DNA of 46,095 nt, taken from NCBI GenBank assembly GCA_947601445.1, contig CANQGD010000013.1:1-46095 (forward strand), written 5' to 3'. Both the position numbers and the translations under genes were made by a program. Positions 1-46,095 of this stretch are shown piece after piece; the stretch's first letter is position 1; each line of letters starts with the position of its first letter. The notes beneath the pieces are model-generated. The model searched no databases. It saw only the letters and a program-made list of their open reading frames with translations, and was not told where the DNA came from. This stretch comes from an uncultured Clostridia bacterium (GTDB lineage: Bacteria; Bacillota; Clostridia; Christensenellales; CAG-314).

Positions 1-14
1 AAGGAGAAAATCAA

Positions 15-389
15 ATGGCTCGTATTTCCGGTGTAGATTTACCCAGAGAAAAACGTATTGAAATCGGTTTGACCTACATTTACGGAATCGGACGTACCAC
101 TGCCACGCAAATTTTGGCGGAGACGGGCGTCAATCCGGATACGCGCGTCAAGGACTTGACCGAAGACGACATATCCAAAATCCGTGACTGTATTGAAAAG
201 AACTATCACGTCGAAGGTGATTTGAGACGTGAAGTTTCCATGAACATCAAAAGACAAATAGAAATCGGCTCCTACCGCGGTATTCGTCACCGCAAGGGCT
301 TGCCCGTGCGCGGACAATCCACAAAACAAAACGCTCGTACCCGCAAGGGACCGAAGCGCACCGTTTCTCGCGGTAAGAAGGCGAAATAG
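15..389 (+). CDS. rpsM: 30S ribosomal protein S13
   Basis: This protein of the small-subunit head contacts the P-site tRNA and forms bridges to the large subunit. The 124 residues match the usual S13 length. The N-terminus ([20 protein letters not shown]) and the basic C-terminal signature around residues 87-115 ([16 protein letters not shown], then a KQNARTRKG stretch) are diagnostic. An AAGGAG Shine-Dalgarno at the very first bases of the window precedes the ATG, so the operon continues upstream beyond the window. The stop is TAG and rpsK follows after 14 bases, as in the standard Bacillota alpha operon. The assignment is essentially certain. Confidence 0.98.
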
Positions 390-403
390 GGAGGTAAGTA
401 GAA

Positions 404-796
404 ATGGCAGGAAAGAAAATTGTCAAGAAAAGAAGAGATTTACGTAAGGTTGACAAGGGTCAGGTACACATTCACGCTTCCTTCAATAATACGATCGTAA
501 CATTTACCGACCTCAACGGTAATGCTCTCACGCAGTGCAGCAGTGGCGCGCTCGGTTTCCGCGGCTCCCGCAAAAGCACGGCATTTGCCGCTCAGCAGGC
601 ATGCGAAACAGCAGCTAAGGCAGCCAAGGATATGTACGGAATTCGTTCCGTAGAAGTTTACGTCAAAGGTCCCGGTCAAGGACGCGAATCCGCTATTCGT
701 GCTTTGCAAACGGCGGAAATCGACGTTACTCTCATCAGAGACGTATCCCCTATCGCTCACAACGGATGCCGTCCGCCCAAGCGTAGAAGAGTTTAG
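404..796 (+). CDS. rpsK: 30S ribosomal protein S11
   Basis: S11 belongs to the platform of the small subunit, next to the mRNA exit. The 130 residues carry the typical core ([14 protein letters not shown], then [14 protein letters not shown]) and the conserved basic tail [12 protein letters not shown]. The ATG follows GGGAGG with good spacing. The gene lies second in the S13-S11-S4-alpha-L17 cluster and ends with tandem stop codons TAG TAA, so termination is reinforced. Nothing unusual is seen. Confidence 0.98.
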
Positions 797-811
797 TAAA
801 GGAGAAGTACC

Positions 812-1438
812 ATGGCAAGAAATACAAGTGCAGATTGCCGTCAATGCAGACGTGAAAAATGCAAATTATTTCTGAAAGGCGAAAGATGCTACACCGACAA
901 ATGCCCCGTTACAAAACGCGGCAAGATACCCGGAGTGCATGCCGACAGCAGAAAGAAAATTACCGAATACGGACAACAGCTCCGCGAAAAGCAAAAGACC
1001 AAACGTATTTACGGATTACAGGAAAAACAATTCCACAGTTACTACGAAGAAGCAGAGCGCATGAAGGGCGTAACAGGTTCCAACATGCTTATACTCCTTG
1101 AACAACGTCTTGACAATGTGGTGTACCGTTTGGGTATCGGCGTATCGCGCAGCCAGGCAAGACAGTTTGTCAATCACGGACTTATCACCGTCAACGGCAA
1201 GCGCGTCACTATCCCCAGCTACCAAGTAAAAGTCGGAGATATCATTTCCATCAAGGATAACAAGCGCGAGCAACCGCTGTTTGTGGAACTCAAAGGCGCC
1301 AAGAAACCCGCAAATATACCTCAATGGTTGGATTTCGAACCCGCAGAGCTTACAGGCAAGGTACTTGCCAAACCGGCAAGAGAAGACATCGACATGTCCA
1401 TCCAAGAACACATGATCGTCGAGTTGTACTCTAAGTAA
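812..1438 (+). CDS. rpsD: 30S ribosomal protein S4
   Basis: S4 is a primary 16S rRNA binder that nucleates small-subunit assembly and, in many bacteria, represses its own operon. The 208 residues start with a zinc-binding N-terminus (Cys9, Cys12, Cys26, Cys31), the C+ form of S4. The S4 RNA-binding fold lies at about residues 95-160 (LEQRLDNVVYRLGIGVSRSQ, then VNHGLITVNGKRV). AAAGGAG precedes the ATG. In Bacillus rpsD sits elsewhere; here it lies between rpsK and rpoA, the arrangement common in Clostridia. Two hairpins follow before rpoA. Confidence 0.98.
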   Translation: MARNTSADCRQCRREKCKLFLKGERCYTDKCPVTKRGKIPGVHADSRKKITEYGQQLREKQKTKRIYGLQEKQFHSYYEEAERMKGVTGSNMLILLEQRLDNVVYRLGIGVSRSQARQFVNHGLITVNGKRVTIPSYQVKVGDIISIKDNKREQPLFVELKGAKKPANIPQWLDFEPAELTGKVLAKPAREDIDMSIQEHMIVELYSK

Positions 1439-1453
1439 TCTTCTCAAACGTTA

Positions 1454-1491
1454 GGCAAACGTCTCATTGCCGTGCGTTCCCAAGGGAGCGC
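1454..1491 (+). other. tandem RNA hairpins between rpsD and rpoA
   Basis: Two inverted repeats lie in the 91-base gap. The first is GGCAA, an 8-base loop, TTGCC (1454-1471). The second is GCGTTCC, loop CAAG, GGAGCGC (1474-1491), seven pairs with one G-U. No T run follows, so this is not a classic terminator. It could slow polymerase, set an RNase cut, or be a protein site in the mRNA. The role is inferred only. Confidence 0.4.
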
Positions 1492-1529
1492 CAAACAAAA
1501 AAATTAAATATAAAGGAGATTGTTGTCCA

Positions 1530-2501
1530 ATGATGGAAATAGAAAAGCCGTTGATGACAGTAGATGAAAGCGGACAAAATGCCAGCATAATCAAAATCGT
1601 GGCGGAACCGTTGGAAAGAGGATACGGAATCACACTCGGAAATGCTCTCCGCAGAGTGCTTCTGTCAGCTCTTCCGGGAGTTGCGGTTGTGGGCTTGCGT
1701 ATAGAAGGCATACAACACGAATTCAGTACTGTAAACGGTGTCAAGGAAGACGTAACCGACATTATCCTCAACATCAAGCGTTTGGCATTGAAATCGGATA
1801 ATGACGACAATGATTTCAGAAAAACGATAACTATCAACAAAGTCGGTCCCTGCGAGGTTCATGCGGGCGATATTATTACCGACAGCGAAGTGGAAGTTTT
1901 GAATCCCGATTTGTACATTTGTACGATCGAAGAAGGCGGCAGCCTGAATTGCGAACTGTATGTAGCCAGAGGACTCGGATATGCGTCGATCGAAAAGAAT
2001 AAAGAACGCAACCGTGAACTCAAACTCAATTATCCTATCGGTTACATACCCATAGACTCCATTTTCGGACCCGTCAAAAGCGCAAGTTACTCCGTGGAGA
2101 GTGCCCGTGTCGGACAAGACATTACGCGCGATAAACTGACGTTGGAAGTTGAAACCAACGGCGCATTCAGCGGCAGAGAAATCGTTTCTCTTGCGGCGCG
2201 CATCATCGAAGACCACATCAAGATGTTTGTGGATTTGTCTGAAAACTTCAACAAGGATATTTTGATCCCTAGAGAAAGCGACAATCACAAAAAGGTGCTG
2301 GAAATGAATATCGACGATATGGACCTCAGCGTGCGTTCTTACAACTGCTTAAAACGAGCCGGCATACAAACGGTGGAAGACCTTACGCGTCGCACCGAGG
2401 ACGATATGCTCAAAGTGCGCAACCTCGGCAGAAAATCGCTGGATGAAGTTATTGCAAAGTTGGAAAGTTACGGTCTGTCTTTGAAGAATAAGGATGAATA
2501 G
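1530..2501 (+). CDS. rpoA: DNA-directed RNA polymerase subunit alpha
   Basis: The alpha subunit dimerises to start RNA polymerase assembly; its C-terminal domain binds UP elements and regulators. From this start it is 323 residues. The N-terminal domain has the signature GYGITLGNALRRVLLSALPG, and the C-terminal helix-hairpin-helix domain occupies the last 75 or so residues (LSVRSYNCLKRAGI, then VRNLGRKSLDEV). The open frame extends upstream to a TTG at 1467, but the leading residues do not resemble RpoA. AAAGGAG at 1512-1518 places the start at ATG 1530, or possibly ATG 1533. The stop is TAG and rplQ starts 9 bases later. Confidence 0.97.
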   Translation: MMEIEKPLMTVDESGQNASIIKIVAEPLERGYGITLGNALRRVLLSALPGVAVVGLRIEGIQHEFSTVNGVKEDVTDIILNIKRLALKSDNDDNDFRKTITINKVGPCEVHAGDIITDSEVEVLNPDLYICTIEEGGSLNCELYVARGLGYASIEKNKERNRELKLNYPIGYIPIDSIFGPVKSASYSVESARVGQDITRDKLTLEVETNGAFSGREIVSLAARIIEDHIKMFVDLSENFNKDILIPRESDNHKKVLEMNIDDMDLSVRSYNCLKRAGIQTVEDLTRRTEDDMLKVRNLGRKSLDEVIAKLESYGLSLKNKDE

Positions 2502-2510
2502 GAGAAAAAT

Positions 2511-3020
2511 ATGGCAACACAAAGAAAATTAGGTAAAGCAACCGATTCGAGATTGGCTCTATTGAAAAATCAAGTTTCTCAACTGCTTTGGAACGGCAAG
2601 CTGGAAACTACCGAGGCTCGCGCCAAGGAAGTGCAAAAGTTGGCGGAAAAATACATCACTCTTGCGCTCAATACCTACAAGGACACCGTTGAGGTCTCCA
2701 AGACCAAGATTGTCAAGGGCAAAGAAACAACCGTAACCGTATTGAACGACGGACCGAAAAAACTTGCTGCCCGCAGACGTTTGATTGCAAATCTTTCCGA
2801 CTTGCAGGAGACTCGTCTCCCCAAGGAAAGCGCAACCGAATACAGACTTCGCACAAAGACTGTTCGCCACCCATTGATCGAAAAACTCTTCAACGAGTAT
2901 GCTCCCAAGTTTGACAAACAAGCGGAAGAATCCGGTCAACGCGGAGGATACACGGCTATCTACAAAGAGAATAACCGTCGCGGTGACGGCGCTGAAATGG
3001 CGTTGATAGTGGTTCTTTGA
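2511..3020 (+). CDS. rplQ: 50S ribosomal protein L17, long form
   Basis: L17 lies near the peptide exit tunnel of the large subunit. At 169 residues it is longer than the common 115-130. The N-terminal core (MATQRKLGKATDSRLALLKN, then TTEARAKEVQKLAEKYITLA) is normal. About 25 extra residues follow at roughly 57-82 (a Thr/Lys-rich segment ending NDGPKK), and the C-terminal core with the basic RRGDGAEMALI end is normal. GGAGA precedes the ATG. It is the last gene of the operon. I recall similar insertions in some gut Clostridia, so this is probably a lineage trait. Confidence 0.95.
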   Translation: MATQRKLGKATDSRLALLKNQVSQLLWNGKLETTEARAKEVQKLAEKYITLALNTYKDTVEVSKTKIVKGKETTVTVLNDGPKKLAARRRLIANLSDLQETRLPKESATEYRLRTKTVRHPLIEKLFNEYAPKFDKQAEESGQRGGYTAIYKENNRRGDGAEMALIVVL

Positions 3021-3166
3021 TAAAAAACGGCGTCCGAAACTCTTTTCGGATATATGCTACTAAACCAAAACAATATTATAATGATAAAAGAATCAACCCT
3101 CAAAAACAGGATTGGTTCTTTTTTATAAAAAGTCCTCGGCAAAGTCGAGGGTACAAAACGGTTTTG

Positions 3167-3190
3167 GCTACACCCGTGTGGCGATTTTTT
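3167..3190 (+). terminator. terminator of the ribosomal protein operon
   Basis: GCTACA, loop CCCG, TGTGGC (six pairs, one G-U) is followed by GA and six T residues. A smaller perfect hairpin (TCCGAAA, CTCT, TTTCGGA at 3033-3050), just after rplQ, lacks a T run. Confidence 0.65.
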
Positions 3191-3512
3191 CGTAACAGCG
3201 TGTTATTAAAGCGGTTTGTCAACTTTTACATAAATATTATTATATTATTCTCAACCTTATTGCAAAAACTTTTTTTCAAATTCTAAAACGTTGTGATGCA
3301 AAAACCCATTTTGTTTTCAGCAATTCGCTTATAAATTAAAAATGTCTTTATTCGGTTTGTTGCTCATATCCGTACAACTGCTTTTCCTAAATTGCATAGT
3401 GCACGCGATCAAGCCGTATCGGTTCGATCAAATAGTTGCTTGCACCCCACATAAAATTTTCTCAGCATTTCAACGGTACGAAAAGCAGCGCGAAACCGTC
3501 TGAACGCATCAG
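3191..3512. other. intergenic stretch with no recognised gene
   Basis: This AT-rich stretch lies between the rplQ terminator and the terminator of the XRE gene. The open frames here have no Shine-Dalgarno and no recognisable sequence. No tRNA, riboswitch or convincing promoter was seen. Confidence 0.4.
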
Positions 3513-3538
3513 AAAAAAGACCGCAATATATTGCAGCC
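3513..3538 (-). terminator. terminator of the XRE regulator gene
   Basis: Read on the minus strand, GGCTGCAA, loop TATA, TTGCGGTC (eight pairs, two of them G-U) is followed by six T residues, 24 bases past the stop codon of the regulator. Confidence 0.65.
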
Positions 3539-3561
3539 GTCAGGTTTTTGCGAATGCGGTG

Positions 3562-3783
3562 CTATTTTATTGTCGGATAAGGTTTTGTTTCGTCCGTCAA
3601 CCCCAAAATATAGTCAACGCTGGTGTTATAAATACGTGCCAACTTTATCAAAATAGCGGTTGGTACGTCATTTTCACCTGTTTCGTATTTGGAATAGCCC
3701 GTTTGAGACATTCCGAGTACTTTGGCAAGTTGGGTTTGATTTATGTCTTTATCTTCGCGTAAATCTCGTAATCTTTGATACAT
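3562..3783 (-). CDS. XRE-family (HTH_3) transcriptional regulator, SinR-like in context
   Basis: This small DNA-binding protein is almost only a Cro/cI-type helix-turn-helix. Of 73 residues, the HTH spans about 16-37 (QTQLAKVLGMSQTGYSKYET), followed by the usual GENDVPTAILIKLARIY and VDYILGLTD. A strong GGAGGG precedes the ATG. It is divergent from the TasA/SipW operon, and the shared region holds a perfect inverted repeat in the spacer of the operon promoter plus a second half-matching copy near its own promoter. I infer that it represses the surface-protein operon and itself. No ligand or oligomerisation domain is visible, so the signal is unknown. The fold is certain; the target is inferred from position. 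Confidence 0.9.
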   Translation of the reverse strand: MYQRLRDLREDKDINQTQLAKVLGMSQTGYSKYETGENDVPTAILIKLARIYNTSVDYILGLTDETKPYPTIK

Positions 3784-3804
3784 TTTGTTCCCTCCGCGAA
3801 AATA

Positions 3805-3834
3805 ATTATAATTTAACCTGTTTTAGACTATTGA
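3805..3834 (-). promoter_or_regulatory. weak promoter of the XRE gene
   Basis: On the minus strand a perfect TATAAT lies at 3805-3810, with a poor -35 (TCAATA, 3829-3834) 18 bases upstream. The imperfect operator 3815-3829 lies in the spacer, which suits autorepression. Confidence 0.45.
3815..3829. promoter_or_regulatory. imperfect operator copy (O2)
   Basis: AACCTGTTTTAGACT: the left arm is identical to the perfect operator at 3840-3854 and the right arm matches at three of six bases. The centre is 25 bp from that of the perfect site. It lies in the spacer of the minus-strand promoter. Confidence 0.5.
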
Positions 3835-3859
3835 TATTTAACCTGAAACAGGTTATAAT
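3831..3859 (+). promoter_or_regulatory. sigma-A promoter of the SipW/TasA operon
   Basis: TTGATA (3831-3836), a spacer of exactly 17 bases, and TATAAT (3854-3859). The spacer contains the inverted repeat, whose right end shares a base with the -10. The predicted start near 3866 gives a leader of about 150 bases before the first gene. Confidence 0.8.
3840..3854. promoter_or_regulatory. perfect operator (O1) for the divergent XRE protein
   Basis: AACCTG-AAA-CAGGTT is a perfect 6+3+6 inverted repeat, a typical size for an XRE dimer. It lies between the -35 and -10 of the forward promoter, so binding would exclude RNA polymerase. Which protein binds is inferred from adjacency. Confidence 0.7.
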
Positions 3860-4018
3860 GTCTTCGATTATAAAGATTGATTCGGGGCAAGAATATGGCG
3901 CAATATGTCTGACTTGGTCGAAGGTATAAACAATTATTGCCAAATTAGACGGTAAATAACGGCATACGCGGAAAAATCGCAACAGTTTTCGGCGTATACG
4001 CAAACGGGAGGCTGCACA

Positions 4019-4492
4019 GTGAAAAAGCTCACATACATTATCATTTCGATCAGCATGGTTTTGCTTATTGGGGGAGTTATTCTCACGGTGTTGATGCTGC
4101 TTGATAACGAGACGGTCAAAAACATCACATTGGATAAAGACGGACATGCCGATGAGGAGCTTACTTTTTATGCGAGAGAGATAAAGCCCGGCGAAAGCAG
4201 AGGCTATACCGTTGTTTTGCACGGCGGTAACGGCGAGTTGCTCGACGTCACATTGGTCTTTGACGATGCAAAGGGAATCTTGGCGGAGTATCTCGAAGTG
4301 GATATATCCTGTCACGAGTACAGCAAGCATGCCAAATTGACTGAGATTTTGGGAGAAGAAAATACTTTCACATGCAAATTCGATGATGAATATCGTATAG
4401 AAATTGTATATACATTACCCATAGCCGCGGATAACAAAGTAATGGGTACAGAAGCAAACTTTGTTTTAAGCTTGCAGACCAACAGGAATTAG
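4019..4492 (+). CDS. membrane-anchored TasA-like beta-sandwich protein
   Basis: This 157-residue protein has one N-terminal membrane segment (about residues 5-27) and an extracytoplasmic domain rich in alternating hydrophobic residues. Features such as YAREIKPGESRGYTVVL and a C-terminal GTEANFVLSL resemble the beta-sandwich of TasA/camelysin proteins. It lacks the GxTFALF motif of SipW substrates, so it may stay membrane-anchored. The start is GTG after GGGAGG. It is the first gene of the operon controlled by the 3831-3859 promoter and lies directly before the signal peptidase gene. By position it could act like TapA, an assembly anchor; that is inference. The stop codons TAG TGA are in tandem. 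Confidence 0.7.
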   Translation: MKKLTYIIISISMVLLIGGVILTVLMLLDNETVKNITLDKDGHADEELTFYAREIKPGESRGYTVVLHGGNGELLDVTLVFDDAKGILAEYLEVDISCHEYSKHAKLTEILGEENTFTCKFDDEYRIEIVYTLPIAADNKVMGTEANFVLSLQTNRN

Positions 4493-4527
4493 TGATGTTA
4501 TAAATAAGCCCAAAAGCAAAAAATGTA

Positions 4528-5229
4528 TTGAAAATAATTGCAAACGTATTACTGTATTTGTTCATGGCGGTATGTTTGGTGATGTTGGTTATGTCGTTTT
4601 TTGCAAGAAGAAGCGACGGTGCCGTAACGTTGTTCGGTAATCTTCAATTGCGCATTGTACTGTCGCCCTCCATGGCAAAGAGTGATCAAACGGACGTTTC
4701 TCAATACGAGATAAAATCTATCCCCGCAAAGAGCATGGTATTCGTAAAAACCGTTCCCGAGGATGAAACAGAAGCGTAGGAATTTTACGATTCTCTGCAA
4801 GTGGGTGATGTGCTTACTTTCAAGTACGTGTATTCTCAGCAGGAAACAATAACCCACAGGCTTATTGACAAAGTTCCCAACGGGCAAGGCGGGTACATTC
4901 TTTATCTGAAAGGAGACAACGGAAAGGATGGGGACAAACAGATAATCGATACCGACGATGAGATTGGCTTAAATCGTGTTGTAGGCAAGGTCACCGGCAA
5001 AAGCATTGTGTTGGGCTATCTGATTTATACCGTACAGCAACCCGTGGGCATGGCGTTGTTGGTGATTGTGCCCTGCGCGATCATAGCGATAGGCGAAGCG
5101 ATCCGCATCGGCAATTTGGTCGCCGCTCGCAAGAGAGAACGTGCCGAAGAGGAAAACCGTCGTCTTGCGGAGGAATCCGCCGCCAAAGAAAGCGAGATAG
5201 AGGAGCTTAACGACGCTTATCTGAATTGA
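4528..5229 (+). pseudogene. sipW: SipW-type signal peptidase I, interrupted by an in-frame TAG
   Basis: ER/SipW-type signal peptidases cut the signal peptides of TasA-like proteins. One frame runs from a TTG at 4528 to a TGA at 5229 (233 codons) except for TAG at 4777-4779 (codon 84). The first half has a membrane helix (about 3-26) and the nucleophile Ser48 in LSPSM. The second half has VGDVLTF, the catalytic His110 in TITHRLID, Asp130 in KGDN, a second hydrophobic helix (about 175-200) and a charged tail. Ser and His therefore fall on different sides of the stop. The second half has no Shine-Dalgarno at its first start-like codon (GTG 4801). The start is also odd: AGGAA is correctly spaced before ATG 4495, but the third codon in that frame is TAA (4501). 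It may be a recent pseudogene, a readthrough gene or a sequence error. Confidence 0.75.
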
Positions 5230-5284
5230 CAAACAATTCGGCAGAACAATCCGAAGAAAATAGCAATGGGAGGATTCAACAACC

Positions 5285-5899
5285 ATGATAACAGCAATAA
5301 TCATCTTTATGGTTTTGGTTGCAGTCATGTGCATATTCGGCGTGACTGTGATCATTATAGACTTAAAGCGGTCAAAGAACAACCCCAACGATACCGTCGC
5401 CACATAGCCGCAGGAGCCAATATCGGCAGAACCCGCAGTCGAAACGGCAGAGGATTCGGTTGTTTTCAAGAGAAAAATGCTTACCCATTCGGAAAAATAC
5501 GCAGATTTGGATAGAGAAAGCAAATCTCGTTACAACGAGGTGGTAGCGTATGTTTGCGCAATCGACGGCGTCAAACGCAAGCAAAACGACAAGTGCGAGG
5601 AATTTCGTTATTGCAGCAAACGTGTGGTGTGCATGACGATAAAAAAGGGAGTTGTCTGCTGTGAATACAGCTTGGTCAACGACCAATTCGATAAGTATAT
5701 TTCGGATAACAAGCTGTCGGTAAAGCAAGCGGCAACGATTATCAAATTGCTCTCGGCAAAGGAGACGGAAGCGGCGAAAAACGCCGTGGACATTTCAGTG
5801 GAAACAATCCGTCGTTATCGAGAGGAAAAACATCAACGCGATCTTGCTCGCCGCCGTGAAGCCCGCAAGAGGGCAAACAGCGACGTGTCGGATAACTAA
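5285..5899 (+). pseudogene. membrane protein of unknown function, interrupted by an in-frame TAG
   Basis: I do not recognise the family. A good GGGAGG precedes ATG 5285. The first 40 codons encode one membrane helix (MITAIIIFMVLVAVMCIFGV) and a short charged stretch, then TAG at 5405-5407. The same frame stays open for 163 more codons: a Pro/Glu-rich linker (PQEPISAEPAVETAED), then a domain with several Cys residues (CRY-like spacing around EEFRYCSKRVVC and GVVCCEY), a helical part and a very basic Arg/Lys C-terminus. The second part could restart at ATG 5477, but no Shine-Dalgarno lies there. The layout (N-terminal anchor, acidic linker, basic cytoplasmic domain) reads as one protein of 204 codons. 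It lies between sipW and tasA, so a role in fibre assembly is only a guess. Confidence 0.65.
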
Positions 5900-5918
5900 A
5901 CTAAAAAAGGAGGTAAAT

Positions 5919-6548
5919 ATGTCTAAGCGGTCAAGAATAATTTTGTTGTCCTGCATAACGGTACTTTGCTGCGTCGCGCTGATCGTGGGCGGAACTTTTG
6001 CTTTGTTCACCTACAAAAGAGAAGTCACCAACCATCTGCAAGCCGGCGAATTGAAAGCGATACTTACCAGAACAAAATTGCAAGCAACCACATTGGGCGA
6101 TGACGGTCAATTGAAAACCGCCACGAACGCCGAACCAAAGGACTTCACTCAGCAGAACACAGATAACATTTTCGGCTTGAAGACTCAGGAGACGGTGGCG
6201 CCGGGATGTTCGTTTACTGCAACTTTGACGCTGCAAAACCAAGGTACGGTAGCATTTGTATATTGGGTGGAAGTATCCGGTATCACGGGCGACAAGGAAT
6301 TGCAGGATCAATTGCAGTTTACCGTATCTGTCACAGACGGTGACTCCAAGTCCGAGTTGTTGAGCAGTGATCAGATCGGCACGGTTATGGGTAATGCAAC
6401 CGCCCCCATTGGCACGATTTTGAGGGGTGCAAGCGCCGAGTTCACGGTGACCCTGACATTTGTTGACACGTCAGCGAATAACACTGCGCAAGCAAAAACG
6501 GCGTCATTCGATCTCATCGTGCATGCACAGCAAGTAACTGCGGCATAG
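5919..6548 (+). CDS. TasA-like surface fibre protein with SipW-cognate signal
   Basis: TasA-family proteins are exported beta-sandwich subunits that form biofilm fibres after SipW cleavage. The 209 residues start with a hydrophobic segment ending VGGTFALFTYK, the SipW-cognate signal motif. Then come features of the TasA fold: VAPGCSFTATLTLQNQGTVA (the charge-poor strand that follows a proline-glycine turn), FVYWVEVSG, and a C-terminal strand ASFDLIVHAQ. The frame is open further upstream (to 5844), but AAAAAGGAGG at 5905-5913 fixes ATG 5919. It follows the interrupted membrane protein by 19 bases. If the peptidase is truly dead, its maturation would need another enzyme. No sortase or covalent anchor motif is seen. 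The stop is TAG. Confidence 0.85.
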   Translation: MSKRSRIILLSCITVLCCVALIVGGTFALFTYKREVTNHLQAGELKAILTRTKLQATTLGDDGQLKTATNAEPKDFTQQNTDNIFGLKTQETVAPGCSFTATLTLQNQGTVAFVYWVEVSGITGDKELQDQLQFTVSVTDGDSKSELLSSDQIGTVMGNATAPIGTILRGASAEFTVTLTFVDTSANNTAQAKTASFDLIVHAQQVTAA

Positions 6549-6589
6549 CGTATGATGAAAATGAAAAAAATATATTTAAGGAGGATACA

Positions 6590-9500
6590 ATGAAGAAAAC
6601 AAGCAAAATACTTTTGACGTCCATCTTGACGATAGTGGCTTGCATCAGCCTCATTGCAGGAGCAACCTTTGCTCTGTTCACCAGTGAGAGCAAAACCAAC
6701 ATTGCCATTACCGCAGCCAAGGTGAACGTAAAAGCAAGTATCGATGAGAGTAGTTTAGGCTATTCTTATGACGAAATCGAATTGGAAGGCGCAAATGAAA
6801 ACATCGACTATCAAGTAGTTGACGGCAACCTGCAAATCAGCAAAATGGCTCCCGGCGACACGGTCAAGTTCGATGTAGATTTGGACAACACCAGCGACAT
6901 CGCAATCAAGTGGCAGCTTTCCGTATCGGCGGTTGACGAAACGCAAGCGGGTTTCTTCCAACTGCTCAATGTGGAAACAACCGGTTATTCAATGATTTCC
7001 ACTTCCAAAGCCAGTCTGACAGAGTGGCAGCTTGTTACTGAGCCCGGAGGAGAAATCGCTCCGCTGCACGTTTCCGTTACAATGCCTTCGGCTGTCACAA
7101 GCGCTCAGGTAGCAGCTTACTCACCCGACCAGACATTGGAAGTCAGAGTGACGGCGATCCAGGGCAATGCCAAAACAACCAATCCGCAACCCGACGTAAT
7201 CAACCTTCACGAGTCTTTTGACGTAACGGAGCTTGAAACCATGCTTGAATCGGCTACGGAACCGCAAAAAATCAACCTGCTCAACGACATAGAGCTTGAT
7301 GAAAGCGTCTCTTGGGAAGCTTTGGAGCTTATGGCAGGTTCCGAATTCAAAGGCAACGGACACACGATCTCCTTCAAAGAGGGCGATCCCACTCAATTGG
7401 TTGCGACAGCAGAAAGCACAACTATCAGCGACGTTACGCTTCGCCTTTCGACAGACTTCGGCAAGCGTTGCACTTGGGACGAAGCCGGAGAAACCGAAGT
7501 TGCTTGGCAGGCAAACAATGCAAACGGTTTGCAAATATTTGCTAATGAAGTAAACGGCGGCACGGCACACGCTGTTCCCACCCTGCACGCTCCCCGTGTA
7601 CGCAGAGCGGCTACCGTCATCGCACATACCTCTTCCACCTTCGAAGGAGAACTCGTTGAGCTTACGCAAAACATCGATCTTTCCGGACAGGAATGGACGC
7701 CCATAGGTGAAAAGGGTTCGGATGCTACCAAGTTGTTCAAGGGTACATTCGACGGTAAAGGCTATACGATCGCCAACCTTACATACACCACGGATCAAAG
7801 CGGTGCCGGACTGTTCAACGCCACGGGCGCTAAATTCCAAAACATCAAGTTGAACAACATCACCATTTCCGGTACAGAATATGTCGGCGCATTGGTCGGT
7901 TACGGTTACACCAGTAACTACGAAAACGTCACTGCTACCAACATCACGTTGAACGGCAATCACTTTGTAGGCGGTATCGCAGGCGGCAGCTATTCGGATT
8001 TTGTCAATTGCCATGTTGAACATCTTGTAATTACTTGTACGCCCGACGGTGAACCCGACCATTACGACAACGGTGACAAAGTCGGCGGTCTCATCGGCAT
8101 ACAGGAAAATGGCAATTTCACAATGGAAAATTGTTCCGTTACAGACGCAACTCTCACCGCGTTCCGTGATGTCGGCGGCTTTGTGGGTTATTCCAACACC
8201 GGTCATGTGACCGCTTCCAAGGTGGAAGACGTCCACATCATCATCGACAGAACAAAGGACTACAAAGATTCGGATACCGGTTTGGACAAACCCTTCAATG
8301 CCGATAGCTACATCGGTAGACCGAACGGAGATTGCAGCATAGACGAAACAAGTCGGAATGCGGTCAAGAACTTCACGGTAGAGTACAAAAATTGCCCGGG
8401 ATTCATTATGGATACCGACAACAACGGCTATGTGTTCAACAAAGAAGGTCTGGAAACATTCCGCGACAAAGTCAATAGCGGTTCAAGTTTCTCCGGCAAG
8501 AATATTTATTTGATGACGAATATCGACCTTGAAGGCGATGAATGGAAGCCGATAGGATATTATGGTAGTTCTGTTATGAATGTTCGAAACACATTTAGCG
8601 GCAATTTTGACGGAAACGGTTACACAATCAGCAATTTTACTATTACCGATACTCCCCAAACGAGCAGCAACTACTTTACGGCTGTAAACTATTATTACGG
8701 CGGACTTTTTGGTAGAATCAGCAACAGCACTGTTCAGAATGTCAATGTAGAAAATGTTACCGTCAATGGCTATATGTATCTTGGCGGCGTAGTGGATGAA
8801 GCGTATAATTCGACTATAAAGAATTGCGACGTTAACAACGTAACAATCAATGTTAATAGAAAAGTTGACGGAACTAATGGTTACAAGGGCAGTGGTTATG
8901 GCTATACCAATTTGTCCGATATTCACGCAGGTGCGATTGCGGGTTATACATATACATCTGATTCTGTTCGGGATTGCAGTGCCAATGCGACAATCAATAT
9001 TACAACTAAAACAGGTGAGTTGAAAAACGTTCAATGTGATGCAAACGACAAGATCATCGGTTTTGAAGTTGGTAGCGTTGAAGATTACATTGCAGCGGCG
9101 GGAATGATCAATGCGGAAGAATTCGATCTTGGCGCACTGAAAGCTAAAAGAGCAACTCCGATCACGGTGAACTTTGACGAAGGTGACTACGATTTCTTGA
9201 ACAAGGAATATGAACCCTGGAACATCAGGGGCTATATCTTTGACGGCAACGGCGCAGTCATCAAGAACCTTAGTAAGCGCAACAGCAACGGCTATGCAGG
9301 CTTCTTTGGCAGCATAGAGGATTGCGAAGTCAAGAATTTCGTGTTTGAAAATGCTAATCTCAGCGGCTGCGACGTAGGTGTTGTGGCAGGCAAGGCAATC
9401 AATTCCGATCTCGACAATATTACCGTCAGAGGCAATGTCAACCTTACCTGGCTTGCAAAACAGGGTATGAATTATAGCACAGAAAGCGGCATTGGAATTT

Positions 9501-10534
9501 TGACAGGCTACTGGAAAAACACAAACACAGATTTCAAATTTGCAGGCACGCTCGAATGTACGGCAAATATATCGTTCGGCAAGATCGCAAATGCAATTCC
9601 CGGTTCCATGGGTAGTGAGGGAGCAATGTGGTCAACCGACGAAGATACATACTATTTCGGTACTCAATACAATAGATTTACGTATGTGCCCGACGGAACG
9701 AATATAGTAGTGGGTCAAGGATATAGTCTGAACACTACGGGCGATCCTGAACAAGTATCCGGTCTGAATATCGGCGACAAGATTACACTGGGCAGCTATC
9801 CGCAAACCAAGGTTACCGAGGAGGAAATTTTGACTCAACTCGAAGAATACGAACAAGAGTCTGAGTGGACTCTTGATGAAGAAGCCGCTATGAAGTACAC
9901 AGACGTAACGCTTGCAAGCGGCGAAAAATACCGTGGTGTGTTCCTTACAAGTGAAAAAGAAATAAGCAACGGCTATGAAGCCGAAACATACTACTGGTTC
10001 CACTATGAGCCTATAACCTGGCGTGTTGTTGCTGTACCCCAAAGCAGGTTTTACGGTCAGATGTATACTTTATTTGCGGATTGCGTCCTCGACAGCCGTG
10101 TACGCTTTACTGTGGAAGAAGTAAGACCGGAAACAGGCGAGGAACTGTTAGTGTGGTTAAGCGACACGTTCTATAACACTGCATTTGATGCGAGCCAAAA
10201 AACGCTCCTCGATACATATGATTCCGTCAAAGGCAGTCCATTAAATGTTACTCTGTTGAAAGAGGCAGATTGGAAAACATTCCAAACAGAAGTGGGTTGG
10301 ACAGTTGAAAACAGACTCTCGGGCAGCGACTATGCGTTCTGCCAAGGACTTTGGAACAGCAACGGAGCACCCGCTTGGTGGCTGCGTTATGATGCCCAAC
10401 AATATAGTGCTGCTGTTCGCGGTACATCGTTGGATCCCATTGTGACACCACACAGTGCGTATGTAAACCAAAGCTACGGCGTTGTGCCCGTAATTTACAT
10501 GGATTATACCATAGATGCCTTAACACTTGACTAA
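6590..10534 (+). CDS. giant surface protein: SipW-cognate signal, TasA-like domain, GLUG-like beta-helix repeats, DUF6273-like C-terminus
   Basis: The protein has 1314 residues. Residues 1-25 are a signal ending AGATFALFTSE, the SipW-cognate type. About 30-205 resemble a TasA-like sandwich (MAPGDTVKFDVDLDNTSD). About 205-1050 hold repeated beta-helix-like segments with GLUG-type motifs: FKGTFDGKGYTIANLTY near 395, VGGLIG and VGGFVGY near 505-545, FSGNFDGNGYTISNFTI near 670, and YIFDGNGAVIKNL near 880. About 1058-1310 match DUF6273 (LGSYPQTKV, EPITWRVVAV, WLSDTFYNTAF, AWWLRYD, GVVPVIYMD), common at the ends of Clostridial surface proteins. No LPXTG or transmembrane C-terminus is present. TAAGGAGG precedes the ATG. 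It is the last gene before a strong terminator. A role in adhesion or matrix is inferred. Confidence 0.85.
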   Translation: MKKTSKILLTSILTIVACISLIAGATFALFTSESKTNIAITAAKVNVKASIDESSLGYSYDEIELEGANENIDYQVVDGNLQISKMAPGDTVKFDVDLDNTSDIAIKWQLSVSAVDETQAGFFQLLNVETTGYSMISTSKASLTEWQLVTEPGGEIAPLHVSVTMPSAVTSAQVAAYSPDQTLEVRVTAIQGNAKTTNPQPDVINLHESFDVTELETMLESATEPQKINLLNDIELDESVSWEALELMAGSEFKGNGHTISFKEGDPTQLVATAESTTISDVTLRLSTDFGKRCTWDEAGETEVAWQANNANGLQIFANEVNGGTAHAVPTLHAPRVRRAATVIAHTSSTFEGELVELTQNIDLSGQEWTPIGEKGSDATKLFKGTFDGKGYTIANLTYTTDQSGAGLFNATGAKFQNIKLNNITISGTEYVGALVGYGYTSNYENVTATNITLNGNHFVGGIAGGSYSDFVNCHVEHLVITCTPDGEPDHYDNGDKVGGLIGIQENGNFTMENCSVTDATLTAFRDVGGFVGYSNTGHVTASKVEDVHIIIDRTKDYKDSDTGLDKPFNADSYIGRPNGDCSIDETSRNAVKNFTVEYKNCPGFIMDTDNNGYVFNKEGLETFRDKVNSGSSFSGKNIYLMTNIDLEGDEWKPIGYYGSSVMNVRNTFSGNFDGNGYTISNFTITDTPQTSSNYFTAVNYYYGGLFGRISNSTVQNVNVENVTVNGYMYLGGVVDEAYNSTIKNCDVNNVTINVNRKVDGTNGYKGSGYGYTNLSDIHAGAIAGYTYTSDSVRDCSANATINITTKTGELKNVQCDANDKIIGFEVGSVEDYIAAAGMINAEEFDLGALKAKRATPITVNFDEGDYDFLNKEYEPWNIRGYIFDGNGAVIKNLSKRNSNGYAGFFGSIEDCEVKNFVFENANLSGCDVGVVAGKAINSDLDNITVRGNVNLTWLAKQGMNYSTESGIGILTGYWKNTNTDFKFAGTLECTANISFGKIANAIPGSMGSEGAMWSTDEDTYYFGTQYNRFTYVPDGTNIVVGQGYSLNTTGDPEQVSGLNIGDKITLGSYPQTKVTEEEILTQLEEYEQESEWTLDEEAAMKYTDVTLASGEKYRGVFLTSEKEISNGYEAETYYWFHYEPITWRVVAVPQSRFYGQMYTLFADCVLDSRVRFTVEEVRPETGEELLVWLSDTFYNTAFDASQKTLLDTYDSVKGSPLNVTLLKEADWKTFQTEVGWTVENRLSGSDYAFCQGLWNSNGAPAWWLRYDAQQYSAAVRGTSLDPIVTPHSAYVNQSYGVVPVIYMDYTIDALTLD

Positions 10535-10570
10535 GCGTTAATCTCAGACAGGCAATTCAAAACACAAAAA

Positions 10571-10608
10571 CGGCAGCCGGGGCGTTCGCGCCCGCGGCTG
10601 TCTTTTTT
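10571..10608 (+). terminator. terminator of the SipW/TasA operon
   Basis: A long GC-rich hairpin (CGGCAGCCGGGGCG, loop around TTCG, CGCCCGCGGCTGTC) is followed by six T residues, 37 bases after the stop of the giant gene. It is among the strongest terminators in the window. Confidence 0.9.
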
Positions 10609-10874
10609 GAAATTTCAAGTGTTGCGGCGTAGGTAATCCGCTCTATGTCAAATGTCGGCTCGTCTGCGATTTTTCCGAATATACAATGGACTCAGTCGTT
10701 CTGTTTCACGGCTGCGAGGAATGATTTTCTTATTTGCAAAGGGTGTGTTTTGCTCAAAGAGCGGCAGCACGTATTTCGATTATTTTGTTTCAAATGATTT
10801 CCGACGATACGTTGCTTGTCGTCGTTCCCTGCAATTTTGACTTGTTAGTTTCAAAATAAATTTTGCCGCACGCG
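10609..10874. other. intergenic stretch with no recognised gene
   Basis: A 62-codon open frame (10652-10840) has no Shine-Dalgarno and an Arg/Phe-rich sequence unlike a protein. No RNA gene or repeat was recognised. The next promoter begins at 10875. Confidence 0.4.
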
Positions 10875-10903
10875 TTGACAGAGGTCGGCGCAACTGTTAT
10901 AAT
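10875..10903 (+). promoter_or_regulatory. consensus sigma-A promoter for the 10960 gene
   Basis: TTGACA (10875-10880), a 17-base spacer, TATAAT (10898-10903): a perfect match. The predicted start is near 10910 with a 50-base leader. Confidence 0.85.
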
Positions 10904-10959
10904 AAAATATATTGTATCCCTATATACTCTATTTCGGCAAGGAAACAAAGGATAACCGC

Positions 10960-11469
10960 ATGAAAACTAAACGATACATTGCCAATCCACTTACGCTAAC
11001 CCTTTTTGCGGCTGTTGTTTGTATAAGCATTGCGGGTTTGGTGATATTTTGGACGTTTTCGTTTAGCCGCCCGGTGGAAAATTTGATCGTGTTGATATTT
11101 TCTTCCGCGCTTTTGATTTGTTTGCCCGTTTCTTTGTTTATTGTCGGCTTGACGGTGGGCGCGTTCGACACGGTTACCGTTCGTGAGGAAGATGTTATCG
11201 TACGTCGCTTCGGAAAGAAAATAAAGAGGTATTTGCTCAGCCAAAATACGCAACTCTATGTGCAAAAGAGCAACAAGGGCGTATCGCAGTATATAGAAAT
11301 TCGCTTTCCGGAATATTTCGAATCGGAAGTGCAGATAACCAAAGGTTTCCGTATGAGGGAGGGATATGTTTGTATTAATTACAGCCGCGCGCGATTGAAA
11401 CATGTGCGCAAAGTGCTGCAAAACTACAAAAACAACATAAATCCAATTCCGTGGTCTCAAAATTGGTAA
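10960..11469 (+). CDS. small two-helix membrane protein of unknown function
   Basis: I do not recognise the family by name. The 169 residues have two membrane helices near the N-terminus (about 12-33 and 41-65), then a soluble, probably cytoplasmic domain of about 100 residues with alternating beta strands (VTVREEDVIVRRFGKKIKRY), which resembles the bacterial PH-like domains that follow paired helices in many Gram-positive proteins. An upstream start at 10912 is possible in frame, but AAAGGA at 10947-10952 fixes ATG 10960. It stands alone under a perfect consensus promoter, so it is probably well expressed, and is closed by a bidirectional terminator. Confidence 0.7.
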   Translation: MKTKRYIANPLTLTLFAAVVCISIAGLVIFWTFSFSRPVENLIVLIFSSALLICLPVSLFIVGLTVGAFDTVTVREEDVIVRRFGKKIKRYLLSQNTQLYVQKSNKGVSQYIEIRFPEYFESEVQITKGFRMREGYVCINYSRARLKHVRKVLQNYKNNINPIPWSQNW

Positions 11470-11482
11470 CAACCGAAAAATC

Positions 11483-11512
11483 AAAATCTCACCGTTTTTG
11501 GTGAGATTTTTC
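11483..11512. terminator. bidirectional terminator
   Basis: AAAATCTCACC, loop, GGTGAGATTTTT. T-rich tails are present on both strands, so it can serve both the 10960 gene (+) and the bile salt hydrolase gene (-). Confidence 0.85.
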
Positions 11513-11612
11513 AATATAAATTTGTTTTTTTGAGAAAATATCTTTATTAGCCCCGCATATATGTCGAAATTTTAATATAAGTCATTTTTCATCGTCTCCG
11601 TTTGAAAAGCCG

Positions 11613-12590
11613 TCATACCGTTTTTTCCCAAACTATTTTTTGTTCGGTGCGCATCGGATAGCTTATCGGAGTGGTTCCTTCGAGATTTTCACGGTGCATA
11701 TCGACAGCCGTCAGACAACCATTATTGTAGGTGGTATAGTAGTAGATTCCTCTCGCGGCGTTGCAGCAAGAAGAGTAGATAGTGTATTCGTATCCGTGTT
11801 CCACGGCGCAGCTGCCTTTTTGTTGAGCAACTGAACCGAGCAGTTGAAAAAAGTGCCCGACGCAGCTTGTCTCGTCCTTTTCGCACACCGAATTGGCAAG
11901 AGCAAACGCCGCCCGCACAAAACGGCTTGCCGAACTCAGGTCTCCCGGCAAACCGAATCCACCTGCGCCGCGGCTGTACGGTTCTATGTGTAAATTGGGT
12001 GCAAATCGGTTGGACGCTATCTCGCGCGTTGCGCCCATATAGTGAGACAGATTCAACAGGTGAAAGTCAAAAGTCGGGCTGTTGGTCATTACGTTTGCGG
12101 GATTGTCGTATATTTTCAATCCGTCTGCGGTGCTTTCTACCACAATGGAAGCGTTTTTGTCGGCAATATGCCAATGCAACGGAGAGGCGGGCAGCCGTTC
12201 GTTGAAGTTTTCGTTGCACACGCTCACGTTTTGCAACAATTTACGCGCTTCGGCTACCGTTTTGCATTTACTCAACACAAAGGGTATCATTTCGAAGGAA
12301 GCGATATTGATTTTGTCCTCTTGCGGTGCAAAATAATGCGCAAATTTGGGAAAATTTAATCCCGCCATGCTCAAACCCATCTCATTGGTCGCGTCGTAAT
12401 AGAGTGGATAGTTGTCTTGCACAAATGCCATGCCGATCATCGCATAGTGATTGACCGTTTTTTCGGTATGGCGAAATTCTATCGGAAAATTTCTCGGCGT
12501 GATCGTTACCGACTCATTGTAGCTGAATTCATAATCGAGATTTCTGCCGAAGTAGTGATCTTTGGCAACAAAGGAAATAGAAGTGCACAT
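11613..12590 (-). CDS. bsh: bile salt hydrolase (choloylglycine hydrolase)
   Basis: This Ntn-hydrolase cleaves glycine or taurine from conjugated bile salts (EC 3.5.1.24). The 325 residues match the family. Met1 is followed by the nucleophile Cys2 (MCTSISF), and the other active-site residues are in place: Arg16 and Asp19 (GRNLDYEFSYNE), Asn79 (GLNFP), Asn170 (VMTNSPTFDF) and Arg223 (LSSASRFVRAAF). The substrate loop reads YSRGAGGFGLPGD; the S-R-x loop type has been linked to preference for taurine conjugates. The sequence resembles Lactobacillus/Enterococcus enzymes closely, so horizontal transfer among gut Firmicutes is possible. AGAGGT precedes the ATG. It is a single gene with its own promoter and no transporter beside it. 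It lacks a signal peptide, so it is cytoplasmic. Confidence 0.95.
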   Translation of the reverse strand: MCTSISFVAKDHYFGRNLDYEFSYNESVTITPRNFPIEFRHTEKTVNHYAMIGMAFVQDNYPLYYDATNEMGLSMAGLNFPKFAHYFAPQEDKINIASFEMIPFVLSKCKTVAEARKLLQNVSVCNENFNERLPASPLHWHIADKNASIVVESTADGLKIYDNPANVMTNSPTFDFHLLNLSHYMGATREIASNRFAPNLHIEPYSRGAGGFGLPGDLSSASRFVRAAFALANSVCEKDETSCVGHFFQLLGSVAQQKGSCAVEHGYEYTIYSSCCNAARGIYYYTTYNNGCLTAVDMHRENLEGTTPISYPMRTEQKIVWEKTV

Positions 12591-12625
12591 TTTTTACCTC
12601 TTTTACAATGAATTATGTATTGAGT

Positions 12626-12654
12626 ATTATACTATACATATTTGCAAATTTCAA
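12626..12654 (-). promoter_or_regulatory. sigma-A promoter of bsh
   Basis: On the minus strand: TTGAAA (12649-12654), a 17-base spacer, TATAAT (12626-12631). The leader is about 30 bases. Confidence 0.8.
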
Positions 12655-12728
12655 TAAGATTGGTAAATTCGAGTAATTTTGTCACGAAAAACCATCGATG
12701 TTAAATGCGGGAATTTTACGCGCGCAAC

Positions 12729-12757
12729 TGTACACAATAGAAATTGTGTGGTACAAT
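12729..12757 (+). promoter_or_regulatory. promoter giving a probably leaderless mRNA
   Basis: TGTACA (12729-12734), a 17-base spacer, TACAAT (12752-12757). The -10 ends only six bases before ATG 12764, so transcription should start at or next to the start codon. No Shine-Dalgarno is present. Confidence 0.55.
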
Positions 12758-12763
12758 GTCGAT

Positions 12764-13219
12764 ATGAAAAAAATCTTATTTTCGGCGGTGGTGATTTGTA
12801 TGTGTTTGTGCGCTTTTGTTATAGGCGGCACGGGTTTTGCCAAAACGTTCGGCTTGGACGGCGAGGAACGTCCTTTTATGGTATTTACCGATGTGGATAA
12901 GCTTGCGAGTTATCGTGCAAGCCACGAGGGGGATTTTTTCAATCTCGATGAAGAGCAATATGCCGCGTACAACGAGGATTTCTTTGAAACAAATGCTCTG
13001 GTAATGTTTCTTACGCAAGGTATGAGCGGTTCCATTCGCTGCGTTGCAGAGCAAACGCGTTTGGAAAACGGCGCTTTGTACGTTCGCGTAAAGGAACTCA
13101 GTCCTCCTATGCACACGATGGACCTCAAATACAACGTTCTCGCCGTTGCGGTACCTCGCGAGGTTGCGCAGCAAATCAAAGCGGTATATATAGAGGCTTA
13201 CAGGGTGGATATTCGCTAA
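12764..13219 (+). CDS. small exported protein, possibly PrcB-like
   Basis: This 151-residue protein has an N-terminal signal or anchor (KKILFSAVVICMCLCAFVIG) and an extracytoplasmic domain. The C-terminal half (ALVMFLTQGMSGSIRCVAEQ, then ALYVRVKELSP and a final strand) has the strand pattern of the PrcB C-terminal domain found in Gram-positive exported proteins; the match is by eye and weak. The frame opens at 12698, but the earlier residues are not protein-like and ATG 12764 begins a typical signal. There is no Shine-Dalgarno; the -10 box abuts the start. It is monocistronic and divergent from bsh. Confidence 0.6.
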   Translation: MKKILFSAVVICMCLCAFVIGGTGFAKTFGLDGEERPFMVFTDVDKLASYRASHEGDFFNLDEEQYAAYNEDFFETNALVMFLTQGMSGSIRCVAEQTRLENGALYVRVKELSPPMHTMDLKYNVLAVAVPREVAQQIKAVYIEAYRVDIR

Positions 13220-13327
13220 ATATCCGTACGGGATAAACGCGTAAATTGTATTGAAATTTTACGTTATCAAGCATTTTCGGCTTGCGGCGCAGTGTATTGC
13301 GGCAAAATGAAGCAGCCCCGTTTTTGC

Positions 13328-13341
13328 AGCGAAATTTCGCT
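13328..13341. promoter_or_regulatory. perfect palindrome upstream of the flavodiiron promoter
   Basis: AGCGAAATTTCGCT, 14 bp with no spacer, lies 31 bases upstream of the -35 box. It may be an operator; no T run follows, so it is not a terminator. Confidence 0.3.
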
Positions 13342-13372
13342 TAAATGTGTTTCATTTTCTCATTGCTTTTGA

Positions 13373-13401
13373 TAGACAAAATTTTTTATCTGTGAGATAA
13401 T
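13373..13401 (+). promoter_or_regulatory. promoter of the flavodiiron gene
   Basis: TAGACA (13373-13378), a 17-base spacer, GATAAT (13396-13401). The leader is about 25 bases. Confidence 0.6.
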
Positions 13402-13433
13402 TTTCAAGTAAAATCACAAATAGAGGTGAACCA

Positions 13434-14585
13434 ATGAAGTTGCACGGCGACATAAAATATATCGGAGTAAACGATCATCAAATAGATTTGTTCGAAGGGC
13501 AGTACGTTGTTCCAAACGGTATGGCGTACAACAGTTATTTGATAAACGACGAAAAAACAGCGGTTATCGATACGGTGGATTGTCGTTTTTCGGGAGAGTG
13601 GCTGTTGAATCTCGCAACCGAACTCAACGGCAGAGTTCCCGATTATCTCGTGATACAGCATATGGAACCGGATCACAGCGGCAGTATAGGAGAATTTTTG
13701 AGATTGTATCCCAATACGGTCGTAGTCGGAAATGCAAAAACTTTCTTGATATTGGACAACTTTTGGGGGGAAGAAATTGTAAAAAACCGTCTTGAAGTAA
13801 AAGACGGAGAAAAATTGACCCTCGGTAAGCACGAACTCACTTTTGTGTTTGCTCCGATGGTTCATTGGCCCGAAGTTATGGTCAGCTACGACGCTTATGC
13901 CAAGACGCTTTTTTCCGCCGACGGTTTCGGCAAATTCGGCGCATTGGACGCGGAAGAAGAATGGGATTGCGAGGCACGCAGATATTATATTGGAATTGTC
14001 GGCAAGTACGGCAACAGCGTACAAATTTTGCTTAAAAAAGCCGCCAAGTTAGATATAGAAACCATCTGCCCGTTGCACGGTCCCATATTGACGGAAAATT
14101 TGCAACATTATATTTCGTTGTATGATATTTGGTCAAGCTACCGTACAGAGAGTGAAGGCGTTTGCATTTGTTATACATCCGTTTACGGGCATACAAAGCA
14201 AGCGGCTCAACTGCTCGCGGACGAACTTGCAAAAAACGGATGCCCCAAGGTGGCTGTTGCCGATCTTGCCCGAGACGATATGGCGGAGGCTGTGGAGGAC
14301 GCTTTTCGTTACGGGAAGTTGGTGCTTGCCACAACTACCTACAATGCAAGTATTTTCCCGTTTATGCACGATTTTTTGACTCGTCTTGCGGAACACAATT
14401 TCCAAAACAGACATGTAGCCATTATCGAAAACGGCAGTTGGGCGCCGATGGCGGCAAAAGTAATAACAGAATTGCTTTCTACTTGCAAAAACATCACGTT
14501 TGACGGCACAGTAACAATACTTTCCGCGTTGACCGATGAAAATCGTGCGCAAATTGCCGCTCTTGCAAAAAAATTGTGCGAATAA
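13434..14585 (+). CDS. fprA: A-type flavodiiron protein (FprA family), O2 or NO reductase
   Basis: Flavodiiron proteins reduce oxygen to water, or NO to N2O, in the cytoplasm of anaerobes. The 383 residues have two domains. The metallo-beta-lactamase-like diiron domain (1-240) carries His76-x-Glu78-x-Asp80-His81 (HMEPDHSG), a His in PMVHWPEV, an Asp in SADGFGKFG and a His in PLHGPI, so the site is complete. The flavodoxin domain (from about 244) starts CICYTSVYGHTKQAAQ and has NGSWAPMAAK. No C-terminal rubredoxin or flavin reductase domain is fused, so it is class A. AGAGGTG precedes the ATG. Together with rubrerythrin at 33696 it points to a strict anaerobe that meets oxygen. The gene is monocistronic. 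Confidence 0.95.
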   Translation: MKLHGDIKYIGVNDHQIDLFEGQYVVPNGMAYNSYLINDEKTAVIDTVDCRFSGEWLLNLATELNGRVPDYLVIQHMEPDHSGSIGEFLRLYPNTVVVGNAKTFLILDNFWGEEIVKNRLEVKDGEKLTLGKHELTFVFAPMVHWPEVMVSYDAYAKTLFSADGFGKFGALDAEEEWDCEARRYYIGIVGKYGNSVQILLKKAAKLDIETICPLHGPILTENLQHYISLYDIWSSYRTESEGVCICYTSVYGHTKQAAQLLADELAKNGCPKVAVADLARDDMAEAVEDAFRYGKLVLATTTYNASIFPFMHDFLTRLAEHNFQNRHVAIIENGSWAPMAAKVITELLSTCKNITFDGTVTILSALTDENRAQIAALAKKLCE

Positions 14586-14621
14586 CGCCGATATGCGTTT
14601 TATGCGAGCGTTCTCTTATAA

Positions 14622-14654
14622 AAAAATTCTCGCCCGCGAGGGGTGAGATTTTTT
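14622..14654. terminator. bidirectional terminator between fprA and pth
   Basis: TCTCGCCC, loop GCGAG, GGGTGAGA (one G-U) is followed by six T on the plus strand. The A run before it gives T residues on the minus strand for pth. Confidence 0.85.
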
Positions 14655-14669
14655 ATGAACGAATTGTGT

Positions 14670-15230
14670 TTAATGATTGTATTTTTGCATAACGGAATCT
14701 ATATCCGCACCGTGTATAAAGTCAAATAGGGCTTTCGCCGCACTGTCCAACGCGGGGTCGAGCAATGTTCTGTCCTCATCGCAAATTTGCGAAAGCACGT
14801 ATTCGATTCGCGGCATCACGGTTTCTTTGCCTATTCCCACGCGTATACGCGGAAAATCTTCCGTGTTTAGCAACTGTACGATATTTTTCATTCCGTTGTG
14901 ACTGCCTGCTGAGCCTTTTGCGCGTATGCGCAGTTTGCCCAGCGGTATGTCCGTGTCATCGTATACTACAATCAGTTTGCCCTTTTCTATCTTGTATTTG
15001 CGGCACAGTTCGAGTACCGCTTCTCCCGACAGATTCATATATGTTACGGGTTTGGCAATTACAACTTTTTCTCCGTTTACGTTGATATGCGCGGTGACCG
15101 CTTTACATTCACCCTTGAAAAAATCCGTGTTCAGCATGCTTACCAACCTGTCCACAGCGGAAAAACCCATATTGTGCGGAGTGTTGAAATATTTTTTTTC
15201 CGGATTGCCCAATCCGACTACAAGATACAT
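14670..15230 (-). CDS. pth: peptidyl-tRNA hydrolase
   Basis: Pth frees tRNA from peptidyl-tRNA that drops off the ribosome. The 186 residues from this start match the family. Asn9 (GLGNPE) and the catalytic His19 (NTPHNMG) are present, as are VTYMNLSG, the Asp in YDDTDIPLG and the GSAGSHNGMKN loop. The open frame extends 29 codons upstream, but AAAAGGAAATAAT precedes the internal ATG at 15230 and the family begins there (MYLVVGLGNPE). The gene is divergent from mfd; pth-mfd adjacency is widespread in Bacillota, usually as a same-strand pair, so the divergent layout is a small variation. Confidence 0.96.
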   Translation of the reverse strand: MYLVVGLGNPEKKYFNTPHNMGFSAVDRLVSMLNTDFFKGECKAVTAHINVNGEKVVIAKPVTYMNLSGEAVLELCRKYKIEKGKLIVVYDDTDIPLGKLRIRAKGSAGSHNGMKNIVQLLNTEDFPRIRVGIGKETVMPRIEYVLSQICDEDRTLLDPALDSAAKALFDFIHGADIDSVMQKYNH

Positions 15231-15305
15231 ATTATTTCCTTTTTCGCCGCCGAAACCGAGCGAATTTGCGGTTGAATATTTGACATTGCCGCCTTTATCG
15301 CAAAA

Positions 15306-15334
15306 ATAATACCACAAAAAATGCCGATTGTAAA
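15306..15334 (-). promoter_or_regulatory. promoter of pth
   Basis: On the minus strand: TTTACA (15329-15334), a 17-base spacer, TATTAT (15306-15311). Its -35 lies inside the shared palindrome. Confidence 0.75.
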
Positions 15335-15345
15335 CAAGTTTACAA
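15328..15345. promoter_or_regulatory. Rex-like palindrome over both -35 boxes of pth and mfd
   Basis: TTGTAAAC-AA-GTTTACAA is a perfect inverted repeat. It fits the general Rex pattern TTGTnAAnnnnTTnACAA. It also arises from two back-to-back TTTACA -35 boxes, so regulation by Rex is only a possibility. Confidence 0.4.
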
Positions 15346-15367
15346 CTTTAACGCAATGTGGTACAAT
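15339..15367 (+). promoter_or_regulatory. promoter of mfd
   Basis: TTTACA (15339-15344), a 17-base spacer, TACAAT (15362-15367). Confidence 0.75.
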
Positions 15368-15520
15368 CTAAAAGATAAAATCGTATTAAAAAAGGACGCG
15401 CGACAAACGATTTTAGCATAGCCGCGCGAGGCGACGTGTGTTTTATTGGAAAATTCTATTTCGAAAGTTTGCAATTCGGCAAAGTCGCTCAACCTCATAA
15501 CGATATGTCATTATTTGGAA

Positions 15521-18500
15521 ATGTATTATTTTTTTGACAGGGTAAACAATGTTAAAGCGTATCGCGCTTTGCTTGCCGACGCCCGCGACAAAGATTTTGT
15601 CGCGGCGTTTGGCGTGCAGCCGAGCGAAAAACCTTTTATCGCGTCCAACTTGAACGGATTTGCGTTGTACGTGACAAGCGACTACGTCGAAGCGCAACGC
15701 GTTTTGCGCACAATGGAAGCGATAGCGCCCGACAGAACGGTCTATCTGCCTGCCAAGGAAGATGTGCTGTTGTACAAATCCAATTCTTCGCGCAACGCAG
15801 TGTTCAGCCGCAACTATGCCTTGTACAAAATACTGAACGGTGCGGAAGCGGCGGTAACCACAGTTAATGCGTTAATGCAATATTTGCCGTACAGAAAAAC
15901 TTTTTTCGACGGTTGTTTCACTTTGCGGCAGGGCGTTTGTTACGATACCGCAATGCTCGTATCCAAATTGATCGACAACGGATACCGACGCGTGGACGGT
16001 ATTTCCGCCGAAGGCGAGTTTGTTCTGAGAGGCGACATCCTGGATTTGTCTATGCCTTTCGAAAAACGTTTCCGCGTGGATTTTTGGGATGACGAAGCGG
16101 AGAGCATCAGTATTGTCAACGAGGACGGCGTTTCGATAGAAAAAACGGAAAGCGTGGATGTTTATCCGCTTTACGACACTACGGGGCTGTCGCCGGACAA
16201 ACTGACGGAAATCGAACGGTATATTTCCAAATTGCAATCTAAACTCTCCCCGAACGCCATCGCACGATTGACGGAAATAGTTTCTTCTCTCAACATTCAG
16301 GCGGGAGGTGGAAAAGCGGACAGCAGTTGGCTTGTTCCGTTTGTACGCGGCTCCATGCTTGCGGAGTATCTTCCCGCCGATACGGTAATATTTTGGGACG
16401 AGCCCAAAAATCTGTCTCAACGTGTAAACTTTCTCTACAAGGAACATGCCGAACGCGTGGCAAATTTAACCAATGCGGGAGAGGTGCTGCCCGTACACGA
16501 AAAAGCTTTGGTAGAACAAAGCAAAGTTTTCAAACAGAATTTTCCGCAAGTAAGTCTGCAAACCCTGCCTTATCAAAGCGATTGGTTTGCGCCTACGGTC
16601 ATACACAACTTCAAAACGGGCGCGGTGAGCAACTATGCGGTTTCGTCGGAAGCGCTTGCCAAAGATATAAAAAATTGGCTGCGTCTCGGATATGAAACAG
16701 TAATATTTGCCGGAGCCGACGGCGTACGTCCCACAATGGATAAACTCGCCGAATCGGGCGTTTACGCTATCGAAGCGGAAAAATTGAACGCAAACGCCGC
16801 CGACGCATTGCTTTTGCCTGTCGGTATCGAAAAAGGTTTTGTTTCTCACACAAACAAATTGGTGGTAGTGGGTACCCGTGATTTGGGACGCGGACTCAAT
16901 CGCCAAACCTTGCACAAAAACCGCAAACAGGCGTTTTTGTCGGTGGAAAAAGGCGATTATGTCGTACATGACATACACGGTATCGGCTTGTGTGAAGGTA
17001 TTCAGAAGTTATCTGCTTCTTCCGGCGAAAGCAAAGACTATATCGTCGTATTGTACAAGGGCGGAGATCGTCTGTATGTTCCCGTGGACAGCACGAATTT
17101 ACTTTCGCGGTATTCCGGCGGCGAAAATCCCACTCTTTCGAAGTTGGGCGGAGAGGATTTTGCCAAAGTAAAGAACAAGGTCAAATCTTCCGTGCGCGAA
17201 ATGTCCCTCAATTTGCTGAAATTGTACGCCGAAAGGGAAAAATCGCGCGGTTTTCGTTATCATGTAGACGAATATCTCGATGAAGAGTTTGAACAATATT
17301 TTCCGTTCAAGGCTACCGAAGATCAGTTGCGTTGCCAAAAAGAAATCGAAAAAGATCTCACAAGCGACCGAATAATGGATCGTGTGGTTGTGGGGGATGT
17401 GGGATACGGCAAGACGGAAGTTGCAATGCGCGCCGCTTTCGATGTCGTGAGCAACGGTTATCAAGTGGCAGTGCTTGCACCCACGACAATACTTACCGAA
17501 CAGCATTTCAAGACTTTCGGCGAGCGAATGTCGCATTTCGATATACGCGTGGAATGTCTCAACCGTTTTCGCAGTTCGGAAGAACAAAAAAACATACTCA
17601 AAAGGGTGGCAAACGGCGAAACGGATGTGATTATCGGAACGCACAGACTGCTCGGAAAGGATGTAAAGTTCCACAATCTGGGCTTGCTTATTTTGGATGA
17701 AGAGCAACGTTTCGGCGTGGAACACAAAGAAAAATTGAAAGCGCTCAAAACCAATGTGGACGTTTTGACCATGTCCGCGACTCCGATACCGCGCACGCTG
17801 CACATGGCGCTTTCGGGCATAAGGGATATTTCCACAATCACCACGCCGCCCGTGGAGCGTATCGCCGTGGAAACATTTGTCGTGGAAGAAAGCGACGCGT
17901 TGCTCGTGGATGTGATTACAAGAGAACTTGCGCGGGGCGGTCAGGTCTTTTGCGTATACAACAGAGTGCAGAGCATCGATTCGTTTGCAAAACATTTGTC
18001 CGAAATGATGCCGGATATACGTTTTTCCGTAGCGCACGGTCAAATGGACGAAACTGCGCTCGAAGACGCGGTGCTGTCTTTTGCCGACGGCAAAAGCGAT
18101 GTTCTTGTCTGTACTACGATAATCGAAAACGGCATAGATATTCCCAATGTCAACACGCTTGTCGTAATGGATTCGGACAAGCTCGGGCTTTCTCAACTGT
18201 ATCAATTGCGCGGAAGGGTGGGCAGATCAAACAGGCTCGCTTATGCTTACTTTACTTACCGTCATGACAAAATTTTGAACGAAGCCGCATACAAACGTTT
18301 GAGTTCCATTACCGAATACAGCGAGTTGGGTAGCGGTTTCAAAATCGCCATGAAGGATTTGGAAATTCGCGGCGCCGGCAATATATTGGGTCGGGAACAG
18401 CACGGACACATAATGAAAGTGGGCTATGATATGTACGCGCGGCTCTTGAAAGAGACGGTCGCCGAGCTCAAAGGACAGAAAGCGGAAGAAAAACTCAATG

Positions 18501-18940
18501 TGGAATTGGAAATCGATTGGGACGCTTACGCCCCGGAAAGCTACATTCCTTTACAATCGGAAAGGATGAATTTCTACCGTCAACTTGCCGACTGCGCAAA
18601 TGCGGAAGAAATAGATTCTTTGAAATCGCAGCTGACCGACATATACGGCGCGTGCCCGAACCCCGTACTCAACTTGTTTTCCGTAGCCGCTCTCAAATTG
18701 TTGTGCGAGGGTGCGGGAGTAAGCAAGTGTGTGGTTCGTCCCGCACACGGCGAGCTGATATTCGCCTCGAAGGAAAAACTGATGCGCAAAGAAGTTTTCG
18801 ACGCGCTTGTAAGCGTCGGCAAGCGCGCAAGCGTGGCTTCGGACAGCTATTCGATTGTGTTTACATCTTCCGATTTCCTTCAAAAAAGGCGTCTCGTGGC
18901 TGCTCTGACGGAATTTTTGCAACTTATCCAAACTAAATAA
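15521..18940 (+). CDS. mfd: transcription-repair coupling factor Mfd
   Basis: Mfd is a DNA translocase that removes RNA polymerase stalled at lesions and recruits UvrA. From ATG 15521 it is 1139 residues, the normal size. The order is: UvrB-like N-terminal region, RNA polymerase interaction domain (about 480-540, DYIVVLYKGGDRLYVPVDST), RecG-like helicase with Walker A GDVGYGKTE (about 625), DEEQRFGVEHKEKL (about 725), SATPIPRTLHMALSG, motif VI QLRGRVGRSNR, and a C-terminal TRCF domain. The frame is open back to TTG 15446 (25 codons more), but those residues do not look like Mfd and no well-placed Shine-Dalgarno supports it. ATG 15521 has only a weak GGA, so the start is uncertain. Confidence 0.96.
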   Translation: MYYFFDRVNNVKAYRALLADARDKDFVAAFGVQPSEKPFIASNLNGFALYVTSDYVEAQRVLRTMEAIAPDRTVYLPAKEDVLLYKSNSSRNAVFSRNYALYKILNGAEAAVTTVNALMQYLPYRKTFFDGCFTLRQGVCYDTAMLVSKLIDNGYRRVDGISAEGEFVLRGDILDLSMPFEKRFRVDFWDDEAESISIVNEDGVSIEKTESVDVYPLYDTTGLSPDKLTEIERYISKLQSKLSPNAIARLTEIVSSLNIQAGGGKADSSWLVPFVRGSMLAEYLPADTVIFWDEPKNLSQRVNFLYKEHAERVANLTNAGEVLPVHEKALVEQSKVFKQNFPQVSLQTLPYQSDWFAPTVIHNFKTGAVSNYAVSSEALAKDIKNWLRLGYETVIFAGADGVRPTMDKLAESGVYAIEAEKLNANAADALLLPVGIEKGFVSHTNKLVVVGTRDLGRGLNRQTLHKNRKQAFLSVEKGDYVVHDIHGIGLCEGIQKLSASSGESKDYIVVLYKGGDRLYVPVDSTNLLSRYSGGENPTLSKLGGEDFAKVKNKVKSSVREMSLNLLKLYAEREKSRGFRYHVDEYLDEEFEQYFPFKATEDQLRCQKEIEKDLTSDRIMDRVVVGDVGYGKTEVAMRAAFDVVSNGYQVAVLAPTTILTEQHFKTFGERMSHFDIRVECLNRFRSSEEQKNILKRVANGETDVIIGTHRLLGKDVKFHNLGLLILDEEQRFGVEHKEKLKALKTNVDVLTMSATPIPRTLHMALSGIRDISTITTPPVERIAVETFVVEESDALLVDVITRELARGGQVFCVYNRVQSIDSFAKHLSEMMPDIRFSVAHGQMDETALEDAVLSFADGKSDVLVCTTIIENGIDIPNVNTLVVMDSDKLGLSQLYQLRGRVGRSNRLAYAYFTYRHDKILNEAAYKRLSSITEYSELGSGFKIAMKDLEIRGAGNILGREQHGHIMKVGYDMYARLLKETVAELKGQKAEEKLNVELEIDWDAYAPESYIPLQSERMNFYRQLADCANAEEIDSLKSQLTDIYGACPNPVLNLFSVAALKLLCEGAGVSKCVVRPAHGELIFASKEKLMRKEVFDALVSVGKRASVASDSYSIVFTSSDFLQKRRLVAALTEFLQLIQTK

Positions 18941-18961
18941 TGCAAAAGTTGAGCAAACCGC

Positions 18962-18990
18962 TTGCCAATTGATAGATAAAAATGTATAAT
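18962..18990 (+). promoter_or_regulatory. promoter of the PrsA-like gene
   Basis: TTGCCA (18962-18967), a 17-base spacer, TATAAT (18985-18990), just after mfd. The leader is about 55 bases. Confidence 0.7.
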
Positions 18991-19052
18991 ATATGAGTAT
19001 ACGTGGCGGTATGTCCGTAAATGTACGCCACAATTGTTCAGGAGCAATCAAA

Positions 19053-20996
19053 ATGAAAAGAGTAACTAAAATACTTACGTTAATACTGATTGTCGTATTT
19101 GCAGTGAGTGTATTCGCAGGTTGCGATCTTGTGGGAAGAAATGTTTCCAAATATCGCAATGTCGAGGCAATAAAAGTAGGCAACGAAACAATCAGCGTAG
19201 GCAAACTGTTGGACACATTCAACAGTTACTACAACAATTACTATTATTACATCAGCGCGGGCTATCTTGACGCGAGTCAGTTGTTGGACATGGTGATGTC
19301 TTCGCTTGTTCAGCAATATATGCAGATAGACGACTATGTGACGCGTCACGATCCTTTGACTGACTTGACGGAATTGCAAAAGAGCATACACAATGCCGAA
19401 TATCTCACCAAAGATCAATTTGCTTATGCGGTCAAGTACGTCAATTATTTGGCATACTCTGCCTTCGATCAGTATACGAATGACAATCTTACGGCAAAGC
19501 TGGAACTTGAAGCAGAGGAGACGGAGGATACTTCGCGCGACTTTACCGAATACGATGAGCTTACGGATATGAACGGCAACAAAACCGATAGTTATGCCGT
19601 ATACAATCGCGATCAAAACTTTGTAAACGAAGAAGCCGACGAATATTTCGAGGAAAACTATCCTTATGTGGATGTGGTAGACGCGCTCAATCTCGACAAA
19701 TATGTGTACGATCTCGGCAACGCCGAACAAAAGAGTATAGCGGAAAAACGCGTTAAGGAATACAATGACAGACGCGGTGACGGCGTAGAGGAAGAATTGA
19801 CGGTAGACGAGTATGTGGAGATACTTGCCGATACAAAGAAACAGTACGAGGAGACAATCCAAAACAGTTACGGTTATACCCTCGACGAATTTTTGCGCAG
19901 TCAACTTGTCGATATGGTAAGCAGTTGTATCATTACAAATTGGAATTACGAACAGTACGAATCTTTGGAATCCGATCCGGATTTGGAAAATACTCTCAAA
20001 AACGACTATGACGTTTTGTTTGCCAATCAACAAGCGGATTTCAAGGTAAACAACAATTTCGACAGCTTTATTACGGGTCTCGGCAGCAGCAGTTTAATTT
20101 ACAATATTCCCGAAAATGAAGCGGACAACTATGTGTTTGTAAAAAATATCCTTATTCCGTTTACGACGGATCAGACCACAATACTGACTAATTTGCAAAA
20201 TCAATTGGGAAGCAACGAAAAGGACGCTTATATCGCCAAGCGCAATGAGTTTGCGGCGGCAATAGTAGCGGAGTATTTCAAGTCGGACAAATATGACAGC
20301 GCAATCGAAGCTCAATTCGACACCGACAATATCCTGACGGAAAAACCGGGAGAAGAAAAAGGCGACAAGAGTACTTGGTTTGTCAAAACCAATGTGTTTA
20401 CCAACGAAAACGGACAATTGAGCATCAATCCCGACGGTATTCTCGGCAAATGGCTCAATGACGGTACCGTCACTCCCATAGAAGGTCTCGATAAGACGCA
20501 AACCATTGTTGAATTGATGAAACGTTTCAACACGGATACCGCTCAGCACACCGCGGCGTTCGACTATGTTGTCTATGTCGGCGAAGATTGGGAAACCTAT
20601 TCTCACAGCTGGGTAAAGGAATTTTATACCGCAGTCAACCAAGACCTTGTTCCCCATGACGGAAGCGAAGGCAAGGAATATACGCTGTGCGTATCCAGCT
20701 ACGGAGTCCACATCATATATCTCTCCGGAAAAATTTCCGACAAAGTATTTGCGTTTGATTTCTCCAAACACACAGATACGAGCGACCCCAACTATCAACT
20801 TTTCAAAAATTATTTCGACACGCAAGTAAGTATCAAGACTCAGGATGCACTCCGTGCGCTTGAAAAGACAAAATTGTCGGATTCGTCTTACAGTGAATAT
20901 ATACAGATCAACAAAGGATTCGACAGATTCCTCAAAGATAACGAATTCGATTTTGATTTCGACGAATTTATTGCCGATCTCATCTCCGAATTGTAA
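19053..20996 (+). CDS. PrsA/SurA-like foldase lipoprotein, enlarged
   Basis: PrsA lipoproteins help fold exported proteins outside the membrane. The 647 residues start with a lipoprotein signal ending VFAGC (lipid-modified Cys at about 24). The N-terminal part has the SurA-like pattern (VEAIKVGNETISVGKLLDTF). A very acidic, Tyr- and Asn-rich middle follows. About 365-575 resemble a divergent parvulin domain: YVFVKNILIPF at its start and SSYGVHIIYLSGK at its end. It is twice the usual PrsA length (about 300), because of the acidic middle and a stretched parvulin region. GGAG at 19040 fixes ATG 19053 over the upstream 18993 start. The mfd-prsA order is common in Clostridia. Isomerase activity is uncertain. 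Confidence 0.8.
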   Translation: MKRVTKILTLILIVVFAVSVFAGCDLVGRNVSKYRNVEAIKVGNETISVGKLLDTFNSYYNNYYYYISAGYLDASQLLDMVMSSLVQQYMQIDDYVTRHDPLTDLTELQKSIHNAEYLTKDQFAYAVKYVNYLAYSAFDQYTNDNLTAKLELEAEETEDTSRDFTEYDELTDMNGNKTDSYAVYNRDQNFVNEEADEYFEENYPYVDVVDALNLDKYVYDLGNAEQKSIAEKRVKEYNDRRGDGVEEELTVDEYVEILADTKKQYEETIQNSYGYTLDEFLRSQLVDMVSSCIITNWNYEQYESLESDPDLENTLKNDYDVLFANQQADFKVNNNFDSFITGLGSSSLIYNIPENEADNYVFVKNILIPFTTDQTTILTNLQNQLGSNEKDAYIAKRNEFAAAIVAEYFKSDKYDSAIEAQFDTDNILTEKPGEEKGDKSTWFVKTNVFTNENGQLSINPDGILGKWLNDGTVTPIEGLDKTQTIVELMKRFNTDTAQHTAAFDYVVYVGEDWETYSHSWVKEFYTAVNQDLVPHDGSEGKEYTLCVSSYGVHIIYLSGKISDKVFAFDFSKHTDTSDPNYQLFKNYFDTQVSIKTQDALRALEKTKLSDSSYSEYIQINKGFDRFLKDNEFDFDFDEFIADLISEL

Positions 20997-21007
20997 ATTT
21001 ATTCTTC

Positions 21008-21038
21008 AAAAAACGCACTCCTCGGGAGTGCGTTTTTT
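21008..21038 (+). terminator. terminator of the PrsA-like gene
   Basis: AACGCACTCC, loop TCG, GGAGTGCGTT with an A run before it and T residues after it; it could work on both strands. Confidence 0.92.
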
Positions 21039-21063
21039 ATGTCCGAAAATCTTTTTGCTATAC

Positions 21064-21092
21064 TTGAAAAGTTGGCTGCTTTGTAGTATCAT
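21064..21092 (+). promoter_or_regulatory. promoter of the VTT-PlsC operon
   Basis: TTGAAA (21064-21069), a 17-base spacer, TATCAT (21087-21092). The leader would be about 17 bases, with only AGGT as a possible distant Shine-Dalgarno. Confidence 0.6.
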
Positions 21093-21116
21093 ATTGTATA
21101 GGTATATTGTAGTTAT

Positions 21117-23039
21117 ATGTCAAAAAAGAAGATAAAAAGAAAAATTTTTACGGCATTGCTATTTTTGGTATTGCTTGCGGGCTTGTTGGCGTTGTTGTTC
21201 AGCGGAGACAACAAACAAGTCGTTTTGGATGTATTTGGCGGCGCCCCGATAGAAAAAATTCTCGACGAGGTACAATCGTTGGGGTGGCAAGGCATAGTCG
21301 TTTTCGGCGCGCTTTCTATGATGCAAGTGGTGCTAACTTTTTTGCCCGCCGAACCCGTACAGGTATTGGCAGGCATATCCTACGGATTGTGGATAGGCGT
21401 TGCCATTTGCATGGTAGGCGTGATTTTGGGTAACACGCTTATTTACATATTATATCGAGTGTACGGCGACAGGTTGAGCGAATATTTTCAAAAGCAAATA
21501 GAAGTGGATTTCGAAGTGCTTCGTGTCTCCAAACGAGTCACTTTGTTGATATTTATACTGTATTTTTTACCTGCCATTCCCTACGGTTTGATATGTTTTT
21601 TTACCGCTTCATTAAAGATGCGTTATCCAAAGTATATAGCGATAACTACGCTCGGGTCGCTTCCGTCCGTTTTGATCGGAGTGGCGCTTGGGCACATTGC
21701 CACAAACAGTTGGATAGTTTCTGTGGTGATATTGGCGGTATTGCTTGTAATCGTCGTACTGTTGTATGTATTTCGCCGCAAAGTTTTCGAGGCGTTAAAC
21801 AGGTTTGCAAAAAAACAGTTTAGCTACACCTCGCAAACAAAGGTGAGAGAACCGAGCGCGGCATTTAACGCCGTCATATTTGCGGGGCTTAAACTTTGGT
21901 TGAAACGGCGTATCAAGTGCAAAATCAAACGCGGCACAGACAAATTGGAACGTCCGGCGGTAGTGCTTTGCAATCATGGGTCTTTTGTGGATTTTATGTA
22001 TTTTTCCATGTTGCTCAGCAAAGAAAAGCCGCACGTTGTGGCTACGCGGCAATATTTTTACGAAAAGAAGTTGGGCAAATTGCTTAAAAAGTTGGGATGT
22101 ATTCCCAAAAGTATGTTTACGGTGGATGTCGAAAATATTCGCAACTGTCTCACGGTTATCAAAAACAACGGAGTTTTGGTGATTTGTCCGGAAGCGCGTC
22201 TGTCCACCGCAGGAGACTTCGAGGACATTCAACCGGGAACGATGAGCTTTTTGCGCAAAATCGGCGGAGACGCCTCCATTTACACAATCAAATTCGGCGG
22301 AGACTATCTCGCAATGCCCAAGTGGGCGCGCAAAGGCAGCAAACGCTTGATTCGCAGAGGGTCGGTGGTAGAGGCGGAACTCAAATTGCTGTTTGACAAG
22401 GGCGAGAGTTTGCAGGTGTCGCCGGAAGAATTTGAAACACGTGTAATGAATTCGATTGACTATAACGATTTCCAATGGCTTGCCGAACATCCCGAAATAC
22501 ATTATCCGCAGGGCAATCTCGCCGAGGGTTTGGAAAATATACTGTATCTTTGTCCCAAATGCGGAAAAGAGTTTACATTGACGACTCGCGGAAATGAAAT
22601 TTCTTGCGGCAATTGCGGTTATCGGGATACGATGGATGACAGGTATGTTTTTACCAATCCGGACAGGGTTTTCGAAAATCATCAGCAATGGTATCATTGG
22701 CAATTGGAGCAATTGCAAAAGCAGATTGATTTGGACCCTTGTTTCGAAATGCGTGACCGTGTGACGCTGTTCCGCGAATCCAAGGGGGGGGGTGCAACGC
22801 AACTGCGTCAAGCCGGCAGCGGCGAATGTGTATTCAATAGACAGGGATTGACATATATCGGTACCGAAAGCGGCGAGCAAATAACAAAATTTTTCCCGAT
22901 AAACACAATCTATCGGTTGCTGTTCGGTGCGGGCGAGGATTTTGAAATATACGAGGGAGACAAATTTTGGTATTTTGTGCCCGAAGACAAACGCAGCTGT
23001 GTTAAATGGTACATGGCAAGCATGTTGCTATGCCGATAA
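21117..23039 (+). CDS. VTT (DedA/TMEM64-like) - PlsC acyltransferase - zinc ribbon fusion protein
   Basis: The 640 residues hold three recognisable parts. Residues 1-235 are a multi-helix VTT/SNARE-associated domain (LPAEPVQVLAGISYG, FLPAIPYGLICFFT), the family of DedA and TMEM64 lipid transporters or scramblases. About 265-440 are a PlsC-type 1-acylglycerol-3-phosphate acyltransferase with the catalytic HX4D (NHGSFVDF near 286) and PEARLS near 358 in place of PEGTRS. About 475-505 are a zinc ribbon (CPKCGKEF, then CGNCG), followed by a C-terminal domain of about 135 residues. A run of nine G residues (22784-22792) lies in the C-terminal part. A paralogue of the acyltransferase-ribbon part lies at 24714. 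The likely role is acylation and movement of phosphatidic acid precursors across the membrane; coupling of the two is inferred. Confidence 0.88.
   Translation: MSKKKIKRKIFTALLFLVLLAGLLALLFSGDNKQVVLDVFGGAPIEKILDEVQSLGWQGIVVFGALSMMQVVLTFLPAEPVQVLAGISYGLWIGVAICMVGVILGNTLIYILYRVYGDRLSEYFQKQIEVDFEVLRVSKRVTLLIFILYFLPAIPYGLICFFTASLKMRYPKYIAITTLGSLPSVLIGVALGHIATNSWIVSVVILAVLLVIVVLLYVFRRKVFEALNRFAKKQFSYTSQTKVREPSAAFNAVIFAGLKLWLKRRIKCKIKRGTDKLERPAVVLCNHGSFVDFMYFSMLLSKEKPHVVATRQYFYEKKLGKLLKKLGCIPKSMFTVDVENIRNCLTVIKNNGVLVICPEARLSTAGDFEDIQPGTMSFLRKIGGDASIYTIKFGGDYLAMPKWARKGSKRLIRRGSVVEAELKLLFDKGESLQVSPEEFETRVMNSIDYNDFQWLAEHPEIHYPQGNLAEGLENILYLCPKCGKEFTLTTRGNEISCGNCGYRDTMDDRYVFTNPDRVFENHQQWYHWQLEQLQKQIDLDPCFEMRDRVTLFRESKGGGATQLRQAGSGECVFNRQGLTYIGTESGEQITKFFPINTIYRLLFGAGEDFEIYEGDKFWYFVPEDKRSCVKWYMASMLLCR
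22784..22792 (+). repeat. poly-G(9) tract inside the VTT-PlsC gene
   Basis: Nine consecutive G residues encode the end of a Lys codon and three Gly (SKGGGATQ). It is the longest G run I saw in the window. Such tracts slip during replication and could switch the reading frame of the C-terminal domain. Confidence 0.85.
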
Positions 23040-23060
23040 AACTAAATAGAGAGGCTTCAA

Positions 23061-24629
23061 ATGACTAATCTTTTTGCCATAAGCACAACCGATACAATTA
23101 TCGGTTGGGTTTTGGGCGTTGTGATAATTGTACAACTTGTTGTGGTGGGATGTCTGTCTGCGAGGTTAATAAAAAGAAGAAAATCAGCAGGCAATCAAAC
23201 GTCCGCGCAAGAAAAATCCTTTTCCTCCATCAGCACCCGTTCTTTCGTTACGGTTGTCATACTTCTCGGAGTTATTATTTTGCTTAGCGGGCTTATTTCT
23301 TTTGTTTTACCGCAGGGAAGTTTTCAGCGCGATGAGCAGGGAACGATTATTCCCGGCACGTATGTGCAGGGTGAAATCGAGGGTATTCCTTTTTGGCGAG
23401 TACTGACCGCACCCGTAAGAGTGTTTGGTTCTTCGGACGCGCTCACTATCATCATGATCAGCATATTTTTGTTGGTAATGAGCGGCGTTTTCAACGTTAT
23501 GGACAAAACGGGCGGAGTGTCGGTATTTGTTCGTAAGCTGGTGGCAAAGTGCGGCAAACGGCGCATACCGGTAATATGCGTTGCGACATTGATTTTTATG
23601 ACTTTCGGCAGCTTTTTCGGAATGTTCGAGGAACTTGTTACTTTGTTGCCGATTATGGTTGTGGTGATGCTGTCAATGGGATTCGATACCATGATGGGAT
23701 TGGGCGTATGTATGTTGGCGGCTTGTTTCGGTTTTTCCGCGGCAATTACAAATCCTTTTTCCGTGGGACTTGCTTCGCAGTTCGCCGGCATAAGCGTCAT
23801 AGACGGAATATGGCTGCGTATTGTACTGTTTGTCTGCGTATATGCTATCGTGGTGGGATTTTTGCTGCTGCATATTCGCCGCATAAGCAAAGACCCGACA
23901 AAATCCCCGAGTTTCGATGTGGATCGCGACAAACTTGCTCATCTCAATCTCGACGCGAAAGAGGATTCTCCTCAAAACAAAAAAATTTTTCTGACCTATT
24001 CGATATTTTTGTCGATTCAGTTGGTATTGTTGGTGCTGATCGCCGCCATAAGAGCAATCAGCGATTATGCCATTCCGATTCTTGCCGCAAGTTTCCTGAT
24101 CGGTGGATTGACGTCGGGATTGTGTGTTGCCAAGCCTAAAAAAGTATTCGATTGGTTTTTCAGGGGCGGCGTACTTTCCATGTTGCCCGCGATATTGCTT
24201 ATCGCAATGGCAAGCAGCGTCAAACTCATTTTGTCAGAAAGCAACGTTTTGGATACAATAATGAACTTTGTTATTGTAAAATTGGATACCATAGACAGTC
24301 CATTTGTCATTGTGTTGATGCTTTATGCGCTCATATTGTTTTTGCAAGTGTTTATCGGCTCGGCGTCCGCAAAGATTTTCTTGTTGTTGCCGATAGTGTT
24401 GCCCATATCTCAGGCATTGGGAATTTCGCCCACCTTGGTGATACTGACTTACTGCATTGCGGACGGCTTTACGGATATGATTTTACCCACAAATCCGGTA
24501 TTGTTGATAGGATTGTCTATGGTAAATGTATCCTATGGCAAGTGGGTAAAATGGACGTGGTGGCTGCAACTGCTTATGCTTGTGTTTACCGTTTGCGTAT
24601 TGCTGTTTGCCTCGGTTATAAGTTATTGA
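23061..24629 (+). CDS. YfcC/DcuC-family membrane carrier
   Basis: The 522 residues form about 12 membrane helices with few soluble parts. The pattern (FVLPQGSF near the start, FGMFEELVTLLPIMVV, AAITNPFSVGLASQFAG, then SASAKIFLLLPIVLPI and a DMILPTNPVLL re-entrant motif) fits the YfcC/DcuC (C4-dicarboxylate or basic amino acid) carrier family. The two Asn-Pro signatures (TNPF and TNPV) are typical of ion-coupled transporters of this fold. The substrate cannot be told. AGAGAGG precedes the ATG; the gene lies 21 bases after the fusion protein and before its paralogue, so one mRNA is likely. Confidence 0.85.
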   Translation: MTNLFAISTTDTIIGWVLGVVIIVQLVVVGCLSARLIKRRKSAGNQTSAQEKSFSSISTRSFVTVVILLGVIILLSGLISFVLPQGSFQRDEQGTIIPGTYVQGEIEGIPFWRVLTAPVRVFGSSDALTIIMISIFLLVMSGVFNVMDKTGGVSVFVRKLVAKCGKRRIPVICVATLIFMTFGSFFGMFEELVTLLPIMVVVMLSMGFDTMMGLGVCMLAACFGFSAAITNPFSVGLASQFAGISVIDGIWLRIVLFVCVYAIVVGFLLLHIRRISKDPTKSPSFDVDRDKLAHLNLDAKEDSPQNKKIFLTYSIFLSIQLVLLVLIAAIRAISDYAIPILAASFLIGGLTSGLCVAKPKKVFDWFFRGGVLSMLPAILLIAMASSVKLILSESNVLDTIMNFVIVKLDTIDSPFVIVLMLYALILFLQVFIGSASAKIFLLLPIVLPISQALGISPTLVILTYCIADGFTDMILPTNPVLLIGLSMVNVSYGKWVKWTWWLQLLMLVFTVCVLLFASVISY

Positions 24630-24713
24630 TATACAATGCCGACGCTGTCGGACGATGCGCGATATATGTTGATATAACAATATTTGCGCAAAAACTCTTT
24701 CGGAGAAATTTAG

Positions 24714-26036
24714 ATGAAAAAAACTACGGATCAAGTCGTCAAAAATGCCAAAATAAAAAAGGTAAATCCTTTTGTTTTTTCCGTTCTCAACAGGATAGCG
24801 CGTATGGTTTATTACAGACCGTGCAAAGTGCAGATAAGTCGCAGCGTAAATCCCGACGATTACAAAGATAAACCCGTTATCATTGTGGCGAATCATTCTT
24901 CCCGATTTGACTACGCATTTGTCGGTTTCGCAATGAAACGCCGTCCGATAAACTTTGTCGCGGCGGAAAACGAATTTCATCGTTCGAAATTTAAGTTTAT
25001 TTTTAAGATAGGTCGCGTCATTCCAAAGAGGAATTTTGTCCCCGATACCAAAACAATACGCGGAATGTCGCAGATTCTAAGACGACAAAAGAACGGATGC
25101 GTCGCCATATTTCCTTGCGGAATGAGCACTGCAAGCGGTGCGCAGCAACCGTCTATGATAGGCACGGGAAAAATGCTCAAACACTTCGGCGTACACGTAT
25201 TGGGCGTTCGTATTCACGGCGGGTATTTGGTATGTCCCAAGTTCGATGTGAAAGAACGGTTCGGCAATGTGGAAATAGAGTTGTTCGAATTGTTCAACCC
25301 CGAGCAGTTGCACGTTCTTTCTGCCGACGAGGTTCAGCAACAGGTGGACGCCGCATTGTTTTGCGACGACTACGATTGGAACGCTATGCATCAGTATTCC
25401 TACAATCGTAAAGACGGAAAATATGCGCAAAATTTGGAACAAATACTTTACAAATGCCCGAAGTGTGGCACGGAAATGCACATGGAGGGTGAAAATAAAA
25501 CAATCAGATGTGTTCAATGCGGCAATGGAGCCACATTGGACGACAAGTACAATCTTGTCCCGATAGGAAACGGCAAAATTCCCGAAACGCCGCGTGAGTG
25601 GTTCGATTGGCAACGACGCGAAATGCGAAAAACCGTTTCCGACCCCGAGTTTGAAATGGAAGAGCATGTCAGGCTCGGTTTGTTGCCCAAGTACGGTTAC
25701 GTCAGGCACAACAAAGTATCCGTAGCGGCGGGGGAAGGTGTTTTGCGTTTGGACAAAGAGGGACTCACTTATACGGGCACGCGTCACGGCGAAGCCTGGA
25801 CCGTCACTATTCCGCGCGAGTCATTGCCTACCGTTTGTTTGCCTGTGGACGGAAGCTATTTTTACACCTATGCAAGCGGCGAATTTTTGTGTTTTACACC
25901 CGATACTCCGAGCAGTATGCGTTGGGCGCTTGCCGTAGAAGAGATATATCGCGTCAACGGAGATAAATGGGGAAACTTTACCTGGTTTGACTATGACGCG
26001 CCTCTCAAACTAAAAAAGAATCCGTTACGCAATTAA
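24714..26036 (+). CDS. PlsC-type acyltransferase with C-terminal zinc ribbon
   Basis: The 440 residues are a paralogue of the second half of the 21117 protein, without the VTT domain. HX4D is present (NHSSRFDY near 60), so the catalytic base is kept. The third block, usually PEGTRS, reads FPCGMST near 133: the Glu is replaced by Cys. A zinc ribbon follows (CPKCGTEM, then CVQCG, about 248-269), then a 170-residue C-terminal domain shared with the paralogue (RLDKEGLTYTGTRHGE). CGGAGA precedes the ATG. No membrane helix is obvious. It may acylate a different lysolipid, or a non-lipid substrate; the changed block makes its activity uncertain. Confidence 0.85.
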   Translation: MKKTTDQVVKNAKIKKVNPFVFSVLNRIARMVYYRPCKVQISRSVNPDDYKDKPVIIVANHSSRFDYAFVGFAMKRRPINFVAAENEFHRSKFKFIFKIGRVIPKRNFVPDTKTIRGMSQILRRQKNGCVAIFPCGMSTASGAQQPSMIGTGKMLKHFGVHVLGVRIHGGYLVCPKFDVKERFGNVEIELFELFNPEQLHVLSADEVQQQVDAALFCDDYDWNAMHQYSYNRKDGKYAQNLEQILYKCPKCGTEMHMEGENKTIRCVQCGNGATLDDKYNLVPIGNGKIPETPREWFDWQRREMRKTVSDPEFEMEEHVRLGLLPKYGYVRHNKVSVAAGEGVLRLDKEGLTYTGTRHGEAWTVTIPRESLPTVCLPVDGSYFYTYASGEFLCFTPDTPSSMRWALAVEEIYRVNGDKWGNFTWFDYDAPLKLKKNPLRN

Positions 26037-26074
26037 AATAAAAATTTATCTTATTCAATTTGTATTTTGTTTTA

Positions 26075-26104
26075 AGCCGCTTTTATCGAGCGGCTGTTTT
26101 TTTT
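26075..26104 (+). terminator. terminator of the VTT-PlsC operon
   Basis: AGCCGCT, loop TTTATCG, AGCGGCT, then G and eight T residues. Confidence 0.92.
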
Positions 26105-26165
26105 ACATTCGACGCGGAATATCCGGACGAAACAGCGACAGATATATTTTGCGGTGTTTTTCACA

Positions 26166-26171
26166 TATTAT
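26166..26171 (+). promoter_or_regulatory. -10 box next to the flippase start
   Basis: TATTAT ends six bases before ATG 26178, and no Shine-Dalgarno is present. The -35 (TATATT, 26143-26148) is poor. A leaderless mRNA is possible. Confidence 0.4.
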
Positions 26172-26177
26172 AGATAT

Positions 26178-27728
26178 ATGAAAAAGCATGGCGATAATTT
26201 TATTTCGGGAGCGCTGATACTGAGCCTTGGCGGACTTTTTGCCAAGATACTCGGCGCGCTGTATCGTATTCCGCTTACAAATATCATAGGCAGTTACGGC
26301 ATGGGTTTGTATCAGCTCGTTTTTCCGCCCTATATTTTGTTTTTGACAGTGGCACAGGCGGGAGTGCCGGTAGCGTTGTCAAAACTGATTGCCGAAAACA
26401 ATCAATTGGGCAACACAGATCGCTCGCGTAAAATATTCCGATGCGCGTTTTTGTTTTTGGCGGCGCTCGGCGTTATTAGCGCGGTACTTATGGCAAGTTT
26501 ATCGAGAGTGATAGCCGCCTCTCAGGGCAACAAGGAAACTGCGGAGGCATTTTTGATAGTTGCCCCGGCATTGTTGTTTGTGCCTGTGACAAATGCGTTA
26601 AAAGCATATTTTCAGGGAAATATGAACATGGTGCCTTCGGGCGTAACCACGGTTATCGAGCAAGTAGTGAAACTCGCAGTCGGACTTGCCTGTGCAATAC
26701 ACTTTATGCCGGATGTGCACAAAGCTGTAATGGGCGCCGTATTTGCAATAACGGTCAGCGAGTTCGGTTCCCTTGCCATAATGTCGGCGGTATATTTGAT
26801 ACATCGCAAGCGCAATCCGTTTGTCGGCAAAATTTCCGTCAGTCGGACGGATATAAAAAGCATTGCTCCCAATATACTGTCATTGGCAATTCCCGTAGCG
26901 CTCGGCGGTTTTGCAATGCAAATGTCGCAGGTTATCGATTCGGTTATGGTGGTCAACCTGCTTACGGTACCCAACGCAACCGAAATGTACGGGTTGTGGA
27001 CGGGCCCCGTCAATTCGATGTTGGGATTGCCCATCGCGCTAAGCAGCGGAGTTGCCGTTTCAGCCTTGCCGGGCATTACCAAAACTTATTACAGCGGTGA
27101 CAAAAACGCCTTGAACAAAGGATTCAATACCGCAATGAAATTGACGTTGGTAATTGCCTTGCCATGCGCTCTCGGTATGGTATTGCTTTCGCGCCCGATA
27201 CTTTCATTGCTTTACGGCAGTTTGCCCGAAAACGAAATTTATGTCGCTTCGGTACTTCTGTCCCTTTCGGGTTTGAGTATTGTGTTTTTGGCGATAATGC
27301 AAACCTGCGTATCCGTGTGTCAAGCAGTAGGCAAACCTTATGCGACGGTGATAATCGTGTCCTTGTCCATTGTCGTCAAAGCAGCGGTAAATTTGGCGCT
27401 GTTGCCAAATGCTCAAATAAATATTTATGCCGCGGCAATTTCCGAAACGTTATGCTATCTTTTTGCGACGGTTTGTGTTATAATTTATTTGCGAGTAAAA
27501 GTGGGGCTCAAAACGGATACCGTACCCTGTCTGATCAAACCTCTGAGCAGTTGTATGCTTATGACGCTTGTAATAGTAGTGGCGGTTACCTTTTTGAACG
27601 GAATTTTTTCCGGCACGTTCGGCACGCTTGCGCTTATTGCGATTGCGGCGTTGGTTTATTTGTTGGGACTTGTAACCCTAAAAACATTCGACAAAAGCGA
27701 ACTTCCCTTTTTGCCCGTCAAGCAATAA
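26178..27728 (+). CDS. MOP-superfamily polysaccharide flippase (YabM/SpoVB-like)
   Basis: The 516 residues have about 14 membrane helices of the MATE-like MOP fold (FISGALILSLGGLFAKILGA at the N-terminus, LYRIPLTNIIGSYGMGLYQL). Family members move lipid-linked oligosaccharides or peptidoglycan precursors across the membrane; Bacillus SpoVB and YabM are close relatives. In Bacillus yabM is directly followed by yabN (mazG); the same pair is seen here, so YabM is the better match. The frame opens at 26154, but the natural N-terminus is MKKHGDN at 26178. It heads a four-gene operon. Its presence does not prove sporulation. Confidence 0.9.
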   Translation: MKKHGDNFISGALILSLGGLFAKILGALYRIPLTNIIGSYGMGLYQLVFPPYILFLTVAQAGVPVALSKLIAENNQLGNTDRSRKIFRCAFLFLAALGVISAVLMASLSRVIAASQGNKETAEAFLIVAPALLFVPVTNALKAYFQGNMNMVPSGVTTVIEQVVKLAVGLACAIHFMPDVHKAVMGAVFAITVSEFGSLAIMSAVYLIHRKRNPFVGKISVSRTDIKSIAPNILSLAIPVALGGFAMQMSQVIDSVMVVNLLTVPNATEMYGLWTGPVNSMLGLPIALSSGVAVSALPGITKTYYSGDKNALNKGFNTAMKLTLVIALPCALGMVLLSRPILSLLYGSLPENEIYVASVLLSLSGLSIVFLAIMQTCVSVCQAVGKPYATVIIVSLSIVVKAAVNLALLPNAQINIYAAAISETLCYLFATVCVIIYLRVKVGLKTDTVPCLIKPLSSCMLMTLVIVVAVTFLNGIFSGTFGTLALIAIAALVYLLGLVTLKTFDKSELPFLPVKQ

Positions 27729-27749
27729 CAATTCGGGAGCAATATACTT

Positions 27750-29132
27750 ATGATTACGGTAGTGGGAATGGGTCGCAAAAGCGGCGATTTGACGGAAGAC
27801 GGACGCACCGCCATATTGCGTGCGGATATTGTTGTAGTCAAGTCTGCCAAAACTCATGTTGCGAAAACGGTCGTGGCAATAAGAAACGACGCGGTATACT
27901 GCGACGATTTGTTCGAGACGGCGGCGGATTTCGATTCTCTCAATCGCGCAATAGCGCAGAGACTGTATTCTTACGGTGACAAGCGAGTGACGTTTTGCGT
28001 TGTGGGCGAAGGTAGTGACGACACAACGGTGCAAAGCATGCACGGAGTAAGTGTTGTTCCGGGGGTTTCATTGTATTCATCCGTTGTCGGCAATTCCATT
28101 GACGGCGGCAGCGTAGTTTACACCGCGCAGGACTTTATATCCGCCGCGCATGTACTGCCGCAACCTACCGTTATCAAATGTATTTATGACAAGTACGTCG
28201 CCGCCGAAGTACAGTTGAAATTGCTTCGAGCTTTTGATCCCGATACCGAAGTCGTGTATTGTTACGATAAATCCATTGTAAAGTTTCCTTTGAGCGAGTT
28301 GATAAAGCAAAGGTTCGGATACCAGAGTACGCTGTATATCAAGCCAAAAGCGCTTTTAACCAGACAGGTATTCGATTACTATGACTGCACCGACATTATG
28401 ACGTTGCTGTGCTCACCCGACGGCTGTCCTTGGGATAGAGAACAAACGCACAAAAGCATCATAAAAAACGTAATAGAAGAAGCCTACGAATTGGCGGACG
28501 CGTTGGAAAAAGAGGACACAAACCATACCGTGGAGGAATTGGGCGACTTGCTTATGCAGGTGATTTTCCACTTGGAGATTGCGGGCAACAACGGCGAATT
28601 CGAACCGGAAACGGTGTATACGAGGTTGTGTCGCAAACTTATCGACAGACATCCGCATGTGTTCGGAGATGTCAAAGCCGCCGATTCGGGAGAGTCTCTC
28701 GGCGTGTGGGAACGGCAAAAACTCAAAGAACATCGAATCAAAGGTACTGCGCAAAACGTATTGGATGTACCTCGCGGTATGTCGGCGCTTATGCGATGCC
28801 AAAAAGTATCTTCTCGCGCGTCGAAGGGCGGTTACGAATTTGAAAGCGTCGAACAGGTGGCGGGAAAGGTAATCGAAGAGTTGAAAGAGTTTCTTGCGGC
28901 GGACTCGGAGAACAGACAGATGGAGGGCGGCGATTTGTTGTTTGCCTGCGCAAGTCTGTTGCGACTTAGCGGAATCGACGCGGAGACAGCGTTGCTGATG
29001 TCTACCGAAAAATTCATTACGCGCGTTGTCGAGTGCGAGCGGCTGCTTTCGGAACGCTCGCAAAATCTTAAAGAAATGTCGGCGGCGGAATTTGACGCAT
29101 TGTGGCAAGAGGCAAAGCGCAATGTCGGATAA
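27750..29132 (+). CDS. mazG: YabN-type protein: degenerate tetrapyrrole methylase domain plus MazG pyrophosphohydrolase
   Basis: MazG hydrolyses nucleoside triphosphates to monophosphates. The 460 residues have an N-terminal Rossmann-like methylase domain (1-210) and two MazG units (about 215-330 and 345-450). The first unit is complete: CPWDREQTHKSIIKNVIEEA, then EELGDLLMQVIFH, with the Glu/Asp metal site. The methylase half lacks the usual GPGD and PGHP motifs (it reads GMGRKSGD and VVGEGSDD), so it is probably catalytically dead, as in many YabN proteins. GGGAG precedes the ATG. It follows the flippase by 21 bases and overlaps dus by 11. Confidence 0.92.
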   Translation: MITVVGMGRKSGDLTEDGRTAILRADIVVVKSAKTHVAKTVVAIRNDAVYCDDLFETAADFDSLNRAIAQRLYSYGDKRVTFCVVGEGSDDTTVQSMHGVSVVPGVSLYSSVVGNSIDGGSVVYTAQDFISAAHVLPQPTVIKCIYDKYVAAEVQLKLLRAFDPDTEVVYCYDKSIVKFPLSELIKQRFGYQSTLYIKPKALLTRQVFDYYDCTDIMTLLCSPDGCPWDREQTHKSIIKNVIEEAYELADALEKEDTNHTVEELGDLLMQVIFHLEIAGNNGEFEPETVYTRLCRKLIDRHPHVFGDVKAADSGESLGVWERQKLKEHRIKGTAQNVLDVPRGMSALMRCQKVSSRASKGGYEFESVEQVAGKVIEELKEFLAADSENRQMEGGDLLFACASLLRLSGIDAETALLMSTEKFITRVVECERLLSERSQNLKEMSAAEFDALWQEAKRNVG

Positions 29133-30057
29133 ATTCGTAACTACGCTTGCGCCGATGGCGGGCTATACCGACTTTGCGTATCGCACGATATGCAAAGATT
29201 TCGGAGCAGACCTCACCGTTACCGAAATGGTAAGCAGCAAGGCGCTTGTGATGGGCAATGAGCTTTCACGGCGTATGCTTTTTCGCGAAGAGACGTCTCC
29301 CGCTTTTTGCCAGATATTCGGTCACGAACCGGACATTATGGCTGAAAGCGTGCAGATTCCCGAGGTGATGAATTACGACGGCGTAGACATAAATATGGGA
29401 TGTCCCGTTCGCAAGATAGTAAGCAACGGGGACGGATCGGCGCTTTTTGAAAACCCTCGCCTTGCTTCACAGTGCATATCCGCAGTCAAGTTGGCATTAA
29501 AAAACAAACCCGTTTCGGTAAAATTCCGTCTCGGCATTTCCGATAGCGACGGAGCGGTGGATTTTGCCAAGATGTGTCGTGACAGCGGCGCGGATTTTGT
29601 TACGGTGCATTTCAGAACGCGCAAACAAATGTACAGCGGCGACGCCGATTTTACCCTTTTGCCCAAGTTGTCCCAATTGGGTATTCCCATCATTGCAAAT
29701 GGGGATATTTCCACCAAACAACAATGTGAAAAAATGCGTGAAATGGGGGCAAGCGGAGTGGCTGTCGGCAGAGCGGCTTTTGGCAGACCTTATATTTTTT
29801 CGGAGTTGAAAGATAAAAGGTTTGAATTTGATGCATTGGACGCAATCGAAAGTCATGCAAAACTTTTGTGCAAGATTTTCAACGAACGCGTCGTGGCAAA
29901 CGAAATGAAAAAACATATTGCGTGCTATCTCAAAGGCAAGCGCAACGGAAAATCGGTAACGGTGGAAGTTATGAATGCGCACGACTTGGATGAAATAACT
30001 GCGCTTTGTCGTAATTTTTTCCAAACGTATCCGCAACTAAGGAGAACAATCGGATGA
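29122..30057 (+). CDS. dus: tRNA-dihydrouridine synthase (DusB type)
   Basis: Dus enzymes reduce uridines in tRNA to dihydrouridine with FMN and NADPH. The 311 residues match the family: LAPMAGYTDFAYRTIC at the N-terminus, the catalytic Cys94 in NMGCPVRKIV, VKFRLG, and ANGDISTKQQ for the phosphate site. The open frame begins at 29026, but those residues are out-of-frame mazG sequence; ATG 29122 lies just inside the end of mazG, which implies translational coupling. The stop overlaps the trmL start (ATGA). Confidence 0.95.
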   Translation: MSDKFVTTLAPMAGYTDFAYRTICKDFGADLTVTEMVSSKALVMGNELSRRMLFREETSPAFCQIFGHEPDIMAESVQIPEVMNYDGVDINMGCPVRKIVSNGDGSALFENPRLASQCISAVKLALKNKPVSVKFRLGISDSDGAVDFAKMCRDSGADFVTVHFRTRKQMYSGDADFTLLPKLSQLGIPIIANGDISTKQQCEKMREMGASGVAVGRAAFGRPYIFSELKDKRFEFDALDAIESHAKLLCKIFNERVVANEMKKHIACYLKGKRNGKSVTVEVMNAHDLDEITALCRNFFQTYPQLRRTIG

Positions 30058-30542
30058 TACATATAGTTTTGGTAGAACCGGAAATCCCGCAAAATACGGG
30101 TAATATTGTGCGTACGGCGGCAGCGACGGGGAGCGTGGTGCATCTTGTCCGCCCATTGGGGTTTGACACAAGCGACCGTATGCTTAAACGTGCCGGGTTG
30201 GATTATTGGAAGGATTGCAAAATTTTTTATCATGACAGTTTTTCGGAACTGCAAACCGCCTATCCCGACGGGGAATTTTGGTATTTTTCCACCAAGGCAA
30301 GTAAAATACACACTGCGCCGCGCTATACCGATGAAGTTTTCCTTGTTTTCGGAAAAGAGACCAAGGGCTTACCCGAACAGCTTTTGCACGACAACTATGA
30401 TCATGCGGTGCGTATACCTATGATCGCGGATACGCGCAGTCTCAACCTGTCCAATTCCGTTGCGATCGCTGTTTACGAAGTACTGCGCCAACATGACTTC
30501 GCCGGCTTTAACCTTGCGGGTCATTTAAGAGAGTTTCGTTAA
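30054..30542 (+). CDS. trmL: tRNA (cytidine(34)-2'-O)-methyltransferase
   Basis: TrmL is a SPOUT methyltransferase that modifies the wobble base of tRNA-Leu. The 162 residues hold the three family motifs: EIPQNTGNIVRTAAATG, VFGKETKGLP, and SLNLSNSVAIAVYEVLRQ, which build the knotted AdoMet site. It overlaps dus by four bases (ATGA), so the two tRNA-modification enzymes are made together. The last gene of the flippase operon; no clear terminator follows. Confidence 0.96.
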   Translation: MIHIVLVEPEIPQNTGNIVRTAAATGSVVHLVRPLGFDTSDRMLKRAGLDYWKDCKIFYHDSFSELQTAYPDGEFWYFSTKASKIHTAPRYTDEVFLVFGKETKGLPEQLLHDNYDHAVRIPMIADTRSLNLSNSVAIAVYEVLRQHDFAGFNLAGHLREFR

Positions 30543-30836
30543 GCCATCGGTTTTAGACATTCTTGTAATTGTTTAAGTAAGTTTGTTTGAAAAATTTTTT
30601 GATTGAAATAACGATGTTTTGTACAAAAGTTTGATCATCGTCGATATTTCTGTAACTTAAACGAAGTTAAAATGCGGCGTTGGGTTGTTACGTATAAGAA
30701 ATTTACAATACAAAATTGCCAGATCAAAAAATATGCTCTATTTCGTTTGAAAAACAGAGGTTTTCATAGAGATTTTAGATCACGTTTGAGTTTGCATATA
30801 TTAAATGTGGGATTTCGTGCAATTTTACAATAAATA
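30543..30836. other. AT-rich intergenic stretch
   Basis: No gene, tRNA or known riboswitch was recognised here. No hairpin with a T run was seen after trmL. The promoter of the esterase gene follows. Confidence 0.4.
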
Positions 30837-30865
30837 TTGAATTGTTTGAAAAAATATAGTATTAT
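30837..30865 (+). promoter_or_regulatory. promoter of the esterase gene
   Basis: TTGAAT (30837-30842), a 17-base spacer, TATTAT (30860-30865), in a very AT-rich region. The leader is about 58 bases. Confidence 0.65.
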
Positions 30866-30930
30866 ATTATCGGTGAAAATTGTCACAAATAAAATGCGGT
30901 AAAAGTTTTATTGCGTTCGAGAGGTAATTT

Positions 30931-31749
30931 ATGTCTAAAATAGAGAATTTTGAAATGGAGATCGACACCCTAAATCGTATGCGTACCGTTTGGGTGTATC
31001 TTCCGGATAATTATGACGAAAAGGGAGAAGGTTTTCCCGTCATATATATGCACGACGGACAAAATTTGTTTTACGATCGTTTGACCGCCTACGGAGCTGC
31101 ATGGCACGTTGACAAAGTGTTGGATGAAATATACCGAAATACGGGTTTGAGTTGCATCGTGGTCGGAGTGGAGTGCAATGACAAAGTTCGTTTTTCCGAG
31201 TACAGTCCGTGGAAAGCGGTTCCGAATATGCGTCATCGTCCAAAAGACAAACAAAATATGGGCGGCGAGGGCGGAAAATATGCCGAATGGTTTTCGAATG
31301 TGTTGAAACCTTATATCGACGGTCATTACAACACCGATAGGCATCGTATGGCAACCGCCGTGGCGGGCAGCAGTATGGGCGGATTGATCAGCTGTTACAT
31401 TGGACTCAAATATCAACGCGTATATGAAACAATGGGATTGTTTTCTACATATACGGCGTTCAATCAGCTTGCTTTCAACAATTTCGAAAATACCACGGCG
31501 CAAAGCATGCCGCAGCACGCGTTTATTTATGCAGGCGGCAAAGAATGGGGGCAGGAAGACAGCAAAGCCAACCGCGAAATGGTCAACATCGCCGTAAATT
31601 TGTACAAAAAGTTGTTCAAAAGGCAGATATGTTGCGAGTTGGTTTTGGATAGCGAACTGCCTCATTATGAAACCGCTTGGGAAACTTATTTTCGTCCCTT
31701 CGCCGAGCATTTTTTGGAGAGATACTCCGAATTTAAAAAGAAACAGTAA
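30931..31749 (+). CDS. alpha/beta-hydrolase esterase (esterase D/IroE-like)
   Basis: The 272 residues fit the Esterase D-like family (PF00756), which includes feruloyl, S-formylglutathione and siderophore esterases. The signs are VWVYLPDNYDE at the N-terminus, VIYMHDGQNLF, the nucleophile Ser148 in AGSSMGG, and the probable catalytic His245 in LPHYETAW. No signal peptide is present, so it is cytoplasmic. GAGAGG precedes the ATG. It is monocistronic. The substrate cannot be told from the sequence. Acetyl-xylan or ferulate ester cleavage is possible in a gut organism, but nothing nearby supports it. Confidence 0.85.
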   Translation: MSKIENFEMEIDTLNRMRTVWVYLPDNYDEKGEGFPVIYMHDGQNLFYDRLTAYGAAWHVDKVLDEIYRNTGLSCIVVGVECNDKVRFSEYSPWKAVPNMRHRPKDKQNMGGEGGKYAEWFSNVLKPYIDGHYNTDRHRMATAVAGSSMGGLISCYIGLKYQRVYETMGLFSTYTAFNQLAFNNFENTTAQSMPQHAFIYAGGKEWGQEDSKANREMVNIAVNLYKKLFKRQICCELVLDSELPHYETAWETYFRPFAEHFLERYSEFKKKQ

Positions 31750-31833
31750 GCATAATGTGACGCTTTACCGATTTTTAAGCGGTGTCGTTGACGGCATGTC
31801 GGCTGCGAAGATGTATTTTGTTAGGCGTATATC

Positions 31834-31862
31834 TTTACAAAACCGACAGTTTAATGTATAAT
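31834..31862 (+). promoter_or_regulatory. promoter of maf, probably leaderless
   Basis: TTTACA (31834-31839), a 17-base spacer, TATAAT (31857-31862). ATG 31872 lies nine bases after the -10, so the mRNA would start within about three bases of the start codon. No Shine-Dalgarno is possible. Confidence 0.75.
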
Positions 31863-31871
31863 TAAAACAAT

Positions 31872-32426
31872 ATGCAACTTATTCTTGCAAGCAGTTCTCC
31901 GCGCAGACGCGAGCTGCTTTCTCAACTGCAATATCCGTTTGAAGTGATACCTGCCGTCGGCGAGGAAGTCAGTACGGCAATCGAACCGACGGATATAGTT
32001 AAAGAACTCGCCTCGCGAAAAGCCACCGAGGTTTTTATGGCTCATCGCGAAGATGTCGTGGTGGGTTGCGATACCGTGGTCGATTTCGACGGGCAAATTT
32101 TAGGCAAGCCGAAGGATCGTGACGACGCGTTTCGCATGTTGCGCCTGTTATCGGGGAAAACTCACCTCGTTCACACGGGAGTATGCGTTATAAGTTCCGT
32201 TGGAGTTTGGCTGTTCTGCGACAGCACAGAAGTGCATTTCAGAAGCCTTTCCGAAAGGGAAATAGCCGATTATGTGGATTCGGGAGAGGCTTACGGTAAA
32301 GCGGGCGCTTACGGAATACAGGACGACAGTAGGTTTGTAGAAAGTTATACGGGCGATTACGATAACGTTGTGGGACTTCCTCTTTATCGATTGAAAAAAA
32401 TTTTGGATACAATTTACAAAAGGTGA
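31872..32426 (+). CDS. maf: Maf-like nucleotide pyrophosphatase
   Basis: Maf proteins hydrolyse non-canonical or modified nucleotides (dTTP/UTP pyrophosphatase activity) and can arrest septation when overproduced. The 184 residues show ASSSPRRRELLSQL at the N-terminus, the Glu-containing EVSTAIEP loop, GCDTVVDFDGQILGKPKD, and GKAGAYGIQ near the C-terminus. It is followed after 4 bases by an mreB-like gene, as in the maf-radC-mreBCD cluster of Bacillus, though radC and mreCD are absent here. The start codon is nearly at the predicted 5' end of the mRNA. Confidence 0.95.
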   Translation: MQLILASSSPRRRELLSQLQYPFEVIPAVGEEVSTAIEPTDIVKELASRKATEVFMAHREDVVVGCDTVVDFDGQILGKPKDRDDAFRMLRLLSGKTHLVHTGVCVISSVGVWLFCDSTEVHFRSLSEREIADYVDSGEAYGKAGAYGIQDDSRFVESYTGDYDNVVGLPLYRLKKILDTIYKR

Positions 32427-32430
32427 TAAC

Positions 32431-33393
32431 ATGGCTAATTACGAACTTGTTTTCGATCTCGGCTCTGCTTATGTTTCGGCAGGCAGCAAAAAGGACGGAT
32501 TTACGGACAAAATACCCTCTGTGGTGGCAATATCTACGGATTCGAACCAAATTGTGGGAGTGGGCGTGGAAGCTATACGTTTGGGTAATACCGTAGGCAG
32601 CGGTGTAAAACTTGCGCACCCGATATTGGAGGGGGCGATTATCGACGCAGACGGCGCAAAAGCGATAATATCTTCTATGTTGAATAGGCTTGTCAATTAC
32701 AAGATGAGCGCATTCAGTCGCTACAATGTCGTTTGTGCGGTTCCGTGCGGTATGATAAGCAGCGATAAAAATACAATCGAGACGATTTTCCTCGGATTGG
32801 GTGCCAAACAGGTCAACTTTGTGGAAACTCCGATAGCCGACAGCGTGCATCTGTTCAATGAATTTCGCACCCGTCAAGGCATTGTGGTAAATATAGGTTA
32901 CGATTGCACGGACCTCGCTATTGTTTCGTCCAATCAGATTGCGGCGGGCTGCACGCTTTATTATAGCGGAAAGACGCTTACGGAGGCCATATCCGAGCGA
33001 ATACGCGCAAAATATATGATTCAGTTGAATAACGAAGCGGCGGAATATCTGAAACTCAATTGCGCAAGTCTGTATCCGAACGACTCCACCGTGGTGTCGG
33101 TTTCCGGTACAAATACGCAAAGCGGCATAACGGAGCAAATCAACATAAGCAGCAAGGAACTATACGATACGGTAGTTGAGTTTGTACGCAAGTATGTACG
33201 TATAATCCAAAGTTTAATGGATAGCGTGCGAAGCGATCTTGCAACTCTCGTCCATAACGACGGAGTTATGTTGTGCGGGGGCGGTTCGAAGCTTGCCGGT
33301 CTTGATATGTTTTTGCAAAGCGAACTTGGGTTGCCCGTATATGTTGCCAACTATCCCGACGACGTTACTATCAAAGGACTTTTGGCGATGTAA
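32431..33393 (+). CDS. divergent MreB/actin-like protein
   Basis: The 320 residues have the actin-fold pattern of MreB: VFDLGSAYVS (phosphate 1), VCAVPCGMISSDKN (the VPSGITEVEKRA region), ETPIAD, and VMLCGGGSKLAGLD (adenosine site). The phosphate-2 loop reads VVNIGYDCTDLAIVS instead of VVDIGGGTTEVAVIS: the key Asp is Asn154 and two of three Gly are lost. It is shorter than MreB (about 340). AAGGTG precedes the ATG; maf lies 4 bases upstream. It may still polymerise with altered ATP hydrolysis. No mreC or mreD is nearby. It could be the main rod-shape protein or a specialised paralogue. Confidence 0.85.
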   Translation: MANYELVFDLGSAYVSAGSKKDGFTDKIPSVVAISTDSNQIVGVGVEAIRLGNTVGSGVKLAHPILEGAIIDADGAKAIISSMLNRLVNYKMSAFSRYNVVCAVPCGMISSDKNTIETIFLGLGAKQVNFVETPIADSVHLFNEFRTRQGIVVNIGYDCTDLAIVSSNQIAAGCTLYYSGKTLTEAISERIRAKYMIQLNNEAAEYLKLNCASLYPNDSTVVSVSGTNTQSGITEQINISSKELYDTVVEFVRKYVRIIQSLMDSVRSDLATLVHNDGVMLCGGGSKLAGLDMFLQSELGLPVYVANYPDDVTIKGLLAM

Positions 33394-33617
33394 CTCATCG
33401 GCAATGCACGATTCCGACTTTTGTAAACTTAAAATTTATTTACTGAATGCACCCCGAATATGCTGTTTGATTGGTTGGCGGTATGCGGCGGTGCATTTTG
33501 TTTGAAAATGTCTTGTAAGGCACGAAGTCCCTGATAGATATAAATACAAAAAACATAGACGAACAAAACATTGCGGTGAAAAACAATCGATTGCGTTGAC
33601 TTTTTTAATATAAAATA
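33394..33617. other. intergenic stretch with a long-range inverted repeat
   Basis: AATGCACC (33446-33453) and GGTGCATT (33490-33497) could pair around a 36-base loop, followed by TTG and T-rich sequence. It could terminate the maf-mreB transcript, but the loop is long. No gene was recognised. Confidence 0.35.
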
Positions 33618-33645
33618 TTGACAAAAATTTCAGCTCGGTTATAAT
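33618..33645 (+). promoter_or_regulatory. promoter of rubrerythrin
   Basis: TTGACA (33618-33623), a 16-base spacer, TATAAT (33640-33645): consensus boxes. The leader is about 43 bases. Confidence 0.75.
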
Positions 33646-33695
33646 TTAATCAAAAGCTACACAGAAATCTTAATTTTAATTTTACGGAGGGCAAT

Positions 33696-34229
33696 ATGAA
33701 TCTCAAAGGAAGTAAAACGGAACAAAATTTGATGGCGGCTTTTGCAGGTGAAAGTCAGGCGCGCAACAAGTACGACTATTATGCTTCCAAAGCCAAAAAA
33801 GAAGGATACGAGCAGATAGCGGCAATTTTTCAGGAAACAGCCAACAACGAAAAAGAACATGCCAAACTGTGGTTTAAGTTGTTCCACGGTATCAATTCCA
33901 CTTTGGACAATCTTTTGGACGCGGCAGCCGGCGAAAGTTACGAATGGACGGAAATGTACAAGGGCTTTGCCGAGGTCGCCGAGCAGGAAGGCTTTTACGA
34001 TATTGCTGCCCGTTTCCGCGGAGTAGCGGAAATCGAAAAGCATCACGAAGAACGTTACAGAAAACTTGCTCAGTCTGTAAGAGACGGAGAGGTATTTGTC
34101 AAACTTGACGAGAATGTATGGGTTTGCCGTAACTGCGGTCACATTCACGTCGGAAAATCGGCGCCGGAAGTTTGCCCCGTTTGCGCACATCCCCAAGCAT
34201 ATTTCGAATTGCTTAAAGAAAACTATTAA
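33696..34229 (+). CDS. rbr: rubrerythrin
   Basis: Rubrerythrin is a cytoplasmic peroxidase of anaerobes that reduces hydrogen peroxide. The 177 residues hold a ferritin-like diiron four-helix bundle (1-140) with the iron ligands in [23 protein letters not shown] (ExxH) and [10 protein letters not shown] (ExxH), and a C-terminal rubredoxin-like domain (about 143-172) with CRNCG and CPVCAHP holding one iron. Both are complete. A strong GGAGGG precedes the ATG. It is consistent with the flavodiiron protein at 13434 and an anaerobic life. Confidence 0.97.
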
Positions 34230-34243
34230 TTGAATTTTTACAA

Positions 34244-36004
34244 ATGATGAAATCATCGATTATCAAGTTGTGCATAGCTTTGATTGTGCTTTGCACAACT
34301 TGTTGTATTTGTCTATTGCTTGTTTCCTGCAAGCCGGATAACCCCTATTCTTCGACGACTCCTTCGACTGGCGACAATACGTCGCAGTCGGGATCGGGCA
34401 GCTCCCAACAGCCGCCGCAGGAACATAATCACAGTTTTGTGTCGTCCGCGACCTCGCCTACCTGCACGCAGGCGGGAAATATAACATATACTTGTAATTG
34501 CGGCGAAAGTTATTCCGAAAAAACAGAACCGTTGGGACACAAATTGCAATTTGTACAATCTGACGACGGCATTTCGCACAGGCAGGAGTGTGTCCGCTGC
34601 GATTATGTTACCGAGTATGTCACACATTTATACAAAATTGTCGAGGACATTCCGGCGACATGTGTTCAAGCGGGTCGCGTAGTGCAAAATTGCGTTTGCG
34701 GATCAAACAAAATCGACATAATACCGGCTGCGGGACACGAATATAAATATTTCTACGACGAAATAAACCATTGGAAACAGTGCGCGGTGTGTTCCGAAGA
34801 ACAGGCTGAAAGCCGCGACGGTCACTATTGGGAAGCGGTTTCTTCTTCTCCCGCAACGTGTAGCGACGACGGTGTTGTGCTGAACGAATGTGTTTGCGGC
34901 AAACAAAAGAGCGAAGTCACGCCTCGGTTTGGACATGACTTTCAAGTATGCAGCAAAATTGAGCCCAATTGTGAAAGCGACGGCGCGATTAGTTACGCAT
35001 GTAGCCGCTGCGACGAAACATATACGGAAAAAATAAACAGATTGGGGCATATTGCGGGTGCATGGCAGTATGATGAAAATACGCATTGGAGCGTATGCGG
35101 TCGTTGCGACAAACATTTCGTCGAGACGCATGATTGGGTCGATGTGGATGGAAGCAGAATCGCCGCCACGTGTGTTCAATTGGGTAGCTATGTTGAGAGT
35201 TGCCGATCTTGCGGTTTTTCTCATACCGTCTTGGATGAGGAACAGGGCTTTGCTTCTCATTCGTTGGAATATTTTTCCGCGCGTAAACGTACCGAAACAA
35301 GAGACGGTTGGATAGATCATTGGCAGTGTTCCGTTTGTATGCAGTGTTTTGCCGACGCCCTTGCCCGCAATCCGCTACCCGACGAAGAGGTTTTTGACCG
35401 TGTGCCCTATTTCCGTGAGGTTTCCTTATCCGATTTGATCGAAATTGCTAAAACATATTCTCCCGGTGTGCCAAGTACGGAACTTTTTCAAGTTACGGCA
35501 GAAATAAAAGAAAAAAGCGCTCCGATCTATTACATCGGTGACGACGAAAACCTGATTTCCGTTTCTATAAGTAATCCCAAATACGACTCAGGTACTATTC
35601 ATGCTCGGGATATTTTGACGTTGAGAGGATATTTGATTTGCGAATTAAGCGGAAATATCACTTTGTCGGATGCGGAAATAGTATCCGTAGACGACGGCAA
35701 CGAGAGTACGGTTTCTCTCAAATTGGAAATCAGCGGCGAATCCGGTGTAGACAAATTTATAAGCGGCCTTTTCAGCGTGAGTACCGATGATAATTCGTTC
35801 GATCCGATAACAATTGCGGACTTGGGTTGTAAGTACTACTTCAATACGCTTACGGTGGGAGACGAGATACATTTCGAATATTTATCTTTCGGAAACGTGC
35901 GTATAACTGCCGTTATTATCAACGATAAAGTTTACGAAATGACGGACTCGTTAACGATAAAAGTGACGGAAGATATGATTTGCGAATTTGTTTTTGCGGC
36001 GTAG
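34244..36004 (+). CDS. lipoprotein with repeated Cys/His modules and a C-terminal unknown domain
   Basis: The 586 residues start with a lipoprotein signal ending LLVSC (Cys29), then a Ser/Thr/Gly/Gln-rich linker. About 60-370 hold six or so repeats of a short module: ATC-x-G, a CxxC or CxC pair and a closing GH (for example PTCTQAGNITYTCNCG, then EPLGH), known from many Clostridial surface proteins. Every repeat keeps a Cys pair and a His, suggesting zinc binding or disulphides. About 385-586 have no recognised family; OB-like strands are possible. No clear Shine-Dalgarno is seen and ATG ATG leaves the exact start open. It lies 14 bases after rubrerythrin, perhaps transcribed with it. The stop is TAG. 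Confidence 0.8.
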   Translation: MMKSSIIKLCIALIVLCTTCCICLLLVSCKPDNPYSSTTPSTGDNTSQSGSGSSQQPPQEHNHSFVSSATSPTCTQAGNITYTCNCGESYSEKTEPLGHKLQFVQSDDGISHRQECVRCDYVTEYVTHLYKIVEDIPATCVQAGRVVQNCVCGSNKIDIIPAAGHEYKYFYDEINHWKQCAVCSEEQAESRDGHYWEAVSSSPATCSDDGVVLNECVCGKQKSEVTPRFGHDFQVCSKIEPNCESDGAISYACSRCDETYTEKINRLGHIAGAWQYDENTHWSVCGRCDKHFVETHDWVDVDGSRIAATCVQLGSYVESCRSCGFSHTVLDEEQGFASHSLEYFSARKRTETRDGWIDHWQCSVCMQCFADALARNPLPDEEVFDRVPYFREVSLSDLIEIAKTYSPGVPSTELFQVTAEIKEKSAPIYYIGDDENLISVSISNPKYDSGTIHARDILTLRGYLICELSGNITLSDAEIVSVDDGNESTVSLKLEISGESGVDKFISGLFSVSTDDNSFDPITIADLGCKYYFNTLTVGDEIHFEYLSFGNVRITAVIINDKVYEMTDSLTIKVTEDMICEFVFAA

Positions 36005-36062
36005 CCCGAGAGCGCGATAACCGCAACAATGTCAAAGACATACTTGTTTTTAGTTGATATTC

Positions 36063-36091
36063 AAAAAAGTCCCGATTGCTCGGGACTTTGT
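36063..36091. terminator. bidirectional terminator
   Basis: AAAGTCCCGA, loop TTGC, TCGGGACTTT. The run of A before it gives six T on the minus strand, so it mainly ends the phosphatase-kinase operon; the plus-strand tail is short. Confidence 0.85.
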
Positions 36092-36119
36092 TAATTTGTA
36101 TGAAATTTTTCTTCGGAAG

Positions 36120-36917
36120 TCAATGCAGATAATTGTTTCTGAGTTTTTCTTTGTCTTGCAAAGTTATTCCGCATTTGAGCAAAAATTTATCCGTTCCGCC
36201 GAATTTGGAATCGATTTGTTCCCAAAAACTTTCGAGATAGCTTTGTTCTACCAAAAGCATCGAACGCACCAATTTAAGGTTGTCTTTGGAAACGTGCGGA
36301 CTTACTTTTGAAAGAATGCTTTCCGCATGATCGCCGATTTGTTCGTTTGTAAGCAGGTAATCCTTCATAGTGTCTTCGCGACTTGCTCCGAGACAATGCA
36401 GCAACAATGCCGCGCATGTGCCGCAACGGTCTTTGCCTCCCGTGCAATGCCAAAGCGTAGCGCCTTCTATCGGTTGGTCGGCAAGTATTTTCAAAAATTT
36501 GCCGTAACCTATACGTGAATGTGGGTCCTCCACAAATTGACGATACAAAATACGCATATGCTCGATGGGCGTTTCTCCCCTATCCAACATACGCCGTATT
36601 CCCGCTTGAAGTTTAATTGCAATCTGCTCTCCGTTCAGTGTTTCGTAGCTGATTCCGAAAGTGGTGGCGCTCATTATGGAAATATTTACAAATTCCACGT
36701 CGGCAATTTGCCCGTCGGGATGATTGGCTATTTCCGTTGGAGTACGCAAGTCTATCACGCGGCGCAAGTTGTGCTTTTTCAGCGTCGCTATGTCATTTTC
36801 GGTGATTATGCTCAGATGACCGGAACGTATCAAACGGTCGTATTGAACGGTTCCGTATGGAGTGTGGATCCCGCCGAGATCACGCGTATTTGCCACCTGC
36901 TGTAATTGTATTTTCAT
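36120..36917 (-). CDS. protein tyrosine phosphatase (LipA/IphP-like family)
   Basis: The 265 residues fit the Y_phosphatase3 family: NTRDLGG near the N-terminus, RSGHLS, VIDLRTPTEI, and the active-site P-loop His157-Cys158-Thr-Gly-Gly-Lys-Asp-Arg164 (HCTGGKDRCG), which is a complete CX5R. Members dephosphorylate tyrosine or phosphoinositides; the target here is unknown. It lies 2 bases downstream of the uridine kinase gene on the same strand, so one mRNA is likely, although no functional link is obvious. No signal peptide, so it acts in the cytoplasm. Confidence 0.9.
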   Translation of the reverse strand: MKIQLQQVANTRDLGGIHTPYGTVQYDRLIRSGHLSIITENDIATLKKHNLRRVIDLRTPTEIANHPDGQIADVEFVNISIMSATTFGISYETLNGEQIAIKLQAGIRRMLDRGETPIEHMRILYRQFVEDPHSRIGYGKFLKILADQPIEGATLWHCTGGKDRCGTCAALLLHCLGASREDTMKDYLLTNEQIGDHAESILSKVSPHVSKDNLKLVRSMLLVEQSYLESFWEQIDSKFGGTDKFLLKCGITLQDKEKLRNNYLH

Positions 36918-36919
36918 TG

Positions 36920-37534
36920 CTACACCCGATTTAATTTCTTTTTTATTCCGTCGATAATCATCGATATGGCAATTTCGTTGTGTCCGCCTTGCGGTATGAT
37001 CAAATCGGCTTTCGACTTTGACGGTTCCACAAATTGTTCATGCATCGGCTTGACCGTTGTCAGATATTGGTTAATTACGGATTGCATATTTCTGCCGCGC
37101 TCGTTTACGTCTCGGCTCAGTCGGCGTATAAAACGTACGTCGGCATCGGCATCCACAAACAGTTTTATGTCGCATAGTTTGCACAGTTTGCTGTTGGTGT
37201 AGATCAGTATTCCTTCCACAATTATTATTTGAGCGCTCTCCGTCCTTTGCCATTCGGAGTTGCGACAGTAGTTTGCAAAGTCGTATGTGGGGTGCATTAT
37301 CGCATTGCCCTTTTTCAGTTCCTTTATGTGTTCCACCAGCATGTCGGTATCCAGACTGTCCGGGTGGTCGTAGTTGAGTTTTCTGCGTTGTTCCTTGTCA
37401 AGTTCGTCGTGCGGTTTGTAATAAAAATCGTGACATAGCAAAACCGCGTCGTCAAAAGCCTCGAAAAGTCTTTCTGCTACCGTTGTTTTACCCGAAGCGG
37501 TGCCTCCGGCTATACCGACAACAATTCTGTTCAT
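36920..37534 (-). CDS. udk: uridine kinase
   Basis: Udk phosphorylates uridine and cytidine to the monophosphates with ATP or GTP (pyrimidine salvage). The 204 residues have Walker A (GIAGGTASGKTT), CHDFYYKP, NYDHPDSLDTDMLVEHI and EGILIYTN, all family marks. The open frame begins at 37564, but GAGGTACAACTT places the start at ATG 37534. It heads a two-gene operon with the phosphatase. The stop is TAG. Confidence 0.94.
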   Translation of the reverse strand: MNRIVVGIAGGTASGKTTVAERLFEAFDDAVLLCHDFYYKPHDELDKEQRRKLNYDHPDSLDTDMLVEHIKELKKGNAIMHPTYDFANYCRNSEWQRTESAQIIIVEGILIYTNSKLCKLCDIKLFVDADADVRFIRRLSRDVNERGRNMQSVINQYLTTVKPMHEQFVEPSKSKADLIIPQGGHNEIAISMIIDGIKKKLNRV

Positions 37535-37554
37535 AAGTTGTACCTCACAAAAAT

Positions 37555-37584
37555 ATTTTATCATCCCGGCATATTCTTTGTCAA
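37555..37584 (-). promoter_or_regulatory. promoter of udk
   Basis: On the minus strand: TTGACA (37579-37584), an 18-base spacer, TAAAAT (37555-37560). Confidence 0.65.
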
Positions 37585-37616
37585 CTTACGACAATCAACC
37601 TATGTTTGACTATTCG

Positions 37617-37645
37617 TTGATTTTTAACCGATAGTATGGTAAAAT
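37617..37645 (+). promoter_or_regulatory. distal promoter of the ABC exporter operon
   Basis: TTGATT (37617-37622), a 17-base spacer, TAAAAT (37640-37645). Its -35 overlaps the right arm of an inverted repeat AATCAAC (37593-37599) ... GTTGATT (37616-37622). Confidence 0.5.
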
Positions 37646-37685
37646 ATTTATAGTACGTTTGCCGCAATTTGCCGTTTACGTTGTG

Positions 37686-37713
37686 TTTACATTTAAATTT
37701 TATAATATAAAAT
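37686..37713 (+). promoter_or_regulatory. proximal promoter of the ABC exporter operon
   Basis: TTTACA (37686-37691), a 16-base spacer, TAAAAT (37708-37713). Two tandem candidates precede the ATPase gene. Confidence 0.5.
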
Positions 37714-37756
37714 AGATTTATCGCGTACAAGTACAAATGCACAAAGGAGGAACCGT

Positions 37757-38431
37757 ATGATTTCCGTCAAGGGGCTCACAAAAAAATATACCGTCGGCAA
37801 AGCGGATTTTTTTGCGTTGGACGGAGTGGAACTGGTAATTGCAGATGGCGAATTTGTTGCCGTTACGGGCAAATCCGGCAGCGGCAAGTCCACACTGTTG
37901 AATATAATAGGCATTCTCGATATTCCCACTGGCGGAAGCGTAACCGTTAACGGCGTGGAACTGACGTCTCTTACACCCAAAGCCGTTGCGGCATATCGCA
38001 ACAAAACGGTCGGATTCGTCTTTCAATCGTTTTATCTCGAACCGAGTTACACCGTATACGGCAATGTGGAATTGCCGCTAATACTTGCCGGCAAGGTCGG
38101 AAATAACGACGAAAAGGTAAACGCCGCTCTGAAAATGGTGGGTCTGTTTGAGAAATCATGGGAAAAAGCTCGCACGCTCTCGGGAGGCGAGCAACAGCGA
38201 GTTGCCATTGCGCGCGCTATTGTCAACGATCCCGAGTACATTCTTGCCGATGAACCTTGCGGAAATCTGGACAGTGCCAACAGTAAAAAAATCATGGACA
38301 TTCTTGTTGATTTGAACCGTGCCGGCAAAACTGTCATAATGGTAACTCACGACGCCGAGGACGCGGCGCGGGCAAACAGAATCGTTACTATGTCCGACGG
38401 AAAAATAACAGCCGATGAAAAAATTGCTTAA
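37757..38431 (+). CDS. ABC transporter ATPase, MacB/LolD type
   Basis: The 224 residues have all ATPase motifs: Walker A (GKSGSGKST, 38-46), Q-loop ([10 protein letters not shown]), signature ([15 protein letters not shown]), Walker B ([12 protein letters not shown]) and the H-loop (VTHDAE). The GNLD form is typical of MacB/LolD/FtsE-class ATPases, which drive FtsX-like permeases that push on extracytoplasmic substrates rather than carry them through. AAAGGAGG precedes the ATG. It overlaps the next gene by 17 bases. In Gram-positives such sets often export peptides or give antimicrobial peptide resistance, but no two-component system is nearby. Confidence 0.94.
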
Positions 38432-39581
38432 ACTGATATTTATCGAAACGTCTTTTCTCAAAAAAACGCTCGCGGTAATTTTAATTATTTTGACGGCGTT
38501 CGGCGCCGCATTGCTTGCCGTATTATCCGTTTTGTCGGATATGCCTCGGGGTATGATTGCGGGTATCGACGCTTCAAAAAGATACTATTTCGGTCTGTAC
38601 GGAGGAGAATGTTTTGCACTGTCCGCAAAGGAGCAGACGGCGGATTTGGCTGCCGAGTTGGACGCCGAGTTTTGTTACGGCGTTGCGGACGGAATTACGC
38701 AGAATACGGAGTTGCGCAAAGGCAACAATATCTTTCTTTCGGATTTGGTAACAATACTCGGAGAGAATGAAGATAAGCTGGAATACAGAGTGGCGCGTCA
38801 CGGATACTTTGTTCCCGCGGACTATGCAGATAAATTGCCTTTCGAAGGTGCGTCTGCCGCGAGCGGGATCTGGATTTGCAATGAAATAGCGAACAGCTTG
38901 GCTGCGCAGACGGGGGACGTAATATATTTGGGCGACTCAAAGGCGACGGTGTTGGGCGTTTTTGATCGAAACAATGTTTTCGGCAATTATGCCGCAGACG
39001 ATGTCGTTGTGCCCGCCGCTTGGTATTATGTGATAGGCGCGGAAGATGTGCTATTCGATACGCTGTATTTTACCTATCCCACGGCGAAAACCGTTTTGGA
39101 TGTATACAAAACGTTCGGAGAGACTGCGGGTTTGAAAATCAGCGGAATTTTGTCTGAATGGATGGAAAATATCGCGGTAGTGCAAACTTACTACAGTTAT
39201 CTTGCAATTTTGCTCGGATTGCTTATGTTGTTGCTGTTATACGCTTTGTTTTCTACATTTTATCGTGCTCGCAAAACGCAAATGTGCCGTTTTAAGGTGC
39301 TTGGCGCCACAAATACAGCCGTTACTGCCATTTATTTGACAATAGCGTTGTCTGTTATTGTACTCTCCGTGCTGTTTGCGTCGGTTTTGTCCGTGTTTCT
39401 GAGCAAGTTTTTGCTTGATTTGTGTTCCCGTCTGTTTACGGTAAGCTACCCATATACGTTTCGTGCGTGGCTGCCGTTGTCGCTGTTGGGAGTCTGCGTG
39501 GTAATTTGCATTACCATGTTCGTTTTGATGCAATGGCGTATTTCCCGTCTCCCGATAGCGGCGGAGGTGCGTTATGAATAA
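38415..39581 (+). CDS. FtsX-like permease subunit 1
   Basis: The 388 residues have an N-terminal membrane helix (about 18-41), a large extracytoplasmic domain (about 45-255) and three membrane helices at the C-terminus, the MacB/FtsX layout. Between them lie the typical short segments (RARKTQMCRFKVLGATNTAV) that join to the ATPase. It overlaps both neighbours (17 bases with the ATPase, 8 with the second permease), so the three are translationally coupled. The likely role is half of a heterodimeric permease. The substrate is unknown. Confidence 0.85.
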   Translation: MKKLLKLIFIETSFLKKTLAVILIILTAFGAALLAVLSVLSDMPRGMIAGIDASKRYYFGLYGGECFALSAKEQTADLAAELDAEFCYGVADGITQNTELRKGNNIFLSDLVTILGENEDKLEYRVARHGYFVPADYADKLPFEGASAASGIWICNEIANSLAAQTGDVIYLGDSKATVLGVFDRNNVFGNYAADDVVVPAAWYYVIGAEDVLFDTLYFTYPTAKTVLDVYKTFGETAGLKISGILSEWMENIAVVQTYYSYLAILLGLLMLLLLYALFSTFYRARKTQMCRFKVLGATNTAVTAIYLTIALSVIVLSVLFASVLSVFLSKFLLDLCSRLFTVSYPYTFRAWLPLSLLGVCVVICITMFVLMQWRISRLPIAAEVRYE

Positions 39582-40872
39582 CAATCGTCAACCGTTGTTT
39601 CGGCTTGCTGTCGCCAATCTCAAAACGCACAAGTGGATAAACGCCAAATTATGCCTTGTTTTCGTATGTATGTCGGTGCTTGTTTGTCTTTTTACCGCAT
39701 TTAATATGTCGGTGGAAAGCAGACGTAACGAATTTTTTTCATTCAATACTTCTGCCAATTATATGTATGCAAACGAGGATAAAAGCGAGTTTTTGCGTTC
39801 AAACGGATTCGATGATTTCGATTATTGTGTAGTCGAGAGATACAATCTCAGCAAGTTAATGCAAAAATATGTTCAAGCGAACGTGCCTACCGTGACTACC
39901 AATTATATAGCTCTCACAATAGGTGCTTCCGAAAAACCGTTGTATTATTGCAAAGACACGTCGCTGTTGTGGATGTATCGCGGAAGCCCTTTCAATAATG
40001 CGGACGTGAAGGAACTGTCCGAAAGGTTCGGTAAAACCGATGTGTATGTGGGCGATTTTCCCGAGGATAATACTCACGAAGCGCTTGTCTCCGAAAAATT
40101 GCTGGATTCGTTCGGTTTGACGGCGAATGACGTGTTGGGTAAGCAATTGGGCATTTGGCTGGGTGACAGGGAACACCCGGTCTCATACCTGACGGTTACG
40201 GGCATTATTGTCAGAGAATACTATGAGCTTTCCGGGCATATGGACGATTCTTGGCAGATTGTGCCGTCGCTTGTGTTCGCGAGCAATGTTTCGTTGCCCT
40301 CTCTTACCGATACGGATGTATTTCACATTTATGTGATGGATAGTTGGCGTACGCTTTCCGTCGATGAACTGAACAAAATCATTTCCGACGGGCATTTGAC
40401 CTATTGCGGCATTACGAGTTACAATCAGCGTGTATTTTTGGATAATATTCGCATTGTGGTCGTCAACGTATATTATATTATTGGCTCTTTGCTCGTTGCG
40501 GGATTACTGTTCACGGTAATGTTGATGATGGACAAATTTACGGCGGTATTTTCGCGAATCGGCGGAATTTTACTCGCTTGCGGGTTGGAACAAATCAATT
40601 TGCACAGACTGCTGTTTTCACAGGTGCTTCTCTTGGTGGTTTTGTCCATTCCGCTTGCGTCGGTAGGCGCGTTGGTGGGGTATGCCGTGATAGTGGAACT
40701 TATCGCTGTGGGCACGGGGTTGACAATGACCGTTTCCACCTCCACGTTGTTGATACTTTTGGCGATTTCCACTCTTACCGTATTTGTCAGTGCAACGGCA
40801 TTTTTCGGAGCCGCATTGTTGAAATTGCGCAAGAAAACCGTCAAAGAACTATTGGTGACGGACGTTCAATAA
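39574..40872 (+). CDS. FtsX-like permease subunit 2
   Basis: The 432 residues repeat the layout of subunit 1: one N-terminal helix (about 20-42), an extracytoplasmic domain and three C-terminal helices (about 300-420). The coupling segment is RIGGILLACGLEQINLHRLL. GCGGAGG lies at 39563-39569, upstream of ATG 39574 inside the end of subunit 1. With the 37757 ATPase it should form an ABC exporter of the MacB type. No accessory lipoprotein is encoded. Confidence 0.85.
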   Translation: MNNNRQPLFRLAVANLKTHKWINAKLCLVFVCMSVLVCLFTAFNMSVESRRNEFFSFNTSANYMYANEDKSEFLRSNGFDDFDYCVVERYNLSKLMQKYVQANVPTVTTNYIALTIGASEKPLYYCKDTSLLWMYRGSPFNNADVKELSERFGKTDVYVGDFPEDNTHEALVSEKLLDSFGLTANDVLGKQLGIWLGDREHPVSYLTVTGIIVREYYELSGHMDDSWQIVPSLVFASNVSLPSLTDTDVFHIYVMDSWRTLSVDELNKIISDGHLTYCGITSYNQRVFLDNIRIVVVNVYYIIGSLLVAGLLFTVMLMMDKFTAVFSRIGGILLACGLEQINLHRLLFSQVLLLVVLSIPLASVGALVGYAVIVELIAVGTGLTMTVSTSTLLILLAISTLTVFVSATAFFGAALLKLRKKTVKELLVTDVQ

Positions 40873-40889
40873 ATTTATTTAGGTGTAAT

Positions 40890-41405
40890 ATGAAAATACA
40901 GATCATAGGTTATTCCGGCAGCGGAAAATCCACATTGGCAAACGAGTTGGGCAAGATGGCAAACCTGCCGGTACTGCATTTGGACAGCACCCATTTTTAC
41001 GGAGATTGGCAGGAACGGAACATAGAGCAACAATCGGATACCGTACGTGGTTTCATGGCGGAAAACGAAAGTTGGATTATGGACGGCAATTGGGGCAAAA
41101 TAGTTCCCGAACGCTTTTCTATAACGGATATTACCATTTTGATGTTATTCAACCGATGGACTTGCTTTTGGGCGGCATACAGGCGTTCAAAAAAATATCG
41201 AAACGTTGCTCGACCCGATCTCGGATGCCCCGAAAAGTTCGATCGTTCTTTTCGGCATTGGATATTGTGGGGAGGTCGCACAAGGCGACGCCGTCAATCG
41301 CTTTACGACAAACTAAACGCCACTTCCGGGCAAAAGGTGATTTTGAAAACACGTCGTCAGGTAAAAAAGTTTTTAAGCGAATTTACGGAGCGTTTCGGTG
41401 GGTGA
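40890..41405 (+). CDS. FlaR/adenylate kinase-like P-loop protein
   Basis: The 171 residues start with a P-loop (GYSGSGKST, about 7-15) and match the family often labelled DNA topology modulation protein FlaR, small nucleotide kinases of unclear substrate. LPVLHLDSTHFYGDW and a later SWIMDGNWG are typical of it, followed by the NRWTCFWAAYRR lid region. The reading frame opens far upstream (40578) in the permease gene, but AGGTG fixes ATG 40890, 17 bases after the permease. It may share the exporter mRNA. The function is unsettled; a kinase is likely from the fold. Confidence 0.85.
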   Translation: MKIQIIGYSGSGKSTLANELGKMANLPVLHLDSTHFYGDWQERNIEQQSDTVRGFMAENESWIMDGNWGKIVPERFSITDITILMLFNRWTCFWAAYRRSKKYRNVARPDLGCPEKFDRSFRHWILWGGRTRRRRQSLYDKLNATSGQKVILKTRRQVKKFLSEFTERFGG

Positions 41406-41415
41406 ATCTCGGCTG

Positions 41416-41444
41416 TTTACAGCGAAGCGATTTTGTGTTATAAT
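41416..41444 (+). promoter_or_regulatory. promoter of the 41478 gene
   Basis: TTTACA (41416-41421), a 17-base spacer, TATAAT (41439-41444). Confidence 0.8.
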
Positions 41445-41477
41445 ATTTACAGTAGAAATTTGTGCAGACGGGAGTAT

Positions 41478-42209
41478 ATGAAACAACCGAAAAAATCAAG
41501 TAAAAAATATATTGCGGCGACATTGTCTATCTTGGCGTTTATCGGCGGTATTACGTTAAGTATTTTGTATGCAACGTTGCCCTTTTTTCAAACGAGCGAG
41601 GGCGCTTTATGGAAAAATACTTTTCTTGTCGTCGGTCTGGGTTTGATTGCATTGGGACTTGTGGGCGTAATTATTTGTATTTTACTGTATCGCCGCGCCG
41701 ACAGAAAGGAAATGAAAAAAAGAGCCGAACGGCGTCGCCGCTTGGAAGATAGGCTCGGTTCGGAAGATTTTGATGAATTTTCCGACCGCGTAACCTATGT
41801 TCCCGCGCAGGAAGTTGCCAATTTCGTTCGGATGGGCGATTATCAGACGTTGGAAGAAAAGTTCGACCAAATTTCCGGAATGGACAAAACGCAATTTGTC
41901 ATATATGTCGCGCGCCTTTTCAGTCGCAAAGGCTATCAAGTAAAGTTGACGCCGGTAATGGATAACCACGATATCGATCTTATTGTGGAAAAAATGGGAA
42001 TAGTGATAGCGGTAGGATGCCTTATTTCCAATCGGGTGTTGAGCAGAGAGGAAGTCGTGCGCGTGCGAGAAGGCAGTTTATATTACAACGTAAACAATTG
42101 TATGGCATTGACAAATATGTATTACGATCGTTCGGCGGTTGATTACGCGCGATCCGAACACATCTCGCTTGTGGATCGTGATTTGCTTGCCGAAGATTTT
42201 ATGAATTGA
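41478..42209 (+). CDS. membrane-anchored restriction-endonuclease-fold protein lacking catalytic residues
   Basis: The 243 residues have two N-terminal membrane helices (about 12-35 and 47-70), a basic Arg/Lys linker and a C-terminal domain (about 125-243) with the strand order of the Mrr/DUF2034 nuclease fold: FVIYVARLFSRKGYQVKL, then DIDLIVE, then IAVGCLIS, then LSREEVVRVREG. In active members the third element reads about AVQCKRY. Here Gln and Lys are replaced (AVGCLIS), so cleavage is unlikely. ATG 41478 follows GGGAG with tight spacing; a start at 41433 precedes the -10 and can be excluded. It may bind nucleic acid at the membrane; the job is unknown. A terminator follows. Confidence 0.65.
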   Translation: MKQPKKSSKKYIAATLSILAFIGGITLSILYATLPFFQTSEGALWKNTFLVVGLGLIALGLVGVIICILLYRRADRKEMKKRAERRRRLEDRLGSEDFDEFSDRVTYVPAQEVANFVRMGDYQTLEEKFDQISGMDKTQFVIYVARLFSRKGYQVKLTPVMDNHDIDLIVEKMGIVIAVGCLISNRVLSREEVVRVREGSLYYNVNNCMALTNMYYDRSAVDYARSEHISLVDRDLLAEDFMN

Positions 42210-42225
42210 CGATATTGTTTGAACG

Positions 42226-42248
42226 GAAGCCGCAAGGCTTCTTTTTTT
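42226..42248 (+). terminator. terminator of the 41478 gene
   Basis: GAAGCC, loop GCAA, GGCTTC, then seven T residues. It lies just before the 3' end of feoB on the other strand. Confidence 0.9.
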
Positions 42249-42257
42249 ATTTACTTT

Positions 42258-44081
42258 TTACGTCACAAATAATCTGCCCGCTTGGTATACCGTCAAAGAT
42301 AATATATATGCCAACGTGATTTGAAAAAGCGCCGATTTTATGCCTTTTTTCCACCCCTGTTCGGAAAAACTTGCCGAACAGGCTGCGACGCACGGCATTG
42401 TGAACAAATTGAATAGTACAAAACTGTACGCTCCCAACGGCGAGATCGCGCTTCCCACCCCCTGCGGCAATAATATTTGCAGCGTTGTAACGACTGTTTC
42501 CTTGGCGACGATACCCGATACGGTTGCTACGGCAAACTGCCAACCGCAACCGCGATCGTTAAATCCGAGCGGAGTAAATATGGGTGCGATTAGCCTTCCG
42601 AAGCGTGAAAGCATACTGTTTTGCGCAGATGTTTGTGCAAAGCGGAAGTCGAAATTGGTCAGTATCCACAACACAACGGACGCGGCAAAAATAACAGTTC
42701 CCGCTTTTATCAAAAAAGCCTTTCCTCTTTCCCACATCTGGCGCAACACGTTTTGTAATTTGGGTAAACGGTAGGGCGGCAGTTCCATCAAAAATATGTC
42801 GTCGGAATTCTGTTCTTTTTTATGGGGCAGTTTAAGTACAAGTCCGCCCACAATAATTGCGGCAATGCTTGCAAAATAAAAACTGACCGCGAACAGTGCG
42901 TTTCCGTCAAACACATAAGAAGTAAAAAAGGCGATTACCGCCAATTTTGCGGAACAGGGTACAAACGGGGCGAGAGTAATCGTCGTTTCTCTTTCCGACG
43001 TGTTTTTGATGGTGCGGGTGGACATTATTGCGGGAACGCTGCAACCGCAACCCAATATCATACATACAAAACTGCGGCCGCTCAGTCCCAGCGCATATAA
43101 CAATTTGTCCGTTATAAAAGCAATTCGAGACATATAACCGCATGCTTCGAGCATGGCTATGCAACCGAACAGTATCATCACCTGCGGCACAAAACCGACT
43201 ACGCTCATAACTCCGCCGATTATGCCGTCCGACACAAGCAATACAAACCATTGCGGGGTTTGTTTGAGAAGTTTTTTTACTGTCAATTGCAGCAACGGGG
43301 TGAGCCTGTTGTCTATCAGTGATGTCAACATTCCGCCCAAACCGTCTACGGAAACAAAAAATATTGCAGTTATCGTAAGAATAAATATCGGGAGCGCGAG
43401 CCATTTGTTCAGCAAAATTTTGTCGATTTTATCCGTATAGAGCAATGTATCGTTCGGTTTCTTTATTTTTACGGATCGTTGGATTGCGCGCTCGATAAAT
43501 TCGTATCTTTCTTCCGTGCTTTTTGCCGAGTATATCTTGTCGCTTCGCCTCGATGTCGCGGCAGCGGTGCAGGCTGCAATCAAATCTTCGATACCCTCTC
43601 CTTTCGCTGCGGAAATAGGTACGAAAGCGCAACCGAAGTGTTGCGCAAGTTTGCGTGAGTTTATCTCTATTCCTTTGACGCGTGCCTCGTCTTGCATATT
43701 CAGTGCCACTACAACGGGAATGTTAAGCTCCGACAGTTGCGTGGTCAACAGTAAATTGCGTTCGAGATTGGTGGAATCCACAACATTAAGTATTACGTCC
43801 GGCTTTTCCCGTTTGAGAAACGCCGCCGCGATTTGTTCTTCGGGGGTAAATGGGGAAAGGGAGTAACATCCGGGAGTGTCAATGATTTGCAATTGCGGCG
43901 CATGCTGACATATTCCCGTCTTGCGTTCCACGGTGACCCCGGGCCAATTGCCCACTTTTTGATTGCTGCCGGTCAATGCGTTGAAAAGAGTTGTCTTCCC
44001 GCAGTTGGGATTGCCGACAAGCGCAACCGAGATTTTGGCGGAAGGGCTATTATATTTATTATATAATATATTTTTATTCAT
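42258..44081 (-). CDS. feoB: ferrous iron transporter FeoB
   Basis: FeoB takes up Fe(II) through the membrane with the help of a GTPase-like domain. The 607 residues start with the G domain: G1 GNPNCGKTT, G2 region NWPGVTVE, G3 DTPGCYSL, G4 NMQD. The membrane part has the twin core motifs CGCSVPAIMSTR and VPCSAKLAVI with their Cys and two Gate-type regions. It is on the short side (usual 650-770), with a shorter helical spacer and no C-terminal Cys-rich tail. The start lies 8 bases after feoA, with no Shine-Dalgarno and a very AT-rich beginning, so coupling to feoA is likely. This transporter suits an anaerobic gut niche. Confidence 0.95.
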   Translation of the reverse strand: MNKNILYNKYNSPSAKISVALVGNPNCGKTTLFNALTGSNQKVGNWPGVTVERKTGICQHAPQLQIIDTPGCYSLSPFTPEEQIAAAFLKREKPDVILNVVDSTNLERNLLLTTQLSELNIPVVVALNMQDEARVKGIEINSRKLAQHFGCAFVPISAAKGEGIEDLIAACTAAATSRRSDKIYSAKSTEERYEFIERAIQRSVKIKKPNDTLLYTDKIDKILLNKWLALPIFILTITAIFFVSVDGLGGMLTSLIDNRLTPLLQLTVKKLLKQTPQWFVLLVSDGIIGGVMSVVGFVPQVMILFGCIAMLEACGYMSRIAFITDKLLYALGLSGRSFVCMILGCGCSVPAIMSTRTIKNTSERETTITLAPFVPCSAKLAVIAFFTSYVFDGNALFAVSFYFASIAAIIVGGLVLKLPHKKEQNSDDIFLMELPPYRLPKLQNVLRQMWERGKAFLIKAGTVIFAASVVLWILTNFDFRFAQTSAQNSMLSRFGRLIAPIFTPLGFNDRGCGWQFAVATVSGIVAKETVVTTLQILLPQGVGSAISPLGAYSFVLFNLFTMPCVAACSASFSEQGWKKGIKSALFQITLAYILSLTVYQAGRLFVT

Positions 44082-44089
44082 AACATTAT

Positions 44090-44437
44090 TTATAATTGGA
44101 ATTCAGACGGGGCAGAAGAGTTTTGGGCTGTCAATGCATTTGTAGGCACGCCGACTTGAACATTTGAAACAAAAGCGTCGGTTAGAAAAATCTTTTCCGC
44201 AGTTTTTTTGCGTAAGCAAAGACGATAACCCCTGACGGAGATTTCAACGGGATCGTTCAGCGGGGCGCGACGTATAACGCAAACTTTTGCGCCTACGGTA
44301 AGTCCGAGCTCTGCAAGACGTTCGGCTGCGGCGGCGGAAGTTACGATTTTGGCAACTTGCGCGCTCTGTCCTTTTTCAAGGTCCGCAAGGGTGCAATCAA
44401 AAACATCTTTGTTTGTTTGAGTTAATTTAATTGACAA
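44090..44437 (-). CDS. feoA: ferrous iron transport protein FeoA
   Basis: FeoA is a small SH3-like cytoplasmic partner needed for FeoB activity. Of 115 residues, about 12-88 show the family pattern: GQSAQVAKIV, RLAELGLTVGAKVCVIRRA, DPVEISVRGYRLCLRKKTAEKI. A tail of about 25 polar residues follows. The likely start is TTG at 44437, since no ATG lies nearby in frame; an AGG lies 9 bases upstream of it. A TATAAT is seen upstream on this strand (44452-44457), but its -35 is poor. No Fur-like palindrome was recognised. Confidence 0.92.
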   Translation of the reverse strand: MSIKLTQTNKDVFDCTLADLEKGQSAQVAKIVTSAAAAERLAELGLTVGAKVCVIRRAPLNDPVEISVRGYRLCLRKKTAEKIFLTDAFVSNVQVGVPTNALTAQNSSAPSEFQL

Positions 44438-44651
44438 TTTAATGAACCTGTATTATAATATGAGTACTTTCCGCTCAATAGGAGCGGTTTTTGATAAAAC
44501 CGACGGTCTGCGTACACAGCAGTCCGAAACGAAAATCTGCGGAGAGTAACAGTTTATACCAAGCGTTGAGAGCAAAATTTTGCGGTCGGAGACTTTCACA
44601 AAATTTTCCGAAAAAAACCCAAAAAACTTGTAAAAAGTTGCCGCAAAACAG
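44438..44651. other. gap between feoA and the rRNA promoter
   Basis: No 16S rRNA, tRNA or protein gene is present. A-rich tracts just upstream of the rRNA promoter (about 44600-44640) resemble an UP element. On the minus strand a TATAAT (44452-44457) may serve feoA. Confidence 0.5.
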
Positions 44652-44680
44652 TTGACACCTCTTGTTTGCTGTGGTATGAT
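44652..44680 (+). promoter_or_regulatory. strong promoter of the 23S rRNA gene
   Basis: TTGACA (44652-44657), a 17-base spacer, TATGAT (44675-44680), with A/T tracts upstream. The predicted start is near 44688. Confidence 0.85.
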
Positions 44681-44687
44681 TAATAGG

Positions 44688-44912
44688 CTGTTGATTAGAC
44701 AGGGTTGCTACAAGTTAGCAGCGTGTCGAAAACGGCGCCGCTGTTTTGCGGCAGAAAGGAACATTGACAACTGCATAGAACAATATTAAAGTTTAGAGTA
44801 ATCAAATATTAATCGAGTGTTAATATGCAAAAAATCCAAACGATTTTTGCTGCAATGACGCAGAGTTAATAAGAGTTAATTATTCAAGGATCTAACATTG
44901 ACGTAATTATAC
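44688..44912 (+). other. 23S rRNA leader
   Basis: The leader is about 225 bases and contains hairpin-forming stretches (GCCGC ... GCGGC at about 44739-44754) and a segment ACATTGACAACTGCATAGAA (44761-44780) like the spacer that precedes 23S in many Bacillota operons (boxA-like). No tRNA is present. Confidence 0.6.

Positions 44913-46095
<1,183 letters not shown>

Follow-up and report, generated by a model that had tools for sequence, protein, structure and literature searches.

Does the small XRE-family regulator that stands divergent from a SipW/TasA-type operon in this uncultured Clostridia bacterium act as a dedicated biofilm control, or is it a switch of more general use? SinR of Bacillus subtilis represses a SipW/TasA operon, but through another operator and from a locus unlinked to its target. 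In the window analyzed here, by which we mean the whole stretch of 46,095 nucleotides, regulator, predicted operators and operon adjoin one another (Table 1).

Table 1. Features of the regulator–operon region, in coordinates of the window.
Feature	Position	Strand	Basis
XRE/HTH_3 repressor gene, 73 aa, recognition helix MSQTGYSKYETGENDVPT	3562..3783	minus	ORF list and HTH_3 profile match
Putative -10 of the regulator's own promoter, TATAAT (-35 weak)	3805..3810	minus	sequence by eye
Operator O2 (predicted), imperfect copy AACCTGTTTTAGACT, next to the regulator's putative -10	3815..3829	no strand	pattern scan; offset kept in relatives
Target operon -35, TTGATA	3831..3836	plus	promoter scan
Operator O1 (predicted), perfect AACCTG-AAA-CAGGTT, AACCTGAAACAGGTT, within the -35/-10 spacer	3840..3854	no strand	exact sequence match
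Target operon -10, TATAAT	3854..3859	plus	promoter scan
157-aa membrane protein, first gene of the operon	4019..4492	plus	ORF list
SipW-type signal peptidase gene, in-frame TAG at 4777-4779	4528..5229	plus	NCBIfam SipW match on read-through
Membrane-anchored protein gene, in-frame TAG at 5405-5407	5285..5899	plus	read-through
TasA/camelysin-like secreted protein, SipW-type signal (GGTFALFT)	5919..6548	plus	PF12389
GLUG-repeat surface protein, 1314 aa, SipW-type N-terminus (AGATFALFT)	6590..10534	plus	ORF list and profile search

The original prediction, made from the letters alone, had placed a 73-residue HTH protein opposite a SipW/TasA-type operon, and profile searches bear this out: the minus-strand frame matches HTH_3 (E 1.4e-15, 57.5 bits against a Pfam cut-off of 23), and SipW and TasA/camelysin profiles matched in the operon, the first of them below its cut-off. 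The product is a single bare HTH domain without a sensing domain; its structure model is a confident HTH (mean pLDDT 91.2) with five helices, H3-11 to H56-59, and the protein ends at residue 73. Phage and ICE repressors are its nearest relatives both by sequence and by fold, the PezA antitoxin taking third place among the sequence matches, and its best NCBIfam match is RstR (NF041951; E 2.4e-14, 53.5 bits, under the curated cut-off of 80). Orthologues in four genomes of the same genus are 79–92% identical.

Between regulator and operon, the perfect repeat lies exactly where it had been reported, inside the 17-nt spacer of a target promoter that matches the consensus at 11 of 12 positions in a promoter scan. 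The claim that a second copy occupies the regulator's own promoter stands in part: an imperfect copy does begin 25 bp from the start of O1, but the promoter is weaker than described, since no minus-strand promoter was found at the scan threshold and the best -35 by eye, TCAATA at an 18-nt spacing, is poor. Of a phage-type layout, the divergent order and the placement of O1 in the target promoter are clear, while O2 lies beside the minus-strand -10 of a putative promoter below threshold. Within the window alone the repeat is not unusual, as the 15-mer has three matches with up to three mismatches and 16 of 100 shuffles reach as many; in the whole 1.6-Mb genome, however, the gapped palindrome has a single match when at most one mismatch is allowed.

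An operator-first scan, in which 84,980 genomes were searched for the operator-promoter only, returned at least 119 stretches of genome contigs and one viral contig, against about 0.04–1.4 expected by chance for 45–65% A+T. The intergenic region was compared in relatives, as the original prediction had proposed, and AACCTG-N3-CAGGTT proved to be conserved beside homologues of the regulator: a divergent XRE relative lies just upstream at 120 of 121 operator sites among the matches listed, a pairing that is not due to chance, and the recognition helix, as MSQTGYSKYETGEN, is common to 114 of the 116 parsed cassette XREs among those matches. A second site, absent from the scan pattern, was seen in 101 of 123 loci among the matches listed, always exactly 25 bp upstream. 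In the same set, O2 with at most one mismatch was counted in 92 of 123 loci, and in none of the single-base shuffles, by a pattern written after inspection of these very loci; it is missing within three mismatches in 20 of the 123.

Phylogenetic sampling likewise supports the view that regulator and operator belong together, as far as genome comparison can tell. Across 25 genomes of the genus, the operator-promoter (at most two mismatches) occurs once in each of the five that carry an XRE orthologue and in none of the other 20. At the level of the order, an XRE scoring 115 bits or more is present in 26 of 396 genomes, and 18 of the 19 operator genomes are among them. Eight of these 26 give no pattern match: six have diverged sites by eye, and in G165 and G109 no operator was seen in the stretch inspected, despite the subfamily XRE. 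One genome (G378) has an operator-like match with one mismatch without the XRE. Against phages, blastn of the 50-base double site gave no match, and a stricter double-site pattern recovered only the viral contig already found.

The same 25-bp layout, but with other operators, is seen beside many sister XREs whose recognition helices differ, and also in an inovirus and a plasmid. Over 83 sister loci, pairs with the same helix have on average 6.87 8-mers in common, compared with 1.49 in shuffles (n = 2000; maximum 2.24), and the signal holds at 40–50% identity outside the helix (5.47 for 38 same-helix pairs versus 1.09 for 1669 pairs). Seven other helix classes comprise 34 loci, of which 25 again show the 25-bp spacing; in five further helix groups (29 loci) the spacing differs from 25 bp, is not fixed or is not scorable, and for the SQTMYAR class, whose consensus fitted poorly (at least five mismatches), spacing was left unscored. 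An inverted repeat exceeds the 95% null in only 40 of 82 upstream regions of the sister set. For the SQQVYSNYELG class a candidate operator is TTACCGCAAATTGCAGTAA, and the phage scaffold L367 has a helix that differs from that of L237 at one residue of nine, yet its repeat differs. Strict separation of specificities within a genome was considered and rejected: one of 49 same-genome pairs shares a helix (at least 8/9), where 4.45 would be expected and a fraction of 0.047 of the shuffles gives as few, but once the main class is removed that fraction is 0.23 and the effect is gone, and locus L057 contains two XREs that share a helix.

What the cassette faces bears directly on the idea, modeled on SinR, that this XRE evolved as a dedicated switch for SipW-TasA matrix genes. 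An operon of this kind does stand opposite the cassette in this genome and, to the extent that the contig shows it, in G009, where only the start of the first gene precedes the contig end; these are two of the five carriers in the genus. Three more sipW operons of the genus (G005, G013 and G004) adjoin divergent XRE genes, but these belong to other, non-orthologous XRE/operator pairs, the one beside the sipW operon of G005 being distinct from that genome's own cassette orthologue. Opposite the orthologous cassette, G005, G002 and G018 carry other genes; the five carriers among 25 genomes present at least three target types, and no XRE lies within 1.5 kb upstream of sipW in G011, in G023 or in the second sipW operon of the present genome. 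The 115 usable loci among the matches listed divide into 69 target groups, including lipoproteins, LRR/BspA proteins, zinc-ribbon membrane proteins, SLOG and ABC proteins. In 107 targets 65 Pfam families were counted, and the 25 commonest of them include neither a SipW nor a camelysin family. Exchange of targets is nevertheless not rampant, because near-identical XREs (at least 95%) keep their target in five of seven pairs; targets and XREs were compared pairwise, the proteins being too short for a tree. A dedicated biofilm switch is thus unlikely, and as a general role it is largely refuted.

The operon itself carries interruptions. First genes like 4019..4492 were found in G009 (start only), G005, G013 and the second operon of the same genome. 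Read through its stop, the second gene matches the SipW family (NF046067) with E 1.9e-18 and 66.7 bits, below the cut-off of 190; a TAA at 4501-4503 lies by eye in frame ahead of the listed TTG start, and this peptidase gene is probably broken. The TasA/camelysin match of 5919..6548 exceeds its Pfam cut-off (E 4.5e-6, 27.1 bits against 22.5). In the second sipW operon, which is open to the limit of its contig (C30), there is no stop inside the SipW match and the counterpart of the membrane-anchored gene is stop-free at 214 aa. The in-frame stops in sipW and the next gene had gone unmentioned in the original prediction. A genetic code in which this genome reads TAG as sense was rejected, because rpoA ends in TAG (2499-2501) with rplQ next in the same frame and read-through would fuse these two core proteins. 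The amber column of SipW varies among homologues (K, R, R, S, E), no tRNA genes were found within the window, and an assembly error may lie behind the stops. Given the varied targets, the other XREs at sipW operons of the genus and these stops, we regard the switch as general and the biofilm link as one instance of it; the notion of a circuit built for biofilm or fiber control is not supported, as the same cassette faces many unrelated targets.

Three further accounts would take the repeat for something other than an operator of the XRE. That it is a recombination or integration site of a mobile cassette would fit the changing neighbors and the position of the XRE-operon block, which separates rplQ from genes that in four of 23 relatives have their homologues no more than 1.5 kb after rplQ; this is very improbable in view of the exact register of O1 with the -35 and -10, the second copy at 25 bp and a palindrome whose sequence varies together with the recognition helix. 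Global regulators often have palindromic sites that overlap promoters, and the repeat might be the site of a different, genome-wide regulator that controls the XRE as well, but the single site in the genome, its restriction within the genus to carriers of the XRE orthologue and its covariation with the XRE helix make such a regulator equally hard to credit. Hardly conceivable is a hairpin acting in RNA as an attenuator or terminator: the perfect inverted repeat would permit one, but, with O1 placed between the two promoter elements, the target transcript is expected to start only downstream of it, and no terminator-like site was found in 3760-4030.

Among characterized systems, SinR shares the XRE-type HTH (fold matches 3zkc and 1b0n, E 0.014), but has a C-terminal SinI-binding and multimerization region for which 73 residues leave no room. 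The original prediction had set the system apart from SinR, and the PDB sequence search agrees: 5tn0 (E 0.86) and 3qq6 (E 1.3) rank behind 34 and 41 other distinct sequences, below phage and ICE repressors, and do not indicate SinR orthology. ImmR of ICEBs1 and the repressors of phages P22, 434 and arbitrium phages, which have a divergent switch layout, give the best sequence and fold matches (7t8i, 9iaq, 3jxb, 1per), although 9iaq chains are longer (142 aa) and the target here is neither a phage nor an ICE operon. RstR-type repressors of filamentous phages (gut Inoviridae) are close too: five bajarodino virus repressors are 49–56% identical to the XRE, the three records examined being Inoviridae, and bajarodino virus 42 shows by eye TATTGAC and two related sites 25 bp apart, but with phage genes as target and another helix and operator. 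CylR2 of Enterococcus faecalis is a bare HTH regulator of 66 aa (fold E 0.010) with a sequence E of only 0.081 and a different target. Excerpts of a report on Pf4r, the repressor of Pseudomonas filamentous phage Pf4, describe it as homologous to phage P2 repressor C, and its authors suggest that it also regulates biofilm-linked host genes (PMC8402870); the likeness is one of description, and Pf4r is prophage-borne and acts on scattered host genes (PMC8402870, same excerpts). A SipW-dependent matrix operon in Clostridia, sipW-bsaABCRSD of Clostridium perfringens, requires the two-component system BsaR/BsaS for expression according to the main text of its description, where the words "repressor" and "SinR" are absent, as is the C. 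perfringens regulator name TseR (PMC7395162). The operator strings AACCTGAAACAGGTT, AACCTGTTTCAGGTT, AACCTGTTTTAGGTT and CCTGAAACAGGTTA had no occurrence in a literature search, which, mostly at listing level, returned nothing recognized as an XRE-operator cassette.

Conserved pairing, fixed 25-bp geometry, change of target and helix–operator covariation are, as patterns in sequence, established. The locus is, with high probability, a self-contained, autoregulated repressor cassette, a regulator and operator pair joined to differing, mostly exported, target operons across Clostridia, and the original likening to a phage switch is supported by the layout, with the repressor divergent from its target and the predicted operators between. 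An XRE dimer would bind O1 between the -35 and -10 and, judging by its position, shut the operon off by blocking RNA polymerase; binding to O2 in its own promoter, presumably with lower affinity, would limit its own level. Because a bare HTH has no sensing domain, release would have to come from outside, by an antirepressor, proteolysis or dilution. The switch would be a plug-in of phage-repressor type whose helix and operator covary.

More tentatively, and with slightly less than even confidence, we propose that Clostridia hold a large class of such bare-HTH cassettes, akin in build and descent to the lysogeny switches that filamentous phages and plasmids carry, and serving as interchangeable controls of surface operons, in which a chassis of two operators 25 bp apart persists, helix and operator vary in concert to yield many specificities, and the sipW operon is paired with at least three different cassettes in one genus. 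If so, these loci form a natural table of recognition helix against operator. Gut Firmicutes commonly carry small XRE regulators, for most of which, to our knowledge, no site has been described; for about ten helix classes the likely site can be read from sequence, so that operators would become predictable for many genes and cheap to test. The cassette family may offer natural, possibly non-crosstalking repressor–operator pairs, and if the cassettes are indeed shared with filamentous phages, a virus-type switch would have been turned into a control of host surface genes.

The window begins with what we take, by sequence recognition, to be the end of a ribosomal operon (rpsM, rpsK, rpsD, rpoA, rplQ), followed by an XRE gene and five genes facing away from it. 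Gene calls and domain matches bear out the original prediction of a 73-aa XRE divergent from a SipW/TasA-type operon, and a perfect AACCTG-AAA-CAGGTT (operator O1) does lie within the 17-bp spacer of the target promoter TTGATA-17-TATAAT, which scored 11/12 in a promoter scan. A second copy (O2) was confirmed as a weaker repeat 25 bp upstream; its proposed place in the regulator's own promoter held less well, with a minus-strand -10 clear by eye, a weak -35, and no minus-strand promoter for the XRE reported by the scan.

Features of the window and of contig C30 of the same genome
Feature	Position	Strand	Description
XRE gene	after ribosomal genes	minus	73 aa
Operon gene 1			157-aa membrane protein
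Operon gene 2			SipW-like peptidase
ATG in gene 2	4495		near expected start, by eye
TAA in gene 2	4501-4503		in frame after the ATG, by eye
TAG in gene 2	4777-4779		between conserved SPSM and HR stretches
Operon gene 3			membrane-anchored protein
TAG in gene 3	5405-5407		in frame
Operon gene 4			TasA/camelysin-like protein
Operon gene 5			GLUG-repeat protein, 1314 aa
Genes with homologues near rplQ in relatives	10960-12590
ORF beside operon	11613-12590		putative bile-salt hydrolase/choloylglycine hydrolase (MCTSISF...)
Second sipW operon	C30 (L182 6491-10960)		sipW/tasA; open up to contig end
GCAACAAAATGTTGC-type 15-mer, exact	C30:11285		upstream of second sipW operon
GCAACAAAATGTTGC-type 15-mer, exact	C30:2497		beside relative of G004 XRE, 63% identical

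Three sequence-based tests indicate that the operator is paired with the XRE more than chance would allow. Allowing one mismatch, the gapped palindrome has a single match in the full 1.6-Mb genome (four for the pattern read backwards), and O1 set between -35 and -10 was found in 5 of 25 genus genomes, exactly those with an XRE orthologue, and is missing from the remaining 20. Scanning 84,980 genomes for TTGAYNNTTAAYCTRNNNYAGGTTAWRAT, a pattern free of any protein information, returned at least 119 genome stretches and one viral contig, against a chance expectation of 0.04 to 1.4 matches at 45-65% A+T; nearly all listed stretches are contigs titled Clostridia or their families, by title mostly animal-gut MAGs. 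A divergent XRE homologue lies just upstream in 120 of 121 listed sites (E 3e-7 to 4e-42, the weakest being proteins cut by the locus end), so the repeat is conserved beside homologues of the regulator, a point on which the original prediction could have failed; in the one case without, L147, the locus extends just 88 bases upstream. O2, which the scan pattern did not cover, again lies 25 bp from O1 at 101 of the 123 listed loci, and it has one mismatch or none at 92 of the 123, a level reached by none of the single-base shuffles, under a pattern drawn up after inspection of the same loci. The recognition helix MSQTGYSKYETGEN is present in 114 of 116 parsed XREs and slightly different in the other two (L127, L134). 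At one locus, L130, a single XRE has beside it the complete operator-promoter twice, at a distance of 165 bp.

Starting instead from the protein, a profile built from 42 cassette XREs gave 26 matches of at least 115 bits across 396 genomes of the order, one per genome, with all others at or below 107. The operator occurs in 19 of these 396 genomes, one copy each (reversed-pattern control, 0), and 18 of the 19 are among the 26, G378 being the exception. Eight strong-XRE genomes have no pattern match; six carry diverged operator versions by eye, and G165 and G109 show none by eye in the stretch printed. Across the class, 5 of 391 genomes have an XRE match with E no higher than 1e-32, and operators are present in all three of these lying outside the order.

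Where XREs of the order carry a different recognition helix, the palindrome at this place differs too, for example TTAGCGAW-N3-WTCGCTAA for SQR[IV]YSNYERG, TTACYGCA-N3-TGCRGTAA for SQQVYSNYELG, ATCTCA-N3-TGNGAT for RQNTYSQYETG and TTAAGGGATNATCCCTTAA for HQTTYSDYELG. Upstream regions of same-helix pairs share 6.87 8-mers versus 1.49 when shuffled (214 pairs), and at 40-50% identity in the rest of the protein the figures are 5.47 (38 same-helix pairs) versus 1.09 (1669 pairs). Two of seven further phage or plasmid stretches have a predefined helix class, and both, a Subdoligranulum plasmid (SQQVYSNYELG) and a fecal phage scaffold (SQTMYARYERG), carry that class's operator; in another of the seven, L367, the helix differs from that of L237 at one residue of nine, yet the repeat is different. 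In seven other helix classes, O1 and O2 are 25 bp apart at 25 of 34 loci. Five further helix groups misfit this spacing: it is ~31 bp in 4/7 loci of one and 55 bp in 4/6 of another, is not fixed in two (6 and 2 loci), and was unscored in one of 8 loci. The pattern does not extend to all sister loci, as an inverted repeat exceeds the 95% null in just 40 of 82 sister upstream regions.

Among solved structures, the XRE comes closest to the DNA-binding domain of ICEBs1 ImmR and to phage repressors, the PezA antitoxin ranking third by sequence, and SinR is more distant; the best NCBIfam model, RstR, scores below cut-off. In a phage collection 41 records match, the 20 listed including gut bajarodino viruses, five of which, among the matches listed, carry a gene annotated repressor 49-56% identical to the XRE; the three records opened are circular Inoviridae. 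In bajarodino virus 42 and in a Paenibacillus plasmid, a TATTGAC is bracketed by a pair of related sites with a 25-bp spacing (by eye), and repressors with TATTGAC promoters and cassette-like repeats were seen in L369-L371 (Inoviridae) and L372 (the plasmid). For phage repressors, steric repression and autorepression are established. From operator position and these related repressors, XRE on O1 would sterically repress the target operon and XRE on O2 would exert weaker autorepression. The structure model shows one HTH domain, predicted with confidence, so the XRE lacks a ligand-sensing domain; its top fold match, 9iaq, is titled as a phage lysis-lysogeny switch via a small antirepressor, which makes a similar antirepressor a candidate here.

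Because rpoA ends in TAG ahead of an in-frame rplQ, TAG is a true stop in this genome, and given its in-frame stops the SipW of the window is probably non-functional, barring suppression or misassembly. Decay of the operon, a rare suppressor or faulty assembly may each account for the stops in sipW and gene 3; no stop interrupts the match of the C30 SipW copy. Four of the 23 relatives (G009, G019, G023, G024) have homologues of the genes beyond the operon no more than 1.5 kb past rplQ; compared with these, the XRE-sipW block seems to have been inserted. In the other 19, different genes occupy that place.

Judged by what it faces, the cassette is not tied to SipW, and the proposal of a dedicated SipW/TasA biofilm circuit was not sustained: the first target genes of 115 usable loci form 69 homology groups, with 23 members in the biggest. 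Within the genus, the window XRE faces the sipW operon, as does its G009 orthologue up to where that contig stops; the G005 orthologue lies opposite a putative membrane protein of 336 aa, and those of G002 and G018 lie opposite lipoprotein-like proteins. These orthologues are 79-92% identical to the window XRE. XRE pairs share a homologous target in 11/240 cases at 85-90% identity, 7/40 at 90-95% and 5/7 at 95% or more, and among 42 loci whose nearest XRE is at least 90% identical the target is homologous in 18 and not in 24, so close relatives keep their target in part. By a crude hydropathy rule on genes from a home-made caller, 86 of 119 called first products are predicted exported or membrane-bound, a raw count. 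Pfam on 107 of 117 first genes gave LRR_5 (10), zinc ribbon (5), and sortase, SLOG (YAcAr), ABC and dockerin (3 each). A small CxxC protein (about SCxYxRQHYxxDxRxIFRVxCGHC) recurs as target in L054, L096, L115, L167 and G263 (L209) and on the viral contig, and a protein with a similar start lies under another helix class in L280. SLOG/YAcAr-type targets adjoin the main cassette in L051, L103 and L154 and, by eye, a different XRE with a different upstream repeat in G048 (L046).

The sipW operons themselves sit beside several repressors. The same five-gene operon adjoins a different divergent XRE of 122-123 aa in G005 and G013, where the promoter carries repeated ACTTTACAAAACGTAAAGT-type sites. 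In G004 a sipW operon adjoins a third XRE with GCAACAAAATGTTGC sites. The C30 operon likewise has GCAACAAAATGTTGC-type sites, which belong to a different XRE specificity; this 15-mer occurs only twice in the genome even when one mismatch is allowed, and it is less exclusive elsewhere in the genus (20 of 25 genomes matching). No XRE lies within 1.5 kb upstream of sipW in G011, G023 or the C30 operon. With sipW operons beside different XREs and the cassette facing different targets, operons and repressors have thus been re-paired more than once.
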